Shown piece after piece: positions 1 through 64,000 of a stretch of DNA of 64,000 nt. The first letter of the stretch is position 1. Every line of letters starts with the position of its first letter. Below the pieces are notes generated by a model, which saw only the letters and a program-made list of their open reading frames with translations, made no database searches and had not been told where the DNA came from. The stretch comes from Burkholderia pyrrocinia (GTDB taxonomy: Bacteria > Pseudomonadota > Gammaproteobacteria > Burkholderiales > Burkholderiaceae): NCBI RefSeq assembly GCF_022809715.1, contig NZ_CP094459.1, positions 1,488,001 through 1,552,000 of the forward strand, given 5' to 3'. Made by a program: the position numbers and the translations under genes.

Positions 1-500
1 CGCGGATGGTCGAGCACATCCGGCAGATCGCGACGATCGCGCGCGACGAGTTCGGCGTGCGCGCGGTGATCCATCCGCATGCGGGCGGCTACATCGAGTT
101 CGCGGACGAGATCGACCGGATCGTCGCCGACCTGCCGGCCGACACGGTCGGCCTCTGTCTCGACACGGGCCACATGTACTACTCGGGCATGGACCCGGAA
201 GCCTGGCTGCGCCGCCATGCGGCGCGCGTCGACTACGTGCATTTCAAGGACATCGACAAGGCCGTGTACGACGCGGTGATGGGCGAGCACATCGCATTCT
301 TCGCCGCATGCGCGCGCGGCGTGATGTGCCCGATCGGCACCGGCGTGCTCGACTACCGGTCGATCCGGCGCGCGCTCGACGACATCGGCTACGCGGGCTA
401 CATCACGATCGAGCAGGAACGCGACCCGCGCAATGCGGGCACGAGCCTGCGCGACGTCGCCGCGAGCCGCGCGTTTCTCGCGTCGGCCGGCTTCGCATGA
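1..500 (+). CDS. Sugar phosphate isomerase/epimerase (IolE/IolI-like TIM barrel), 5' partial
   Basis: The reading frame is already open at base 3 and stops with TGA at 498-500, so only the C-terminal ~165 residues are present and the true start lies before the window. The fragment carries signatures of the AP-endonuclease-2/xylose-isomerase-like TIM barrel family: a CLDTGH strand (metal-binding Asp and His), VHFKD, and a terminal IEQERD with the last metal-binding Glu. Family members include inosose dehydratase (IolE) and 2-keto-myo-inositol isomerase (IolI). A Gfo/Idh/MocA dehydrogenase, an RpiR regulator and mmsA downstream suggest inositol or related polyol catabolism. That role is inferred from context; the exact substrate cannot be read from the fragment. 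Confidence 0.85.
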   Translation, partial: RMVEHIRQIATIARDEFGVRAVIHPHAGGYIEFADEIDRIVADLPADTVGLCLDTGHMYYSGMDPEAWLRRHAARVDYVHFKDIDKAVYDAVMGEHIAFFAACARGVMCPIGTGVLDYRSIRRALDDIGYAGYITIEQERDPRNAGTSLRDVAASRAFLASAGFA

Positions 501-559
501 ACATCCGCTGAACACCTGAACCACCGAAACCCTGAACACGGACCAGGAACACCACCATC

Positions 560-1732
560 ATGATTGACGGACAGATTCTGCTTGGACACTCGATTCGCTG
601 GGGCATGGTCGGCGGCGGGCTCGGCAGCCAGATCGGCTACAGCCACCGGTCGGCCGCGTTGCGCGACGGCAGCTTCGAGCTGGTCGCCGGCGCGTTCGAC
701 ATCGATCCCGAACGCGGCCGCCAGTTCGGCGTGAAGCTCGGCGTCGCGGCCGAGCGTTGTTATCCCGACTACGCGACGATGTTCGACGCCGAGGCGCGCC
801 GCCCGGACGGCATTCGCGCGGTGTCGATCGCGACGCCCAACAACACGCACTTCGAGATCTGCCGCGCCGCGCTGAACGCGGGGCTGCACGTGGTCTGCGA
901 GAAGCCGCTGTGCTTCACGACCGACGAGGCCGAGACGCTGCAGCGCCTGTCGGTCGAGAAGAACCGGATCGTCGGCGTCGCATACGGCTATTCGGGCCAC
1001 CAGATGATCGAACAGGCGCGCGAGATGATCGCGCGCGGCGATCTCGGCGAGATCCGCATCGTGCAGATGCAGTTCGCGCACGGTTTCCACAGCGAAGGCG
1101 TCGAGGCCGCGAGCGCGGCCGCGCGCTGGCGCGTCGACCCGAAGTTCGCGGGCCCGAGCTACGTGCTCGGCGATATCGGCACGCATCCGCTGTACATCTC
1201 CGAGGTGATGGCGCCCGAGCTGAAGATCCGGCGGATGATGTGTTCGCGGCAGAGCTTCGTGAAGAGCCGCGCGCCGCTCGAGGACAACGCGTTCACGATC
1301 ATGGAATACGACACGGGCGCGATCGGCTACGTGTGGTCGAGCGCGGTGAACGCAGGTTCGATGCACGGCCAGAAGGTGCGCGTGATCGGTTCGAAGGCGA
1401 GCGTCGAATGGTGGGACGAGCATCCGAACCAGTTGCGCTACGAAGTGCAGGGGCAGCCCGCGCAGGTGCTCGATCGCGGGATGGGGTATCTGCATCCGAA
1501 TGCGTTGCGCGAGGATCGCATCGGGGCCGGGCATCCGGAAGGGTTGTTCGAGGCGTGGTCCAATCTCTATCAGCGCTTCGCACTCGCGATGGACGCGGCC
1601 GATCGCGGCGACGCCGCGGCGCTGAAGAGCATCCGCTTTCCGGACGTCCACGCGGGCGTCGAGGGCGTCCGATGGGTCGAGAACTGCGTGCGTTCCGCCG
1701 ACGCGGGCGGCGTATGGGTCGACTATCGTTGA
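560..1732 (+). CDS. Gfo/Idh/MocA family oxidoreductase
   Basis: A 390-residue NAD(P)-dependent dehydrogenase. The N-terminal Rossmann fold has a GGGLGSQIG dinucleotide loop (residues ~18-26). It is followed by the hallmark CEKPL motif, whose Lys is catalytic in the family, and a GDIGTH segment that supplies the active-site Asp/His in the C-terminal domain. Inositol 2-dehydrogenase and scyllo-inositol dehydrogenases belong here. It lies 59 bp after the isomerase gene and is probably co-transcribed with it. An AGGA sequence sits ~12 bases before the ATG. Length is typical. An inositol dehydrogenase-like role fits the neighbours but is not proven by sequence alone. Confidence 0.9.
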   Translation: MIDGQILLGHSIRWGMVGGGLGSQIGYSHRSAALRDGSFELVAGAFDIDPERGRQFGVKLGVAAERCYPDYATMFDAEARRPDGIRAVSIATPNNTHFEICRAALNAGLHVVCEKPLCFTTDEAETLQRLSVEKNRIVGVAYGYSGHQMIEQAREMIARGDLGEIRIVQMQFAHGFHSEGVEAASAAARWRVDPKFAGPSYVLGDIGTHPLYISEVMAPELKIRRMMCSRQSFVKSRAPLEDNAFTIMEYDTGAIGYVWSSAVNAGSMHGQKVRVIGSKASVEWWDEHPNQLRYEVQGQPAQVLDRGMGYLHPNALREDRIGAGHPEGLFEAWSNLYQRFALAMDAADRGDAAALKSIRFPDVHAGVEGVRWVENCVRSADAGGVWVDYR

Positions 1733-2022
1733 GCAGGGCAGGCCGGATGCGGCGCACGGCGCACGGCGCGCCGCTTCGCGGAGGCCGTCGGCCTCGGTAG
1801 ACACCCTAATCTTTACGACGCCGCGAGAGCGTTGGACAATCGTTTCCAGTCTTGCCGTGGAGCGTGTGCAGGTGATGATCGAGCGCGTGGGAGCGAAACG
1901 CGCGGCGCGGGCCGTGCCGCAAACGTGATTAAATTCGCCCTTCATGCATGTATCCAGGTGAGCCTCGGGCCGCGTCCGTCAGCATCGCGCGCGCACCGGG
2001 GCCGTCAACTTCGCGCCATCCG

Positions 2023-2907
2023 ATGAGTTCATCCGAGAAACCTCCTGCCACCGTCGAGCAGTTCCTGCAGCACCTGACGCGGGAATACGACGGCCTCAGC
2101 AATCGCCTGAAGGTCATTGCGCGCCACGTGGAAACGCATCGGGACCAGCTGGGCCTGGAAGGCATCCAGTCGCTCGCGGAGGCGTGCGGCGTGCAGCCGT
2201 CGGCGGTCGTGCGCTTTGCGAAGCATTTCGGCTTCTCCGGCTTCTCCGAGATGCAGCGGCTGTTCCGCGAAGGGCTCGCGCAGCAGATCGCGCCGGGGCG
2301 CGCATACAACCTGCGGCTGCGCGACGTGATCGAATCGGGCTCGTCGAGCCTGCAGCCCGAGCAGATCGCCGACGAATTCATCAAGGGCAGCATTGCCGGG
2401 ATGCAGCAGTTGCGGCAGACGCTCGACCCGCAGGCGCTCGCGCAGGCCGTCGAGCTGCTCGCCGACACGCAGGCGATCTGGATCGCCGGCTCGCGGCGCG
2501 CGTTTCCGATCGCCGTGTATCTCGACTACGCGCTGCAGCACACCGACAAGCGCATCGGGCTGTTCAGCGCGCTCGGCAGCATGCATCTCGGGCAGATCCG
2601 GTCGGTGCGCAACGGCGACGTGATGATCGTCATCTCGTTCATGCCGTATGCGGACGAGACCGTGCAGGTCGCGCAGCAGGCCGCACAGCGCGGCGCGCGC
2701 CTGATCGCGATCACCGACAGCCGGATGAGCCCGCTCGCGCGGGAGGCCGAGGTGACGCTGATGGTGCAGGACAGCGAGACGTTCGGGTTCCGTGCGCTGA
2801 CGGCCACGATGGGCCTCGCGCAGAGCCTGTTCGTCGCGCTCGCGTACCGGCTCGAGCTGTCGTACCTGCCGACCGCCGACGGTGCGCACGGCAAGAAGGC
2901 CGGCTGA
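2023..2907 (+). CDS. MurR/RpiR family transcriptional regulator
   Basis: A 294-residue regulator with an N-terminal RpiR helix-turn-helix (residues ~10-85; LAEACGVQPSAVVRFAKHFGFSGFSEMQ is the recognition region) and a C-terminal SIS sugar-phosphate-binding domain (~125-260; IWIAGSRRAFPIA and VMIVISFMPYADE). The ATG at 2023 gives the usual N-terminus; an in-frame upstream ATG at 1948 would add 25 residues unlike the family. RpiR proteins commonly control sugar, sugar-acid or inositol catabolism. Its place between the dehydrogenase and mmsA suggests control of this local pathway by a phosphorylated or keto intermediate, which is inference. It ends 57 bp from the convergent mmsA gene. Confidence 0.9.
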   Translation: MSSSEKPPATVEQFLQHLTREYDGLSNRLKVIARHVETHRDQLGLEGIQSLAEACGVQPSAVVRFAKHFGFSGFSEMQRLFREGLAQQIAPGRAYNLRLRDVIESGSSSLQPEQIADEFIKGSIAGMQQLRQTLDPQALAQAVELLADTQAIWIAGSRRAFPIAVYLDYALQHTDKRIGLFSALGSMHLGQIRSVRNGDVMIVISFMPYADETVQVAQQAAQRGARLIAITDSRMSPLAREAEVTLMVQDSETFGFRALTATMGLAQSLFVALAYRLELSYLPTADGAHGKKAG

Positions 2908-2924
2908 CGCATTCTGCCGGCGCA

Positions 2925-2951
2925 CCGCCCGCCGATCGATCAGGCGGGCGG
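2925..2951. terminator. GC-rich hairpin between convergent rpiR-type gene and mmsA
   Basis: CCGCCCGCC at 2925-2933 pairs perfectly with GGCGGGCGG at 2943-2951 across a 9-base loop, in the 57-bp gap between two convergent genes. There is no T-tract on either strand, so it is at best a weak bidirectional terminator or mRNA 3'-end stabiliser. Confidence 0.4.
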
Positions 2952-2964
2952 CGCACCGGCCGGC

Positions 2965-4485
2965 TTACTTCGCGGTCGGCATCGCGAATTCGGCGCCCTT
3001 GCCGATGCTCGACGACCAGCGCTGCATCACCGACTTCTGGCGCGTGTAGAAGCGCACGCCTTCCTCGCCGTACGCATGCATGTCGCCGAACAGGCTCTTC
3101 TTCCAGCCGCCGAAGCCGTGCCATGCCATCGGCACCGGAATCGGCACGTTGATGCCGACCATGCCGACCTGGATGCGCCGTGCGAATTCGCGCGCGATGC
3201 CGCCGTCGCTCGTGAAGCACGACACACCGTTGCCGAATTCGTGCGCGTTGATCAGGTCGACCGCTGCGCCGAAATCCTTCACGCGCACGCAGCCGAGCAC
3301 GGGCCCGAAGATTTCTTCCTTGTAGATCCGCATGTCGGGCGTCACGTGATCGAACAGCGTGCCGCCGGTGAAGAAGCCTGCCTCGCGGCCCGGCACGCGC
3401 AGCCCGCGCCCGTCGACCACCAGTTGCGCGCCTTCGCTCACGCCTTGCTCGATATAGCCTTCGATGCGCTTCAGCGCTTCGCCGGTGACGATCGGGCCCA
3501 TCTCGACTTCCGGCTGCATGCCGTCGCCGATCACCAGCTTGCGTGCGCGCTCGGCGACCGCCGGCACGATCCGGTCGGCCACGTCGCCGACCAGCACCGC
3601 GATGCTGATCGCCATGCAGCGTTCGCCGGCCGAGCCGTACGCGGCGCCGATCAGCGCGTCGACCGCCTGCTCGATGTTCGCATCGGGCATCACGACGAGA
3701 TGGTTCTTCGCGCCGCCGAGCGCCTGCACGCGCTTGCCCGACTGCACCGCGCGCTGCTGCACGTAGGCCGCGATCGGCGTCGAGCCGACGAAGCTGACGG
3801 CTTGCACGTCCGGGTGGTCGAGCAATGCGTCGACCGCGCCCTTGTCGCCCTGCACCACGTTGAACACGCCGGCCGGCAGCCCGGCCTGCGTGAGCAGGTC
3901 GGCGATGAACAGCGCCGCCGACGGGTCGCGCTCGCTCGGCTTCAGCACGAACGTGTTGCCCGTCGCGAGCGCGACCGGGAACATCCAGCACGGCACCATG
4001 CACGGGAAGTTGAACGGCGTGATGCCCGCGACCACGCCGAGCGGCTGGCGCATCGTCCAGTTGTCGATGCCGGTGCTGACCTGGTCGGTGAAGTCGCCCT
4101 TCAGCAGCTGCGGCACGCCGCATGCGAATTCGACGATGTCGATGCCGCGCGCGACTTCGCCCTGCGCGTCGGAGAACACCTTGCCGTGCTCGGCCGTGAT
4201 GATCGCCGCGAGCGTGTCGCGGTGCTCGTTCATCAACTGCAGGAAGCGGTGCAGCACGCGCGCGCGGCGGATCGGCGGCGTCTCGGCCCAGGCCGGGAAC
4301 GCGGCGTGGGCCGATGCGACGGCCCGCTGCACTTCGCTGTTGTCCGCGAGCGCCACGCGGCGCACCGCGCGGCCGAGCGCCGGGTTGAGGACGTCCTGGA
4401 AGCGGCCGCTGCGGCCGGCGACGGGCGCGCCGTCGACATAGTGGCCGACGTCGGCGTCGGACGTGTACGCGGGAACCGGATTCAT
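2965..4485 (-). CDS. mmsA: CoA-acylating methylmalonate-semialdehyde dehydrogenase
   Basis: A 506-residue aldehyde dehydrogenase of the MmsA/IolA branch. This branch converts (methyl)malonate semialdehyde plus CoA and NAD+ to propionyl- or acetyl-CoA with CO2 release. Visible signatures are [15 protein letters not shown] near the cofactor site, the FVGSTPIA nucleotide-binding segment, the catalytic Cys in GSAGERCMA, and EEIFGPVL. The enzyme serves valine and inositol breakdown, and here the inositol-type neighbours favour the IolA role. It is divergent from the LysR gene at 4594 across a 108-bp gap that contains a perfect palindrome. Confidence 0.93.
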
Positions 4486-4569
4486 CGTGTCTCCTGGGGA
4501 TGAGGGGGAACGGAACCTAGTCTAGGGAAACCTGCGGCGCGGGAGAAGGCCGCGAAACTTGATTCACTG

Positions 4570-4583
4570 TTCAGAATTCTGAA
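4570..4583. promoter_or_regulatory. Perfect 14-bp palindrome upstream of a LysR gene
   Basis: TTCAGAATTCTGAA is a perfect palindrome whose right edge is 10 bases before the ATG of the LysR-type gene at 4594, inside the mmsA/LysR divergent gap. LysR regulators usually autoregulate from such sites. The position suggests it overlaps the core promoter or the ribosome-binding region of the regulator gene. Function is inferred from symmetry and location only. Confidence 0.5.
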
Positions 4584-4593
4584 TAATCGACGG

Positions 4594-5529
4594 ATGAATC
4601 AGCAAAATGTCCAGGCGCTCTGGCCGCATATCCATTCGCTGACGGTACTGGCCGCGGCCGGCAGTTTCACGGCCGCCGCGCAGCGGCTCGGCATCAGCAA
4701 GGCCGCGATGAGCCAGCGCATCGCCGATCTCGAAAAGGCGGCCGGCGTGCCGCTCGTGCGCCGCACGACGCGCAGCGTGCGGCTTACCGACGCGGGCCAG
4801 ACGCTCGTCGACAGCACGCGCGACGCGTTCGAGTCGATCGGGCAGCATTTCGCACGCGTGAAGGACCTGGCCGGCGAGCCGCGCGGCCTGTTGCGCGTGA
4901 CGGCGCCGGTCGCGCTCGGGCGCCAGCAGGTCGTGCCGCACCTGCCCGATTTCCTGCGGCAGCATCCGGGCGTGCACATCGAGCTCGACCTGTCGGACCG
5001 GCTGCATTCGCTGACGCAGGAAGGCTTCGACCTCGCGATCCGCCATACGACCACCGCGCCGCAGACCCACGTCGCGTGGAAGCTGTGCGACACGCGCTCG
5101 CTGCTCGTCGCGAGCCGCGACTACCTCGACGCGCGCGGCGCGCCGCGGCACCCGAGCGAACTCGTCGACCACAGCTGCCTGTGCTACCTGCGCGACAACG
5201 AACCGGCCGCATGGAGCTTCGAGCCGGACGGCCGGCGGCGCCAGCGCGTGAGCGTGCCGGTGCGCGGCAGCTTCGCGGCGAACAACAGCGAGGCGATGCG
5301 CGAGGCCGCGCTCGGCGGGCTCGGCATCGCGCTGCTGCCCGATTTCAGCGCGCGGCGCGATCTCGACGCCGGCCGGCTCGTCGCGCTGCTCGACGGCTGG
5401 CGGCCGTCGGGCGCGTTCGGCGACCACATCTTCGCGATCCGCCCGTACAGCCCGGTCGTGCCGAGCGCGGTGCGCGCGCTCGTGCGGCACCTGCGCGACC
5501 GGCTCGCGGGCGGCTTCTCAGGCACGTGA
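4594..5529 (+). CDS. LysR family transcriptional regulator
   Basis: A 311-residue LTTR. The N-terminal winged helix-turn-helix covers residues ~13-70 (LAAAGSFTAAAQRLGISKAAMSQRIADLEKAAGVPLVRRTTRSVRLT), followed by a periplasmic-binding-protein-like effector domain (~95-300). The SFTAAA/RTTRSVRLTDAG pattern is typical of the CrgA/DsdC-like subgroup common in Burkholderia. It is divergent from mmsA, so mmsA is a plausible target, but LTTRs do not always regulate their neighbour. The ribosome-binding sequence is weak. The TTCAGAATTCTGAA palindrome just before the start is a likely autoregulatory site. Confidence 0.9.
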   Translation: MNQQNVQALWPHIHSLTVLAAAGSFTAAAQRLGISKAAMSQRIADLEKAAGVPLVRRTTRSVRLTDAGQTLVDSTRDAFESIGQHFARVKDLAGEPRGLLRVTAPVALGRQQVVPHLPDFLRQHPGVHIELDLSDRLHSLTQEGFDLAIRHTTTAPQTHVAWKLCDTRSLLVASRDYLDARGAPRHPSELVDHSCLCYLRDNEPAAWSFEPDGRRRQRVSVPVRGSFAANNSEAMREAALGGLGIALLPDFSARRDLDAGRLVALLDGWRPSGAFGDHIFAIRPYSPVVPSAVRALVRHLRDRLAGGFSGT

Positions 5530-5536
5530 CGCCGGT

Positions 5537-5559
5537 GCCCGCGGCGCCGGGCCGCGGGC
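5537..5559 (+). terminator. Strong GC hairpin after LysR gene
   Basis: GCCCGCGG (5537-5544) pairs with CCGCGGGC (5552-5559) around a 7-base loop, starting 8 bp after the LysR stop codon. No T-tract follows, so efficient intrinsic termination is doubtful. Confidence 0.35.
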
Positions 5560-5645
5560 TACCCGGGCGGGCAGGGCGGCGCTGCGGTAAAATCGCGGCT
5601 TCCTCCCGCGCCTCGTGTGGCGTGACATTCGAAGGTCGACAGCCG

Positions 5646-5873
5646 ATGCAGATTCACAAGGAAGTGGACGCGCGCGGGCTCAATTGCCCGTTGCCGATCC
5701 TGCGTGCCAAGAAAGCGCTTGCCGATATGGAAAGCGGGCAGATCCTCAAGGTGCTCGCGACCGATCCCGGCTCGCAGCGCGATTTCGCCGCGTTCGCGAA
5801 GCAGACGGGCAACGAGATCGTCGAATCGACGACGCAGGACAAGACCTTCGTGTTCCTGATGCGCCGCCGCTGA
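5646..5873 (+). CDS. TusA-family sulfurtransferase
   Basis: A 75-residue protein starting at the ATG at 5646; the open frame extends upstream but lacks family similarity there. It holds the TusA signature DARGLNCPLPILRAKKAL, in which Cys14 in the CPxP motif is the persulfide-carrying residue, and ends in the short strand pair typical of the SirA/TusA fold. TusA proteins relay sulfur for tRNA 2-thiouridine and molybdenum cofactor synthesis, but several paralogues of unknown partner exist in betaproteobacteria, so no symbol is given. A TAAAAT -10-like hexamer lies at 5588-5593. Confidence 0.88.
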   Translation: MQIHKEVDARGLNCPLPILRAKKALADMESGQILKVLATDPGSQRDFAAFAKQTGNEIVESTTQDKTFVFLMRRR

Positions 5874-6101
5874 CGGCCCGCATCGCGCGCCCGGCCGCGG
5901 CGTCCGCTCGCGGTGCGCGGGCCGGCAACGCCCGGCGCCGGCCGGTCGAGCCTCTGACAATTCTTAAACCTCGCTTCGTGACTGGCTGCGTATACTGACC
6001 CGGCCGGTCGTCCGCTCCCAGCGGAGGTGTCGGCCGCGGTACGTCGTATGGCGGGCACGGGGGCCATGCCTGACGCTGCCGTCGTACAACGGGGAGAGGA
6101 C

Positions 6102-6527
6102 ATGTCCTTCAGACCAGGGACCCTTCGAAGTCCGTCCGGAGCGGAATGCATTGCGCCCGAGCGTGCGTCGGAATTGAGCCGTATCGAGCTCGATCCGCAG
6201 CAGGATCGCCACGCGCGTGCCGCGCTGGAGGCCTACGCGGATTCGGCCGCGGCCGAGATGCCGTGGCTGGCCGAGTGGCTCGACGAACGGCTGCGCGATG
6301 CCGCACAGGACGACGGTTCGGGCCTGACCTACTGCGGTGCGACGATCGAACGCGTGTTCGATCTGGCGCAGGCATGGGCGGCGGGCCAGCCGGACTACGC
6401 GGCCAGCGCGTGGGAGCGCGTGCGCGGGCAGTTGCAGCGGATGCTTGCGCAACCGGCGCTGTCGCAACCGCTGGTGCAACGCTTGTCGACCGACGATTTC
6501 ACCGAAACGGTGGCGGGCGCCGATTAG
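6102..6527 (+). CDS. Hypothetical protein
   Basis: A 141-residue protein that I do not recognise. The ATG at 6102 is chosen because GGGGAGAGGAC lies immediately upstream; the frame itself opens at 6027 without a good ribosome-binding site. The sequence is acidic and mostly predicted helical (LEAYADSAAAEMPWLAEWLDERLRDA), with no signal peptide, membrane segment or metal-binding motif. It stands alone between the TusA-like gene and the response regulator at 6798, separated from the latter by 270 bp. A TATACT -10-like hexamer is at 5991-5996. Confidence 0.65.
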   Translation: MSFRPGTLRSPSGAECIAPERASELSRIELDPQQDRHARAALEAYADSAAAEMPWLAEWLDERLRDAAQDDGSGLTYCGATIERVFDLAQAWAAGQPDYAASAWERVRGQLQRMLAQPALSQPLVQRLSTDDFTETVAGAD

Positions 6528-6797
6528 GCGTCAGATTGCGCGACAGGAAGGATTATTCGAAGAAAGAACGGTAGTCCGCGCAATTTCTTGGCGAATTTCA
6601 TACTACTATGATGAAATCGCCGGTTCGTCCGCGCCCCGTTTTTGAGATATTTAGCCGGGGTCGCCGGTTTGCGCAGGTGGCGCGAGCGGCGAACGACGGC
6701 TCGCCGGCCCGTATCCGGAAGGAAGCCGCGCGCGTTGCGCTGCGAGGTGGGTGCGGGGAGCTGAACTGGACGAATCGATTTCGATTTGCGGGGTGCT

Positions 6798-7502
6798 ATG
6801 AGAATTGCTGTACTGGATGACGATCCGGCCCAGACGGATTTCGTCAGTCAAACGCTGACGGCCGTTGGCCATACGTGCTACGCGTTCAAGGAAGGCAAGG
6901 CCCTGAAGAAGCGTCTGCAGCGCGAAACGTTCGATCTGCTGGTGCTCGACTGGAACGTGCCCGACATGTCCGGCGAGGAAGTGCTCAAGTGGGTGCGCGC
7001 CAACCAGACCGAGCACAGCCTGCCGATCATCTTCATGACGAGCCGCGACGACGAGGCGGGGATCACGCAGATCCTCAACGCCGGCGCCGACGACTACGTG
7101 GTCAAGCCCGTGTCGGGCCCGATCCTGCGCGCGCGCATCGGCTCGCTGCTGCGCCGCGCGTATCCGGTCAATGCCGAGGCGACCGTTCGCGAATTCGATC
7201 AATTCCGTTTCGACGTGAACCTGAAGCAGGCCTACGTCGGCGACAAGCCCGTGAGCCTGACGCAGAAGGAATTCGAACTCGCGCTGCTGCTGTTCCAGCA
7301 TCTCGACCGGCCGCTGTCGCGCGCACACATTCTCGATCTCGTGTGGAAGCAGGCAACCGACATCCCGTCGCGCACGATGGATACGCATATCTCGATGCTG
7401 CGCACCAAGCTCGGCCTGCGGCCCGAAAACGGCTATCGCCTCGCGCCGATCTACGGCTACGGCTACCGGCTCGAGCGGGTCGGCCAGGGAGAACCGGAGT
7501 GA
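6798..7502 (+). CDS. OmpR-family response regulator
   Basis: A 234-residue two-component regulator. The receiver domain (~1-120) has the acidic pocket DDD at 7-9, phosphoacceptor Asp51 in VLDWNVP, the conserved Thr81 in FMTS and Lys103 in VVKP. The C-terminal winged helix (~135-230) contains the LTQKEFELALLL and RTMDTHISMLRTKLGL segments of OmpR/PhoB proteins. The ATG at 6798 is preferred over an in-frame TTG four codons upstream. Its last codons overlap the next gene (GTGA), so it is translationally coupled to the FecR-type protein. The kinase two genes down is its likely partner. Confidence 0.92.
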   Translation: MRIAVLDDDPAQTDFVSQTLTAVGHTCYAFKEGKALKKRLQRETFDLLVLDWNVPDMSGEEVLKWVRANQTEHSLPIIFMTSRDDEAGITQILNAGADDYVVKPVSGPILRARIGSLLRRAYPVNAEATVREFDQFRFDVNLKQAYVGDKPVSLTQKEFELALLLFQHLDRPLSRAHILDLVWKQATDIPSRTMDTHISMLRTKLGLRPENGYRLAPIYGYGYRLERVGQGEPE

Positions 7503-8860
7503 CCGCGGGAATCTCGCAGCGTACGGCAAACCTGCGCACGATGGCGCTGCGCACGGCCTGCGCGGTCACGTTTGCAGTCGCCGCGCAGCATGCGGCCGCG
7601 CAGCCGCCCGCTGCGGCGGGCAAGATGGTCGTCTACCGCACGCAGGCGGGCGACACGCTGTACGACGTCGCCGCGCGCTACCTGCAGGGCGCGGACGACT
7701 GGCAACTGCTCCAGCAGATCAACGGCGTGCCCGCGCCGAAGCACCTGCAGCCCGGCATCGCGCTGAAGCTGCCGGTCGCGCGCCTGCGCAAGGAAAAGCT
7801 GACCGCGCGCGTCGTCGCGGTGCAGGGCACGGCAGAGCGCGCGTCCGGCGACGCGTACGCGCCGCTGGCGAACGATGCGACGCTCGTCGAGGGCGACCGC
7901 GTGCGCACGGGTGCGAATGGCTTCGTAACGCTCGAACTCGCCGACGGCACGCACATGAGCCTGCCGCCCGACAGCCAGCTCGACTTGAAGGCGCTGCGCC
8001 GCACCGTGCTGACCGGCGCGCTCGATCGCCAGTTCGAACTCACGCGCGGCTCGGTCGACAGCGAAGTCACTCATCTGAAGAAACGCGACGACCGCTTCCA
8101 GATCCGCTCGCCGTCGGTCGTGGCCGGCGTGCGCGGCACGCGCTTTCGCGTGAACTACGACGCGGCCGGCAATGCGTCGACGCGTGTCGAAGTGCTCGAC
8201 GGCACCGTCGGCGTCGCGGGCGGCCGGCAATCGGCCAAGCCGACGCTCGTGCATGCGAACTTCGGCAGCGTCGCGACGTCGTCCGGTGCGGTCGGCGCGC
8301 CCGTCGCGCTGCCGGCCGCGCCGGCGCTCGCGCATCCCGACAAGGTGCAGGACGAACCCGACGTCGCGTTCGACGTCGTGCCGCAGGCGAACGCGCATGC
8401 GTACCGCGTGCAGCTCGCGCACGATGCGGGGCTGCTGGACCTGTTCCGCGAAACGCGCACCGATTCGCCGCGCGCGGTCTTCCGCGACGTACCGAACGGG
8501 AACTACTTCGTGCGGATCGCCGCGATCGATGCCAACGGCCTCGAGGGGCTGCCGCGCACCTATGCGTTCGAGCGTCGCGTGATGGGGCTCGACGCGAGCG
8601 CGTCGCCCGGTGCGGATGGCTACGAGTTCCGCTGGTCGCCGAACGGTTCGGGCAAGGACGCGCGCTACCGGTTCGTGCTGTCGCGCTCGAAGGACCTGAG
8701 CGCGCCGGTCGTCGACCAGGTCGGCCTGCATGCGCGCCAGATCACCGTCGCGCACCTGCCGCCGGGCGATTATTTCTGGGCGGTGACCGTCGAGGAGTTC
8801 GAAGGCGGCAAGTTCTACGAGAAGACCAGTCCGGTCAGCGCGTTCACGCTGTCGCGCTGA
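7499..8860 (+). CDS. LysM and FecR domain exported protein
   Basis: A 453-residue protein; the GTG start at 7499 overlaps the response-regulator stop and follows AGGGAGAACCGGA. An ATG at 7541 is an alternative. Residues ~15-35 form a signal peptide ending in AAAQ. A LysM domain (~44-92, YRTQAGDTLYDVAARYLQG...) suggests peptidoglycan binding. The FecR domain (~104-245) includes a GDRVRTGANGFVTLELADGTHMSLPPDSQL stretch and VVAGVRGTRFRV. The C-terminal 200 residues contain two fibronectin-like repeats. FecR domains classically sense TonB receptors for ECF sigma factors, but no sigma factor is nearby. Here it sits between a response regulator and its kinase and probably acts as the periplasmic signal module; that role is inference. 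Confidence 0.85.
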   Translation: MTAGISQRTANLRTMALRTACAVTFAVAAQHAAAQPPAAAGKMVVYRTQAGDTLYDVAARYLQGADDWQLLQQINGVPAPKHLQPGIALKLPVARLRKEKLTARVVAVQGTAERASGDAYAPLANDATLVEGDRVRTGANGFVTLELADGTHMSLPPDSQLDLKALRRTVLTGALDRQFELTRGSVDSEVTHLKKRDDRFQIRSPSVVAGVRGTRFRVNYDAAGNASTRVEVLDGTVGVAGGRQSAKPTLVHANFGSVATSSGAVGAPVALPAAPALAHPDKVQDEPDVAFDVVPQANAHAYRVQLAHDAGLLDLFRETRTDSPRAVFRDVPNGNYFVRIAAIDANGLEGLPRTYAFERRVMGLDASASPGADGYEFRWSPNGSGKDARYRFVLSRSKDLSAPVVDQVGLHARQITVAHLPPGDYFWAVTVEEFEGGKFYEKTSPVSAFTLSR

Positions 8861-8870
8861 CCCGCGGCGC

Positions 8871-11258
8871 ATGAAACCCGGCTCCGTTTCCCCACGGCGG
8901 CACCTCGGCCGCCGCTTCCTGATCGAATGGATCGCGATCGGCTGCCTCGGGATCGCGGTGATCCTCGCGTGTGCGCTCGGCCGCCTGTCGTCGAGCGTCG
9001 ACGGGCTGATCTACGACCGGCTGCTGATGCTGCGCAGCCTGCCGCTGTCGCCCGACGTGGTCGTCGTCGACATCGACAACCAGAGCGTATCGGCGCTCGG
9101 CCGCTGGCCGTGGCCGCGCGACGTGCATGCGCGGCTGCTCGACACGCTGGCGCGCGCGCAGCCGGCCGCCGTCGTCTACGACGTGCTGTTTACCGAACCG
9201 GCGCCGGAGGATCGCGCGTTCGCGGACGCGATGAGCCACGTGCCGACCTTCCTGCCGGTGCTGCTGAGCCCCGAGCAGGCGGACGGCACGCGTACCGTCG
9301 ATCCGCCGGTGGCTGCGCTCGCGGCGCGCGCGACGGGGCTCGGTCACATCAATCTCGAAGTCGATCGCGACGGCATCGTGCGCAGCGTCGCGCTGTTCGA
9401 AAGCGACGGCCGCGTGCGCTGGCCGCAACTGATGGTGCCCGTGTACCGCGCGATCCAGGCCGGCCGGCTGCATCCGGCCGGCGGCGCGCCGGGCGCGAAC
9501 GCGCACGACCTGTCGCGCGACGCGGCCGGCGAGGGCCGCTACCTGATTCCGTTCAGCCGCAACACGCCCGAGTATCCGACGCTGTCGTTCGACGACGTGC
9601 TCGAAGGGCGCGTGAAACCCGACGCGCTGCGCGGCAAGATCGTCGTCGTCGGCGTGACCGCTTCCGGGCTGTACGACCGCTTCGCGACACCCGTATCCGG
9701 CGATTTCGGCCCGCTCGCCGGCGTGTATATCCACGCCAACGTGCTCGACATGCTGGCGACCGGCAGCGCGATCTCGCCGGCATCGCGCGCGGGGCTGTTC
9801 GCCGCGTCGCTGCTGCCGCTCGCCGCGCTGCTGGGCGGCTTCCTGATGCTGTCGCCGTGGCGCGCGCTGCTGCTGACGCTGAGCCTCGCCGCGCTCGCCG
9901 TCGTCGCGAGCATGGCGCTGCTGTTCGAGGCGCGCATCTGGCTGTCGCCGGCGCCGGCGATCTTCGGGCTGATCGCCGTCTACCCGATCTGGAACTGGCG
10001 GCGCCTCGAAATGACGATGTCGTACCTGCGCCGCGAACTGCAGCGGCTCCCCGACGAGCCGCACCTGCTGCCCGAGGCGCCGCGCACGCGCAGTGTCGGC
10101 GGCGACGTGCTCGAGCGCCAGATGGCGCTGATGGCGCAAGCCGCGCAGCGCGTGCAGGACATGAAGCGCTTCGTGTGGGACAGCCTCGACAGCATGCCCG
10201 AGCCGATCTTCGTGACCGACCTGGCCGGCACCGTGCTGATCGCGAACCATGCGGCGAAGCGCTACGGGTCGCGGCTCGCGCTGCCGCTGCCGGAAGGGCG
10301 GCCGCTGCGCACCGCGCTCGGCGAGCTGACGTTCATGAAGACCGTCGACGGCAACGCCGAACACGATGCGGCGATCCGCGAGCACTGGCCGGCCGCGCTC
10401 GACCCGACGCTCGAGGCCGAGCACGACGCGATGGCGCGCGGCATCGAGGTGCGCGACCGCGACGGGCTCGACCATCTGTTACGCTACGCCGCCTGCACGA
10501 ATGCGCAGGGCCGCGTGACGGGCTGGATTGCCGGCCTCGTCGACGTGACCGAACTGCACGCGGCCGAGCGGCATCGCGAGGAAGCGCTGCACCTGCTGTC
10601 GCACGACATGCGCTCGCCGCAGGCTTCGATCCTCGCGCTCGTCGAGATCGAGCGCGACCGCGTCGAGACCGATGCGATGCGCGGGCTGCTCGCGCGGGTC
10701 GAGCGCTACGCGCACCGCGCGCTGTCGCTTGCCGACGAGTTCGTGCAGCTGGCGCGCGCGGAGTCGCAGGCGTACCAGCTCGAAGTGACGAGCCTCGTCG
10801 ACGTGCTGATCGATGCGAGCGACGAGGTATGGCCGCAGGCGCAGACGAAGCACATCCGCATCGACACCGAGGTCGGCACCGACATGTGCTGGGTGCGCGC
10901 GGACCGCTCGCTGATCACGCGCGCGTTCGTGAACCTGCTGAACAACGCAGTCAAATACAGTCCGTCCGACACCGTGATCACGTGTACGCTGACGGTCGAG
11001 CACGCGTCGAAGCGGATGTTCTGTACGATTCGCGATCAGGGGTACGGCATTGCGCCGGAAGATCAGCGGCATCTGTTCGAGCGTTTCAAGCGATTCCATG
11101 CCGGCGAGCGGCCCGAGATCCCGGGTTCCGGGCTCGGCATGGCATTCGTGAAGACGGTCGTCACGCGCCATGGGGGCAGCGTGTCGGTCGACAGCGAAGT
11201 GGGTGTCGGCACCGCGGTGACGGTGTCGCTGCCCGCGATCGACGAGCCGTCCGCCTGA
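8871..11258 (+). CDS. CHASE2 domain sensor histidine kinase
   Basis: A 795-residue membrane kinase. An N-terminal transmembrane helix (~residues 18-38) precedes a large periplasmic CHASE2 domain (~40-300) with its DxxxxDRL-type start (YDRLLMLRSLPLSPDVVVVDIDNQS). Two or three hydrophobic helices follow (~305-375). A PAS-like segment comes next, then a HisKA domain with phosphoacceptor His578 in LLSHDMRSPQ, then the HATPase domain: N-box FVNLLNNAVKYSPSD, G1 DQGYGIAPED, G2 GSGLGMAF. It starts 10 bp after the LysM-FecR gene. With the response regulator at 6798 it forms a complete two-component system around an exported FecR protein. The stimulus is unknown. Confidence 0.92.
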   Translation: MKPGSVSPRRHLGRRFLIEWIAIGCLGIAVILACALGRLSSSVDGLIYDRLLMLRSLPLSPDVVVVDIDNQSVSALGRWPWPRDVHARLLDTLARAQPAAVVYDVLFTEPAPEDRAFADAMSHVPTFLPVLLSPEQADGTRTVDPPVAALAARATGLGHINLEVDRDGIVRSVALFESDGRVRWPQLMVPVYRAIQAGRLHPAGGAPGANAHDLSRDAAGEGRYLIPFSRNTPEYPTLSFDDVLEGRVKPDALRGKIVVVGVTASGLYDRFATPVSGDFGPLAGVYIHANVLDMLATGSAISPASRAGLFAASLLPLAALLGGFLMLSPWRALLLTLSLAALAVVASMALLFEARIWLSPAPAIFGLIAVYPIWNWRRLEMTMSYLRRELQRLPDEPHLLPEAPRTRSVGGDVLERQMALMAQAAQRVQDMKRFVWDSLDSMPEPIFVTDLAGTVLIANHAAKRYGSRLALPLPEGRPLRTALGELTFMKTVDGNAEHDAAIREHWPAALDPTLEAEHDAMARGIEVRDRDGLDHLLRYAACTNAQGRVTGWIAGLVDVTELHAAERHREEALHLLSHDMRSPQASILALVEIERDRVETDAMRGLLARVERYAHRALSLADEFVQLARAESQAYQLEVTSLVDVLIDASDEVWPQAQTKHIRIDTEVGTDMCWVRADRSLITRAFVNLLNNAVKYSPSDTVITCTLTVEHASKRMFCTIRDQGYGIAPEDQRHLFERFKRFHAGERPEIPGSGLGMAFVKTVVTRHGGSVSVDSEVGVGTAVTVSLPAIDEPSA

Positions 11259-11293
11259 CAGGGCCGGGCACGACGGCAGGACTGGGGAAAGCC

Positions 11294-11908
11294 ATGAGAA
11301 AGGAATGGGCAGCGACCGCGCTGGCGGCGTCGTTGTTGACGGGTTGCGCCGGCGTGACGAGCGGCGTGAGTGCGGTCGGGCAGCCGAATGCATTTGCAGC
11401 CGGCGCGCACGGCTACGATTTCGTCCGGACGGCCGCGCAGGCCGACGATGCCGAATACCGGCAGGTCGAGGCGCTCGTGCGCGACGAACTCGCGCGCCGC
11501 GGCTTCGACGCGCAGCCGCTCAAGGACGCGCGCTACCGGCTGTCGATTGCCTATGCGACGCAGCCGGCGGCGGTCGCGGCCATCGCCGACCAGTGCGGCG
11601 CCGCGAGCAGCGCGTGCGTGACGGTGGACGGGCCGTCGCCGTTCGCGCTGCCGTTCGCGGGTGGCGTGTATCGCCACGTGCTGACGCTGCGTTTCGTCGA
11701 TGCGAAATCGGGCGCCGACGTCTATCGCGTGACGGCCGCGCTGCGCGATCGCGAACCGGGCACGCAGCAGGCCGCGCCGGCGCTCGTGAAGAGCGCGCTC
11801 GCGAAGGTGCCGTTCGGCGATGGCGGCGGCTGGCTCGTGAAGACGAAAAAAGACGACGCGGGCGGGATGCCGGGCGTCGTCTCGGTGAAGCCGGCCGAAG
11901 CGCGCTGA
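11294..11908 (+). CDS. Lipoprotein, DUF4136-like
   Basis: A 204-residue protein with a type II signal peptide: LLTGC places the lipidated Cys at residue 18. The mature part shows the DYRYVRTAAQ...VEALVRDELARRGF pattern of small outer-membrane lipoproteins of the DUF4136 type and later VYRHVLTLRFVDAKSG. The gene follows the kinase by 35 bp in the same direction and completes the signalling cassette as a probable envelope-anchored component. The family assignment is by pattern only and moderate. Confidence 0.7.
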   Translation: MRKEWAATALAASLLTGCAGVTSGVSAVGQPNAFAAGAHGYDFVRTAAQADDAEYRQVEALVRDELARRGFDAQPLKDARYRLSIAYATQPAAVAAIADQCGAASSACVTVDGPSPFALPFAGGVYRHVLTLRFVDAKSGADVYRVTAALRDREPGTQQAAPALVKSALAKVPFGDGGGWLVKTKKDDAGGMPGVVSVKPAEAR

Positions 11909-11960
11909 GCGCCGGCCGATGAGGTGAGGGCGGGCCCGCCGCGGCGAGCCCTTGCCGCGC

Positions 11961-12845
11961 TCAGGCGGCCGGTTGCGCGCCGCCGCGCGTGCGCAGGTAT
12001 TCGTCGAATTCCGCGCCGACTTCCGGATGGCGCAGTGCGAATTCGACCGTCGCCTTCAGGTAGCCGAGCTTGCTGCCGCAGTCGTAGCGCGTGCCCTGGT
12101 ACTTGTAGGCCAGCACCTGTTCGTCGGCGAGCAGCGCCTGGATCGCGTCGGTGAGCTGCAGTTCGCCGCCCGCGCCCGGCTTCAGCGCGCGCAGGTGTTC
12201 GAAGATCCGCGGCTTCAGGATGTAGCGGCCGACCACGCCGAGGTTCGACGGCGCGACTTCCGGCGCGGGCTTCTCGACGATCGCCGACATCTTGACGATC
12301 GACTCTTCCCATTCCTTGCCGTCGACGATCCCGTACGACTTCGTTTCCGACGGCGGGATTTCTTCGACGCCGATCACCGAGCTGTGATAGTGGTCGAACA
12401 CGTCGACCATCTGCTTCATCACGGGCGGGTTGCCGTCGAGCAGGTCGTCCGCGAGGATCACCGCGAACGGGTTGTCGGCCACCAGCTTCTCCGCGCACAG
12501 CACCGCATGGCCGAGGCCGAGCGCTTCCGGCTGACGCACGTAGAAACAGTCGACATGGCTCGGCTTGATGCTGCGCACGAGCTCGAGCAGCTTTTCCTTG
12601 CCGCGTGCCTCGAGTTCGGCTTCGACCTCGTACGACTTGTCGAAATGATCCTCGATCGCGCGCTTGCTGCGCCCGGTGACGAAAATCATCTCGGTGATGC
12701 CCGCGGCGATCGCCTCCTCGACTGCGTACTGGATCAGCGGCTTGTCGACGACCGGCAGCATTTCCTTCGGGCTCGCCTTCGTTGCCGGCAGGAACCGCGT
12801 GCCGAGGCCGGCAACGGGGAATACCGCCTTGGTGACTTTCAACAT
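11961..12845 (-). CDS. galU: UTP--glucose-1-phosphate uridylyltransferase
   Basis: A 294-residue enzyme making UDP-glucose for LPS, exopolysaccharide and trehalose synthesis in the cytoplasm. The N-terminus [31 protein letters not shown] is the nucleotidyltransferase signature. The [20 protein letters not shown] and GVEEIP segments are conserved GalU positions. Full length. AAAGG lies 8 bases before the ATG. The upstream gap holds a perfect minus-strand TATAAT (12901-12906) inside an interrupted palindrome, indicating its own regulated promoter despite closeness to valS. Confidence 0.96.
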
Positions 12846-12888
12846 GATCGAACCTTTATTCCTGTAATCGACTTGTCAGACGATGTAT

Positions 12889-12912
12889 GTTCACGTCCGC
12901 ATTATAGTGAAC
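12889..12912. promoter_or_regulatory. Interrupted palindrome over the galU -10 region
   Basis: GTTCAC (12889-12894) and GTGAAC (12907-12912) are perfect inverted arms separated by 12 bases that contain a minus-strand TATAAT (12901-12906). The layout fits a repressor operator occluding the galU promoter. No clear -35 hexamer was found at standard spacing, so the promoter may need an activator or the -10 match may be fortuitous. Confidence 0.45.
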
Positions 12913-12932
12913 GCAAACGGCCTTACGGTTTG

Positions 12933-15800
12933 TTACGCAGGCAACCGATCGAGCTGCGCACGCAGTTTCTCGAGCGTGCTCTGGAATTCGGCGACGCGCT
13001 TCTGCTCCTGTTCGACCACGGCCGGCGGCGCTTTCGCGACGAATGCCTCGTTGCCGAGCTTCGCGTTGCACTTCGCGATCTCGCCCGTCAGGCGCGCGAT
13101 TTCCTTCGACAGGCGCTCGCGTTCGGCCGCGACGTCGATTTCCACCTTCAGCACCAGCTTGTTCGGGCCGACGATCGCGATCGGCGCGCCGTGCGCTTCC
13201 TTGTCGAGCGTCGCTTCGTCCGTGAGGATCTGCACTTCCGACAGGCGCGCGAGCGCCTGGACGTACGGCGCGAACGAGCGCAGGCGCTCGGCATCGCCGG
13301 CCGCGAGCAGCGGCACCTTCGTCGCCGGCGACAGGTTCATCTCGCCGCGCAGGTTGCGGCATGCGTCGACGATCGCCTTCAGGTCCGCCGCCCACTGCTC
13401 GGACGCCTCGTCGATCTTCTGCAGGTTGGCAACCGGATACGCCTGCGTCATCAGCGACGCTTCGCCCTCGGCCTTGCCTTGCGGATAGCGGCCCGCGAGC
13501 GGCGCGACCTTCTGCCAGAGCGCTTCGGTGATGAACGGGATGACCGGGTGCGCGAGACGCAGCACCGTCTCGAGCACGCGCAGCAGCGTGCGGCGCGTGG
13601 CGCGCTGCTGTTCCGGCGTGCCGTTCTGGATCTGCACCTTCGCGAGTTCGAGATACCAGTCGCAGTACTCGTCCCACACGAACTTGTAGATGCTGGTCGC
13701 GACGTTGTCGAAGCGGTAGTCGGCAAAGCCCTTCGCGATATCGGCCTCGGTACGCTGCAGCAGCGACACGATCCAGCGGTCGGCCGCCGAGAAGTCGAGG
13801 TAGCCGCCGGGGCCGCAGTCGCCCGCGCCGCAGACTTCCGGCTTGTCGGCGCCGCAGTCGTGGCCTTCGCAGTTCATCAGCACGAAGCGCGTCGCGTTCC
13901 ACAGCTTGTTGCAGAAGTTGCGATAGCCTTCGCAGCGCGCGAGGTCGAAGTTCACGTTGCGGCCGAGCGTCGCCATCGACGCCATCGTGAAGCGCAGCGC
14001 GTCGGTGCCGAACGCGGGAATGCCGTCCGGGAATTCCTTGCGCGTCTTCTTCTCGATCGTCGCGGCCTGCTTCGGATTCATCAGGCCCGTCGTGCGCTTC
14101 GCGACCAGCGTCTCGAGATCGATGCCGTCGACGATGTCGATCGGGTCGAGCGTATTGCCCTTGCTCTTCGACATCTTCTGGCCTTCCGCGTCGCGCACGA
14201 GGCCGTGCACGTAGACGGTGTGGAACGGCACCTTGCCGGTGAAGTGCGTGGTCATCATCACCATCCGGGCGACCCAGAAGAAGATGATGTCGAAGCCCGT
14301 GACGAGCACCGACGACGGCAGGAAGTGCTTCAGTTCAGGCGTCTCGTTCGGCCAGCCGAGCGACGAGAACGGCACCAGCGCCGACGAGAACCACGTGTCG
14401 AGCACGTCTTCGTCGCGCTTCAGTGCACCCGTGTAGCCCTGCGCGGCGGCCTTCGCGCGCGCGTCTTCCTCGCTGCGCGCGACGAACACCTCGCCGTTCT
14501 CGCCGTACCACGCGGGAATCTGGTGGCCCCACCACAGCTGGCGCGAGATGCACCAGTCCTGGATGTTCTCGAGCCACTGGTAGTAGGTGGTCGTCCAGTT
14601 TTCCGGGACGAACTTGATCTGGCCGTTGCGCACGACGTCGAGCGACGTTTCGGTGATCGACTTGCCGGGATTGAACGTGCCTTCCGGTGCCGGCTTCGTC
14701 ATCGCGACGAACCATTGGTCGGTCAGCATCGGCTCGATCACGACGCCCGTGCGGTCGCCGCGCGGCACCATCAGCTTGTGCGGCTTCACGGAATCGAGGA
14801 AACCCAGCGCGTCGAGATCGGCGACGATCGCCTTGCGCGCGTCGAAGCGGTCGAGGCCGCGATACTGCTCGGGGCCGTTGTCGTTGATCTTCGCGTCGAG
14901 CGTCAGGATCTCGATCGGCGCGAGGTTGTGGCGCAGGCCGACCTGGTAATCGTTGAAGTCGTGCGCGGGCGTGACCTTCACGACGCCCGTGCCGAACTCG
15001 CGGTCGACGTAGTCGTCGGCGATCACCGGGATCTCGCGGCCGGTCAGCGGCAGCGTGACGAGCTTGCCGATCAGGTGTGCGTAGCGCTCGTCTTCCGGAT
15101 GGACCATCAGCGCGACGTCGCCGAGCATCGTCTCGGGGCGGGTGGTCGCGACGGTCAGCGAGCCCGAGCCGTCGACGAGCGGGTAGCGGATGTGCCACAG
15201 GTGGCCGTTTTCCTCTTCGCTCGCGACTTCGAGATCCGACACCGCGGTGAGCAGCACCGGATCCCAGTTGACGAGGCGCTTGCCGCGGTAGATCAGGCCC
15301 TGTTCATGGAGCGTGACGAACACGTCGCGCACGGCGGCCGACATCTTGTCGTCCATCGTGAAGTATTCGCGCGACCAGTCGGTCGATGCGCCGAGGCGGC
15401 GCACCTGGCCCGTGATCGTCGAACCGGACTGCTGCTTCCATTCCCACACGCGCTCGACGAACTTCTCGCGGCCGAGGTCGTGGCGCGACACGCCCTGCGC
15501 GTCGAGCTGGCGCTCGACGACGATCTGGGTGGCGATCCCCGCGTGGTCGGTGCCGGGCACCCACAGCGTGTTCTCGCCGAGCATCCGGTGATAGCGGGCG
15601 AGGCCGTCCATGATCGTCTGGTTGAACGCATGGCCCATGTGCAGCGTGCCCGTCACGTTCGGCGGCGGCAACTGGATCGCGAAATCGGGGCGGGACGGAT
15701 CGAACGCCGGGGCGGCATAGCCGCGTTTTTCCCACTCCGGCCCCCATTGGGACTCGATGGTATGGGGCTCGAAGCTCTTCGCAAGCGTGTTGTCGCTCAT
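12933..15800 (-). CDS. valS: Valyl-tRNA synthetase
   Basis: A class I aminoacyl-tRNA synthetase of 955 residues from the ATG at 15800; an upstream in-frame ATG at 15848 adds 16 residues unlike the family. It charges tRNA-Val and edits misactivated threonine. The HIGH motif appears as [10 protein letters not shown], the KMSKS motif as KMSKSKGN, and the connective editing domain lies between. A C-terminal coiled-coil arm (~885-955) carries heptad Leu/Ile residues as expected. A minus-strand TATAAT at 15848-15853 probably serves it. galU follows downstream in the same direction after 87 bp. Confidence 0.97.
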
Positions 15801-15847
15801 GTTGGAAATCTGCCGAAAAATGCGTGAATTGGATGCCGAATCCGACA

Positions 15848-15974
15848 ATTATAAATGGATGCACATCGACCAGCCATCGCATTGCCGGCGCAGGCTTGTC
15901 GCGAAGCGGCCGCAACGCGCTTGCGGCGCTCGACCGAACGGATCGGGAACGGCATCGCGCCGCCGACTTATAAT
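15848..15974. promoter_or_regulatory. Divergent promoter region between valS and uvrD
   Basis: A minus-strand TATAAT at 15848-15853 lies ~48 bases before the valS ATG, and a plus-strand TATAAT at 15969-15974 lies 40 bases before the uvrD ATG. Neither has a convincing TTGACA-like -35 at 16-18 bp. The two hexamers are the only consensus -10 elements in the 213-bp divergent gap. Confidence 0.5.
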
Positions 15975-16013
15975 GTCGGGTCCGCATTTTTCTCGCCCGT
16001 CCGCCGCCGCTCC

Positions 16014-18377
16014 ATGCCCGATCTGCTCGCCAATCTGAACCCCGAACAACACGCCGCCGTCACGTTGCCGAACGAACCGGCGCTGATCCTCGCAGGGGCG
16101 GGCAGCGGCAAGACCCGCGTGCTGATCACGCGCATCGCATGGCTGATCCAGCAGGGCTACGCGTCGCCGCCCACCGTGCTCGCCGTCACCTTCACGAACA
16201 AGGCCGCGCGCGAGATGATGGCGCGCCTGTCGGCGATGATGCCGATCGACACGCGCGGGATGTGGATCGGCACGTTCCACGGCCTGTGCAACCGGATGCT
16301 GCGCACGCACTGGCGCGATGCCGGCCTGCCGCAGACCTTCCAGATCCTCGATACGGCCGACCAGCTGTCCGCGATCAAGCGGCTGATGAAGGCGGCGAAC
16401 GTCGACGACGAGAAGTACCCGCCGAAGAACGTCCAGTACTTCATCAACAACGCGAAGGAGCAGGGGCTGCGTCCCGACAAGGTCGACGCGACCGACAGCT
16501 TCAACCGCAAGTTCGTCGAGCTGTACCAGGCGTACGACCAGCAGTGCCAGCGCGAGGGCGTCGTCGATTTCCCCGAGCTGCTGCTGCGCTGCTACGAGCT
16601 GCTGGCGTACAACGCGCCGCTGCGCGCGCACTACCAGGCGCGCTTCAAGCACATCCTCGTCGACGAGTTCCAGGACACCAACAAGCTGCAATACGCGTGG
16701 CTCAAGATGCTCGCGGGCGGCCAGAACGCGATCTTCGCGGTCGGCGACGACGACCAGTCGATCTACGCGTTCCGCGGCGCGAACGTCGGCAACATGCGCG
16801 ATTTCGAAGACGAATTCCGCGTGCGCAACCTGATCAAGCTCGAGCAGAACTACCGGTCGCACGGCAACATCCTCGATGCGGCGAACCAGCTGATCTCGAA
16901 CAACGCGCACCGCCTCGGCAAGAACCTGCGCACCGACGCGGGCCACGGCGAGCCCGTGCGCGTGTACGAGGCCAGCACCGATTCGCAGGAAGCCGGCTGG
17001 ATCGTCGAAGAGATTCGCTCGCTGATCAACACCGGGATGGCGCGCAGCGAAGTGGCCGTCCTGTACCGCAGCAACGCGCAGTCGCGCTCGATCGAGCACA
17101 CGCTGATGTCGTCGGGCATCCCGTACCGCGTGTACGGCGGCCTGCGCTTCTTCGAGCGTCAGGAAGTGAAGCATGCGCTCGCGTACCTGCGCCTGATCGA
17201 CAACCCGAACGACGACACGGCGTTCGTGCGCGTGGTGAACTTCCCGACCCGCGGGATCGGCGCGCGCTCGATCGAGCAACTCGCCGACGCCGCGCGCCTG
17301 TACGGCTGCTCGATGGCCGCTGCGATTCCGTACGTGACGGGCAAGGCCGGCACGAGTCTCGGCGGGTTCGCGAACCTGGTCGCGAAGATGCGCGCCGACA
17401 CGCAGCAAATGAATTTGCCGGACACGGTCGAGTACGTCGTGCGCGCGAGCGGCCTCGCCGATTTCTACCAGGGCGAGCGTGAAGGGCAGGACCGTCTCGA
17501 AAACTTGCAGGAACTCGTGAACGCGGCGACCGCATTCGTCGCGGAGGAAGGCTACGGGCTCGACACGCCGGCCCGCTCGATCCCGCTGCGCGCGGGCGCG
17601 ATCGCGGCGCCCGAACTCGGCGCGGCGACGGACGATCCGGCGGTCGACGTACTCGATCCCGCGTCGCCCGGCGATCCGGCGCAGAACCCCGATACGATGA
17701 CGCCGCTCGCCGGCTTCCTGTCGCATGCGTCGCTGGAGGCCGGCGACAACCAGGCGCAGGCCGGGCAGGACGCCGTGCAGCTGATGACGGTGCACGCGGC
17801 GAAGGGGCTCGAATTCTCGGCTGTGTTCATCACGGGCCTCGAGGAAGGGCTGTTCCCGCACGAGAACAGCGTGCTCGAATCGGACGGCCTCGAGGAGGAG
17901 CGCCGGCTGATGTACGTCGCGATCACGCGCGCGAAGGAGCGGCTCTACCTGTCGTTCGCGCAGAGCCGGATGCTGCACGGCCAGACGCGCTACAACGTGC
18001 GCTCGCGCTTCTTCGACGAGTTGCCGGAGCACGTGCTGAAGTGGCTGACGCCGAAGGTCGAGGCCGGTTCGCGCTGGGGCGGGCGTTCGGACAACGCGGG
18101 ATACGGGCGCGACTGGTTCGCGCGGCCGGGCGGCGGCAGCCGCGAGCAGATCGTCGATGCGGCGGTGTCCGCGCCGCTGCCCGCGTTCGCGGACAAGCAG
18201 CGCGCGGCCGGCGCCGGCTTTCGGGTCGGCCAGCAGGTGTTCCATACCAAGTTCGGCGAAGGCACGGTCACCGCGCTCGAAGGCAGCGGCACCGATGCGA
18301 AGGCGCAGGTGAAGTTCAAGCGGCACGGCGAGAAGTGGCTCGCGCTCGCGGTCGCGAAACTGCAGGCGGTGGAATGA
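16014..18377 (+). CDS. uvrD: UvrD/Rep/PcrA family ATP-dependent DNA helicase
   Basis: A 787-residue superfamily 1 3'-5' helicase for nucleotide-excision and mismatch repair. It has the Q-motif LNPEQHAAV, Walker A AGAGSGKT, motif II VDEFQDTN, motif III VGDDDQSIYAFRGA, motif IV QNYRS, and late motifs LMTVHAAKGLEF and VAITRAKERL. The C-terminal ~50 residues form the Tudor-like domain of UvrD/PcrA that contacts RNA polymerase (VGQQVFHTKFGEGTV). The start at 16014 gives the canonical N-terminus; the frame is open further upstream. Its stop overlaps the next start (ATGATGA), so the nucleosidase gene is coupled. Confidence 0.94.
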   Translation: MPDLLANLNPEQHAAVTLPNEPALILAGAGSGKTRVLITRIAWLIQQGYASPPTVLAVTFTNKAAREMMARLSAMMPIDTRGMWIGTFHGLCNRMLRTHWRDAGLPQTFQILDTADQLSAIKRLMKAANVDDEKYPPKNVQYFINNAKEQGLRPDKVDATDSFNRKFVELYQAYDQQCQREGVVDFPELLLRCYELLAYNAPLRAHYQARFKHILVDEFQDTNKLQYAWLKMLAGGQNAIFAVGDDDQSIYAFRGANVGNMRDFEDEFRVRNLIKLEQNYRSHGNILDAANQLISNNAHRLGKNLRTDAGHGEPVRVYEASTDSQEAGWIVEEIRSLINTGMARSEVAVLYRSNAQSRSIEHTLMSSGIPYRVYGGLRFFERQEVKHALAYLRLIDNPNDDTAFVRVVNFPTRGIGARSIEQLADAARLYGCSMAAAIPYVTGKAGTSLGGFANLVAKMRADTQQMNLPDTVEYVVRASGLADFYQGEREGQDRLENLQELVNAATAFVAEEGYGLDTPARSIPLRAGAIAAPELGAATDDPAVDVLDPASPGDPAQNPDTMTPLAGFLSHASLEAGDNQAQAGQDAVQLMTVHAAKGLEFSAVFITGLEEGLFPHENSVLESDGLEEERRLMYVAITRAKERLYLSFAQSRMLHGQTRYNVRSRFFDELPEHVLKWLTPKVEAGSRWGGRSDNAGYGRDWFARPGGGSREQIVDAAVSAPLPAFADKQRAAGAGFRVGQQVFHTKFGEGTVTALEGSGTDAKAQVKFKRHGEKWLALAVAKLQAVE

Positions 18378-19171
18378 TGAGCATCGACATGGTTGATATG
18401 CCTGCGACGCGCCCGCTCGGCATTCTGGCCGCGCTGCCCGAGGAACTCGGCGACCTGATCACCGCGATGCGCGCCGACGGCGCGATGAAGACGATCACGT
18501 TCGGCCGCCGCGATTACCACGTCGGCACCGTGCACGGCGCGGCCTGCGTCGTCACGCTCGCGCGGGTCGGCAAGGTCGCGGCCGCCGCGACGGTCAGCGC
18601 GCTGATCCATGTGTTCGGCGTGGCGGGCGTCGTGTTTACCGGCGTCGCGGGCGGCGTGTCGCGCACGGTGCGCGTCGGCGACGTCGTCGTGGCCGACATG
18701 CTGCTGCAGCACGATCTCGACGCATCGCCGCTCTTTCCGCGCTACGAGGTGCCGCTGCTCGGCATCACGCGCTTCGCGACCGACGCGGCACTGACGGCCC
18801 GTCTCAGGGCCGCGTGCATGCTGTTCGTCGCGGAAGAGGGCGCGTTGTTCGCCGAGCGCTTCGGGCTCGCCGGCGCGACGCTGCACGCAGGGCTCGTCAT
18901 CAGCGGCGACCGCTTCGTGTCGAGCGAGCGCGAGGTCGTCACGCTGCGCGATGCGCTGCCGGACGCGCTCGCGGTCGAAATGGAAGGCGCGGCGATCGCG
19001 CAGGTGTGCGCGGAGCACGACGTGCCGTTCGCGCTGGTGCGCACGATCTCCGATACGGCCGACGATCATGCGACGCAGTCGTTCTCGCACTTCCTGTCGG
19101 CGATCGCGAGCAGCTATTCGTCCGGCATCCTCAAGCGTTTCCTGACGCTGCATGCGGCGACGGCGGCCTGA
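18374..19171 (+). CDS. mtnN: 5'-methylthioadenosine/S-adenosylhomocysteine nucleosidase
   Basis: A 265-residue phosphorylase/nucleosidase-fold protein that splits MTA or SAH to adenine and the thioribose. The family marks are GILAALPEEL at the N-terminus, FTGVAGG, SGDRFV, AVEMEGAAIAQV with the ribose-binding Met-Glu, and RTISDTADD with the catalytic Asp. The start overlaps the uvrD stop; ATG codons at 18374 and 18377 are equivalent candidates. It is longer than E. coli MtnN (~232 residues) by insertions around residues 110-140, so a related nucleosidase subfamily remains possible. Confidence 0.85.
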   Translation: MMSIDMVDMPATRPLGILAALPEELGDLITAMRADGAMKTITFGRRDYHVGTVHGAACVVTLARVGKVAAAATVSALIHVFGVAGVVFTGVAGGVSRTVRVGDVVVADMLLQHDLDASPLFPRYEVPLLGITRFATDAALTARLRAACMLFVAEEGALFAERFGLAGATLHAGLVISGDRFVSSEREVVTLRDALPDALAVEMEGAAIAQVCAEHDVPFALVRTISDTADDHATQSFSHFLSAIASSYSSGILKRFLTLHAATAA

Positions 19172-19187
19172 AGCCGCCGTCGTTTTC
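19159..19187 (+). terminator. Intrinsic terminator overlapping the mtnN stop
   Basis: GACGGCGGC (19159-19167) pairs with GCCGCCGTC (19173-19181) across a 5-base loop containing part of the TGA stop, followed by GTTTTCT. A second 13-bp GC palindrome at 19205-19234 lies between this gene and the convergent exporter gene but lacks a T-tract. Confidence 0.65.
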
Positions 19188-19237
19188 TCCGTACAAGCCT
19201 TTGGGCCGGCCGCGGCGAGCACGCCGCGGCCGGCTTG

Positions 19238-20476
19238 TCACGCCTTCTTGCGCCGGCTGCTTTCGAGGTTCGGCAGGAACACCGTCAGCACGCCGATCAG
19301 CGGCAGGAACGAACACACCTTGTAGACGAACGTGATGCTCGTCGCGTCGGCGAGCTGGCCGAGCACGGCCGCGCCGACGCCGCCGAGGCCGAACGCGAAG
19401 CCGAAGAACAGGCCCGCGACCATCCCGACCTTGCCGGGCATCAGTTCCGTCGCATAGACGAGGATCGCGGCGAACGCCGACGCCAGCACGATGCCGATGA
19501 TCACGGTCAGCACGCTCGTCCAGAACAGGTTCGCGTACGGCAGCAGCAGCGTGAACGGCGCGACGCCGAGGATCGACACCCAGATCACGTACTTGCGGCC
19601 GATCCGGTCGCCGACCGGCCCGCCGATCAGCGTGCCGGCCGCCACGGCCGCGAGGAACACGAACAGGTGGATCTGCGCGGCCTGCACCGACAGGTGGAAC
19701 TTGTCGATCAGGTAGAACGTGAAATAGCTGTTGATGCTCGCGAGGTAGAAGTACTTCGAGAACACGAGCAGCACCAGCACGCCGATCGCGCCGATCACGC
19801 GGCCGCGCGACAGCGTCGGGTGGCCGGCCGCCGCGGCATTCTTCTTCATCGACGGATGCTTCTTGTACCAGTGGCCGATCTGTGTGAGCACGACCATCGC
19901 GACGAGCGCGGCCGCGGAGAACCACGCGATGCTGTGCTGGCCGTGCGGAATGATCACGAGCGCGGCGAGCAGCGGCCCGAGCGCGGAGCCCGCGTTGCCG
20001 CCGACCTGGAACACCGACTGCGCGAGCCCGTGCTGGCCGCCCGACGCCATCCGCGCGACGCGCGACGACTCGGGATGGAATACCGACGAACCGCAGCCGA
20101 CCAGCGCCGCGGCCGCCAGCAGCATCGGAAAGCTCGTCGCGACCGACATCAGCAGCAGCCCCGCGAGCGTGAAGCCCATGCCGACCGGCAGCGAATACGG
20201 CTTCGGACGCTTGTCGGTATAGAGGCCGATGAGCGGCTGCAGCAGCGACGCGGTGATCTGGTAGGTGAGCGTGATCAGGCCGATCTGCGCGAACGACAGC
20301 GCGAACTGGCTCTTGAGCATCGGATAGATCGCGAGGATCAACGACTGGATCATGTCGTTGAGCATGTGCGAGAAGCTGATCGCGCCGAGCACCGGATAGA
20401 CGGTGCGCGATGCGGGGGGCGCGGACGGCTGCGCGGCGGCTGCGCCGGCGGCTCCGGTGTCGAGGCTGGTTTCCAT
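19238..20476 (-). CDS. fsr: MFS transporter, fosmidomycin-resistance (Fsr) type
   Basis: A 412-residue inner-membrane efflux protein with about 12 hydrophobic helices. The segments AISFSHMLNDMIQSLILAIYPMLKSQFALSFAQIGLITLTYQ, GSSVFHPESSRVARMASGG and QVGGNAGSALGPLL match the Fsr branch of the major facilitator superfamily. The branch exports fosmidomycin and other small toxic compounds by proton antiport. It is monocistronic and convergent with mtnN. The upstream 404-bp gap holds GATGCG (20540-20545) and CGCATC (20565-20570) as a possible operator. Confidence 0.85.
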   Translation of the reverse strand: METSLDTGAAGAAAAQPSAPPASRTVYPVLGAISFSHMLNDMIQSLILAIYPMLKSQFALSFAQIGLITLTYQITASLLQPLIGLYTDKRPKPYSLPVGMGFTLAGLLLMSVATSFPMLLAAAALVGCGSSVFHPESSRVARMASGGQHGLAQSVFQVGGNAGSALGPLLAALVIIPHGQHSIAWFSAAALVAMVVLTQIGHWYKKHPSMKKNAAAAGHPTLSRGRVIGAIGVLVLLVFSKYFYLASINSYFTFYLIDKFHLSVQAAQIHLFVFLAAVAAGTLIGGPVGDRIGRKYVIWVSILGVAPFTLLLPYANLFWTSVLTVIIGIVLASAFAAILVYATELMPGKVGMVAGLFFGFAFGLGGVGAAVLGQLADATSITFVYKVCSFLPLIGVLTVFLPNLESSRRKKA

Positions 20477-20716
20477 GTGAGCTGAACGAGTTGAGGTAAC
20501 GGGCGCGCTCTGATGGGGATCGGCGCGTTTGGAATCGTTGATGCGTCAAAGAAGTGTAATGTGGCGCATCAGGAATGTCAGGCCAAGTTTTATCGCGAAT
20601 CGGACATTCATCCGACAGATCGGCCGCTGCCCGTTTTTTTGACCGGGTATAACGCTGGCGGCGCGTCTGCCTGATTGCGAGGCCGCGCCGGAGCCCGGTT
20701 GCGTGTTTTACCGGAC
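20477..20716. other. Intergenic region upstream of fsr and the chemoreceptor gene
   Basis: Part of a 404-bp divergent gap. It contains an AT-richer patch (20535-20650) with GATGCG...CGCATC arms 19 bases apart, a TTGATGCGTCAA near-palindrome, and a T7 run at 20634-20640. No convincing sigma-70 promoter or small gene was seen. Confidence 0.4.
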
Positions 20717-20743
20717 TCAAGAAACGGCGGTGGCGGCCGTAGA
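20717..20743 (+). promoter_or_regulatory. Candidate sigma-28 (FliA) promoter for chemoreceptor
   Basis: TCAAG at 20717-20721 and GCCGTAGA at 20736-20743 are 14 bases apart. The flagellar sigma factor consensus has TAAAG and GCCGATAA with the same spacing. It precedes the chemoreceptor ATG by ~137 bases, which fits co-regulation with the flagellar and chemotaxis regulon. Confidence 0.5.
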
Positions 20744-20880
20744 ACGACCCAATGACCACAGGTGCGCCGCGCCCGGCACCGGCTATCCGCCGTGCAGGCG
20801 CAGGACGCGCGGCATGGCCTGCCATCGCGGAACGCCGGAACCGACCTTTCCGGCAGCGTGATCCATACGGGGATATATCG

Positions 20881-22563
20881 ATGAAAGCAGCATCATTGCA
20901 TCCGCGGCCGGGTGCGGCCGCCGCCGCACCCGACGTTGCCGCCGGTCGCGCCGCACGGCGCCCGCGCGCGGCGCGTCGTGAGCGTCGTGAGCGCCGGCCG
21001 TGGACCGTCAAGGCGACCTTGCGCGCCGCGTTCGCGATCCTGCTGGCCGGCACGCTCGCGATCGGCGTGTTTTCGCTGTGGCAGATCAGCCGGCTGAACG
21101 CGTCGATCTCGTCGGTCTACGAGCAGGGCCACGTCGCGAGCCGCGCGGCGCAGGAAGTCCGTGCCGAGGTGCTGCGGGCGAGCCGTGCGCAGAAGATGCT
21201 GCTGACCGCGACCACCGCGAAGGAGCGCGACGAGCTGGGCGCGGAGGTCGGCGCGGGGCTCGCGTCGATCGGCCAGGCGCTCGGCACGCTGCAGCGCTAC
21301 GCGGATCCGGCCGACGCCGGCGATTCGGCGCGGCTGCGTGCGTTCTCGACGGCCGTCGGCACGTGGAGCGCGCATCTGCGCGATTTCGTCGCGCTCGTGC
21401 GCGCGCAGCCGCTCGACCTGTCGCAGATGAACTGGCAGGTTGGCACGCAGGACGTGTCGCTGCTGGTCGAAACCGGCAAGCTCGAAAAGCTCGTCGCCGA
21501 ACTCGTGAAGACGCGCGGCGAGAAATCGAAGGCGACGCTCGATGCGTCCGCCACCATCTTCTCGTCGTCGTTCGCGATGATCGCGATCATGACGGCCGCG
21601 CTGATCGTGCTCGCGATCGCGATCGCCGAACGCGTCGTGCGGCGCCTCGCGTCGCAGCTCGGCGGCGAGCCCGCGCACGCGAAGGCGATTGCCGCCGACA
21701 TCGCGCGCGGCGACCTGACGCGGCCGATCGCGCTCGGCCGGCACGACCGCGACAGCATGGTGCGCGCGCTGGCCGAGATGCAGACGGGGCTCGCGGCGAC
21801 CGTCGGCGAGATCGCCGTCAGCGCAGAGGCCATCGCGGCCGCGTCCGGCGAGATCTCGACCGGCAATCTCGACCTGTCGCGGCGCACCGAGCAGCAGGCC
21901 GTCGCGCTCGAACGCACCGCGGCCAGCATGGAGCAGCTCACGTCGACCGTGCGGCAGAACGCCGAGAACGCGCGGCAGGCGAGCACGCTCGCGGCCAATG
22001 CGTCGGCCGTTGCGGAAACGGGCGGTGAAGTCGTCGGGCGCGTGGTCGCGACGATGAGCGAGATCGACGACAGCGCGAAGAACATTCGCGAGATCATCGG
22101 CACGATCGAGGGGATCGCGTTCCAGACCAACATTCTCGCGTTGAATGCGGCGGTCGAGGCCGCGCGCGCCGGCGAACAGGGGCGCGGCTTCTCGGTGGTC
22201 GCGGGCGAGGTGCGCCTGCTCGCGCAGCGCGCGGCGACCGCGGCGAAGGAGATCCGCGCGCTGATCGGCGCATCGGTGGAGCGCGTCGCGAACGGCGCGG
22301 CGCTCGCGCACGACGCGGGCCGCACGATGGACGACGTCGTGCGCGCGGTCAAGCGCGTGACGGACATCATCGGCGAGATTTCCGCGGCATCGGACGAGCA
22401 GAGCGCCGGGATCGAAGAGATCGGCCGCGCGGTCACGCAGATGGACGCCGGCACGCAGCAGAATGCGGCGCTCGTCGAACAGGCGGCGGCGGCCGCGAAC
22501 GCGCTCGACGAACAGGCGCAGGCGCTGAAGTCGCTGGTCGGGCGTTTTCGCATCGCGGCCTGA
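20881..22563 (+). CDS. Methyl-accepting chemotaxis protein
   Basis: A 560-residue chemoreceptor. The ATG at 20881 follows GGGGATATATCG. Residues 1-40 are an unusual Ala/Arg-rich cytoplasmic extension. A transmembrane helix (~45-68) leads to a four-helix Tar-type periplasmic domain (~70-225), a second helix (~228-250), a short HAMP-like linker and a long signalling coiled coil. The hairpin tip [37 protein letters not shown], which contacts CheA/CheW, is intact. The C-terminus lacks the CheR-docking pentapeptide. Ligand unknown. It converges with the efflux operon, 21 bp away. Confidence 0.93.
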
Positions 22564-22584
22564 GCGCGCCCGGCCGCTCCGCGC

Positions 22585-23460
22585 TTACGATTTCTTCTGC
22601 TTGATCGGATCGATGATGACCGTGCAGGTCGTGCCCGCCGACAGCACCACGTCGGCCGGCACTTCGTCGATCCGGATGCGCACCGGCACGCGCTGCGCGA
22701 GGCGCACCCAGTTGAAGGTCGGGTTCACGTCCGCGACGAGGTCGCGGCTTTGCGGGTTGTCGCGATCGTAGATGCCGCGCGAGATGCTTTCGACGTGGCC
22801 CTTCATCACGCCGCCGCTCATCAGCCGCATCTCGGCCGGCGCGCCGATCTTCACGCGCGGCAGCTTGGTTTCCTCGAAATAGCCGTAGACCCAGAACGAG
22901 TGGCTGTCGACGATCGCGAGCTTCGCCTGGCCGGCCACCGCGTAGTTGCCCTTGAACGTCTGCAGGTTCGTGATGTAGCCGTCGACCGGCGCGACGACGC
23001 GCGTGCGTTCGAGATTGAGCTTCGCGGCGTCGAGCGCGGCGATTGCCTGCTGGTACTGCGCATCGGCGCTCGACGCGCTGTGCGCCGCGTTCTCGCGGTT
23101 TTCCTTCGATACGACGAGCGCATCGAGATCGGCGCGGCGGGCCGCGTCGTCGCGGCGCATCTGCAGTTCCGCGCGGCGGGCGGCGACGGCCGCCTGCGCC
23201 TGCTCGACCGCGATCTGGTAGTGCGACGGGTCGATCTGCATGATCAGGTCGCCTTTTTTCACGAGCTGGTTGTCATGCACGGGCAGCTCGACGATCGCGC
23301 CCGACACGTCCGGCGCGACGTTGACGATCTCGGCGCGCACGCGCCCGTCGCGCGTCCACGGATCGTCCATGTAGTGCACCCACAGCGAGCGCCCGATCAG
23401 GATCGCGACGAGAAGGATGACGGCGGTCGCGACGAAGCCGAAGAGTTTTCTGAGAATCAT
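22585..23460 (-). CDS. HlyD/AaeA-type membrane fusion protein
   Basis: A 291-residue periplasmic adaptor with one N-terminal transmembrane helix (residues ~5-28) followed by a biotinyl-lipoyl-like domain (VNVAPDVSGAIVELPVHDNQLVKKGDLIMQID), a helical hairpin (~75-140) and a beta-barrel. It resembles AaeA/EmrA adaptors that link FUSC-type pumps to an outer-membrane channel. It is the last gene of a minus-strand operon (NodT channel, FUSC pump, DUF1656 protein, adaptor), 12 bp after the DUF1656 gene. Probable substrates are aromatic acids or fusaric acid, by family. Confidence 0.9.
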   Translation of the reverse strand: MILRKLFGFVATAVILLVAILIGRSLWVHYMDDPWTRDGRVRAEIVNVAPDVSGAIVELPVHDNQLVKKGDLIMQIDPSHYQIAVEQAQAAVAARRAELQMRRDDAARRADLDALVVSKENRENAAHSASSADAQYQQAIAALDAAKLNLERTRVVAPVDGYITNLQTFKGNYAVAGQAKLAIVDSHSFWVYGYFEETKLPRVKIGAPAEMRLMSGGVMKGHVESISRGIYDRDNPQSRDLVADVNPTFNWVRLAQRVPVRIRIDEVPADVVLSAGTTCTVIIDPIKQKKS

Positions 23461-23472
23461 GATGGTTCGGAA

Positions 23473-23676
23473 TCAACGGTAAACGGCAAGACTCAGTCCG
23501 CCGCAAATGCAGACGAGAAGGCAGGCCCGGAACAGCGACGGGTGCCAGACCAGACGGTAGAGGCCTGTATAGGCGAGCAGGCGGTCGACGGCCCAGGTCG
23601 CGAGCGCGCCGAGGACGAACATCAGCACCACCGTGGGCATGTAGGCATCGAGAATGGCGATTTCACGCGGCATCAT
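23473..23676 (-). CDS. DUF1656 small membrane protein
   Basis: A 67-residue inner-membrane protein with two hydrophobic helices (~13-33 and 48-65). DUF1656 proteins (AaeX-like) almost always lie between FUSC pump and HlyD adaptor genes, as here. The start overlaps the FUSC stop as ATGATGA; two adjacent ATG codons at 23676 and 23673 are both possible. Its biochemical role in the pump is not established. Confidence 0.85.
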   Translation of the reverse strand: MMPREIAILDAYMPTVVLMFVLGALATWAVDRLLAYTGLYRLVWHPSLFRACLLVCICGGLSLAVYR

Positions 23677-25877
23677 GACGAGGCTCCTGGTTGGGGACGC
23701 ACGGGGCGGTTGCGGTTGAGCGGCTCGAGCGGCGATTCCGGATCGAGCAGCGCGGTGCGCACGAAATGCAGATGGCTCAGGATGCGCTGCAGCCGGTGGC
23801 GCTCGTCGCGCGTCGGCTCGAACGCGTCGAGCGTCTGCCGGGTCGCATCGATTGCGGCATTGGTCGCGGCGAGCGTCGCATCGAAGCGCGCGGCGCTCGG
23901 TTTCGCGAACAGCGTCGACAGCGAGCCGCGCATCGTCTCGATCGCGCGACGCCACGGCATCGCCGGCGCATAGCGCGGGTCGGACGGCAGCGTCGCCAGC
24001 TCGTGGCGCAGATCGATCGCCGCGTTGCCGGTTTCGAGCACCGCGAACATCCAGCGCAGCGCATCGCGCTGCACGTCGGGCTGGTCGGCCGACAGCGTGT
24101 GGGCCTGGTACATCAGGTCGCGCGCGCCGCTCTCGAAGCGCGTGCGCAAGCCGGCGAGCCGCGCGTGGCAGGCCGCGACGGCCTGGTGGCGCAGGTCGGC
24201 GAACAGCCGCTTCTTGAGCCACGGCGCGGTCGGCGGGAACAGCACCGCGAACGCGATCGCCGACGCCAGCATCGACAGCACGAGCGCGAGCGCGTCGTTC
24301 ATGAAGCTGGTCGGATCGTAGTGCGTGATGTTGTCCGGGCCGGCGAGGAAGCTGAAGAAGATCAGGTAGCCCATCCCGTAGCCCGCGAGCTTCGGCTTCA
24401 GCGTCATGAAGATGCCGATCGCGAGCAGCGGCGCGAGCGCGACGCACAGCAGCGGGAAGCCGTCGATGTGCGGATAGATGCCGAACGTCAGCAGGAAACC
24501 CGTGCAGACGGCGAGTGCCGTTCCCATCCCCATCTGCGCGGACATCGCGGTCGGGCGCGGCGTCGACGACGCGAGCGCGCAGGTGGCCGCCGCCGTCAGC
24601 GTGAGCGTCACGCCGCTCGGCCATGCGCTCTCGATCCAGAACCAGCCGAGCACCAGGATCACGGTCGCGGTGCGAATCGCCGCGATCACCATCGCCGTCA
24701 TGTTGGTGCGCGGCTCGTAGCGTTCGATCCAGCGCTCGCGTTCGTGCGTCGCGGTCGACAGCGACGCATAGGTCGCCGCGTACTCGTGCAGGTCGGTGAT
24801 GAAGCGGTACAGCAGTTCGGCGGCTGTATCGAAGTCGAGCAGCGGAAAGTCCGGCTGCGTTTCGAGCGCCGCACGGGTCGCGCGGATGCGGCGCGGCAGC
24901 GCGTCGCGCCATGCGAGCAGTTGCTCGGCCGCGTGCCCCGCGTCGGTCGACGAGCGCACGGGTTCGCCCGTGGGCGTCAGCAGCAGCGGCGCGATCTCGC
25001 GGAAGTACGGCTCGATCGCGTCGATCGCGGCCTGCGCGCCGGCCGCATGCAGCCGGTTCATCAACTGGTGCAGCGCATGGAAACGGCTCGATGCGCTCAT
25101 GAACTCGCTGTTCAGCCGCGCGAGGCGGCCGCTGCGCATCCGCGTATCCGGATCCTCGAATACGGCCATGCTGCGCGCGGCCTCGAACCCGACCACGTCG
25201 GCGACGAAGCGCGTATGGATGGTTTCGATATGCGCGCGGTCGAGCTTGCCCGACAGCGCCGAAGCAACATAGTCGACGAAGCTGCCGAAGCGCTTGCGCA
25301 CCGTCGTGCGCATCTGCTCGCCCGTGTACTGCGGAAACACGAGCGCGCTGACCACGCCGGCCGACACGATCCCGACCATGATTTCGGCAACGCGCGTCAG
25401 CGCGCTCATGAACGCGCCGTCCGGGTGCTGCGAAGCGGGCAGCCCGATCAGCGCGGTCGTGTAGCCGGCCAGCAGGAAGCCGTAGCTGCGGAAGTTGCGG
25501 TTGCGTGCGGCGCCGGCCGTGCACAGCGCGACCCACAGTGCGACCGCCAGCAGGAACAGCTGCGGCTGCTGCGGAAACAAGCCGACGAACGTGAGCGTCG
25601 CGATGAGCCCGAAGATCGTGCCGGCGACGCGGTAGAAGCTCTTCGCGAGCACCGCGCCGCTTTGCGGCTGCATCACGATGAACACCGTGGTCATCGCCGT
25701 TTTCGGCGCGGGCAGGTCGAGCCGCATCGATACGCCGGTCGCGATGAACGCGGCGAGCAGCGCCTTGAACAGGTAGAGCCACGCGGCGCCGTCGCTGCGG
25801 GCCCAGTCGCCGAACGCGGCGGACCAGGCCGCGAGCGGACCGCCGGCGTGCGTGGAAGCGGGGGAGGAGGCTGACAT
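23673..25877 (-). CDS. FUSC family inner-membrane exporter (AaeB/fusaric acid resistance type)
   Basis: A 734-residue protein with the duplicated FUSC layout: about six hydrophobic helices near residues 25-180, a long soluble region (~190-360), and a second helix set (~370-520) before a helical C-terminal domain. The FKALLAAFIATGVSMRLDLPAPKTAMTTVFIVMQPQSGAVLAKSFYRVAGTIFG stretch is the family signature. AaeB-like pumps export aromatic carboxylates, and fusaric acid pumps are related. It is flanked by its channel gene (15 bp upstream) and DUF1656/HlyD genes downstream. Confidence 0.9.
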   Translation of the reverse strand: MSASSPASTHAGGPLAAWSAAFGDWARSDGAAWLYLFKALLAAFIATGVSMRLDLPAPKTAMTTVFIVMQPQSGAVLAKSFYRVAGTIFGLIATLTFVGLFPQQPQLFLLAVALWVALCTAGAARNRNFRSYGFLLAGYTTALIGLPASQHPDGAFMSALTRVAEIMVGIVSAGVVSALVFPQYTGEQMRTTVRKRFGSFVDYVASALSGKLDRAHIETIHTRFVADVVGFEAARSMAVFEDPDTRMRSGRLARLNSEFMSASSRFHALHQLMNRLHAAGAQAAIDAIEPYFREIAPLLLTPTGEPVRSSTDAGHAAEQLLAWRDALPRRIRATRAALETQPDFPLLDFDTAAELLYRFITDLHEYAATYASLSTATHERERWIERYEPRTNMTAMVIAAIRTATVILVLGWFWIESAWPSGVTLTLTAAATCALASSTPRPTAMSAQMGMGTALAVCTGFLLTFGIYPHIDGFPLLCVALAPLLAIGIFMTLKPKLAGYGMGYLIFFSFLAGPDNITHYDPTSFMNDALALVLSMLASAIAFAVLFPPTAPWLKKRLFADLRHQAVAACHARLAGLRTRFESGARDLMYQAHTLSADQPDVQRDALRWMFAVLETGNAAIDLRHELATLPSDPRYAPAMPWRRAIETMRGSLSTLFAKPSAARFDATLAATNAAIDATRQTLDAFEPTRDERHRLQRILSHLHFVRTALLDPESPLEPLNRNRPVRPQPGASS

Positions 25878-25892
25878 GGCGGTCGCTCCGCG

Positions 25893-27452
25893 TTACCGTG
25901 CGGCCGGCGTGCCGGTCGCGGCGACCTGCGCGGGCCGGGCAACGGCCGCCGCGGGCTTCGCGTCCGACGGGTTGGCACCGTCGGCGGGTTGGTCGTCCGC
26001 CGGAACGTCTTTGCCCGTCTCGACGCCGCCGCCGAGCGCGGCCATCAGCTGCGCGTGCGCGGCGAGGCGTTCCGCATCGATGCGGGCCGCCGTCTCCTGC
26101 GCGCGCAGCAACTGCTGTTGCGCGATCAGCACGTTCACGTAATCGGTCAGCCCGCGGCGGAAGCCCTCGCGCGACAACTGGTAGCTGCGGTCGTTGGCGG
26201 CCACCGAGCGCGCGGCGTCCTTCTTCTGCGTATCGAGCGAGCGGATTCGCACGACCTGGTCGGCGATGTCCTTGAGCGCGCCGACGATCGTCTGGTTGTA
26301 GCGCTCGACCGCCTGGTCGTAGCCGGCATTCGCCGCGCCGAGCTGCGCGCGCAGCCGGCCGCCTTCGAAGATCGGCAGCGTCAGCGCGGGGCCGGCCGTC
26401 CAGCCGCCGTTCATCGCGCGCAGGAAGTCGGTGAACGGCGCGGTCACGCCGAAGCCGCCGACCGTCGCGAGCAGGTCGATGTTCGGGTAGAACGAGGCCT
26501 TCGCGACATCGATGCCGCGCGCCTGCGCGTCGACCGTCCAGCGCGCCGCGACCACATCGGGGCGGCGGCCGAGCAGGTCGGCCGGCAGCGCCGACGGCAG
26601 GCCGGACGGCGCGTCGAGCGCAAGCTGCGGCCGCTTGATCGCGTCGCCGGCGCCCGGGCCCTTGCCGGCCAGTGCGGCGAGCTGGTGGCGCGCGAGCTGG
26701 ATCGCTTCTTCATAGCTGTCGATCTGGCGCTCGTAGTCGGGCAGCGTCGATTCCGCCTGGCTCACTTCGAGCTGCGTGCCGAGGCCGGCCTGCAGCCGCT
26801 TGCGCGCGAGATCGGCGAGCGAGCGCTGGCGTTCGAACGTTTCGTGCGCGAGGTCGAGCAGCGCATAGTTCATCGACATGCCGACATACGCGCGCACGAC
26901 GTTGACTTCGAGTTCGAGCTTCGCCGCGCGCGCGTCGGCGGCGGTCGCATGCGCGGTGTCGAGCGCGCGTTCGGTCGTGTTCTTGTCCTTGCCCCACAGG
27001 TCGAGGTGGTACGACAGGCTGAGCGTGCCGGTGTTGTTCCAGGTATCGGCGTTCGCGAGCGGGCCCGGGCCGTAGAACACGTTGTCGGGCCAGTGCTCGC
27101 GCATCAGCGAAAGATTGCCGTTGATCTGCGGCAGTTCGGCCGAGCGGGCGACGCGCGCCATCGCCTGCGCTTCGCGCACGCGTGCCTCGGCGGCCGCGAG
27201 TGTCGGGTTGCCGGCCTGGGCGGCGGCGATCCAGGAATCGAGTTGCGGATCGCGGTAGGCGCGCCACCAGTCGGCCGCGGGCCAGCCCGCGTCGCGGTCG
27301 GCTGCGCGGATCGCGGCGCCGGCGTCGAGCGCGTTCGCTTCGATGCGGGCCGACTGCGGCTTGTTGTCGCCCATGCTCGCGCATCCGGCCATTATTAATG
27401 AGACTGCAAGAACCGCCAGTGCGAGCGTCCCTTTTGTCGCCGGAGACTGCAC
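25893..27452 (-). CDS. NodT/OprM-type outer-membrane efflux lipoprotein
   Basis: A 519-residue outer membrane factor forming the exit duct of a tripartite pump. The GTG at 27452 is chosen because AGGGAG lies 6 bases upstream and it gives a clean lipoprotein signal, with IMAGC placing the lipidated Cys at 24. Two OEP repeats follow, with WPAADWWRAYRDPQLDSWIAAAQAGNPTL at the start and LGRRPDVVAARW in the centre. The Ala/Pro-rich tail after residue ~480 is disordered. It is the first gene of the efflux operon and is divergent from a LysR gene. Confidence 0.92.
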   Translation of the reverse strand: MQSPATKGTLALAVLAVSLIMAGCASMGDNKPQSARIEANALDAGAAIRAADRDAGWPAADWWRAYRDPQLDSWIAAAQAGNPTLAAAEARVREAQAMARVARSAELPQINGNLSLMREHWPDNVFYGPGPLANADTWNNTGTLSLSYHLDLWGKDKNTTERALDTAHATAADARAAKLELEVNVVRAYVGMSMNYALLDLAHETFERQRSLADLARKRLQAGLGTQLEVSQAESTLPDYERQIDSYEEAIQLARHQLAALAGKGPGAGDAIKRPQLALDAPSGLPSALPADLLGRRPDVVAARWTVDAQARGIDVAKASFYPNIDLLATVGGFGVTAPFTDFLRAMNGGWTAGPALTLPIFEGGRLRAQLGAANAGYDQAVERYNQTIVGALKDIADQVVRIRSLDTQKKDAARSVAANDRSYQLSREGFRRGLTDYVNVLIAQQQLLRAQETAARIDAERLAAHAQLMAALGGGVETGKDVPADDQPADGANPSDAKPAAAVARPAQVAATGTPAAR

Positions 27453-27498
27453 GATTTTCTCCCTTTCGGATATAGATGAGTCGGATGCGATTATATTT

Positions 27499-27514
27499 TT
27501 CAGTGATTCCTGAA
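27499..27514. promoter_or_regulatory. Inverted repeat in efflux-operon/LysR divergent region
   Basis: TTCAG (27499-27503) and CTGAA (27510-27514) are perfect inverted arms around a 6-base spacer in the 157-bp gap between the NodT-type gene and the LysR gene at 27610. This is a likely LTTR operator controlling both directions. The half-site equals that of the palindrome at 4570-4583. Confidence 0.5.
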
Positions 27515-27609
27515 TAAATGGACAACGGTGCAAGTCATTTTTACGAATCCTGAGACAATACTTGTTCGCCTCTGTGCAACAATCCGTCCGGATTCAAACG
27601 GGTAATCGG

Positions 27610-28551
27610 ATGGATACGTTACAAAACATGCGGGTATTCGTCCGCGTGGTCGACGCGGGGAGCTTTACCGCGGCCGCCCAGCAGATGAATTCGACCACCG
27701 CCTATGCGTCGCGCGCGGTCTCGGATCTCGAGGCGCACCTGCGCACGCGTCTCCTAAACCGCACGACGCGCCGGATCGCGCTGACCGAAGCCGGCGAGCG
27801 CTACCTGCAGCGCTGCGAGCAGATCCTCGCGTACGTCGACCAGGCCGAAGCCGAGGCCGGCGACGCGCACGCGCGCCCGTCCGGCAAGCTGAAGGTCCAT
27901 TGCTTCACGAGCCTCGGCCAGCACTACCTGGTGCCGGCCATTGCGCGCTATCGCGAGCGCTATCCGGACGTGCACGTCGAGCTGACGCTCGCGCAGCGGA
28001 TGCCCGACCTGCTCGACGAGGGGTACGACGTTGCAATCGTCGTCGGCCGCGACCTGCCCGATTCGGGGCTCGTGTCGCAGCGGCTCGGCGAGAGCTACAG
28101 CGTCGTGTGTGCGTCGCCCGGCTACGTCGAGGCGCACGGCGTGCCGCAGCGGCCGGCGGATCTCGCGCAGCACGTGTGCCTCGGGATGGTCGCGCCGGGC
28201 TTTCACTACGACGAATGGGCGCTGGCGGGGCCGAACGGCGAAGAAGTCGTTCCGATCACGGCGCCGCCGTTTCGCGTGAACGTCGCCGAGGCGCTCGCGG
28301 TGGCCGTGCGGGAGGGGATGGGGATCGGCGGGCTGCCGCTTTATTCGGCGATCGGCTGGCTGCGCAGCGGGCATATCGTGCGCGTGATGCCCGAATACCG
28401 GTCGCACGTGATGAACATCTACGCGCTCTATCCGTCGCGTCAGTACCTCGACGCGAAAATCCGTACCTGGGTCGATTTCCTGCGTGACGAACTGCCGTCC
28501 ACGCTCGCCGCCGACGAAGCCGCGCTCGAGCAGTACACGCGTGCGACATGA
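27610..28551 (+). CDS. LysR family transcriptional regulator of the efflux operon
   Basis: A 313-residue LTTR with an N-terminal winged helix (MDTLQNMRVFVRVVDAGSFTAAAQQMNSTTAYASRAVSDLEAHLRTRLLNRTTRRIALTEAG) and an effector domain (~95-300). The ATG at 27610 gives the conserved N-terminus; the frame is open 16 codons earlier. It is divergent from the NodT-FUSC-HlyD operon, an arrangement seen for AaeR and other LTTR activators of aromatic-acid efflux, so it probably responds to the pump's substrate. Confidence 0.9.
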   Translation: MDTLQNMRVFVRVVDAGSFTAAAQQMNSTTAYASRAVSDLEAHLRTRLLNRTTRRIALTEAGERYLQRCEQILAYVDQAEAEAGDAHARPSGKLKVHCFTSLGQHYLVPAIARYRERYPDVHVELTLAQRMPDLLDEGYDVAIVVGRDLPDSGLVSQRLGESYSVVCASPGYVEAHGVPQRPADLAQHVCLGMVAPGFHYDEWALAGPNGEEVVPITAPPFRVNVAEALAVAVREGMGIGGLPLYSAIGWLRSGHIVRVMPEYRSHVMNIYALYPSRQYLDAKIRTWVDFLRDELPSTLAADEAALEQYTRAT

Positions 28552-28668
28552 GCGCGCGGTTGACTGCAATCTGACGAGATTTGTCCTTCACGCAACATTT
28601 TTTTACGAACGCGTGTCTGACAGTTTGATACTGTTAAAGTAATCGATATACGTCACCCCGGAGTAGCA

Positions 28669-28833
28669 ATGGATACGCACCTGATGATCGGCCTTGGAGT
28701 CCTGCTTGGCGCAGCCGCTGCCGCCGCGGCGACCCGCGACCTGCTGCGTGCGATGAAGGCGAAGGCACGGATGAAGCCGGTGCCGGTGCGCGTGCGCGCG
28801 GCACAGCACGGATCGCGCCGCAGCGACCGCTGA
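28669..28833 (+). CDS. Small single-pass membrane peptide
   Basis: A 54-residue open frame with a good CGGAG ribosome-binding sequence 5 bases before the ATG. The N-terminus MDTHLMIGLGVLLGAAAAAAATRDLL forms one Ala-rich hydrophobic helix and the C-terminal half is strongly basic with Arg/Lys-rich, proline-interrupted sequence (MKAKARMKPVPVRVRAA). It stands alone between the LysR gene and the convergent metallophosphoesterase. No family recognised. The helix plus positively charged tail suggests a membrane-associated small protein. A 5-bp inverted repeat (ACAGT/ACTGT) lies at 28620-28634. Confidence 0.6.
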   Translation: MDTHLMIGLGVLLGAAAAAAATRDLLRAMKAKARMKPVPVRVRAAQHGSRRSDR

Positions 28834-28912
28834 TCGGGCCATATCAGCCCGTACGACCCGTATCAGCCCCGGTCGGAGAAGGCCGCGCAACGCGGCCGGG
28901 CGGGCTTGGCGT

Positions 28913-29743
28913 TCAGCCGAGCTCGACGACCTTGTCCCACGCGAACGCGGTATTTTCCAGTTCGCCGGTGCGCCGGCGGATGTAGCCGCGCGGATTGCAC
29001 ACCACGCGCGTGCCGCCGTCCGCAACATAGTCGAATGACGTATGCGTGTGGCCGTGGATCCACAAATCCACCGGCGGCCGCACGAGTTCAGCCATATCCG
29101 TGACGAACCCCGCCGACGCAAGGTCTTCCGCATAGCGTTCCGCCAGCGAGCGCCGGTGCGGCGCATGATGGGTGACGACGATCGTCCGCCCCGCGAACGG
29201 CACCGCGAGCTGGGCTTCCAGCCACGCGCGGCCTTGCCGATGCAGCGCGATCGCGTCGGCCGGCGAGAAATCCCGTTCCGCCGCGCCCGGTGCCGCATGC
29301 AGCGCCGCGTCGTGCGGCCAGGTCACCTGGATCAATCCCTTGAAATCGAGCATCACGCGCAGCGCGGCTTCGATTGAGGTGGCGATGCTGGCTTCGTCGC
29401 TGCCGAACAGCGAGAAATCGGCCCACAGCGTCGTGCCGAGCACGCGGAAGCGCTGTTCGGGATCGACGTAGACGCCGTTGTTCAGGTAATGCACGTTGTC
29501 GAGCGCATGCGCCGCGTCGCGCATCGCCGCCTCCAGCGCGCCGAATTCCCCATCGTAGTACTCGTGGTTGCCCGGCACGTAGATCACCGGCACGGCCGGG
29601 TCGAACGTCTCGGCGGCCCAGCGCAGGCCTTCCGCGTGATTGTGGATGTCGCCGGCGAGCACGACGAGATCCGCGTCGGCATGCGCGATCACGTCGGGCT
29701 GGTTGCTTTCGAGATGCAGGTCGGACAGGATGCGGACTTTCAC
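28913..29743 (-). CDS. Calcineurin-like metallophosphoesterase
   Basis: A 276-residue phosphoesterase with the complete dinuclear metal motif set: DLHLE (residues ~8-12), GDIHNH (~31), GNHEYYD (~58), VTHHAPH (~195) and GHTHTS (~231). No signal peptide is seen, so it acts in the cytoplasm; the substrate cannot be deduced. It is the last gene of the minus-strand wrbA, DUF2069, FAD oxidase operon, 25 bp after the oxidase. Confidence 0.88.
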   Translation of the reverse strand: MKVRILSDLHLESNQPDVIAHADADLVVLAGDIHNHAEGLRWAAETFDPAVPVIYVPGNHEYYDGEFGALEAAMRDAAHALDNVHYLNNGVYVDPEQRFRVLGTTLWADFSLFGSDEASIATSIEAALRVMLDFKGLIQVTWPHDAALHAAPGAAERDFSPADAIALHRQGRAWLEAQLAVPFAGRTIVVTHHAPHRRSLAERYAEDLASAGFVTDMAELVRPPVDLWIHGHTHTSFDYVADGGTRVVCNPRGYIRRRTGELENTAFAWDKVVELG

Positions 29744-29768
29744 GGGCTTCGCTCCGGAGTGGGCGGCT

Positions 29769-31190
29769 TCAGCGCAGGACCTTGCCGGGATTCATCAGGC
29801 CGCGCGGGTCGAGCGCGGTCTTCAGCGTGCGCATCAGCGTCGTTTCGACCGGCGACTTGTAGCGCTGCGCGTCGTCGATCTTCAACTGGCCGATCCCGTG
29901 TTCCGCGCTGATCGTGCCGTGGTGGCGGTGCACGTTGTCGTAGACGATCCGGTTGATCGGCGCCTGGAACGCGGCGAGGAATGCCTTCGGATCGCCGCCT
30001 TCGGGCATCTGCACGTTGTAGTGAAGGTTGCCGTCGCCGAGGTGGCCGAACGTGACCATCCGCGCGCCCGGCGCGGCCTGCTGGATCGCCGCGTCGGTCT
30101 CGTCGATGAACCGCGCGACCGACGAGATCGGCACCGCGATGTCGTGCTTGATGTTGAGACCCTCGTCGGCCTGCGCGAGCGGGATGTGCTCGCGCAGGTC
30201 CCAGAACGCGCGCGACTGCGCGAGATTCTCCGCGACCACCGCGTCGACCACGAGCCCGGCCTCGAACGCTTCTTCCATCAGTTTCTCGAACAGCGCGCGC
30301 GCATGCGCTTCGCTTTCGTTGTCGGACAGTTCGAGCAGCACCGTCTGCGAATGCGTCTGCGCGAACGGGTAGCGCAGTTGCGGGTAGTGCTTGCCGACCA
30401 GTTGCATGCAGAAATCCGACATCAGCTCGAAGCCGGTCAGCAGCGGCCCGGCCGCACGCTGCGCGAGCGAGAGGAAGTCGAGCGCCGCGTGCGGCGATTC
30501 GAGCGCGGCGAGCGCCGTGACCTGCGCGGCCGGCAGCGGATGCAGCTTCATCACGGCAGCGGTAATGATCCCGAGCGTGCCTTCCGCGCCGATGAACAGG
30601 TCGCGCAGGTCGTAGCCGGTGTTGTCCTTGCGCAGCCCGCGCAGGCCGTCCCAGATCTCGCCCTGCGGCGTCACGACCTCGAGCCCGAGGCACAGCTCGC
30701 GCGCGTTGCCGTAGCGCAGCACCGCGGTGCCGCCAGCATTGGTCGACAGGTTGCCGCCGATCGTGCAGCTGCCTTCCGCCGCGAGGCTCAGCGCGAACAG
30801 CCGGCCGCCTTCGCGGGCGCGTGCCTGCACGTCGGCGAGGATCACGCCGGCTTCGACGGTGATCGTGTTGTTGTGCGGATCGAGCGCACGCACGCGGTTC
30901 AGGCGCGCGACGCTCAGCACGGCCTGGCTGCCGCTCGCGTCGGGCGTCGCGCCGCCGGCGAGGCCCGTGTTGCCGCCTTGCGGCACGAGCGCGATGCCGT
31001 GCGCGTTGGCCAGCTTGACGAGCGCGGCGACTTCGGCCGTGTTCGCGGGTTTCAGCACCGCGCACGCGACACCCTTGTAGCGGCGGCGCCAGTCGGTCAG
31101 GAACGGTTCGGTATCGTGCGGATCGGTCAGCACATGGTCGGCGCCGATCGCGTCGCGGCACGCGGAAACGAAAGCTTCGGAGGACATCAT
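29769..31190 (-). CDS. FAD-binding oxidoreductase (D-2-hydroxyacid/glycolate dehydrogenase type)
   Basis: A 473-residue flavoprotein of the VAO/PCMH family. The FAD-binding part contains VPQGGNTGLAGGATPD, LSLAAEGSCTIGGNLSTNAGG and YDLRDLFIGAEGTLGIITAAVMKLHP. The C-terminal half contains HLGDGNLHYNV, a metal/substrate-site motif, and SAEHGIGQLK. Relatives are D-lactate dehydrogenase, GlcD and D-2-hydroxyglutarate dehydrogenase. Substrate not decided here. Two adjacent ATG codons (31190, 31187) are possible; AAGG precedes them. Confidence 0.9.
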   Translation of the reverse strand: MMSSEAFVSACRDAIGADHVLTDPHDTEPFLTDWRRRYKGVACAVLKPANTAEVAALVKLANAHGIALVPQGGNTGLAGGATPDASGSQAVLSVARLNRVRALDPHNNTITVEAGVILADVQARAREGGRLFALSLAAEGSCTIGGNLSTNAGGTAVLRYGNARELCLGLEVVTPQGEIWDGLRGLRKDNTGYDLRDLFIGAEGTLGIITAAVMKLHPLPAAQVTALAALESPHAALDFLSLAQRAAGPLLTGFELMSDFCMQLVGKHYPQLRYPFAQTHSQTVLLELSDNESEAHARALFEKLMEEAFEAGLVVDAVVAENLAQSRAFWDLREHIPLAQADEGLNIKHDIAVPISSVARFIDETDAAIQQAAPGARMVTFGHLGDGNLHYNVQMPEGGDPKAFLAAFQAPINRIVYDNVHRHHGTISAEHGIGQLKIDDAQRYKSPVETTLMRTLKTALDPRGLMNPGKVLR

Positions 31191-31208
31191 TACCTTGTCG
31201 CGTAAGGG

Positions 31209-33690
<2,482 letters not shown>

Positions 33691-33705
33691 GTGCGGGGCT
33701 GGCGG

Positions 33706-34023
33706 CTACAGTGAAATCTTGCCGATGCAGATGTCCTTGAACATCACCCAGTCGCCCATCAGGCTGTAGATCGGGTGCCGGAACGTGGCCGGGCGATTCT
33801 TCTCGAAGAAGAAGTGTCCGACCCACGCGAACCCGTAGCCGCAGACGACAGCTGCCGGCAGCCACAACCAGTGGCCTGTCGCGATCGCCATCGCGACGCA
33901 GCCGATCACGCCGAGCGAGCCGATGAAGTGCAGCCGCCGCGACGTCAGGTTCTGGTGTTCGTTCAGGTAATACGGGTAGAAATCAGCGAAGCTGGCGAAT
34001 TGCTCCGAATGCGTATGCGCCAT
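33706..34023 (-). CDS. DUF962/Mpo1-like membrane protein
   Basis: A 105-residue protein with two hydrophobic stretches (~34-50 and 52-70) and the DUF962 signature YYLNEHQNLTSRRLHFIGS...GHFFFEKNRPATFRHPIYSLMGDWVMF. Yeast Mpo1 of this family is a 2-hydroxy fatty acid dioxygenase, and conserved His residues in LNEHQN, RRLHFIG and VGHFFFEKNRPATF suit a metal site. Function in bacteria is unproven. GAGGAGACGGCC precedes the ATG. It ends 15 bp from the convergent YihY-type gene. Confidence 0.83.
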   Translation of the reverse strand: MAHTHSEQFASFADFYPYYLNEHQNLTSRRLHFIGSLGVIGCVAMAIATGHWLWLPAAVVCGYGFAWVGHFFFEKNRPATFRHPIYSLMGDWVMFKDICIGKISL

Positions 34024-34179
34024 GGCCGTCTCCTCGGGCCGCTGTTCATGCGGCCATTGTGCGGCCGGCGGCCGGTGTCCGCAAGCGGGGCGGCCCGCCG
34101 CGCCGGCCCGTGCTTTCCTTTTGACAGGCTTTCCGATAGGATCGAAAGAGGTTTTGCATTCAAGCATGAGGGGACTACG

Positions 34180-34635
34180 ATGCGCGTCAGCGATATTCTG
34201 AAAGTGAAGGGCAACACGCTGTTTACGGTGACGCCCGATAAGCCGCTGCGCGAAGCGGTCGATACGATGGCCGAGCACGACATCGGTTCGCTCGTCGTGA
34301 TGGAGTACGGCGATCTCGTCGGGATGCTGACGTTCCGCGAGATCATCCTGCGCCTGCACGTCAACGGAGGTGCGATCGGCGACGTGCAGGTGCGCAAGGT
34401 GATGGACGAGCCGCTCACGTGCACGCCGGAAACGGACGTCAACGAAGTGCGCCGGATGATGCTCGAGCGCCACGCGCGCTACATGCCCGTGCTCGACAAG
34501 AAGGTGCTGATGGGCGTCATTTCGTTCTACGACGTCGCGAAGACGGTCGTCGAGGCGCAGAGCTTCGAGAACCGGATGCTGAAGGCGTACATCCGCGACT
34601 GGCCGGAATCGGAAGCCGAAGCGCACAAGCCGTGA
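34180..34635 (+). CDS. Tandem CBS domain protein
   Basis: A 151-residue cytoplasmic protein consisting almost wholly of two CBS motifs (~10-65 and ~75-130), with GSLVVMEYGDLVGMLTFREI and ARYMPVLDKKVLMGVISFYDV as the paired strand-helix units. Stand-alone CBS pairs bind adenine nucleotides and sense energy state. The start at 34180 is 10 bases after a GAGGGGAC stretch. It is divergent from the DUF962 gene. Confidence 0.9.
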   Translation: MRVSDILKVKGNTLFTVTPDKPLREAVDTMAEHDIGSLVVMEYGDLVGMLTFREIILRLHVNGGAIGDVQVRKVMDEPLTCTPETDVNEVRRMMLERHARYMPVLDKKVLMGVISFYDVAKTVVEAQSFENRMLKAYIRDWPESEAEAHKP

Positions 34636-34777
34636 ACCACGCCGCGCCCGGCGCCCTGACGCGCGGGCGTCGCCATCCGGCACGCGGCGGCGCAGGTTTG
34701 TCCTGCGCCGCCGTTTTTTCAACGACAACACAACAAGGCCCGCGCAGCTTCGCCAAGACGACGCGCGCGTATTCCGC

Positions 34778-36712
34778 ATGAGCGATCAAACGCAAGCCAC
34801 TTCGGGGCGGCGCGACGAACGGCGCGCCCACGCATCGCAGTTCGACCTGCTGCGCGAGCGCCGTTTCGCACCGTTCTTCACGACCCAGTTCCTCGGCGCG
34901 CTGAACGACAACGTCTTCAAGATCGGCTTCACGTCGCTCGTCACCTATCACACAGCACGGTTCTCCGGTGTCGACGCGAAGACCGCCGCATTCCTGATTT
35001 CCGCGATCTTCATCCTGCCGTTCGTGCTGTTCTCGGCGACGTCCGGCCAGATCGCCGACAAGTACGACAAGGCGACCCTCACGCGCTTCGTGAAGACCTT
35101 CGAGATCGTGCTGATGCTGGTCGGCGCGGCCGGCTTCGTCACGCACAGCGCGGCCCTGCTGTATCTGTGCACGTTCATGATGGGGATGCACTCGACGCTG
35201 TTCGGGCCCGTCAAGTATTCGTACCTGCCGCAACATCTCGGCGAGCACGAACTGGTCGGCGGCAACGGTCTCGTCGAGATGGGCACGTTCATCGCGATCC
35301 TGATCGGCACGATCATCGGCGGCGCGGCCGCTGGCATCGAAGGCAGCGGCGAGCGCGTGCTCGCGGTGAGCGTCGTCGTCATCGCGATCGCGGGGCGGCT
35401 CGTCTCGCAGCGCGTGCCGTCCACGCCGGCGCCGCAGCCCGATCTCGCGATCAACTGGAATCCGTTCAGCGAGACCTGGCGCAACCTCGGGCTCGCGCGG
35501 CAGAACCGCACCGTGTTCCTGAGCCTGCTCGGCATCTCGTGGCTGTGGTTCGTCGGCGCGACGTTCCTCACGTCGTTCTTCAATTTCGCGAAGGACGTGC
35601 TGTCCGCGAGCCCCGACGTCGTCACGATCCTGCTCGCGACGTTCTCGGTCGGCATCGGCCTCGGTTCGCTGCTGTGCGAGCGCCTGTCGCAGCGGCGCGT
35701 CGAGATCGGCCTCGTGCCGCTCGGCTCGATCGGCATCAGCGTGTTCGCGATCGAACTGTATTTCGCGAGCCACGCGCTGCCGTCGCCCGGCCACCTGCTG
35801 TCGGTCGGTGAATTCCTGGCCGGCGCGCGCCACTGGCGCATCCTCGCCGACCTGTTCCTGCTCGCGATGTTCGGCGGCTTCTACAGCGTGCCGCTGTACG
35901 CGCTGATCCAGAGCCGCAGCGCACCGACGCACCGTGCGCGGATCATCGCCGCGAACAACATCCTGAACGCGCTGTTCATGATCCTGTCGGCCGTGATGGC
36001 GATGGGGCTGACCAAGGCCGGCGTCGGCATCCCGGGCCTGTTCCTCGTCACCGCGCTGCTGAACGTCATCGTCGCGGCGTATATCTACCTGCTCGTGCCC
36101 GAGTTCCTGCTGCGCTTCGTCGCGTGGGTGCTCGTGCACACCTTCTACCGGATTCGCCTCGTGCACGCGGAGCGGATTCCGGCGGAGGGTGCGGCCGTGC
36201 TCGTCTGCAACCATGTCAGCTATGTCGATGCGCTCGTGCTGGCCGCCGCGAGCCCGCGCCCGATCCGTTTCGTGATGGATCACCGGATCTTCAAGACGCG
36301 CTTCGCGAGCTGGGTGTTCCGGCATGCGAAGGCGATCCCGATCGCGCCGCGTCACGAGGACCCCGGGATGCTCGCGCGCGCGTACGACGCGTGCGAGGCC
36401 GCGCTGAAGGACGGCGAACTCGTGTGTATCTTCCCCGAGGGCAAGCTGACGAAGACGGGCGACATCAACACGTTCCACCACGGCATCACCGAGATCCTGA
36501 GCCGCACGCCGGCGCCGGTGATTCCGATGGCATTGCGCGGATTGTGGGGCAGCTATTTTTCGCGGCATTCCGATGCGCGGATGCCGCGGCCCATCAAGCG
36601 CGGCGTGATGAGCCGGCTGACGCTGGCGGTCGGCGAGCCGATTCCGGCGTCGGTCGCGACGCCCGAATCGCTGCAGGCCGCGGTGACCGAGCTGCGCGGC
36701 GCTCGGAAGTAG
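34778..36712 (+). CDS. MFS transporter fused to PlsC acyltransferase
   Basis: A 644-residue fusion. Residues ~25-435 form an LplT-like major facilitator domain with about 12 helices ([41 protein letters not shown]). Residues ~445-640 form a lysophosphatidic acid acyltransferase domain with the catalytic NHVSYVD motif (HX4D) and [11 protein letters not shown]. In E. coli, LplT and Aas import and re-acylate lysophosphatidylethanolamine. Fusing both activities suggests a one-protein lysophospholipid flip-and-repair system. No acyl-ACP synthetase domain is present, so acyl-ACP or acyl-CoA must be supplied. Confidence 0.9.
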
Positions 36713-36965
36713 GCGGGCGGGGTGCCCGCCGGTATCGCGTCGGGCGAGTATTTTGCCTGGAAGCGGGCCGGAACGGGCTTCCGGCAGCACCGACCGGGCT
36801 GCGCGTGCACGTACCGTGCGCCCGGCCTGCGTCTCGTGCGGCACGCTCTGTCGGGACGGCTGGCATAATAGCGGCTTACCTCTTTTTCTCGACCGGCAAA
36901 CGATCGACCTGCCTGCGGCCCGGGCGGCGCATCGGTTTGCTCATTTCTCTTTGGGCGGTTCCATC

Positions 36966-38066
36966 ATGTCCGGCAATACCCTCGGCACGCTTTTCACTGT
37001 CACGACCTTCGGCGAATCGCACGGTCCCGCGATCGGCTGCGTGATCGACGGCTGCCCGCCGGGGATGGGGCTGACCGAAGCCGACATCCAGGTCGAGCTC
37101 GATCGCCGCAAGCCCGGCACGTCGCGGCACGTGACGCAACGGCAGGAGGCCGACGAGGTCGAGATCCTGTCGGGCGTGTTCGAAGGCGTGACGACCGGCA
37201 CGCCGATCGCGCTGCTGATCCGTAACACCGACCAGCGCAGCAAGGACTACGGCAACATCGTCGAGACGTTCCGTCCCGGCCATGCCGATTACACGTACTG
37301 GCAGAAGTACGGCATCCGCGACTACCGCGGCGGCGGCCGCTCGTCTGCACGCCTGACCGCGCCGATCGTCGGCGCGGGCGCGGTCGCGAAGAAGTGGCTG
37401 CGCGAGCGCTTCGGTGTCGAGGTGCGCGGCTACATGAGCGGCCTCGGCGAGATCGACGTGCCGTTCGTCGACTGGTCGCACGTGCGCGAGAATCCGTTCT
37501 TCTCGCCGAACGCGGCGGTCGTTCCCGAGCTCGAGGCCTACATGGATGCGCTGCGCAAGGATGGCGATTCGATCGGCGCGCGCATCGACGTCGTCGCGTC
37601 GGGCGTGCCGGTCGGCTGGGGCGAACCCGTGTTCGACCGTCTCGATGCGGACATCGCGAAGGCGATGATGAGCATCAACGCGGTGAAGGGCGTCGAGATC
37701 GGCGCGGGCTTCGACAGCGTCGCGCAACGCGGCTCCGTGCACGGCGACGAGCTGACGCCGGGCGGCTTCGTCGGCAACCATGCGGGCGGCGTGCTCGGCG
37801 GGATCTCGACGGGACAGGACATCACCGTGTCGATCGCGATCAAGCCGACGTCGAGCATTCGCACGCCGCGCCGCTCGATCACGAAGGCCGGCGAGGAGGC
37901 TACGGTGGAAACCTTCGGTCGCCACGATCCGTGCGTCGGCATCCGCGCGACGCCGATCGCCGAGTCGATGCTCGCACTGGTGCTGATCGACCATGCATTG
38001 CGCCATCGTGCGCAGTGCGGCGACGTCGAGACGACGACGCCGAAGATCGCGGGCAGCGCGACCTGA
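36966..38066 (+). CDS. aroC: Chorismate synthase
   Basis: A 366-residue enzyme converting EPSP to chorismate with reduced FMN, the last common step of aromatic amino acid synthesis. Signatures are [31 protein letters not shown], and [27 protein letters not shown]. The ATG at 36966 gives the family N-terminus; the frame is open upstream without similarity. A CATAAT -10-like hexamer lies ~100 bases upstream. A strong hairpin terminates it at 38120-38152. Confidence 0.97.
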
Positions 38067-38119
38067 CGCAAGCGGGCGGGGCGCGGTGCGCCTCGTCTCG
38101 ACCGTCGAGCGACGAATGC

Positions 38120-38152
38120 AAACGGGGCGCTGCGTGATGCAGCGCCCCGTTT
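38120..38152 (+). terminator. Terminator after aroC
   Basis: A 14-bp perfect stem: AAACGGGGCGCTGC (38120-38133) pairs with GCAGCGCCCCGTTT (38139-38152) around GTGAT. The plus strand continues CGTTTG; the uridine run is within the right arm (GTTTCGTTT). Confidence 0.75.
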
Positions 38153-38177
38153 CGTTTGCAGCAGTGTGCAGCGGCCC

Positions 38178-38207
38178 AAAAAAACGCGCCGCTCGTGGCG
38201 GCGCGTT
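38178..38207 (-). terminator. Terminator of ETF-ubiquinone oxidoreductase gene
   Basis: On the minus strand AACGCGCCGC (38207-38198) pairs with GCGGCGCGTT (38192-38183), followed by a run of T (38184-38178). It begins 9 bp past the ETF-QO stop codon. Classical intrinsic terminator. Confidence 0.85.
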
Positions 38208-38215
38208 CCGGCAGG

Positions 38216-39889
38216 TTACATGTTCGGATAATTCGGCCCGCCGCCGCCTTCGGGCGTGACCCACACGATGTTCTGCGTCGGGTCCTTGATGTCGCAGGTC
38301 TTGCAGTGCACGCAGTTCTGCGCGTTGATCACCAGCCGATCGCTGCCGTCGTCGTTCTTCACGAACTCATAGACCGCCGCCGGGCAGAAGCGCCCCTCCG
38401 GCCCCGCGTACGTGCGCAGGTTCACGTTCACCGGCACGCTCGCATCCTTCAGCGTCAGGTGCGCCGGCTGGTTCTCCTCGTGGTTCGTGTTCGAGATGAA
38501 CACCGACGACAGCCGGTCGAACGTCAGCTTGCCGTCCGGCTTCGGATACTCGATCGGCTCGCACTGCGACGCCGGCTTCAGCGTCTCGTGGTCTGCGTGC
38601 TGGTGATGCAGCGTCCACGGCACGTTGCCGCCCATCACCTTCTGCTCGAGCCCGACCATCAGCGTGCCGAGATACAGCCCCTTGGCCATCCACTGCTTGA
38701 AGTTGCGCGCACGGTACAGCTCCGTGTACAGCCACGACTGCTTGAACGCGTCCGGGTACGCGTTGAGTTCATCGCTCTGGCGGCCGGCCTGCACCGCGTC
38801 GAACGCGGCGTCGGCCGCCAGCATGCCGGTCTTGATCGCCGCGTGGCTGCCCTTGATCCGCGATGCGTTCAGGAAGCCCGCGTCGTCGCCGATCAGCGCG
38901 CCGCCCGGGAACACCGTCTTCGGCAGCGACAGCAGGCCGCCCGCGGTGATCGCGCGCGCACCGTACGACACGCGCTTGCCGCCTTCCAGGAACGCGCGGA
39001 TCGACGGGTGCGTCTTGTAGCGCTGGAATTCCTCGAACGGCGACAGGTACGGGTTCGTGTAGCCGAGGCCCACCACGAAGCCGACCACGACCTGGTTGTT
39101 GTCCATGTGATACAGGAACGAGCCGCCGTACGTATCCGACTTCAGCGGCCAGCCGGCCGTGTGGATCACGAGGCCCGGCTTGTGCTTCGCGGGATCGATT
39201 TCCCACAGCTCCTTGATGCCGATCCCGTACGCCTGCGGATCGGCGTTCGCGTCGAGCTTGAACTTCGAGATCAGCTGGCGGCCCAGATGGCCGCGGCAGC
39301 CTTCGGCGAACAGCGTGTACTTCGCGTGCAGCTCCATGCCGAGCTGGAAGTTCTCGGTCGGCTCGCCGTTCTTGCCCACGCCCATGTTGCCGGTGGCGAC
39401 GCCCTTCACCGAGCCGTCGTCGTTGTAGAGAATCTCCGCGGCCGGGAAGCCCGGGAAGATCTCGACGCCCAGCGCCTCAGCCTGCGTGCCGAGCCAGCGC
39501 GTGACGTTGCCCAGCGAGATCACGTAGTTGCCGTGGTTCTTGAAGTTCTCGGGCAGCGCCCAGTTCGGCGTGGTCACCGCGCTCTTCTCGGACAGGAACA
39601 GGAAGCGGTCTTCCGTCACCTCGACGGTGAGCGGCGCGCCCCGTTCCTTCCAGTCGGGGAACAGTTCGGTGATCGCGCGCGGGTCCATCACCGCGCCCGA
39701 CAGGATGTGCGCGCCGATCTCGGAACCCTTCTCGAGCACGCACACGCCGATCTCGGTGCCTTTCTCGGCGGCCAGCTGCTTGAGCCGGATCGCCGCCGAC
39801 AGCCCGGCGGGGCCGCCGCCGACGATCACGACGTCGTATTCCATCGATTCGCGCGGGCCGTATTGCTCGATGAGGCTTGCGGGGGTCAT
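38216..39889 (-). CDS. Electron transfer flavoprotein-ubiquinone oxidoreductase
   Basis: A 557-residue inner-membrane-associated enzyme passing electrons from acyl-CoA dehydrogenases through ETF to ubiquinone. The start at 39889 follows AGAGGAACGCCA; the longer frame from 39967 has no family support. The N-terminal FAD fold is MEYDVVIVGGGPAGLSAAIRLK. A 4Fe-4S cluster is near the C-terminus, with Cys residues in FCPAAVYEF and NCVHCKTCDIKDPTQNI. A quinone-binding segment lies between. Monocistronic with its own terminator. Confidence 0.95.
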   Translation of the reverse strand: MTPASLIEQYGPRESMEYDVVIVGGGPAGLSAAIRLKQLAAEKGTEIGVCVLEKGSEIGAHILSGAVMDPRAITELFPDWKERGAPLTVEVTEDRFLFLSEKSAVTTPNWALPENFKNHGNYVISLGNVTRWLGTQAEALGVEIFPGFPAAEILYNDDGSVKGVATGNMGVGKNGEPTENFQLGMELHAKYTLFAEGCRGHLGRQLISKFKLDANADPQAYGIGIKELWEIDPAKHKPGLVIHTAGWPLKSDTYGGSFLYHMDNNQVVVGFVVGLGYTNPYLSPFEEFQRYKTHPSIRAFLEGGKRVSYGARAITAGGLLSLPKTVFPGGALIGDDAGFLNASRIKGSHAAIKTGMLAADAAFDAVQAGRQSDELNAYPDAFKQSWLYTELYRARNFKQWMAKGLYLGTLMVGLEQKVMGGNVPWTLHHQHADHETLKPASQCEPIEYPKPDGKLTFDRLSSVFISNTNHEENQPAHLTLKDASVPVNVNLRTYAGPEGRFCPAAVYEFVKNDDGSDRLVINAQNCVHCKTCDIKDPTQNIVWVTPEGGGGPNYPNM

Positions 39890-40068
39890 TGGCGTTCCTC
39901 TAACCGTTAGAATGCTTTTATTCGGGAGCGTATTGTCTGCGAAACGAAACGCTTGCCGCAACAGCATGCGTCTAGATTAGCACGATCGTTCTATTTTTTG
40001 TGCTAGGGTTATGCCGGCCGAGCCGTGTTGCCCGGGCTGGCGAAATGACATCGAAAGGGGATGTGCAA

Positions 40069-40851
40069 ATGGGTCGATCGATCAATCTGGAAGGCAAGGT
40101 TGCGCTGGTCACGGGCGCGTCGAGCGGCCTCGGGCAGCGTTTTGCGCAGGTGCTGTCGCAGGCCGGCGCGAAGGTCGTGCTCGCGAGCCGACGCGTGGAG
40201 CGCCTGAAGGAACTGCGCGCGGAGATCGAGGCGGCAGGCGGTGCCGCGCACGTCGTGTCGCTCGACGTCACCGACGTCCAGAGCATCAAGGCGGCGGTCG
40301 CGCACGCGGAGACGGAAGCCGGCACGATCGACATCCTCGTGAACAATTCCGGCGTGTCGACGATGCAGAAGCTCGTCGACGTGACGCCGGCCGATTTCGA
40401 GTTCGTGTTCGATACCAACACGCGCGGCGCGTTTTTCGTCGCGCAGGAAGTCGCGAAGCGGATGATCATGCGCGCGAACGGCAACGGTAACGGCAAGCCG
40501 CCGTGCCGGATCATCAACATCGCGTCGGTGGCCGGCCTGCGCGTGTTTCCGCAGATCGGGCTGTACGCGATGAGCAAGGCCGCGGTCGTGCAGATGACGC
40601 GCGCGATGGCACTCGAATGGGGGCGCCACGGGATCAACGTCAACGCGATCTGTCCGGGCTATATCGATACCGAAATCAATCATTACCTGTGGGAAACCGA
40701 GCAGGGCCAGAAGCTGCAGTCGATGCTGCCGCGCCGGCGCGTAGGCAAGCCGCAGGATCTCGACGGGCTGTTGTTGCTGCTCGCGGCCGACGAGTCGCAG
40801 TTCATCAATGGTTCGATCATCTCCGCCGACGACGGCTTCGGCCTCGCCTGA
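40069..40851 (+). CDS. SDR family oxidoreductase
   Basis: A 260-residue classical short-chain dehydrogenase. Cofactor loop TGASSGLG (~16-23), DVTD, NNSG (~95), catalytic Ser in NIASVAG and YAMSK (Tyr/Lys), and a C-terminal SADDGFGLA. The ATG at 40069 is 8 bases after AAAGGGG. It ends 32 bp before a thioesterase gene in the same direction, so they are likely co-transcribed. It lies next to ETF-QO and a 4HBT thioesterase, suggesting fatty acid or acyl-CoA metabolism; substrate unknown. Confidence 0.9.
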   Translation: MGRSINLEGKVALVTGASSGLGQRFAQVLSQAGAKVVLASRRVERLKELRAEIEAAGGAAHVVSLDVTDVQSIKAAVAHAETEAGTIDILVNNSGVSTMQKLVDVTPADFEFVFDTNTRGAFFVAQEVAKRMIMRANGNGNGKPPCRIINIASVAGLRVFPQIGLYAMSKAAVVQMTRAMALEWGRHGINVNAICPGYIDTEINHYLWETEQGQKLQSMLPRRRVGKPQDLDGLLLLLAADESQFINGSIISADDGFGLA

Positions 40852-40883
40852 GCGGATGACATTCAGCAACAAAGAAGACTGCA

Positions 40884-41324
40884 ATGAGCGCAACAAGCGA
40901 TTACTCACCCGTTTTTGAGATGTCGATGCCGATCCGCTGGGGCGACATGGACGCGTTCGGCCACGTGAACAACACGGTCTATTTCCGCTACATGGAGCAG
41001 GCGCGGATCTCGTGGTTCGAGGAACTCGGCATCGCCGGCGGCAACGGCGAGGGGCAGGGGCCCGTCATCGTCACGGCGTCGATGGAATTCCTCAAGCAAC
41101 TGCATTATCCGGGCGACGTGATCGCGAAGATGTCGGCCGCGAAACCCGGCCGAAGCAGCTTCGACACCGGTTTCGAGCTCACGCGTGCGGACGATCCGCA
41201 GCACGTCTATGCGCGCGGCAACGCGCGCTGCGTGTGGGTCGACTACGCGCTCGGCAAGTCGGTGCCGCTGCCGCAACTGTTGCGCGACACGATCGAGCGC
41301 GCGCTCGCGACGAAAATCGTCTGA
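40884..41324 (+). CDS. Acyl-CoA thioesterase, 4HBT/YbgC type
   Basis: A 146-residue hot-dog fold enzyme. The MPIRWGDMDAFGHVNNTVYFRYMEQARISWF segment contains the catalytic Asp of the 4-hydroxybenzoyl-CoA thioesterase family (D in WGDMDAFGHVNN). It hydrolyses acyl-CoA in the cytoplasm; acyl chain preference is not readable. It follows the SDR gene and probably shares its transcript. Confidence 0.9.
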   Translation: MSATSDYSPVFEMSMPIRWGDMDAFGHVNNTVYFRYMEQARISWFEELGIAGGNGEGQGPVIVTASMEFLKQLHYPGDVIAKMSAAKPGRSSFDTGFELTRADDPQHVYARGNARCVWVDYALGKSVPLPQLLRDTIERALATKIV

Positions 41325-41441
41325 GCGCCGATACGGCGAGACCGGCGCCGTCGCGCCGGTGAGTCGCGATGCCCGTTTGTTACCCGAATCGGCCGCCATG
41401 CGCGGCCGATTGTCATCCGGGCGCCGCCATTCACTGCCCGT

Positions 41442-41987
41442 TCATTGCCCCAGCAGGCGCTGCACCAGCTCCGGCGTGTTGTTCGTCCCGTACTTGCGCA
41501 TCAGCCGTGCGCGGTAGATGTCGACCGTGCGCGAACTGATGTCGAGCACGCGCCCGATCTGCTTGCTGGTCTTGCCGGTCGCGAGTTGCGCGGCGATCTC
41601 GCGCTCGCGCGGAGTCAGTTCGACCGCGACGCGGCGCGTCGCGCTCAAGTCCTCGAAGGTCCAGACGCCGTCCGCGAGCGGCGCGGTGCGGTCGAGCGCA
41701 CGGCCCGTCACGTGGCACCAGAACAGCTCGCCGTCGGCCCGTTTCATGATTCTGTCGTCCGAATAGATGCCGTTTGCGGCCATCACGCGCGAGATGCGCT
41801 CGCCGATTCGCTGGAATTCGTCCGTCGACGGGTAGAGCACCTCGTACGATTTTCCGATCAGGTCGGCCCGCGCGCAGCGGAAGATCGACGCGAGCGCGTC
41901 GTTGCAGTCCTCGATTACGCGGTCGCGCGACATCACGAGGCCGAGCGGCGCGAGGTGGAAGGCAGTCTGGTAATCGAGAGCGGGCAT
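41442..41987 (-). CDS. PAS domain LuxR-type transcriptional regulator
   Basis: A 181-residue regulator. A PAS domain (~1-115) contains HLAPLGLVMSRDRVIEDCNDALASIFRCARADLIGKSYEVLYPSTDEF and ends in a PAC-like DGVWTFEDLSATRR. A LuxR helix-turn-helix follows (~120-180, LTPREREIAAQLATGKTSKQIGRVLDISSRTVDIYRARLMRKYG). There is no receiver phosphorylation site, so the PAS part is the sensor. The start at 41987 opens directly into the PAS fold; no strong ribosome-binding site is seen. It is divergent from scoA, a likely target. AT-rich near-repeats (TATGTATTTTTGCGTATTG) lie at 42013-42033. Confidence 0.85.
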   Translation of the reverse strand: MPALDYQTAFHLAPLGLVMSRDRVIEDCNDALASIFRCARADLIGKSYEVLYPSTDEFQRIGERISRVMAANGIYSDDRIMKRADGELFWCHVTGRALDRTAPLADGVWTFEDLSATRRVAVELTPREREIAAQLATGKTSKQIGRVLDISSRTVDIYRARLMRKYGTNNTPELVQRLLGQ

Positions 41988-42210
41988 GGCGCAGGCAACC
42001 GGAGGCAAACGCTTATGTATTTTTGCGTATTGTGCCGCATCCGCGCCGCATCGTACCCTTTCAGGCATCTCGCGGCAGTTCGCCGCGACATAAAAACAGC
42101 GCGCCTCGACGCACGCATCGCCGCGCATGCATAGAATGATGCGGCGGGCTTGCGGCCCACGTGGGCGCGTGAACCGGTTTTGCTGGTTTCCATAAAGGAA
42201 GGGACAACAG

Positions 42211-42915
42211 ATGAACAAAGTCTATCCAAGCGCGGCTGCCGCGCTGGAAGGGATCGTCCGCGACGGACAGACCTTCGCGGTGGGCGGCTTCGGCCTGTGC
42301 GGGATTCCGGAGGCGCTGATCGCGGCGTTGCGCGATTCGGGCGTCAAGGGCATCACCTGCATCAGCAACAACGCGGGCGTCGACGGTTTCGGTCTCGGCC
42401 TGCTGCTGGAAACGCGCCAGATCAAGAAGATGATCTCGTCGTACGTCGGCGAGAACAAGGAGTTCGAGCGCCAGTACCTGGCCGGCGAACTCGAGCTCGA
42501 ATTCACGCCGCAGGGCACGCTCGCCGAAAAGCTGCGCGCGGGCGGCGCGGGCATCCCCGCGTTCTTCACGAATACCGGCTACGGCACCGTGATCGCGGAA
42601 GGCAAGGAAACGCGCCAGTTCGGCGATCGTCACTACGTGCTCGAGCCGTCGCTGACGGCCGACGTCGCGCTCGTGAAGGCGTGGAAGGCCGACAAGTCCG
42701 GCAACCTGATCTATCGCCGCACCGCGCGCAACTTCAACCCGATGTGCGCGATGGCCGGCAAGATCACCGTGGTGGAGGTCGAGGAGATCGTCGAGAACGG
42801 CACACTCGATCCGGACCAGGTTCATACGCCGGGGATTTTCGTGCAGCGCATCGTGCTGAACGCGACGCCGGAAAAACGCATCGAACAACGCGTCGTACGC
42901 GCGAAAGGAGACTGA
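42211..42915 (+). CDS. scoA: Succinyl-CoA:3-ketoacid CoA-transferase subunit A
   Basis: A 234-residue alpha subunit. [13 protein letters not shown] is the CoA-binding glycine motif and [41 protein letters not shown] is typical of ScoA. With subunit B it moves CoA from succinyl-CoA to acetoacetate or similar ketoacids in ketone body and PHB use. AAGGAAGGGACAACAG precedes the ATG. Its stop is 2 bp from the scoB start. A TAGAAT -10-like hexamer is at 42132-42137. Confidence 0.95.
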
Positions 42916-42916
42916 C

Positions 42917-43558
42917 ATGGCCTGGAATCGTGACCAGATGGCCGCGCGCGCGGCGCAGGAACTGCAGGACGGCTTCTACGTGAACCTCGGCATCGGCCTG
43001 CCGACGCTCGTCGCGAACCACGTGCCGGAAGGCGTCGAGGTGTGGCTGCAGTCGGAGAACGGGCTGCTCGGCATCGGCCCGTCGCCGACCGAAGATGAAG
43101 TCGATGCCGATCTCATCAACGCCGGCAAGCAGACCGTCACGACGCTGCCGGGTTCGTCGATCTTCTCGTCGGCCGACTCGTTCGCAATGATCCGCGGCGG
43201 CCACATCAACCTCGCGATCCTCGGTGCGATGCAGGTCAGCAAGCAGGGCGACCTCGCGAACTGGATGATCCCGGGCAAGATGATCAAGGGGATGGGCGGC
43301 GCGATGGACCTCGTCGCGGGCGTGAAGCGCGTCGTCGTGCTGATGGAGCACGTCGCGAAGGGCGATCAGCACAAGATTCTCGACGAATGCAACCTGCCGC
43401 TGACGGGTGTCGGCGTGGTCGACCTGATCATCACCGATCTCGGCGTGATCGAAGTGACGCCGGCCGGCCTGAAGGTCCTCGAGCTCGCCGACGGCGTGAG
43501 CGCCGACGAGATCCAGGCGAAGACGGGCGCACCGCTCGACGTGAGCGCGGTCGCGTAA
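42917..43558 (+). CDS. scoB: Succinyl-CoA:3-ketoacid CoA-transferase subunit B
   Basis: A 213-residue beta subunit. The catalytic glutamate lies in QSENGLLG (Glu47), which forms the covalent glutamyl-CoA intermediate. [26 protein letters not shown] and [20 protein letters not shown] are further family blocks. AAAGGAGACTG precedes the ATG. Translationally paired with scoA; a strong terminator follows at 43599. Confidence 0.95.
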
Positions 43559-43598
43559 GCCGACGGAGCTTGGCGCCGCGCGCTGTTGCGCGGCTGCG

Positions 43599-43638
43599 GC
43601 GCCCCGCATGCTTCGATGCATGCGGGGCGCTGTCTTTT
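43599..43638 (+). terminator. Terminator after scoAB
   Basis: GCGCCCCGCATGC (43599-43611) pairs perfectly with GCATGCGGGGCGC (43618-43630) over a 6-base loop, followed by TGTCTTTT. It separates scoAB from the convergent SDR operon. Confidence 0.8.
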
Positions 43639-43700
43639 GGCGCGCGGGAATGCGCGTTTTCATGGCGGTCGCGCCCGTGTCACGGACCTTTCTCGATGTA

Positions 43701-44417
43701 TTACGCGATTGCGCCGCCGCCGTCGACGAGTACGGTCGAACCGGTCGAGTACGGCGTCGCCGCCAGATAGACGATCGCGTTCGCGACATCCTCGGGCCGG
43801 CCCACGCGGCGCGCCGGCAACCGCTGCGCGGCGCCGGCGAACATGGCGTCGCGCGCGTCGGTCGCGAGCTTGTCCCACAGCGGCGTGGCGATCAAGCCGG
43901 GCGACACCGTGTTGACGCGTACCGGGGCCAGTTCGAGTGCCAGGCCGCGGGCCAGTGCATCGAGTGCCGCATTGATGGCGCCCTGCAGCACCGACGATGC
44001 ACTCGGTCGCACGCCGAGAAACCCCGACACGAACGTCAGCGAGCCGCCCGGGACGATGTCGATTGCACGCGCGATGCGATACGCGCCCCAGAACTTGCTG
44101 TCCATCGCGGCCTGTGCGGCGTCGAGTGCGAGCGAGCGGACCGGGCCCGTTGCGGTTTGGGCGGCGGAAATCACGACGTGGTCGAACCGGCCGGCGCGTG
44201 CGCAGAATGCGTCGACTTCGTCGGTTCGCGTGATGTCGAGCGGTGCGAAGCGCGTGCCGCGGCCGATTGCGGCCGCGATCGCCTCGCCCTTGCGTGCGTC
44301 GCGCGAAGCGATCGTCACGCGTGCGCCGCGTTGCGCGAATGCCTGCGCGGCCGCCGCGCCGATCCCGGAGCTCCCGCCGACCACGAGCACCGCGTTGCCA
44401 TTGAATGAATCGTTCAT
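43701..44417 (-). CDS. SDR family oxidoreductase in a deacetylase operon
   Basis: A 238-residue short-chain dehydrogenase. VVGGSSGIGAAAAQAF is the cofactor loop, followed by DIT and a SAAQT segment in place of the usual NNAG. Catalytic-site reading is unusual: the stretch FVSGFLGVRPSASSVLQGAINAALDALARGLALEL has Ser but no canonical YxxxK, only Gln/Gly at the expected place. C-terminal TGSTVLVDGGGAIA is intact. It resembles the SDR subgroup lacking the tyrosine, so activity may be altered. It ends the operon SnoaL, deacetylase, SDR. Start chosen at 44417, consistent with the family N-terminus. Confidence 0.85.
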   Translation of the reverse strand: MNDSFNGNAVLVVGGSSGIGAAAAQAFAQRGARVTIASRDARKGEAIAAAIGRGTRFAPLDITRTDEVDAFCARAGRFDHVVISAAQTATGPVRSLALDAAQAAMDSKFWGAYRIARAIDIVPGGSLTFVSGFLGVRPSASSVLQGAINAALDALARGLALELAPVRVNTVSPGLIATPLWDKLATDARDAMFAGAAQRLPARRVGRPEDVANAIVYLAATPYSTGSTVLVDGGGAIA

Positions 44418-44452
44418 GATGGTTCGTTTCCGTTGAGAAGAAAGAAATCCGG

Positions 44453-45469
44453 TCAGATCGTCTCGGTTTCGCGCAGTGTCGCCGCGCTGCCGAGCGCGTA
44501 ACGCGCGATCTCGTCCTTGCGCATGAACGCGACACCCGGATGCGATCGCGCGTAGCGCAGGAATTCGTCCCACGCACGGACCATCTGCGGCGTGCCGCTG
44601 ATCCGGTCGTGTGCGCTGATCGACATCAGCCTGCGTCGCTGCCCGGCCTCCGCGTAGAGCTGGTCGAAATCGAGCTTGATCTGCTCCAGGAACATCGTCG
44701 GCGAGTAATTGCGGCCTTCGATCAGCAGGATGTCGTTGTTGCGCAGCGTGTACGGGACGACCACGAAATCGTGCCCGTTCACGGTCTCGATGAACGGCTC
44801 GTCGCGGCTGACGTCGTCGATGTGATAGACGTAGCCGAGTTCCTGCAGCAACGACAGCGTGTTTGGCCCGCGCCGCAACCAGTTGCAGTTGTAGCCGATC
44901 GGCCTCGTGCCGGTCACCGCCTCGACCATGTCGCGCGCTTCGGTCAGGAAGCGTCGCTCGTCGTCGCGGCTCATTGCGAACTGCGAGCGCCAGGTCGGGC
45001 CGTGCGCGGCCGCTTCGTGGCCGCGCGCGACGATCTCGCGGGCCAGTTCGGGATGGCGGCGCGCGGCTTCCCCGATCATGTGCGACGTGACTTTCACGTC
45101 GTGGCGGTCCCACAGGTCGAGAAGGCGCGGAATCCCTTCCCGGTAGCCGTATGCGAACCAGGTGGCTGACGCGAGATCGACCGGCACGGACGGTGGAAAC
45201 GCGACTGGCGGGAAGGGGCTGTCCGCGCCCTTGGGCGGTTGCCCGCCGGCTTCGAATTGCATCGAGATCGAGATCGCCAGGCGGATGTCGTCCGGCCAGA
45301 ACTTGCCGTCCGCGGCGGTCGGCGCGGCGAGCGGCCGGGCCGTTGCGGCGCTTGCGCCCCGCGCTGCGCTGCCGAGTACCGCGCCGGCGGCGGCCAGCCC
45401 GGCGCCGGCACCGGCCTGTGCGAGGAACGCGCGGCGGGCCGTGCGCATCGAAGGATCGAAGTTCGTCAT
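44453..45469 (-). CDS. Exported polysaccharide deacetylase family protein
   Basis: A 338-residue NodB-fold protein. The N-terminus MRTARRAFLAQAGAGAGLAAAGAVLGSAARGASA is a Tat-type signal with twin Arg at 12-13. Deacetylase-like blocks include KVTSHMIGEAARRHPELAREIVARGHEAAAHGPTW, carrying the His pair of the metal site, and RPIGYNCNWLRRGPNTLSLLQELGYVYHIDD. The family includes PuuE allantoinase-like and peptidoglycan/polysaccharide enzymes, so the substrate is open. It overlaps neither neighbour; 11 bp separate it from the SnoaL-like gene upstream. Confidence 0.85.
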   Translation of the reverse strand: MTNFDPSMRTARRAFLAQAGAGAGLAAAGAVLGSAARGASAATARPLAAPTAADGKFWPDDIRLAISISMQFEAGGQPPKGADSPFPPVAFPPSVPVDLASATWFAYGYREGIPRLLDLWDRHDVKVTSHMIGEAARRHPELAREIVARGHEAAAHGPTWRSQFAMSRDDERRFLTEARDMVEAVTGTRPIGYNCNWLRRGPNTLSLLQELGYVYHIDDVSRDEPFIETVNGHDFVVVPYTLRNNDILLIEGRNYSPTMFLEQIKLDFDQLYAEAGQRRRLMSISAHDRISGTPQMVRAWDEFLRYARSHPGVAFMRKDEIARYALGSAATLRETETI

Positions 45470-45480
45470 CGGCCGGGCCC

Positions 45481-46038
45481 TCAGTTTGCGACGCCGAGTT
45501 GGCGCATCAGTGTCAGGTTGTCTTCGATGTGCCAGTTCTCGGCGATCCGGCCGGCCGCGATCCGGTAGATGTCGGTCGCGATGAAATCGACTGCCTGTCC
45601 ATGACCGGTCGTGTTACCGAAGACCGCGGTGAAATGCCCGCGAAACCGCAGGTGGACGACGACGCGATCGCCGGCGACGATCATCTGCTCGATCTCGCAA
45701 TGCAGGTCGGGAATCGCCGCGCGCATCGTTCGTGATGCCGCGAGCGGCCCCGGCAGGCCCTGGGCGCGTCCGGCCGGCAGCGTGCGATCCGTGAAGTCGG
45801 CAGCGAGTGCCGCGCGCGCAAGCGTCTCGTCTCCGGTGTCCCAGAACGTGGCGTAGCGGCGCGCCGCAAGGATCTGGTCGTTCGCCTGCGCGGCAGGCAG
45901 TCCGGCCGCGACCGTCAGGTGCAACGGAGCCGCGAGGTCGGCCGCATTGGCGGTGACAGGCGGTAGCGCGACTGCGGCAAACATCGTCGCGAGCGTGCCG
46001 GCAATCGAGCGGCGCAGGAATCGTTGCAACGCAGACAT
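45481..46038 (-). CDS. Exported SnoaL-like ester cyclase family protein
   Basis: A 185-residue protein. The ATG at 46038 is preceded by AAGGAGAATCCG, stronger than the upstream candidates at 46056 and 46119. A signal peptide (SALQRFLRRSIAGTLATMFAAVALPPVTANA) directs export. The mature part has the SnoaL/NTF2 pattern RRYATFWDTGDETLARAALAADFTDRTLPAGRAQG and later RVVVHLRFRGHFTAVFG plus DIYRIAAGRIAENWHIEDN. The fold serves polyketide cyclases and many small-molecule enzymes. It is the first gene of the three-gene operon and is divergent from a LysR gene. Confidence 0.83.
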   Translation of the reverse strand: MSALQRFLRRSIAGTLATMFAAVALPPVTANAADLAAPLHLTVAAGLPAAQANDQILAARRYATFWDTGDETLARAALAADFTDRTLPAGRAQGLPGPLAASRTMRAAIPDLHCEIEQMIVAGDRVVVHLRFRGHFTAVFGNTTGHGQAVDFIATDIYRIAAGRIAENWHIEDNLTLMRQLGVAN

Positions 46039-46101
46039 CGGATTCTCCTTTTTCATGATGGTGCGCCTGGATGGCGCAGTGACGTCATGGTAGGTTTCCG
46101 A

Positions 46102-46131
46102 ATTCGATATAAATACCAAGGGGAATCGAAT
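46102..46131. promoter_or_regulatory. AT-rich inverted repeat between SnoaL operon and LysR gene
   Basis: ATTCGAT (46102-46108) and ATCGAAT (46125-46131) are 7-bp inverted arms around a 16-base spacer in the 138-bp divergent gap. A TATAAA-like stretch sits inside the spacer. It is the likely binding site of the LysR-type regulator at 46177. Confidence 0.5.
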
Positions 46132-46176
46132 GGATTATTCGAAAAAAAGAAAGGGTGGCGGCTCGAGGATGCTCGA

Positions 46177-47085
46177 ATGCTGATCGACGACCTGCCCGCG
46201 CTGGAAACCTTCTCGATCGTCGTCGCGGCGGGCAGCCTGTCGGCGGCGGCGCGGGAGCAGGACTTGTCGCTGTCGGTAATCAGCAAACGGCTTGCGCACC
46301 TGGAGGCACGGCTCGGCGTGCGCCTGCTGCACCGGACGACTCGCCGGCAGACGCTGACCGACGAGGGCGCGCTGTTCCATGCACAGGTCCTGCGCATCCT
46401 CGCCGAAGTCGACCTGGCGGAAACGCTGATGCAGGATCGCCGCGGCACGGTGAGCGGCCTGCTGCGCGTGACCGCGCCGGGCGACATCGGGCGCCTGCGG
46501 ATCGCGCCGCTCGTCGCCGAGTTCCGGCGCCGGCATCCGCAGGTGTGCGTGCAACTGATTCTGACCGACACGGTCGTCGATCTGCTCGCGCACGAGATCG
46601 ACGTCGCGGTGCGGATCGGCAGTCTCGCCGATTCGTCGATGATCGCGCGGGAACTGGCGCCGAACCGCCGCGTGCTGTGCGCGTCGCCGGCATACGTGGC
46701 CGAATGCGGCTTACCGGTGCATCCCGGCGAGCTGCGTGCGCACCGTTGCATCGTGATGGGCGAGCAACTGCAGGCGGAATGGCGGTTCGATGGCTTGGAC
46801 GGCCCGATCGCGGTCGAGGTCGCGGCGGCGGTGCTGACCAACGACGGGGGCGCGGCGCGCATGCTTGCGCTCGACGGCGCGGGCATTGCGTTGAAGTCGA
46901 TCTGGGACGTCGCGTCCGATCTCGAGGCGGGCCGGCTCGTGCGGGTGCTGCCTGCGTATGCGGCGCCGGCGGCGCCGCTGCATGCGGTCTATCCGGGCGG
47001 GCGGCATCTCGCGTTGCGCGTGCGGACGTTCGTCGACTTCATGCGCGAGCACTTGCAGGCGGCGTGGCACTGGGACGAGAGCTGA
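46177..47085 (+). CDS. LysR family transcriptional regulator of the deacetylase operon
   Basis: A 302-residue LTTR. The helix-turn-helix (LPALETFSIVVAAGSLSAAAREQDLSLSVISKRLAHLEARLGVRLLHRTTRRQTLTDEG) is followed by an effector domain (~90-295). The ATG at 46177 is the conserved start; upstream frame has no family similarity. It is divergent from the SnoaL-deacetylase-SDR operon and shares an AT-rich palindrome with it, so it probably controls that operon. Confidence 0.9.
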   Translation: MLIDDLPALETFSIVVAAGSLSAAAREQDLSLSVISKRLAHLEARLGVRLLHRTTRRQTLTDEGALFHAQVLRILAEVDLAETLMQDRRGTVSGLLRVTAPGDIGRLRIAPLVAEFRRRHPQVCVQLILTDTVVDLLAHEIDVAVRIGSLADSSMIARELAPNRRVLCASPAYVAECGLPVHPGELRAHRCIVMGEQLQAEWRFDGLDGPIAVEVAAAVLTNDGGAARMLALDGAGIALKSIWDVASDLEAGRLVRVLPAYAAPAAPLHAVYPGGRHLALRVRTFVDFMREHLQAAWHWDES

Positions 47086-47284
47086 CGATGCGCGCGATTG
47101 TGCGGATCGTTTCGTCGAAAGAGGGCGCCCGGCGAACATCACGCGCGCAGCATTCCGCGGCACGGATGGCCGGCGGCGGACCGTGTCGGGCCGCGCCGCG
47201 CGACCGAAGCGGTTTACAATCGTCTGCATTGGGCCGCACCAGCGTTGCCTTGCTGCGTGCCCCCCGTTCGACAGGATGCCAACG

Positions 47285-48181
47285 ATGCCAACGACCCCAG
47301 CGAATCCCCCGGTTCCTCGCCAGCGGCGCGTGCAGTGTGCGAGCGCTGCCGGCCTTCATCACGTCGCCTATACCGAATGGGGCGACCCCGCCAATCCGCG
47401 CGTGCTGGTCTGCGTGCATGGCCTGACCCGTTCCGGGCGCGATTTCGACAGGCTCGCCGCCGCGCTGTCCGATACCTATCGCGTCGTTTGCCCCGATGTC
47501 GTCGGGCGCGGCCGGTCCGACTGGCTCGCCGATCCGCGGCTCTATGCGATCCCGCAATACGTGGCCGACATGGTGACGCTGATCGCGCGGCTCGACGTCG
47601 AATCGGTCGACTGGTTCGGCACGTCGATGGGCGGCCTGATCGGCATCGCGTTCGCGGGGCTGCCCGGTTCGCCGCTGCGGCGGATGATCGTCAACGACGT
47701 CGGCCCGCGCATCGAACCCGATTCGCTGACGCGCATCGGCGAGTATCTCGGCGTGCAGCCGCGCTTTGCGACCGAACAGGAGGGTGTCGACTATCTGACG
47801 TCGTTGTCGCTGCCGTTCGGCGCGCTGACTGCCGACGAGTGGCGCGAGATCAACGGGCCGCTGCTGCGCGAGCTGCCCGAAGGCGGCTGGACGATGCGCT
47901 ACGATCCGCGCATCGCCGAGCCGTTCAAGGCGACGACGCCCGAACTGGCCGCGCTCGGCGAGGCCGCGCTGTGGCACGCCATCGAGACGACGGACGCGTC
48001 GCTGCTCGTCGTGCGCGGCGAGACGTCCGACCTGCTGTCGCGCGAGACGGTGGCCGACATGGTGCGTCGCGGCCGGCATGTGACGCAGGTCGAGATTCCG
48101 GGTGCGGGTCACGCGCCGGCGTTCATCGGCGCCGACCAGATTGCGCTCGCGCGGCGGTTTTTCGTCGAAGGCGACGCATAA
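47285..48181 (+). CDS. Alpha/beta hydrolase
   Basis: A 298-residue hydrolase. The oxyanion strand VLVCVHGLTRSGRDFDRLAAAL, nucleophile elbow GTSMGGLIG (Ser), and the catalytic His in GAGHAPAF are visible, with an Asp in the late strand region. Cytoplasmic, substrate unknown. The start is ATG 47285; 47276 is three codons upstream in frame and also possible. A TACAAT -10-like hexamer is at 47215-47220. RidA follows 80 bp downstream. Confidence 0.87.
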   Translation: MPTTPANPPVPRQRRVQCASAAGLHHVAYTEWGDPANPRVLVCVHGLTRSGRDFDRLAAALSDTYRVVCPDVVGRGRSDWLADPRLYAIPQYVADMVTLIARLDVESVDWFGTSMGGLIGIAFAGLPGSPLRRMIVNDVGPRIEPDSLTRIGEYLGVQPRFATEQEGVDYLTSLSLPFGALTADEWREINGPLLRELPEGGWTMRYDPRIAEPFKATTPELAALGEAALWHAIETTDASLLVVRGETSDLLSRETVADMVRRGRHVTQVEIPGAGHAPAFIGADQIALARRFFVEGDA

Positions 48182-48261
48182 ACGCGTCATAATATGCGGT
48201 TCGGCGGCACGCGGGCCGTGCCGTCGTCCGATTCTTCACCCACTCAAGACCGGAACATTCC

Positions 48262-48615
48262 ATGGCAGTCATTCGTCATCACGTCGGGGCCCGTCTCTCC
48301 GAAACCGCGATCCACAACGGTACCGTGTATCTGGCCGGCCAGATCGCCGAAGACACCACGCAGGACATCAGGGGCCAGACGCGCGAAGTGCTCGGCCACA
48401 TCGACCGCCTGCTCGCCGAAGCGAACAGCGACAAGGCGCATCTGCTGTCGGTGCAGATCTACATCTCGGATCTGGCGAACTTCGAAGGCATGAATGCGGA
48501 GTGGGACGCATGGGTCGCGCAGGGCAACACGCCGCCGCGCGCCACCGTCGAGGCGAAGCTCGCGGATCCGGCGCTGCTCGTCGAGATCGTGGTCGTCGCC
48601 GCGCAGCGGAGCTGA
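48262..48615 (+). CDS. RidA family protein
   Basis: A 117-residue YjgF/YER057c/UK114 protein. The NTPPRATVEAKLADPALLVEIVVVA stretch carries the Arg that binds the carboxylate in enamine/imine deaminases. RidA hydrolyses reactive 2-aminoacrylate from serine dehydratases; several paralogues have other imine substrates. Cytoplasmic trimer by family. A CATAAT -10-like hexamer is at 48187-48192. relA follows after 59 bp. Confidence 0.9.
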   Translation: MAVIRHHVGARLSETAIHNGTVYLAGQIAEDTTQDIRGQTREVLGHIDRLLAEANSDKAHLLSVQIYISDLANFEGMNAEWDAWVAQGNTPPRATVEAKLADPALLVEIVVVAAQRS

Positions 48616-48674
48616 GCCGCGCTGAGTTGAGTTGAGCATTAACCGACGATGACCGCATTCCGTCAGGCCGTGCA

Positions 48675-50909
48675 ATGACCGAGTCCGTATCCACTTCTCC
48701 CGTCGCGGCACCGTCGTTCGACGACGTGCTCGCGTTCGTGCGCGAGCGGGCCGGCGACGCACGGCTGTCGTCCGGCGAACTGCTCGCCGATCACTCGGCG
48801 GGCACGGCGTCGATCATGCGCACGCTGAACGTCGATCCGTCCGCGATGCAGGCCGCCGCACTGTTCGTACTGACGCCGCACCTGAACGACCCGGAGCGTG
48901 AGCTCACCGAACGTTTCGGCGACGAAGTGGCGCGGCTCGTGTCGGACGTGCGCAAGCTGTTGCGGCTCGGCACCGTCAGCCTGCGCGCCGCGCAGAACGC
49001 GGTGCCCGACGCCGGGCGCGACGCGGCGGAAGAGCGGCGCACGCAGATCGAGGCGCTGCGCAAGATGCTGCTCGCGTTTGCGCAGGACATCCGCGTGGTG
49101 CTGATCCGGCTCGCGTCGCGGTTGCAGTCGCTGCGCTACTACGCGGCCGCGAAGATCGACCCGCCGCCCGACGTCGCGCGCGAGACGCTCGAGATCTATG
49201 CGCCGCTCGCGAACCGCCTCGGGATCTGGCAACTGAAGTGGGAGCTCGAGGATCTCGCGTTCCGCTTCGAGGATCCCGTCACCTACAAGCGGATCGCGAA
49301 GCTGCTCGACGAGAAGCGCATCGAACGCGAGGCGTACGTCACGCAGGCGATCGGTCGGCTGCAGCACGAGCTGGCGGACGCGCACATCCAGGCCGACGTG
49401 AGCGGCCGGCCGAAGCATATCTACAGCATCTGGCGCAAGATGCGCGGCAAGGAGCTCGATTTCGCCGAGCTGTACGACGTGCGCGCGTTTCGCGTGATCG
49501 TGCCCGACATCAAGGATTGCTACGCGGTGCTCGGCATCGTGCATCACCTGTGGCAGCCGGTACCGAAGGAGTTCGACGACTACATCTCGCGGCCGAAGCC
49601 GAACGGCTACAAGTCGCTGCATACGGTCGTGATCGGCGACGACGGCCGTGCGTTCGAAGTGCAGATCCGCACGCAGGAGATGCACCGCTTCGCGGAGTAC
49701 GGCGTTGCCGCGCACTGGCGCTACAAGGAGGCCGGCGCGCGCGGCTACGGCGGCCAGTTCTCGGCGAGCGACAAGTACGACGAGAAGATCGCGTGGCTGC
49801 GTCAGTTGCTCGCATGGAAGGACGATGTCGAGGACGGCCCGGGGGTATCGGGCGACCAGGCGTGGGCGCAATTGCGCGAGACGTCGCTCGACGACGACCA
49901 CATCTACGTGCTGACGCCGCAGGCGCGCGTGATCGCGCTGCCGCAGGGCGCGACGCCGGTCGATTTCGCGTACCACCTGCACAGCGAGCTCGGTCATCGT
50001 TGCCGCGGCGCGCGCGTCGACGGCGTGATGGTGCCGCTGAACACGCCGCTCGCGAACGGCCAGACGGTCGAGATCGTCGCGGTGAAGGAGGGCGGGCCGT
50101 CGCGCGACTGGCTGAACCTGCAGCTCGGTTACCTGAAGAGCTCGCGCGCGCGCCAGAAGGTGCGGGCGTGGTTCAACTCGATCGAGCAGGAAGAAAATGT
50201 TGCGCATGGCCGGGCGCTCGTCGAAAAGACGCTGCAGCGCGAGGGCAAGACGTCGGTCAACCTGGACAACCTCGCCGCGAAGCTCGGCTTCAAGTCGCCC
50301 GAGGAGTTGTTCTCGGTCGTCGGCAAGGAAGAATTCAGCTTGCGCAACGTCGAACATGCGCTGTCCGATGCGCCGCCGCCCGAGCCGGCGCCCGAGGCGC
50401 CTGCCGATTTCGAGAAGCGCAGCAGCGGCGCGAGCGTTGCGCACGGTGCGTCGACCGGCGTGCTGGTGGTGGGCGTCGACGCGCTGCTGACCCAGCTCGC
50501 GCGTTGCTGCCGGCCGGCACCGCCCGATCCGATCAGCGGCTTCGTCACGCGCGGCAAGGGGATGTCGATCCATCGGAGCGACTGCCCGACGTTTCGCCGG
50601 ATGGTCGAACGCGCACCGGAACGCGTGCTGCAGACGACCTGGTCGGCCGACGTGCTGGGCGGGCGCGGCGCATCCGTCTATCCGGTCGACCTGATGATCG
50701 AGGCGAGCGACCGGCAAGGATTGTTGCGCGACATCTCCGAAGTGTTCGCACGCGAAAAGATCAACGTGGTGGGCGTGAAGACGCAGAGTCGCCGCAATGC
50801 GGCATTCATGCAGTTCACGGTCGAGGTGTCGAACTCGGCGCAAGTCCAGCGCGCCTGTACGCTGCTCGGTGAGGTGCAGGGCGTGGTGCGGGCCGGTCGC
50901 AAGGCATGA
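48675..50909 (+). CDS. relA: (p)ppGpp synthetase RelA
   Basis: A 744-residue RelA/SpoT homologue, ribosome-associated and active in amino acid starvation. The N-terminal hydrolase region is degenerate: where SpoT has the HD dyad there is ALFVLTPHL, so the enzyme should be synthetase-only. The synthetase domain (~245-360) shows SGRPKHIYSIWRKM and DVRAFRVIV. A TGS domain (~410-475, VLTPQARVIALPQGATPVDFAYHLHSELGHRCRGARVDG) and a C-terminal ACT domain (~665-740) follow. A nine-codon open frame (48649-48678) ends overlapping the relA ATG as ATGA. Confidence 0.95.
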   Translation: MTESVSTSPVAAPSFDDVLAFVRERAGDARLSSGELLADHSAGTASIMRTLNVDPSAMQAAALFVLTPHLNDPERELTERFGDEVARLVSDVRKLLRLGTVSLRAAQNAVPDAGRDAAEERRTQIEALRKMLLAFAQDIRVVLIRLASRLQSLRYYAAAKIDPPPDVARETLEIYAPLANRLGIWQLKWELEDLAFRFEDPVTYKRIAKLLDEKRIEREAYVTQAIGRLQHELADAHIQADVSGRPKHIYSIWRKMRGKELDFAELYDVRAFRVIVPDIKDCYAVLGIVHHLWQPVPKEFDDYISRPKPNGYKSLHTVVIGDDGRAFEVQIRTQEMHRFAEYGVAAHWRYKEAGARGYGGQFSASDKYDEKIAWLRQLLAWKDDVEDGPGVSGDQAWAQLRETSLDDDHIYVLTPQARVIALPQGATPVDFAYHLHSELGHRCRGARVDGVMVPLNTPLANGQTVEIVAVKEGGPSRDWLNLQLGYLKSSRARQKVRAWFNSIEQEENVAHGRALVEKTLQREGKTSVNLDNLAAKLGFKSPEELFSVVGKEEFSLRNVEHALSDAPPPEPAPEAPADFEKRSSGASVAHGASTGVLVVGVDALLTQLARCCRPAPPDPISGFVTRGKGMSIHRSDCPTFRRMVERAPERVLQTTWSADVLGGRGASVYPVDLMIEASDRQGLLRDISEVFAREKINVVGVKTQSRRNAAFMQFTVEVSNSAQVQRACTLLGEVQGVVRAGRKA

Positions 50910-50953
50910 TGGGGTTGGAACACCGTTATTTTGCTGCGACCGCATAAAAACGC

Positions 50954-50982
50954 TTGCCAAACCGATAGCAGCTCCATATAAT
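50954..50982 (+). promoter_or_regulatory. Promoter of tRNA-Val (and possibly the thrS operon)
   Basis: TTGCCA (50954-50959, 5 of 6 consensus) and TATAAT (50977-50982, perfect) are separated by exactly 17 bases. Transcription would begin near 50989, a few bases before the tRNA. It is the best sigma-70 promoter in the window. Confidence 0.85.
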
Positions 50983-50994
50983 TTCAGCTTCTCT

Positions 50995-51071
50995 AGGCTC
51001 GTAGCTCAGCTGGTTAGAGCACCACCTTGACATGGTGGGGGTCGTTGGTTCGAGTCCAATCGAGCCTACCA
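50995..51071 (+). tRNA. tRNA-Val (GAC)
   Basis: A 77-nt tRNA with a 7-bp acceptor stem (AGGCTCG with CGAGCCT), GCTC...GAGC D-arm, anticodon stem CCACC/GGTGG with loop TTGACAT (anticodon GAC at 51029-51031), a variable loop and TTCGAGTCC T-loop, and an encoded 3' CCA at 51069-51071. It reads GUC and GUU valine codons. The sequence is near-identical in pattern to E. coli tRNA-Val GAC. It lies just upstream of the thrS leader. Confidence 0.97.
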
Positions 51072-51144
51072 ACGAATTGAGAATGCCCGGTCTCCGGGTG
51101 TTCGATGCAGTAAATAGCTCAACGCGAACAAGGCGAATACGGTT

Positions 51145-51189
51145 ATGACACCGCGAACGTTGACCGAAACCACTTCGGAGCGACGCTAG
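51145..51189 (+). CDS. Candidate threonine-rich leader peptide of thrS
   Basis: ATG at 51145 opens a 14-codon frame ending in TAG at 51187-51189 and reading MTPRTLTETTSERR. Codons 2, 5, 7, 9 and 10 are threonine (ACA, ACG, ACC, ACC, ACT), five of fourteen. AAGG lies 11 bases upstream (51130-51133), a weak-to-fair ribosome-binding site. The stop codon is 41 bases before a strong intrinsic terminator and 153 bases before the thrS ATG. Leader peptides rich in the cognate amino acid followed by a terminator are the classical attenuation design. Too short for similarity support; assigned by arrangement. Confidence 0.6.
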   Translation: MTPRTLTETTSERR

Positions 51190-51245
51190 TCGAGGAACGT
51201 TTTCGCCCTTTCAGTTTGAGTGAAGTATCGAATGCGGCCCCTCGA
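51190..51245 (+). promoter_or_regulatory. Possible antiterminator pairing in the thrS leader
   Basis: TCGAGG (51190-51195), just after the leader peptide stop, is complementary to CCTCGA (51240-51245), which spans the end of the terminator left arm and its loop. A ribosome paused at the Thr codons (51148-51174) would leave TCGAGG free. One reaching the stop codon would cover it and allow the terminator to form. Only six base pairs are seen, so this is tentative. Confidence 0.4.
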
Positions 51246-51266
51246 AAGCGGGGCCGCATTTTTTTT
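51231..51266 (+). terminator. Intrinsic terminator/attenuator upstream of thrS
   Basis: An 11-bp perfect stem (51231-51241 with 51250-51260), GC-rich core GCGGCCCC/GGGGCCGC, 8-base loop TCGAAAGC, and a run of eight T at 51259-51266. It lies between tRNA-Val and thrS, where a normal terminator would also be useful for the tRNA transcript. The threonine-rich open frame upstream makes an attenuator reading attractive. Confidence 0.85.
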
Positions 51267-51342
51267 GTCGCGAAAATTCCGCGCGTGACTTTTACATCGC
51301 GTGCCTGGTCTGCCGCCCACTGTCGGCATCACGGAGATTGGT

Positions 51343-53250
51343 ATGGTTTCGATACGCTTGCCTGACGGCTCAGTTCGACAATACGAGCATCCGGTGACAG
51401 TTGCCGAGGTTGCAGCCTCGATCGGTCCCGGCCTTGCGAAGGCTGCGCTTGGTGGCAAGCTCGACGGCGAACTCGTCGATACGTCCACGGTGATCGACCG
51501 CGACGCGTCGCTCGCCATCGTCACGGACAAGGATGCCGACGGCCTCGACATCATCCGTCACTCGACGGCGCACTTGCTCGCATACGCGGTGAAGGACCTG
51601 TATCCGGATGCGCAGGTGACGATCGGCCCCGTGATCGACAACGGCTTCTATTACGACTTCTCGTATAACCGTCCGTTTACGCCGGAAGATCTGGAAAAGA
51701 TCGAAAAGCGCATGCAGGAACTCGTGAAGAAGGACGAGCCCGTGACGCGCCGTGTCGTGTCGCGCGACGAGGCCGCGGGTTATTTCCGCAGTCTCGGCGA
51801 GAAGTACAAGGCCGAGATCATCGAGTCGATTCCGCAGAGCGACGAAATCAAGCTGTATTCGCACGGCGGCTTCACCGATCTGTGCCGCGGCCCGCACGTG
51901 CCGTCGACCGGCAAGCTGAAGGTCTTCAAGCTGATGAAGGTCGCGGGCGCGTACTGGCGCGGCGATTCGAAGAACGAGCAGCTGCAGCGCATCTACGGCA
52001 CGGCCTGGACCAAGAAGGAAGACCAGGATCAGTATCTGCACATGCTCGAGGAAGCGGAAAAGCGCGACCACCGCAAGCTCGGCAAGCAGCTCGATCTGTT
52101 CCACATGCAGGAAGAGTCGCCGGGCATGGTGTTCTGGCATCCGAAGGGCTGGGCGCTGTGGCAGCAGGTCGAGCAGTACATGCGCCGCCGCGTGAACGAA
52201 GCCGGCTACCTCGAGATCAAGACGCCGATGATCATGGACCGCTCGCTGTGGGAAGCGTCGGGCCACTGGCAGAACTATCGCGAGAACATGTTCACGACGG
52301 AGTCGGAGAAGCGCGACTACGCGATCAAGCCGATGAACTGCCCGGGGCATGTCCAGGTGTTCAAGCACGGCCTGCGTTCGTACCGCGATCTGCCGCTGCG
52401 TTACGCGGAATTCGGCTCGTGCCACCGCAACGAGGCGTCGGGCGCGCTGCACGGCCTGATGCGCGTGCGCGGCTTCGTGCAGGACGATGCGCACATCTTC
52501 TGTACGGAAGATCAGATCATTGCCGAGTCGATCGCGTTCAACAAGCTCGCGATGAGCGTGTACGGCGATTTCGGCTTCGATCACATCGACATCAAGCTGT
52601 CGCTGCGTCCGGAGCAGCGCATGGGTTCCGACGAAACGTGGGATCGTGCCGAGCAGGGCCTGCGTGAAGCGCTGACGGCGTGCGGTCTTCAGTGGGAAGA
52701 GCTGCCGGGCGAAGGTGCGTTCTACGGTCCGAAGATCGAGTACCACATCAAGGACGCGCTCGGCCGTTCGTGGCAGTGCGGCACGCTGCAGCTCGACATG
52801 ATGCTGCCGGAACGCCTCGGCGCCGAGTACGTGGCGGAAGACAACAGCCGCCGCCGGCCCGTGATGCTGCACCGTGCGATCGTCGGTTCGATGGAGCGAT
52901 TCCTCGGCATTTTGATCGAGCACCACGCTGGTGCGATGCCGGTCTGGCTCGCGCCGATGCAGGCTGTTGTGCTCAATATCGCCGAAAGTCAGGTCGAATA
53001 TGCGCAATCTCTGGCCCAATCGTTGCAAAAACAAGGGGTTAGAGTGACGGCGGATTTGCGCAACGAGAAGATTAGCTATAAAATACGCGAGCACACGCTG
53101 GAAAAGGTGCCTTATCTCCTCGTCGTGGGCGATAAGGAGCGTGATGCGCAAACGGTAGCCGTGCGTGCCCGTGGCGGCGTCGATCTTGGCGTGATGCCGG
53201 TCGATGCCTTCGTTGAGCGTCTGCAGGAAGACCTGCGCTCGTTCAAGTAA
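51343..53250 (+). CDS. thrS: Threonyl-tRNA synthetase
   Basis: A 635-residue class II synthetase. TGS domain (1-60), editing domain N2 (~65-220, with [34 protein letters not shown]), catalytic core (motif 2 around [29 protein letters not shown], motif 3 with GTLQLD and [18 protein letters not shown]), and an anticodon-binding domain (~530-635). GGAG precedes the ATG by 7 bases; a longer in-frame start at 51301 is not supported. It is the first gene of thrS-infC-rpmI-rplT and lies after the leader and terminator described above. Confidence 0.97.
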
Positions 53251-53299
53251 CCACCCTGGCAGCGCGGCTCGTTTTTTTAATTTTTAGAGGAAACGTAAC

Positions 53300-53824
53300 A
53301 TCGCTACTGATAAGTCGTCGCATCGCATCAACGGTGAAATCACTGCGCCGGAAGTGCGTCTGGTCGGGATCGAGAACGAACCGCTCGGTATCGTAAAACT
53401 CGCTGATGCTTTCCGTAAATCGGAAGAACTGGATGTTGACCTGGTGGAAATCGCGCCGCAAGCGGTTCCCCCGGTTTGCCGTCTGATGGATTACGGCAAG
53501 TTCAAGTACCAGGAATCGAAGAAGCAGCACGAAGCGAAGCTGAAGCAGAAGGTCATCCAGGTCAAGGAAGTCAAGTTCCGCCCGGGTACCGATGACGGGG
53601 ATTACAACGTCAAGCTCCGCAATCTCGTGCGCTTCCTCGAAGAGGGCGACAAGACGAAGATCACGTTGCGTTTCCGCGGTCGCGAAATGGCTCACCAGGA
53701 AATCGGTATGCGGATGCTTGAGCGTCTGCGCACGGATCTCGAGGAAGTCGGCCAGGTCGAGCAGATGCCGAAGATGGAAGGGCGCCAGATGATCATGGTG
53801 CTCTCGCCGAAGAAAAAGAAGTAA
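53300..53824 (+). CDS. infC: Translation initiation factor IF-3
   Basis: A 174-residue IF-3. The conserved N-terminus [31 protein letters not shown] begins at an ATC codon at 53300, nine bases after GAGG; no ATG, GTG or TTG gives this start. E. coli infC begins with ATT and uses the rare codon for autoregulation by IF-3, so ATC probably serves the same purpose here. The N domain (~1-80) and C domain (~90-174, [43 protein letters not shown]) are complete. Confidence 0.95.
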
Positions 53825-54014
53825 CGGGCTCGCGCGCTTCGCGCGCAGGTTCGGAAGTGGTTCGGCGCGTTGCCCGGTCAGGGCGGCGCGCCAACAATGA
53901 CGGCGGCTGCGCAAGCGGTACGCCGTACACAAGTGGACTGGGTTTCGAAGGGCGGGTCAAGGGCGCAAGCCAACCGCACACCCATCGCCATCTAATAAAC
54001 TGGAGTTGTTCGTC
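53825..54014 (+). promoter_or_regulatory. infC-rpmI intergenic leader, possible L20 target
   Basis: A 190-nt gap with a GCGCGC/GCGCGC hairpin (53832-53846) right after the infC stop and further GC-rich inverted segments. In E. coli the corresponding stretch folds into the L20 translational operator. No sequence conservation with that operator was verified here, so this is positional inference only. Confidence 0.35.
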
Positions 54015-54212
54015 ATGCCTAAGATGAAGACCAAGAAGAGCGCTGCAAAGCGCTTCGTGGTGCGTCCGGGCGGTACCGTCAAGCGCGGTCAAGCCTTCAA
54101 GCGCCACATCCTGACCAAGAAAACCACGAAGAACAAGCGCCATCTGCGCGGCGCAACGGCAGTTCATGATTCCGATCTGAACTCCGTCCGCGCGATGCTC
54201 CCGTTCGCGTAA
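54015..54212 (+). CDS. rpmI: Ribosomal protein L35
   Basis: A 65-residue basic 50S protein: [46 protein letters not shown] is the L35 signature. The ATG at 54015 is the conserved start. Cotranscribed with infC and rplT. Confidence 0.97.
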
Positions 54213-54242
54213 CCCCTCAATCGATACTCTAAGGAGAGAAAC

Positions 54243-54602
54243 ATGCCTCGAGTCAAACGTGGGGTAACCGCACGGGCCCGCCACAAGAAGATCATCAACC
54301 TGGCCAAGGGTTATCGCGGCCGCCGCAATAACGTCTACCGCATCGCCAAGCAGGCGGTGATGCGCGCTGGTCAGTACGCGTACCGCGATCGCCGCAACAA
54401 GAAGCGTGTGTTCCGCGCACTGTGGATCACGCGTATCAACGCGGCAGTTCGCCAGCACGACATGACCTACAGCGTGTTCATCAACGGCCTGAAGAAGGCG
54501 TCGATCGAACTCGACCGTAAGGTGCTGGCCGACATGGCGGTGTTCGACAAGGCTGCTTTTGCTGCGATCGTCAAGCAGGTGAAAGCCGCCGTTGCAGCCT
54601 AA
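54243..54602 (+). CDS. rplT: Ribosomal protein L20
   Basis: A 119-residue 50S assembly protein. [55 protein letters not shown] is the L20 N-terminal extension and fold start. AAGGAGAGAAAC precedes the ATG. In enterobacteria L20 represses infC-rpmI-rplT by binding the leader. A terminator follows at 54671. Confidence 0.97.
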
Positions 54603-54670
54603 TTGCGAAATTAGCACTGCGTGGTTAGTTGCAGCGATGATCCGGTAGTCTCGGCCGCTGCAGCGAAAAC

Positions 54671-54695
54671 GGGGCTCTTCCGAGCCCCTTTTTTT
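54671..54695 (+). terminator. Terminator after rplT
   Basis: GGGGCTC (54671-54677) pairs with GAGCCCC (54682-54688) around TTCC, followed by TTTTTTT (54689-54695). It may be the end of the thrS-rplT transcript or attenuate pheST. No Phe-rich leader peptide like E. coli PheM was found before it. Confidence 0.85.
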
Positions 54696-54778
54696 ATCGG
54701 CCCTCGCTGGGCCGCCCCAAGAGGGCCGATCGCCCCCTCGGGGGGCAGCGAAAGAAGAGAGCGTGGGGGCCGTTTTTT
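54696..54778. repeat. GC-rich palindromic intergenic repeat-like element
   Basis: Directly after the rplT terminator. A 10-bp perfect inverted pair (ATCGGCCCTC 54696-54705, GAGGGCCGAT 54721-54730) encloses GCTGGGCCGCCCCAA. A GCCCCC/GGGGGC hairpin (54732-54746) follows, then GCAGCGAAAGAAGAGAGCG, GTGGGGGCCG and a T6 run. From memory, similar GC-rich palindromic units (CCCCCTCGGGGGGCAGCGA type) occur as intergenic repeats in several betaproteobacterial genomes. Whether it is repeated in this genome cannot be tested from one window. Confidence 0.5.
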
Positions 54779-54833
54779 GTTGGTGGGCGATTTCGCTCGC
54801 CAAGACCGAATGACGTTGGAAATGATGGGATCT

Positions 54834-55847
54834 ATGGATCTGGACCAGATTGTCGCCGACGCGCAGCAGTCCTTCGAACAGGCTGCCGACATCACCACGC
54901 TCGAAAACGAGAAAGCACGATTTCTCGGCAAGTCGGGTGCGCTGACCGAGTTGCTGAAGGGCCTCGGCAAGCTCGATCCCGAAGCACGCAAGACCGAAGG
55001 CGCACGCATCAACGTCGTGAAGCAGCAGGTCGAAGCCGCGCTGACCGCACGTCGCCAGGCGCTGGCCGACGCGCTGTTGAACCAGCGCCTCGCCGCCGAG
55101 GCGATCGACGTGACGTTGCCGGGCCGCGGCGCCGGTGCAGGCAGCCTGCACCCCGTGATGCGCACGTGGGAGCGCGTCGAACAGATTTTCCGCTCGATCG
55201 GTTTCGACGTGGCCGACGGTCCCGAAATCGAGACCGACTGGTACAACTTCACGTCGCTGAACAGCCCGGAGAACCATCCGGCGCGTTCGATGCAGGACAC
55301 CTTCTACGTCGAAGGCAAGGACGCCGACGGCCGCCAGCTGCTGCTGCGCACGCACACGAGCCCGATGCAGGTGCGTTACGCGCGCATGAACCGTCCGCCG
55401 ATCAAGGTGATCGCGCCGGGCCGCACGTATCGCGTCGACAGCGATGCGACCCACTCGCCGATGTTCAATCAGGTCGAGGGGCTGTGGATCGACGAGAACA
55501 TCAGTTTCGCCGACCTCAAGGGCGTCTATACCGACTTCCTGAAAAAATTCTTCGAGCGCGACGACATCCTCGTGCGCTTCCGTCCGTCGTATTTCCCGTT
55601 CACGGAACCGTCGGCCGAAATCGACATGATGTTCGAGCAAGGCAAGAACGCCGGCAAATGGCTCGAGATCTCCGGCTCGGGGCAGGTGCATCCGACCGTG
55701 ATTCGCAACATGGGCCTCGATCCCGAGCGTTACATCGGCTTCGCGTTCGGCAGCGGCCTCGAGCGCCTGACGATGCTGCGCTACGGCGTCCAGGATCTCC
55801 GGCTGTTCTTCGAGAACGACCTGCGTTTCCTGCGCCAGTTCGCATAA
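54834..55847 (+). CDS. pheS: Phenylalanyl-tRNA synthetase alpha subunit
   Basis: A 337-residue class II subunit of the alpha2beta2 enzyme. An N-terminal coiled coil (~1-85) precedes the catalytic core: [34 protein letters not shown], motif 2 around [14 protein letters not shown], and [16 protein letters not shown] (motif 3). The ATG at 54834 gives the usual start; an ATG at 54810 in frame would add eight residues. It follows the GC-rich repeat and lies 97 bp before pheT. Confidence 0.96.
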
Positions 55848-55944
55848 CGCCGCTCGCCGCGCCGACCTGTGCCCGCGCACGCCCCGACGGACGATCCGAT
55901 GGGGCCCCGGGCGTCGATCTAACCTGTTTCGAACGTAGACATCC

Positions 55945-58374
55945 ATGCAATTCCCTGAATCCTGGTTGAGAACCTTTGTCGACCCGCAGCTCACGACCGA
56001 CGAACTGTCGCACGCGCTGACGATGGCGGGGCTCGAAGTCGAATCGCTGAGCAAGGCTGCGCCGCCGACGTCGAAGATCGTCGTCGGCCGCGTGCTCGAA
56101 GTCGTCAAGCATCCGGATGCGGACAAGCTCAATGTCTGCCAGGTCGACGCCGGCACCGGCGCGACGCTGAACATCGTCTGCGGCGCGCCGAACGTGGCGC
56201 CCGGCATCAAGGTGCCGGTCGCGCTGGTCGGCGCGGAACTGCCGCCGGCGGAAGAGGGCGGCAAGCCGTTCGCGATCAAGCTGTCGAAGCTGCGCGGCGT
56301 GGAGAGCCAGGGGATGCTGTGCTCGGCGCGCGAGCTGAAGTTGTCCGAGGATCACAGCGGCCTGCTGATCCTGCCGGAAGACACGCCGGTCGGTCAGGAC
56401 ATCCGCGAGACGCTCAATCTCGACGATACGATCTTCGAAATCAAGCTGACGCCGAACAAGGCCGACTGCCTGTCCGTGTTCGGCATCGCGCGCGAGACGG
56501 CTGCGATCACCGGCGCGCCGCTGACGCCGGTCGACATCCGCCCGGTGCGCGTCGAGCTCGACGAAACGCTGCCGGTGCGCATTGCCGCCCCGGATCTGTG
56601 CGGCCGCTTCTCGGGTCGCGTGATCCGCGGCGTGAACGCGCATGCGAAGACGCCGCAGTGGATGGTCGAGCGCCTCGAGCGTTCGGGCCAGCGCAGCGTG
56701 TCCGCGCTCGTCGACATCTCGAACTACGTGATGTTCGAGCTCGGCCGCCCGTCGCACGTGTTCGATCTCGACAAGATCCACGGCGGCATCGAGGTGCGTT
56801 GGGGCAAGCGCGGCGAATCGCTGAAGCTGCTCAATGGCAATACGGTCGAACTCGACGAAACGGTCGGCGTGATTTCGGACGCCGCCCAAGTCGAAAGCCT
56901 GGCCGGCATCATGGGCGGCGACAGCACGGCCGTCACGCTCGACACGACCAACATCTACCTGGAAGCCGCGTTCTGGTGGCCGGACAGCATCCGCGGCCGT
57001 GCGCGCAAGTACAACTTCTCGACCGATGCGGCGCATCGCTTCGAGCGCGGTGTCGATTACGCGACGACCGTCGAGCACGTCGAGCGCATCACGCAGCTGA
57101 TTCTCGAGATCTGCGGCGGCAAGGCCGGCCCGGTCGACGATCAGTCCGTGAACCTGCCGCAGCGCGCGCCGGTGAAGATGCGCGTGTCGCGTGCGAACCG
57201 CATCATCGGCGTGAAGATCGGCGCCGACGAGATCGCCAGCATCTTCACGCGCCTCGGCCTGCCGTTCGAGCGTGAAGACGACGCGTTCCTCGTGACGCCG
57301 CCGTCGCACCGCTTCGACATCGAGATCGAGGAAGACCTGATCGAGGAAGTGGCGCGTATCTACGGCTTCGAGAAGATTCCCGCGCGTCCCCCGGTCGCGA
57401 CGAGCGAAATGCGTGCGACCAACGAGACGCGGCGCTCGATCCACGACATCCGTCATGCGCTCGCTGCGCGCGACTATGCGGAAACCGTCAACTTCAGCTT
57501 CGTCGATGCGGAGTGGGAGCACGATTTCGCCGGCAACGACAACCCGATCCGGCTGTTGAACCCGATCGCGAGCCAGCTTTCGGTGATGCGCACGACGCTG
57601 TTCGGCAGCCTGATCGCCGTGCTGCGCCACAACCTGAACCGGCGCGCCGATCGCGTGCGCGTGTTCGAGTCGGGCCGCGTGTTCCTCGCCGATCCGTCGG
57701 TGAAGGCCGGCGAGCTGGCCGTCGAGGGTCATTCGCAGCCGAAGCGTGTCGGCGCGCTTGCGTACGGTCCGGCACTCGACGAGCAGTGGGGCGCCGCGAC
57801 CCGCCCGGTCGATTTCTTCGACGTGAAGGGCGATCTGGAGGCGCTGCTCGCGCCCGCGGCCGCACGTTTCGTGAAGGCAGAGCATCCGGCCCTCCATCCG
57901 GGCCGCAGCGCGCGCATCGAGGTCGATGGCCGCGCGGTCGGCTGGATCGGCGAGCTGCACCCGCGCCTGATGCAGAAGTACGAGCTGCCGCACGCGCCGG
58001 TGATGTTCGAGATCGATGCGGACGCGCTGATTGCGCGTGCGCTGCCCGCGCCGACCGACGTGTCGAAATTCCCGCCGGTACGTCGCGATATCGCCGTTGT
58101 CGTCGATCAGGCGGTCGAGGTTCAGGCACTTTTCGACGAAATGAAGAAGGCGCTTGCCGAAGAAGCCTGCCGATTCGTTCAGAAGGTTGTACTCTTCGAC
58201 GAATTTCGTGCAAAATCAAATACTTCCGGTGGTCTTGCCGCGCACGAGAAGAGCCTTGCCTTCCGCGTGACGCTGCAGGACGCGGCTGGCACGCTACAGG
58301 ACGAGGTCGTCGATCAGGCGATCCAGACGCTGGTCGAGCGGATGGCTCGTGCCGGTGCGCGCCTGCGCGGCTAA
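55945..58374 (+). CDS. pheT: Phenylalanyl-tRNA synthetase beta subunit
   Basis: An 809-residue subunit. An EMAP/tRNA-binding OB-fold (~40-150), B3/B4 editing domain (~210-385), B5 domain (~405-475), catalytic-like core (~485-695) and C-terminal ferredoxin-like anticodon-binding domain (~715-809, [29 protein letters not shown]) are all present. Residue boundaries are approximate. Full length. Confidence 0.97.
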
Positions 58375-58383
58375 GGAGAGGGC

Positions 58384-58406
58384 CCGCCCGCTTGCGGGCG
58401 GCTTTT
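58384..58406 (+). terminator. Hairpin between pheT and ihfA
   Basis: CCGCCCG (58384-58390) pairs with CGGGCGG (58395-58401) over CTTG, followed by CTTTTT. Moderate intrinsic terminator; in many bacteria ihfA also reads from a promoter near here. Confidence 0.6.
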
Positions 58407-58437
58407 TCCCATCGTAAGTTTTGATTCAACGCGCTGT

Positions 58438-58833
58438 ATGGCAGATATGAACGACATGACCTCGAGTGAATTCGAAGCCCTCCTGACGGCGCAACGCAGC
58501 GCCATGAACCGCGACGCTTCGGCGCCGGCGTCCGCCGAGACGCCCACGCTGACGAAGGCGGAACTGGCGGAGCTGCTGTTCGACAGCGTCGGGCTGAACA
58601 AGCGTGAAGCGAAGGACATGGTCGAGGCGTTTTTCGAGGTGATCCGCGACGCGCTTGAAAACGGCGAAAGCGTCAAGCTGTCGGGGTTCGGCAATTTCCA
58701 GCTGCGCGACAAGCCGCAGCGTCCGGGCCGCAATCCGAAGACGGGCGAGGCGATTCCGATCGCGGCCCGCCGGGTGGTAACCTTCCACGCGAGCCAGAAG
58801 CTGAAGGCGCTGGTCGAAAACGGCGCGGAGTAA
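58438..58833 (+). CDS. ihfA: Integration host factor alpha subunit
   Basis: A 131-residue DNA-bending protein of the HU/IHF family. The core (~36-131) contains [55 protein letters not shown] and the beta-arm [20 protein letters not shown] with the intercalating Pro. The N-terminal ~35 residues ([20 protein letters not shown]...) extend beyond the 99-residue E. coli protein and appear usual for Burkholderia relatives. Helps organise phage, promoter and recombination complexes. Confidence 0.95.
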
Positions 58834-58890
58834 GCCCCGCTGACGTCTCCGCGCGGCCGCCGCGCACCCTTTACCGACGGTTAACCGACG

Positions 58891-59307
58891 ATGACCACCA
58901 CGGTTGAGAAAGTCGTTTTGCCTCCGATTCCCGCGAAGCGCTACTTCACGATCGGCGAAGTCAGCGAACTGTGCGGGGTCAAGCCGCATGTGCTGCGTTA
59001 TTGGGAACAGGAATTCACTCAGCTGCGGCCGGTGAAGCGGCGCGGCAATCGTCGGTATTACCAGCATCACGAAGTGCTGCTGATCCGGCGGATTCGCGAA
59101 TTGCTGTACGAGCAGGGATTCACGATCAACGGTGCACGCAATCGGCTCGATTCGCCGAGCGGCGGGCGGGCTGCGGCGGAACCGGTCGAATCCGCCGAGG
59201 AGCAGGCCACCGACGCGCGTGTGCCCGGCAAGCCGGGCGCAACCGTCGACGTCGTCGCGTTGCGGCAGGCGCTGCTCGACGTGATCGACGGACTGAAGCA
59301 CGACTGA
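58891..59307 (+). CDS. MerR family transcriptional regulator
   Basis: A 138-residue regulator. The winged helix (~18-80) shows RYFTIGEVSELCGVKPHVLRYWEQEFTQLRPVKRRGNRRYYQHHEVLLIRRIRELLYEQGF. It lacks the Cys metal motifs of MerR/CueR. Genes of this type directly follow ihfA in many proteobacteria. Target unknown. It ends in a linker and short helix. Confidence 0.9.
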   Translation: MTTTVEKVVLPPIPAKRYFTIGEVSELCGVKPHVLRYWEQEFTQLRPVKRRGNRRYYQHHEVLLIRRIRELLYEQGFTINGARNRLDSPSGGRAAAEPVESAEEQATDARVPGKPGATVDVVALRQALLDVIDGLKHD

Positions 59308-59331
59308 AGCGCGAAGTACGAGGACGAAATG

Positions 59332-59367
59332 AAAAGCCCGGTTGGCGAAGCGCCACCGGGCTTTTTT
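59332..59367. terminator. Bidirectional terminator between merR-type gene and the duplicated envelope protein gene
   Basis: AAAAGCCCGGT pairs with ACCGGGCTTTT around a TGGCGAAGCGCC apex, with T6 on the plus strand and a matching A-tract for the minus strand. It terminates both convergent genes. Confidence 0.8.
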
Positions 59368-59388
59368 CATGCGTGTCGCGCGCGCGGA

Positions 59389-61599
59389 TCAGCGCGACGC
59401 GAGTGGGTTCTTCTGTCCCATGTCGACGACCAGCGTGCCGTCCGGCAGCATTCTCACCGAGCCCTGCGCGACCTGGCTGCGGTAGCCGTACAGGTCGAAA
59501 CGCATCGGGCCGGCCTCGGCCGAATTCCGGATCAGCGCGCGCACGTTCAGTTCGAGCACGTTGAACATCTTCATGTCGCCGCCTTCCATCCACATGTAGC
59601 TCGGCGCATCGATCTGCGGCCGCTTCGGCGCGGGCGCGCCCGCCGCCCGCCGGAACGTGAGGCGCAGCCCGTCGCGCTCGACCGTTGCCTGCCCGAGCTT
59701 GCCGTTCAGCACCGGCGGCGGGAACACGGTGTACTGGTCGAGCACGAGCGTGTCGCCGCGCAGTTCCGCGCCGCGACGCTGCAGCGGCGTCAGCGAAGCG
59801 AGCTCGATGCCGAGCGAGCGCAGCAGCTTCGCCTGCGGAATGCCGAGCACCGACACCTCGGATGGCTTGAACGCGAGGTGCCGGTCGTCGAGTACCGTCA
59901 GCGAGCCCTTCATGTCGGTCGGCAGCCAGACGCCCGGCACGTGATTCCACAGCTTGATGCCGCCCTGGACGCGCAGGTTCTGGCCGTCCGCACTGAGCTG
60001 CAGGTCGTTCAGCGAACGTGGCGAGTAGTCGAGCAGGTAGTTGTTGAAGAGCGCGGACATCGCCTTCCACGACTCGACGACCGTGCCGCCGAGAATGCGG
60101 ATGTCGTACTGGTTCGGATCGTCGAGGTCGACGGGCTCGACGGGCCGCTTCGACACGAGTTCGACGTCGAGATCTTCGACATGAAAGCCGATATCGCCAG
60201 ATAGGTTGAAGTCGACGTTGCGCAGATGGATCGTCGGGTTGCGGTTCGACACGTGCCGCTCGTTGAACGGCGTGGTCGACGTGCGCCGCATCGCGACCTT
60301 CTGCATGCCCGGTCGTGCGGTGTCCGCCGCGAGCGCGTAGGCTTCCCAGTGCTGGCGCACATCGCGCAGCGCATTCTGCTGCGCGGCGAGGAAGCTGTCG
60401 TTCAGGCGTGCGGCCGCATTGCCGAGCAGCGCGCCGCTGGCGGGGCCCGTGTACGAAGGCATGCGGATGGCCATCGCACCGCTTTCGTCGAAATTGAAGT
60501 AGCCGGCCGACACCTGGTCGCGATAGTGATACAGGTCGAACACGAAATTCTGGTCGCGCTTCGTCGAATCGACCGGACCGATCAAAATGTCGGCGTTCAT
60601 CGGCATCGAGCGCATGAACTTCACGTCGCCGCCGCGGATGACCATCGCCTGCTGCGGCGCGTTCGCAGGCATCGCGAAGCCCGCATGCGTGCCGTCGTCG
60701 AGCGTAAGGTCGAGGCCGGCCGGCGTCACGCGCAGCGCGGTGATCGTGATTTTCAGGCGCGGCGGCGGCATCAGCTTGTCGACCGACATCACGAGGTCGT
60801 CGCCGGCGAGCTGCGCGATCGGCGTCTGGACTTTCAGCAGGTCGGCCATCTTCACGTTGGCTGCGCGCATCACCGGCTGCGCGTTGATGCCCGACACGCG
60901 CACGCCGGTCGGGTGGAACACGAGCTGACTGCCGTCGCGGATCGCGAGGGTGCCGGTCAGCGAGAACGGCACCCAGCCGTCGCGCTGCATTTCGCCCTGC
61001 AGGTGGATCACGCCGTCGCCGGCCGACACGGCGAGCTTGCGCAGCGGTGCGTTGCGGTAACCGAAGATATAGGTATTGAAGAGGGCGGTCAGCTTCGCGT
61101 TGTCGAGCGTGACCGTGCCTTCGTGCACGTCGATCTCGAAGCTCGTCGGATCGTCGAACACGATCGGCGCGCCGGCCTGCGTCGGCACGAGCGTGGCCGA
61201 CAACTGATGGATGAAGAAGCCGAGGTTGTTGACGATGCGGAAATCGACGTCGCGCAGGAACGTCATCGCGCCGTTCTGGCCCGAGTCGCGCAGCGTGAAC
61301 GGGCGCGGTTGCGTGAGGCTGATCGACGCGAGCGACGGCACGGTGCGCGCGATCTGCTGCTCGCGGGCGAGGCGTTCGGCTTTGGTGCGCTCGATCTTCG
61401 TCGACGCGACCGACGCGTTGCCGGCGCGCTGCGCGGACGATTCCGCACAGCCGGTGCAGAGCAGCGCGAGCGCCAGCGCGCCGCAGCCGAACACGCGGGC
61501 TGTATTGTGCGAGACCGGGGCGGCCGCGCGTCGCGGGCCGGAAATCCAGTCGAAAATTGCCAAAGGCGAGCGATGGCCGCGCCGGACCGCATTCCGCAT
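59389..61599 (-). CDS. Large envelope protein with internal duplication
   Basis: A 736-residue protein from the ATG at 61599, which follows GGAGACAGACG. A hydrophobic segment ending LLCTGC (Cys51) could be a lipoprotein signal, though the -3 residue Cys is unusual. Residues ~113-380 and ~457-727 are two copies of one unit. Matching marks are FLRDVDFRIV / HLRNVDFNLS, FDDPTSFEIDVHEGTV / LDDPNQYDIRILGGTV, LFNTYIFGY / LFNNYLLDY, and FDLYHYRDQVSAG / FDLYGYRSQVAQG. The beta-rich pattern resembles LmeA/DUF2993 or AsmA-type lipid-handling folds, which is conjecture. I do not recognise the family by name. No partner gene nearby. Confidence 0.7.
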   Translation of the reverse strand: MRNAVRRGHRSPLAIFDWISGPRRAAAPVSHNTARVFGCGALALALLCTGCAESSAQRAGNASVASTKIERTKAERLAREQQIARTVPSLASISLTQPRPFTLRDSGQNGAMTFLRDVDFRIVNNLGFFIHQLSATLVPTQAGAPIVFDDPTSFEIDVHEGTVTLDNAKLTALFNTYIFGYRNAPLRKLAVSAGDGVIHLQGEMQRDGWVPFSLTGTLAIRDGSQLVFHPTGVRVSGINAQPVMRAANVKMADLLKVQTPIAQLAGDDLVMSVDKLMPPPRLKITITALRVTPAGLDLTLDDGTHAGFAMPANAPQQAMVIRGGDVKFMRSMPMNADILIGPVDSTKRDQNFVFDLYHYRDQVSAGYFNFDESGAMAIRMPSYTGPASGALLGNAAARLNDSFLAAQQNALRDVRQHWEAYALAADTARPGMQKVAMRRTSTTPFNERHVSNRNPTIHLRNVDFNLSGDIGFHVEDLDVELVSKRPVEPVDLDDPNQYDIRILGGTVVESWKAMSALFNNYLLDYSPRSLNDLQLSADGQNLRVQGGIKLWNHVPGVWLPTDMKGSLTVLDDRHLAFKPSEVSVLGIPQAKLLRSLGIELASLTPLQRRGAELRGDTLVLDQYTVFPPPVLNGKLGQATVERDGLRLTFRRAAGAPAPKRPQIDAPSYMWMEGGDMKMFNVLELNVRALIRNSAEAGPMRFDLYGYRSQVAQGSVRMLPDGTLVVDMGQKNPLASR

Positions 61600-61953
61600 C
61601 GTCTGTCTCCATGTCTTGTCGTGATCGACGGCGGCGTGCGCCACGGCACTGCACGGCGCGAGCGTCGATGCCGTGCAGTGTGTCATAGCGCGCTAGAGCG
61701 GCGTTACCAAACAACGGGCGCCCGGGCACGGCGAGCCGACGGGCTGCGGGGCAATGGATTCGGGGTGGCGGGGCGGCCGGATCAAACGGTCGTTTGGTTT
61801 GTGCGGGCCCTCGGCCGACGTGTTTCTGGACGAACGGGCGAATCCGCTGCCAGCCTTGGCCGGCGCGGGTTTTCACCGGATTCGCGACGCGTCGGTCGAG
61901 GCGGTCGAAGCAAGCGGGCGATCCGGCCCCGTCGTGCTCGCCTGCGGGGCCGA
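61600..61953. other. Intergenic region with TetR-like palindrome
   Basis: 354 bases without a recognised gene. The notable element is CAAACG (61783-61788) GT CGTTTG (61791-61796), a palindrome of the type bound by TetR/AcrR repressors. Its right end is ~184 bases before the start of the envelope protein gene on the minus strand. No TetR gene is in the window. Open frames here (for example 61754-62056 plus) show no family similarity. Confidence 0.4.
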
Positions 61954-62271
61954 TCAGACCAGCATGCGCCGCCGGATTGCGTTCAGCGTCGCCTGGTCGA
62001 GTTGTAGTCCGTTCACGATGTACGACGTGATCGAGCCGTACGACGCGGTGACCTGATCGAATGCCGCCCGCAGATAATCGGCGTGCGCGCGTTGCAGCGC
62101 GGTCATCATGCCCGCCGGTTTTTTGAGCCTGGGCGGCAGACGCGGCAATTCCGGATGCGCTATATACGTTGGTCAGCAGGTAGTCCGCGAAAATCGTTTA
62201 CCGACAGAGGCCGAGGATCGTATGCAGAATCGCGGTCACCCCCAGCCGGTGCGATCCTTCCCGGCCGTGCG
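61954..62271 (-). pseudogene. Relic of a tyrosine/dual-specificity phosphatase
   Basis: Reading the minus strand in three shifted frames gives pieces of a protein-tyrosine phosphatase. They are TAGKDRTGWG (62268-62239, the active-site P-loop), then GVTAILHTILGL and TIFADYLLTNVYSASG, then LQRAHADYLRAAFDQVTASYGSITSYIVNGLQLDQATLNAIRRRMLV ending at 61954. Family members have HCTAGKDRTG; here the codon aligned with the catalytic Cys is CGC (Arg, 62271-62269). A stop (TGA) follows GWG. The N-terminal part is not seen before the next gene. At least two frameshifts and a lost nucleophile mean it cannot be active. Confidence 0.65.
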
Positions 62272-62362
62272 GCGTCGACAGGTACGATCGGCGGCAACGG
62301 CGAGGTAAGATCAGCTTTATGGCTGTACGGATCAAAACACTTGGCCATCACGGGGAAGCGTC

Positions 62363-63076
62363 ATGGATCTGAAGGAAGTCGACGTATTGGGTGCGGGTGT
62401 GGGCGATCACTGGTACTACGCGTCGAAGGCGAGCGCGATCCGTCGATTCCTGGGCGGGGCGGGCGCGAACCGGATACTCGACGTCGGTGCAGGCTCCGGC
62501 TTCTTCTCGAAACACTTGCTCGAACGCACGCAGGCGACTGAAGCGTGGTGTGTCGATACGAGCTACGCCGACGATACCGACGAAGAGACGGCCGGCAAAC
62601 CCATCCACTTTCGACGGTCCGTCGAGCGATTCGATGCCGATCTCGTTCTGCTGATGGACGTGCTCGAGCATGTCGACGACGACGTCGGGCTGCTGGCGCA
62701 GTATGTGAAGGGGGCGCCTCCGGGCAGCCGGTTCCTGATCACGGTTCCCGCGTTCCAGTTCCTCTGGAGCGGCCATGACGATTTTCTCGAGCACAAGCGC
62801 AGGTATACGCTCGGCGGTCTCGAGGATGTGGTTCGTCGTGCGGGGCTCGACGTCGAGCGCGGCGCCTATTACTTCGGCCTCACGTTTCCGCTTGCTGCAG
62901 CGCTGCGGCTGGGCGAGCGGGCGCGTCGGCATCCGCGCGAGCCGGCGTCGCAATTGCGCCGGCACCATCCGCTCGTCAACGGCTTGCTCAAGACGATCTG
63001 TCGCGTCGAGTTGCCGATGTTCCGGTTCAATCGCGTTGCGGGCCTGACGGTCATCTGCGTTGCGCGCAAGCGGTGA
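62363..63076 (+). CDS. Class I SAM-dependent methyltransferase
   Basis: A 237-residue methyltransferase. Motif I is ILDVGAGSGFFSKHLLERT (~38-56), followed by motif II/III DLVLLMDVLEHVDDD. The substrate cannot be predicted; no membrane segments. The 5' side is the phosphatase relic; downstream is tRNA-Pro. The ATG at 62363 follows GGGGAAGCGTC. It is oriented away from the relic, so its promoter overlaps the relic's former 5' end. Confidence 0.87.
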   Translation: MDLKEVDVLGAGVGDHWYYASKASAIRRFLGGAGANRILDVGAGSGFFSKHLLERTQATEAWCVDTSYADDTDEETAGKPIHFRRSVERFDADLVLLMDVLEHVDDDVGLLAQYVKGAPPGSRFLITVPAFQFLWSGHDDFLEHKRRYTLGGLEDVVRRAGLDVERGAYYFGLTFPLAAALRLGERARRHPREPASQLRRHHPLVNGLLKTICRVELPMFRFNRVAGLTVICVARKR

Positions 63077-63220
63077 ATGCGATGCGGGCGCCGTGCAGTG
63101 GGAGCGCAGATCGCGCCAGCATGCGCGGCTTCACTCGTATCGGCACCGTCACGCCAAAAAATTTCACAAGAACATTCACAAAATGCATGCGACCCGATTC
63201 TAAATCTGAAAAGTGTCTGT

Positions 63221-63226
63221 TATACT
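63221..63226 (+). promoter_or_regulatory. -10 element of tRNA-Pro
   Basis: TATACT 11 bases before the tRNA 5' end. The -35 at 63198-63203 (TTCTAA) is weak. Confidence 0.55.
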
Positions 63227-63236
63227 TTTCTTCTTT

Positions 63237-63313
<77 letters not shown>

Positions 63314-63319
63314 GACAAG

Positions 63320-63353
63320 AACCCGCGTCAGTTCATGCTGACGCGGGTTTTTT
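63320..63353 (+). terminator. Terminator after tRNA-Pro
   Basis: AACCCGCGTCAG (63320-63331) pairs with CTGACGCGGGTT (63338-63349) around TTCATG, followed by TTTTTT. Strong intrinsic terminator six bases after the tRNA 3' end. Confidence 0.9.
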
Positions 63354-63369
63354 CTTGCCGGTCGCTTTT

Positions 63370-63399
63370 TTGCACATCGCGGCGCGGCCCCGGTAAAAT
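63370..63399 (+). promoter_or_regulatory. Candidate promoter of bamC
   Basis: TTGCAC (63370-63375) and TAAAAT (63394-63399) are 18 bases apart, 55 bases before the bamC ATG. The -35 is a weak match. Confidence 0.4.
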
Positions 63400-63453
63400 G
63401 CAAGGTTGATCCACGGAAAGCGCCGTGATTTAGCGGAAGAGGATTCCCCGAAC

Positions 63454-64000
63454 ATGACTGATCTTCGTCTTACCATGCGGTTCGCTGCAGTGCTCGCCAC
63501 TGGCGCGCTCGTCGCCGGTTGCGGTACGTCGTCGCCCACGAAAGTGGACTACAAGAGCGATTCGAAATCGAAGGAAGCGTCGCTCGCAGTGCCGCCCAAC
63601 ATGCTCGACGAGACGGCCGATCAGCGTTCGCTGCCGCCCCAGGGCGGCGCGACTTCCCTGTCTGCGCTTCAGCAGGTCCAGCAGGCGGCGCCTGCGCTGG
63701 ACACCGTCGCGCCAGCCGTGGCCGGCATGCATATCCAGCGCGACGGCACCGAGAGCTGGCTCGTGATCGACGGCAAGCAGCCGGCCGCCATCTGGCCGCA
63801 GGTGCGTCGTTTCTGGCAGGAGCAGGGCTTCCTGCTCGTCGTCGACCAGCGCGACAAGGGCGTGATGGAAACCGACTGGAACGAAACCCATCCGCAGATC
63901 AACGACGGCCTGATCCGCAGCGTGATCTCGAAGGCAATGGGCAACTCGTACGTGACGGCCGAGCGCAACAAGTACCGCACGCGTCTCGATTCGGCACCGA
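63454..64000 (+). CDS. bamC: Outer membrane assembly lipoprotein BamC, 3' partial
   Basis: The first 182 residues of BamC, truncated by the window end. A type II signal (ALVAGC) places the lipidated Cys at 23, followed by a low-complexity linker with YKSDSK and VPPNMLDET, the unstructured lariat that touches BamD. The first helix-grip domain begins at WLVIDGKQPAAIWPQVRRFWQEQGFLLVVDQRDKGVMETDW. BamC is a component of the BAM complex inserting beta-barrel proteins. GAAGAGGATTCCCCGAAC precedes the ATG. Confidence 0.9.
   Translation, partial: MTDLRLTMRFAAVLATGALVAGCGTSSPTKVDYKSDSKSKEASLAVPPNMLDETADQRSLPPQGGATSLSALQQVQQAAPALDTVAPAVAGMHIQRDGTESWLVIDGKQPAAIWPQVRRFWQEQGFLLVVDQRDKGVMETDWNETHPQINDGLIRSVISKAMGNSYVTAERNKYRTRLDSAP

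Follow-up and report, generated by a model that had tools for sequence, protein, structure and literature searches.

Amino acid operons of enterobacteria, such as the thr operon of E. coli (Rfam Thr_leader), are controlled by leader-peptide attenuators, and pheM/pheST of E. coli is a leader-peptide attenuator of synthetase genes. For thrS other solutions are known: in E. coli, the textbook example, the synthetase controls its own translation by binding tRNA-like arms near the thrS start, with no leader peptide, and in Bacillus thrS is under T-box control, which involves direct binding of the tRNA. No paper was found whose title or opening of the abstract names a leader-peptide attenuator of thrS; a 2010 survey by Lopatovskaya et al., reportedly devoted to synthetase attenuation, may already predict it.

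That survey is cited in a passage of PMC4833913. Streptomyces leuS and trpS2 appear in part of PMC1262725 as leader-peptide attenuators of synthetase genes, and a section of PMC2965389 presents the bacillar genes hisZ and hisS* as having His leader peptides and also names the self-regulation of E. coli thrS. Table S3 of PMC5688073 reportedly lists 82 short 5' UTRs from B. cenocepacia, and the thrS leader may be among them.

Anatomy of the tRNA-Val to thrS Gap

The window, i.e., the whole 64,000-nucleotide stretch of Burkholderia pyrrocinia DNA analyzed, contains a tRNA-Val gene (50995-51071) followed by thrS (ATG at 51343). In the gap between them, the original prediction had located a 14-codon frame with five Thr codons (51145-51189), a TCGAGG segment (51190-51195) able to pair with CCTCGA (51240-51245), and an 11-bp terminator with eight T, and direct reading of the letters confirmed the frame, the match between the two segments, the terminator, and the coordinates of each (Table 1). 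The frame reads ATG ACA CCG CGA ACG TTG ACC GAA ACC ACT TCG GAG CGA CGC TAG and specifies the peptide MTPRTLTETTSERR, in which five of the 14 residues are Thr. The terminator stem is made of 51231-51241 and 51250-51260, with the T run at 51259-51266, the first two T of which belong to the stem, while CCTCGA sits in its upper stem and loop. Thus, from 5' to 3', the gap holds a hairpin adjacent to the tRNA, the frame, TCGAGG directly after the stop codon, and the terminator. Both G of the candidate Shine-Dalgarno sequence AAGG are nearly invariant in an alignment of 46 sequences, and a 42-base piece of the leader has, at up to three mismatches, a single occurrence in the genome from which it comes.

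Table 1. Positions of the Features Identified around the thrS Leader (Coordinates of the Window)
Feature	Position	Strand	Basis or remark
Sigma-70-like promoter, TTGCCA-17-TATAAT	50954..50982	+	11/12 matches; upstream of tRNA-Val
tRNA-Val (GAC) gene	50995..51071	+	ARAGORN; Rfam RF00005, 67.6 bits
10-pair hairpin directly 3' of tRNA-Val, without U tract	51081..51103	+	Fold
AAGG, candidate Shine-Dalgarno sequence of leader ORF, spacing ~11 nt	51130..51133	+	Overlaps long-range stem
Long-range stem, GGCGAA 51132-51137 with TTCGCC 51202-51207	51132..51207	+	Predicted, no-ribosome fold
Leader ORF MTPRTLTETTSERR with five Thr codons, ending in TAG	51145..51189	+	Sequence and comparison; predicted
Hairpin within ORF, CGTTG/CGACG and CCGAA/TTCGG	51158..51185	+	Alignment pairing
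Antiterminator hairpin, TCGAGG 51190-51195 with CCTCGA 51240-51245 and further short helices	51190..51245	+	-18.9 kcal/mol, predicted
Intrinsic terminator, 11-12 pair stem and eight T	51230..51266	+	-24.0 kcal/mol
Short hairpin TGCCG/CGGCA, loop CCCACTGT	51311..51328	+	Just before thrS Shine-Dalgarno sequence
thrS Shine-Dalgarno sequence GGAG	51333-51336	+	Sequence
thrS, threonyl-tRNA synthetase	51343..53250	+	NCBIfam thrS 748 bits, cutoff 384

A gene of the relA/spoT family lies upstream of the tRNA-Val, leader, and thrS region, and thrS is followed by infC, an L35-like frame, rplT, pheS, and pheT; NCBIfam profiles name thrS, infC, rplT, pheS, and pheT, and L35 was recognized by eye. If these downstream genes are co-transcribed with thrS, IF3 and two ribosomal proteins would follow the threonine signal.

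Some further observations concern the surroundings of the leader. The short hairpin before the thrS Shine-Dalgarno sequence has an 8-base loop that is identical in 43 of 121 family loci. infC seems to start at a rare ATC codon at 53300 (GAGGAAACGTAAC, then ATC GCT ACT GAT AAG), which is in frame with GTG 53354, the choice of the ORF finder; from this GTG, the NCBIfam infC profile matched only from its position 16. The infC gene of E. coli has a rare start codon, too. Between rplT and pheS there is a terminator-like hairpin, GGGGCTC-TTCC-GAGCCCC with a T run (54671-54695), and no obvious Phe leader was seen near it. Finally, the Burkholderia sRNA Bcj11 was matched by Rfam at 35481-35602 (56 bits, gathering score 49).

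Spread of the Leader

The Thr leader is present in all 64 congeneric thrS upstream regions compared (thrS was searched in 65 genomes, and G057 was left out); two second thrS copies with no tRNA-Val end before them (L065 and L066) are outside the counts, and L067-L070 were also unused. Beyond the genus, in loci that were hand-picked to span groups and not at random, the leader occurs in 60 of the 70 family loci examined outside Burkholderia (22 genera), being absent from 10, and, as judged by reading, in 18 of 40 loci from 39 other Burkholderiales families, whereas a CGAAC-core frame together with a terminator is missing from all 20 loci of the other orders in the class. The order loci were drawn from at least 238 matching genomes and the other-order loci from the closest of 84. 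Counting Burkholderia, 15 of the 23 family genera sampled have the leader in at least one genome and eight do not; seven of these eight have genomes smaller than 3 Mb, the exception being g5 (3.8 Mb), and yet genera g21 and g22, with genomes below 3 Mb too, retain it. The scope of the original prediction (Burkholderia, Paraburkholderia, and Ralstonia) was too narrow, as the leader reaches many Burkholderiales families.

As for the other orders, L318 has a four-Thr frame that ends just before thrS and is devoid of a T run, and three further loci have frames with three Thr. A tRNA-like word is found within 160 nt before thrS in 14 of the 20 other-order loci, and the tRNA neighbor may therefore predate the leader.

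The 17-base core word GTTATGACACCGCGAAC was also searched in genome_contigs, which represents 84,980 species by a single genome apiece, giving at least 120 matches (119 stretches and that in the genome of the window). In 115 of the 120 matches listed, tblastn detected a same-strand thrS 117-309 nt farther downstream; in two more (L250 and L259) inspection by eye shows its start where the available DNA ends, another (L261) has only 46 bases of downstream DNA, and two are in unrelated places, one in Deltaproteobacteria and one in a Melioribacteraceae assembly. Among the matches listed, most of the 80 named hosts are Burkholderiales, and the hosts include Variovorax, Acidovorax, Rhodoferax, Massilia, Janthinobacterium, Cupriavidus (with a strain of C. 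necator), Paraburkholderia, and others.

In two of the congeneric genomes there is an additional full-length thrS (G014:C4:3477679-3479556 and G050:C488:14818-16686; 57-58% identity), and a ThrRS-like frame, from residue ~240 on and with 50-53% identity, occurs in at least 19 of the 65 congeneric genomes. One guess is that the extra ThrRS copies provide self-resistance to ThrRS inhibitors.

Conservation of the Frame and of Its Threonine Codons

Among the 55 distinct leaders of the core group, Thr5 and Thr7 are present in 55/55 and Thr9 in 47/55, and the Thr9 position uses all four Thr codons. The two leaders that lack the usual ATG have another one in frame upstream. Codon 10, located at the loop of the hairpin within the ORF, varies freely, and some synonymous sites are constant, as codon 4 is CGA, codon 5 is ACG, and codon 14 is CGC, each in 55/55. 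A terminator conserved next to an unconserved Thr frame had been named at the outset as evidence against attenuation, and the core group shows instead a frame in which Thr5 and Thr7 never vary.

The peptide differs in more distant leaders, and its richness in Thr is kept (MTSVFSATTTTTTTPLAW in the family, MSFRTTTTGTLNLG in the order). The core word fixes MTPRT, and Thr enrichment was counted only beyond residue 5: among the matches listed, Thr accounts for 193 of 866 residues (22.3%) beyond this fixed core in 98 distinct peptides, compared with 2.7% in the other two frames and 4.2% in the stretch from the stop codon to the terminator. In the same peptides, Thr is found in 70% at residue 6 and in 50% at residue 7, both outside the core. 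Regarding codon choice, ACA and ACT together make up 3 of 112 Thr codons in five genes of the window, and both occur once in the leader; in the pattern leaders among the matches listed, no Thr codon is more frequent than ACT.

A terminator follows within 110 nt of the stop codon in 111 of the 114 analyzable loci among the matches listed; L189, with too little upstream DNA, was excluded, and L197, L245, and L301 have no terminator by the rule used. Some leaders contain just one or two Thr codons, and at L160 and L163, from two other families, a strong terminator lies between the tRNA and thrS without a recognizable Thr leader, the sensor having possibly been lost while the terminator was kept. 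The expectation that frame and terminator are conserved together held in the core group, and the strand next to the stop codon changes jointly with the terminator farther out; L160, L163, and the leaders with few Thr speak against it.

The word CGAAC, i.e., the Arg codon CGA and then Thr, is found in most leaders, those with few Thr included, and is absent from g21 and g22. CGA accounts for 5 of the 221 Arg codons in five genes of the window. CGAAC was considered as a universal pairing arm and rejected, as its partner varies among the folds of 111 untranslated leaders: it lies downstream of the stop codon in 47, within the ORF in 26, upstream of ATG in 10, and in the terminator in three, and CGAAC is mostly unpaired in 25.

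Antiterminator and Other RNA Helices

The predicted antiterminator is an imperfect hairpin, larger than the six pairs first proposed, and it has its tabulated stability before the 3' arm of the terminator is made. In the core genera, the six TCGAGG/CCTCGA pairs are formed in 95.6% of 270 cells, compared with 20-69% when the strands are slid. No two-sided change was found in the antiterminator within the core group, which is too conserved for this test; therefore, the claim of covariation rests on the comparison between groups, where g24 combines TCAAGG and CCTTGG, and L101 of g21 combines GGTGAGC and GCTCACC.

Two swap tests gave the same picture, in that the strand at the stop codon is a better match for the terminator of the same leader than for the terminators of other genomes. 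The mean was -10.73 compared with -8.99 (sd 0.39) in the first test, with 33 groups and 0 of 20,000 permutations as strong, and -13.38 compared with -11.75 (sd 0.23) in the second, with 94 leaders and 0 of 5,000 permutations as strong, although the groups are related and the permutation counts are not exact probabilities. In the first test, 142 loci were reduced to one per group and L136 was left out by hand; it kept L159, which has the wrong hairpin, and L176 and L182, which are probably not leaders, and its result was weakened thereby. Pairing with the terminator is best 0 to +4 nt from the leader stop codon.

Two other helices can be followed in the alignment. The hairpin within the ORF is paired in 96.7% of 460 cells, compared with 29-56% when slid, and three cells have a two-sided change; the long-range stem GGCGAA/TTCGCC is paired in 90.5% of 275 cells, and covariation was not found for it within the core group.

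Promoter and Transcription Unit

Of 121 family loci, 117 have a sigma-70-like site with at least 9/12 matches ahead of tRNA-Val, and none was found between the tRNA and the leader (0/121). A strong promoter between the terminator and thrS was likewise rejected, with no such site in any of the 121 loci. Shuffled sequences reach 9/12 in 4, 2, and 1% for these three intervals, respectively, so that the presence upstream is telling and the absence elsewhere is weak evidence; besides, the scan is blind to weaker sites and to other kinds of promoter. The site at 50954..50982 in the window likely promotes a transcript of tRNA-Val, leader, and thrS, as judged from its sequence and placement, and tRNA-Val is probably co-transcribed with the leader and thrS.

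Among the matches listed, 66 of 109 pattern loci have the leader and no tRNA in the 250-400 nt upstream, and the other 43 have tRNA-Val; therefore, the terminator is not just that of the tRNA. For the stretch directly 3' of tRNA-Val (51081-51103 in the window), 87 of the 106 distinct relatives have a folding energy that is lower than that of mononucleotide shuffles by over 1.5 sd, and the hairpin recurs among relatives with differing sequences. It may mark the 3' processing of a joint tRNA-mRNA transcript.

Ribosome Positions and Proposed Mechanism

The alternative folds were modeled on the nascent RNA before the 3' arm of the terminator is made, with the ribosome placed at each Thr codon or at the stop codon and only the RNA downstream of its edge being folded. 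The edge was set at +16 from the first P-site base, and the antiterminator was scored as formed at three or more expected pairs in 34 hand-chosen loci (33 in the shuffle and edge tests). With these settings, and depending on the edge and on the pairing rule, the modeled antiterminator forms in 32 of 34 loci with a Thr-stalled ribosome, in 5 of 34 with the ribosome at the stop codon, and in 8 of 34 with no ribosome. In the Thr-stalled state it forms in 31 of 33 real leaders, compared with 35.5% of 660 shuffled ones. At the stop codon, it forms in 21 of the 33 with the edge at +12, in 14 at +14, in 5 at +16, and in none at +18. When pairs across the ribosome were allowed, the window leader gave 0.0-1.5 antiterminator pairs for stalls from Thr5 to Thr10, and the downstream-only folding that replaced this rule is a choice that favors the attenuator hypothesis.

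With no ribosome, the window leader forms 0.0 antiterminator pairs; this default-off state is not general, because 8 of 34 loci do form the antiterminator and real leaders average more pairs (1.99) than shuffles (0.86). Once the whole terminator has been made, the fold with the ribosome at Thr10 still prefers the terminator at equilibrium, and antitermination would therefore have to be kinetic, during transcription. With its antiterminator at Thr stalls and mostly a terminator at the stop codon, the model would agree with the switch between alternative folds that the original prediction implied, but this depends on the edge and on forbidding pairs across the ribosome, and the complete terminator wins at equilibrium.

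The proposed mechanism is as follows. Transcription would start upstream of tRNA-Val and continue through the leader. With Thr-tRNA in good supply, the leading ribosome would reach TAG (51187-51189) and cover the 5' strand of the antiterminator, allowing the terminator to form. When Thr-tRNA is short, the ribosome would stall at Thr codon 5, 7, 9, or 10 and leave the strand after the stop codon free to pair with the 5' arm and loop of the terminator before the 3' arm is made, so that the polymerase would proceed into thrS. If the leader is untranslated, that of the window is predicted to tie up the antiterminator strand and to give the terminator by default.

Interpretation and Alternatives

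The thrS leader has the parts of an attenuator: an ORF with Thr codons, the cognate gene downstream, an intrinsic terminator between them, and an antiterminator that covaries between groups. The original proposal of an attenuator is supported by the comparison, through conservation, Thr enrichment, and the joint change of antiterminator and terminator. The best reading is that of a classical ribosome-mediated transcription attenuator, for which a response to threonine is predicted; it is very probably correct, given the established anatomy, conservation, Thr enrichment, antiterminator-terminator co-change, and promoter placement, to which the folding adds three modeled RNA states that would depend on the ribosome (Thr stall, stop codon, and no ribosome).

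One alternative holds that the terminator merely ends the tRNA-Val transcript, that thrS has a promoter of its own, and that the short frame is there by accident. Some terminator would be expected behind tRNA-Val anyway, L160 and L163 keep one without a recognizable Thr leader, and weak promoters or those of another kind would escape the scan; nevertheless, a site of at least 9/12 is absent between terminator and thrS from 121/121 loci while present upstream of tRNA-Val in 117/121, 66 of 109 pattern loci among the matches listed have the leader and no tRNA in the 250-400 nt upstream, and the Thr codons and the antiterminator pairing are conserved, making this highly improbable and the least probable of the three alternatives. 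Instead, the leader might be an RNA bound by a protein or a metabolite, or an operator of translation of the kind found at E. coli thrS, with the frame only overlapping a conserved RNA. The frame, its start, and its stop are kept, however, Thr9 is encoded by all four codons, distant leaders are alike in Thr richness rather than in RNA sequence, no Rfam family reaches its threshold, and the thrS-proximal hairpin has no Thr anticodon in a 7-nt loop in 121 loci, so that even with the strong nucleotide conservation at synonymous sites (codons 4, 5, and 14 in 55/55) and the recurrence of CGAAC in distant leaders this explanation is highly improbable.

The remaining alternative does accept the leader ORF as functional, and proposes that it stalls the ribosome by its nascent peptide or by a rare codon in the Arg-Thr core, or that it blocks Rho, and does not sense the supply of Thr-tRNA. 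The intrinsic terminator that follows in 111 of 114 loci among the matches listed, the frequency of Thr at residues 6 and 7 (70 and 50%), outside the fixed core, and the leaders of g21 and g22, which have Thr runs and no Arg-Thr core, all oppose it; in its favor are the greater constancy of the Arg-Thr core compared with the Thr count, the leaders with only one or two Thr, and the rarity of CGA (5/221 Arg codons in five window genes). It is highly improbable as well, if slightly less so than the other two.

Attenuation governed by Thr-tRNA thus remains the preferred reading, and a more elaborate form of it can be considered. Because CGA is rare and the core is kept even in leaders with one or two Thr, a compound sensor may operate on the CGA-AC(G/T) Arg-Thr core, in which CGA decoding or the CGAAC RNA would time the ribosome versus the polymerase or add a second input. 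Furthermore, because the only strong promoter match precedes tRNA-Val, each attenuation event may in addition give a tRNA-Val precursor and, with it, a short terminated RNA that could act elsewhere. This extended version is speculative and rather unlikely.

The Thr leader before thrS, a probable leader-peptide attenuator, is present in many Burkholderiales families, and no earlier description of it was found in Rfam or in the titles and abstract openings of the papers searched. It offers a compact test system, as antiterminator and terminator have co-changed between groups.

Comparison with Known Systems

No cis-regulatory family of Rfam was found at gathering score in the leader, the matches in the window being two tRNAs and Bcj11, and the hits within the leader are at chance level (e.g., L20_leader, 17.8 bits versus a threshold of 58.7). 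Identity with the Rfam Thr_leader was rejected, as no covariance model matched at the curated threshold, and so was a T-box, for lack of a covariance-model match in the leader. An operator of the E. coli type was searched through its anticodon-like loop alone, and none of 121 loci has a 7-nt loop with a Thr anticodon in the hairpin nearest to thrS when the preceding 57 nt are folded.

The E. coli thrS operator serves the same gene and purpose, with a Thr-anticodon loop of a type not found here; a leader-peptide attenuator before thrS, if true, is a different solution for the same gene. The T-box of Bacillus thrS is alike in sensing the charging of Thr-tRNA via transcription termination and differs by its direct binding of the tRNA. 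The hisZ and hisS* leaders, as presented in the section of PMC2965389 mentioned above, also place a synthetase-type gene under a cognate leader peptide, and differ in belonging to histidine and to Firmicutes. Closer in design are pheM/pheST and, going by the corresponding part of PMC1262725, leuS and trpS2, which have a leader with cognate codons before a synthetase gene, a terminator, and an antiterminator; they differ in amino acid and bacteria, and the likeness considered here is one of design. Finally, the attenuator of the E. coli thr operon shares with the Burkholderia leader a short Thr-rich ORF, an intrinsic terminator, a competing antiterminator, and the position of the ribosome as sensor, whereas here the gene controlled would be that of a synthetase and not of biosynthesis, there is no Rfam match, the stop codon of the leader is where the antiterminator strand begins, and the leader follows, in Burkholderia, a tRNA-Val gene.
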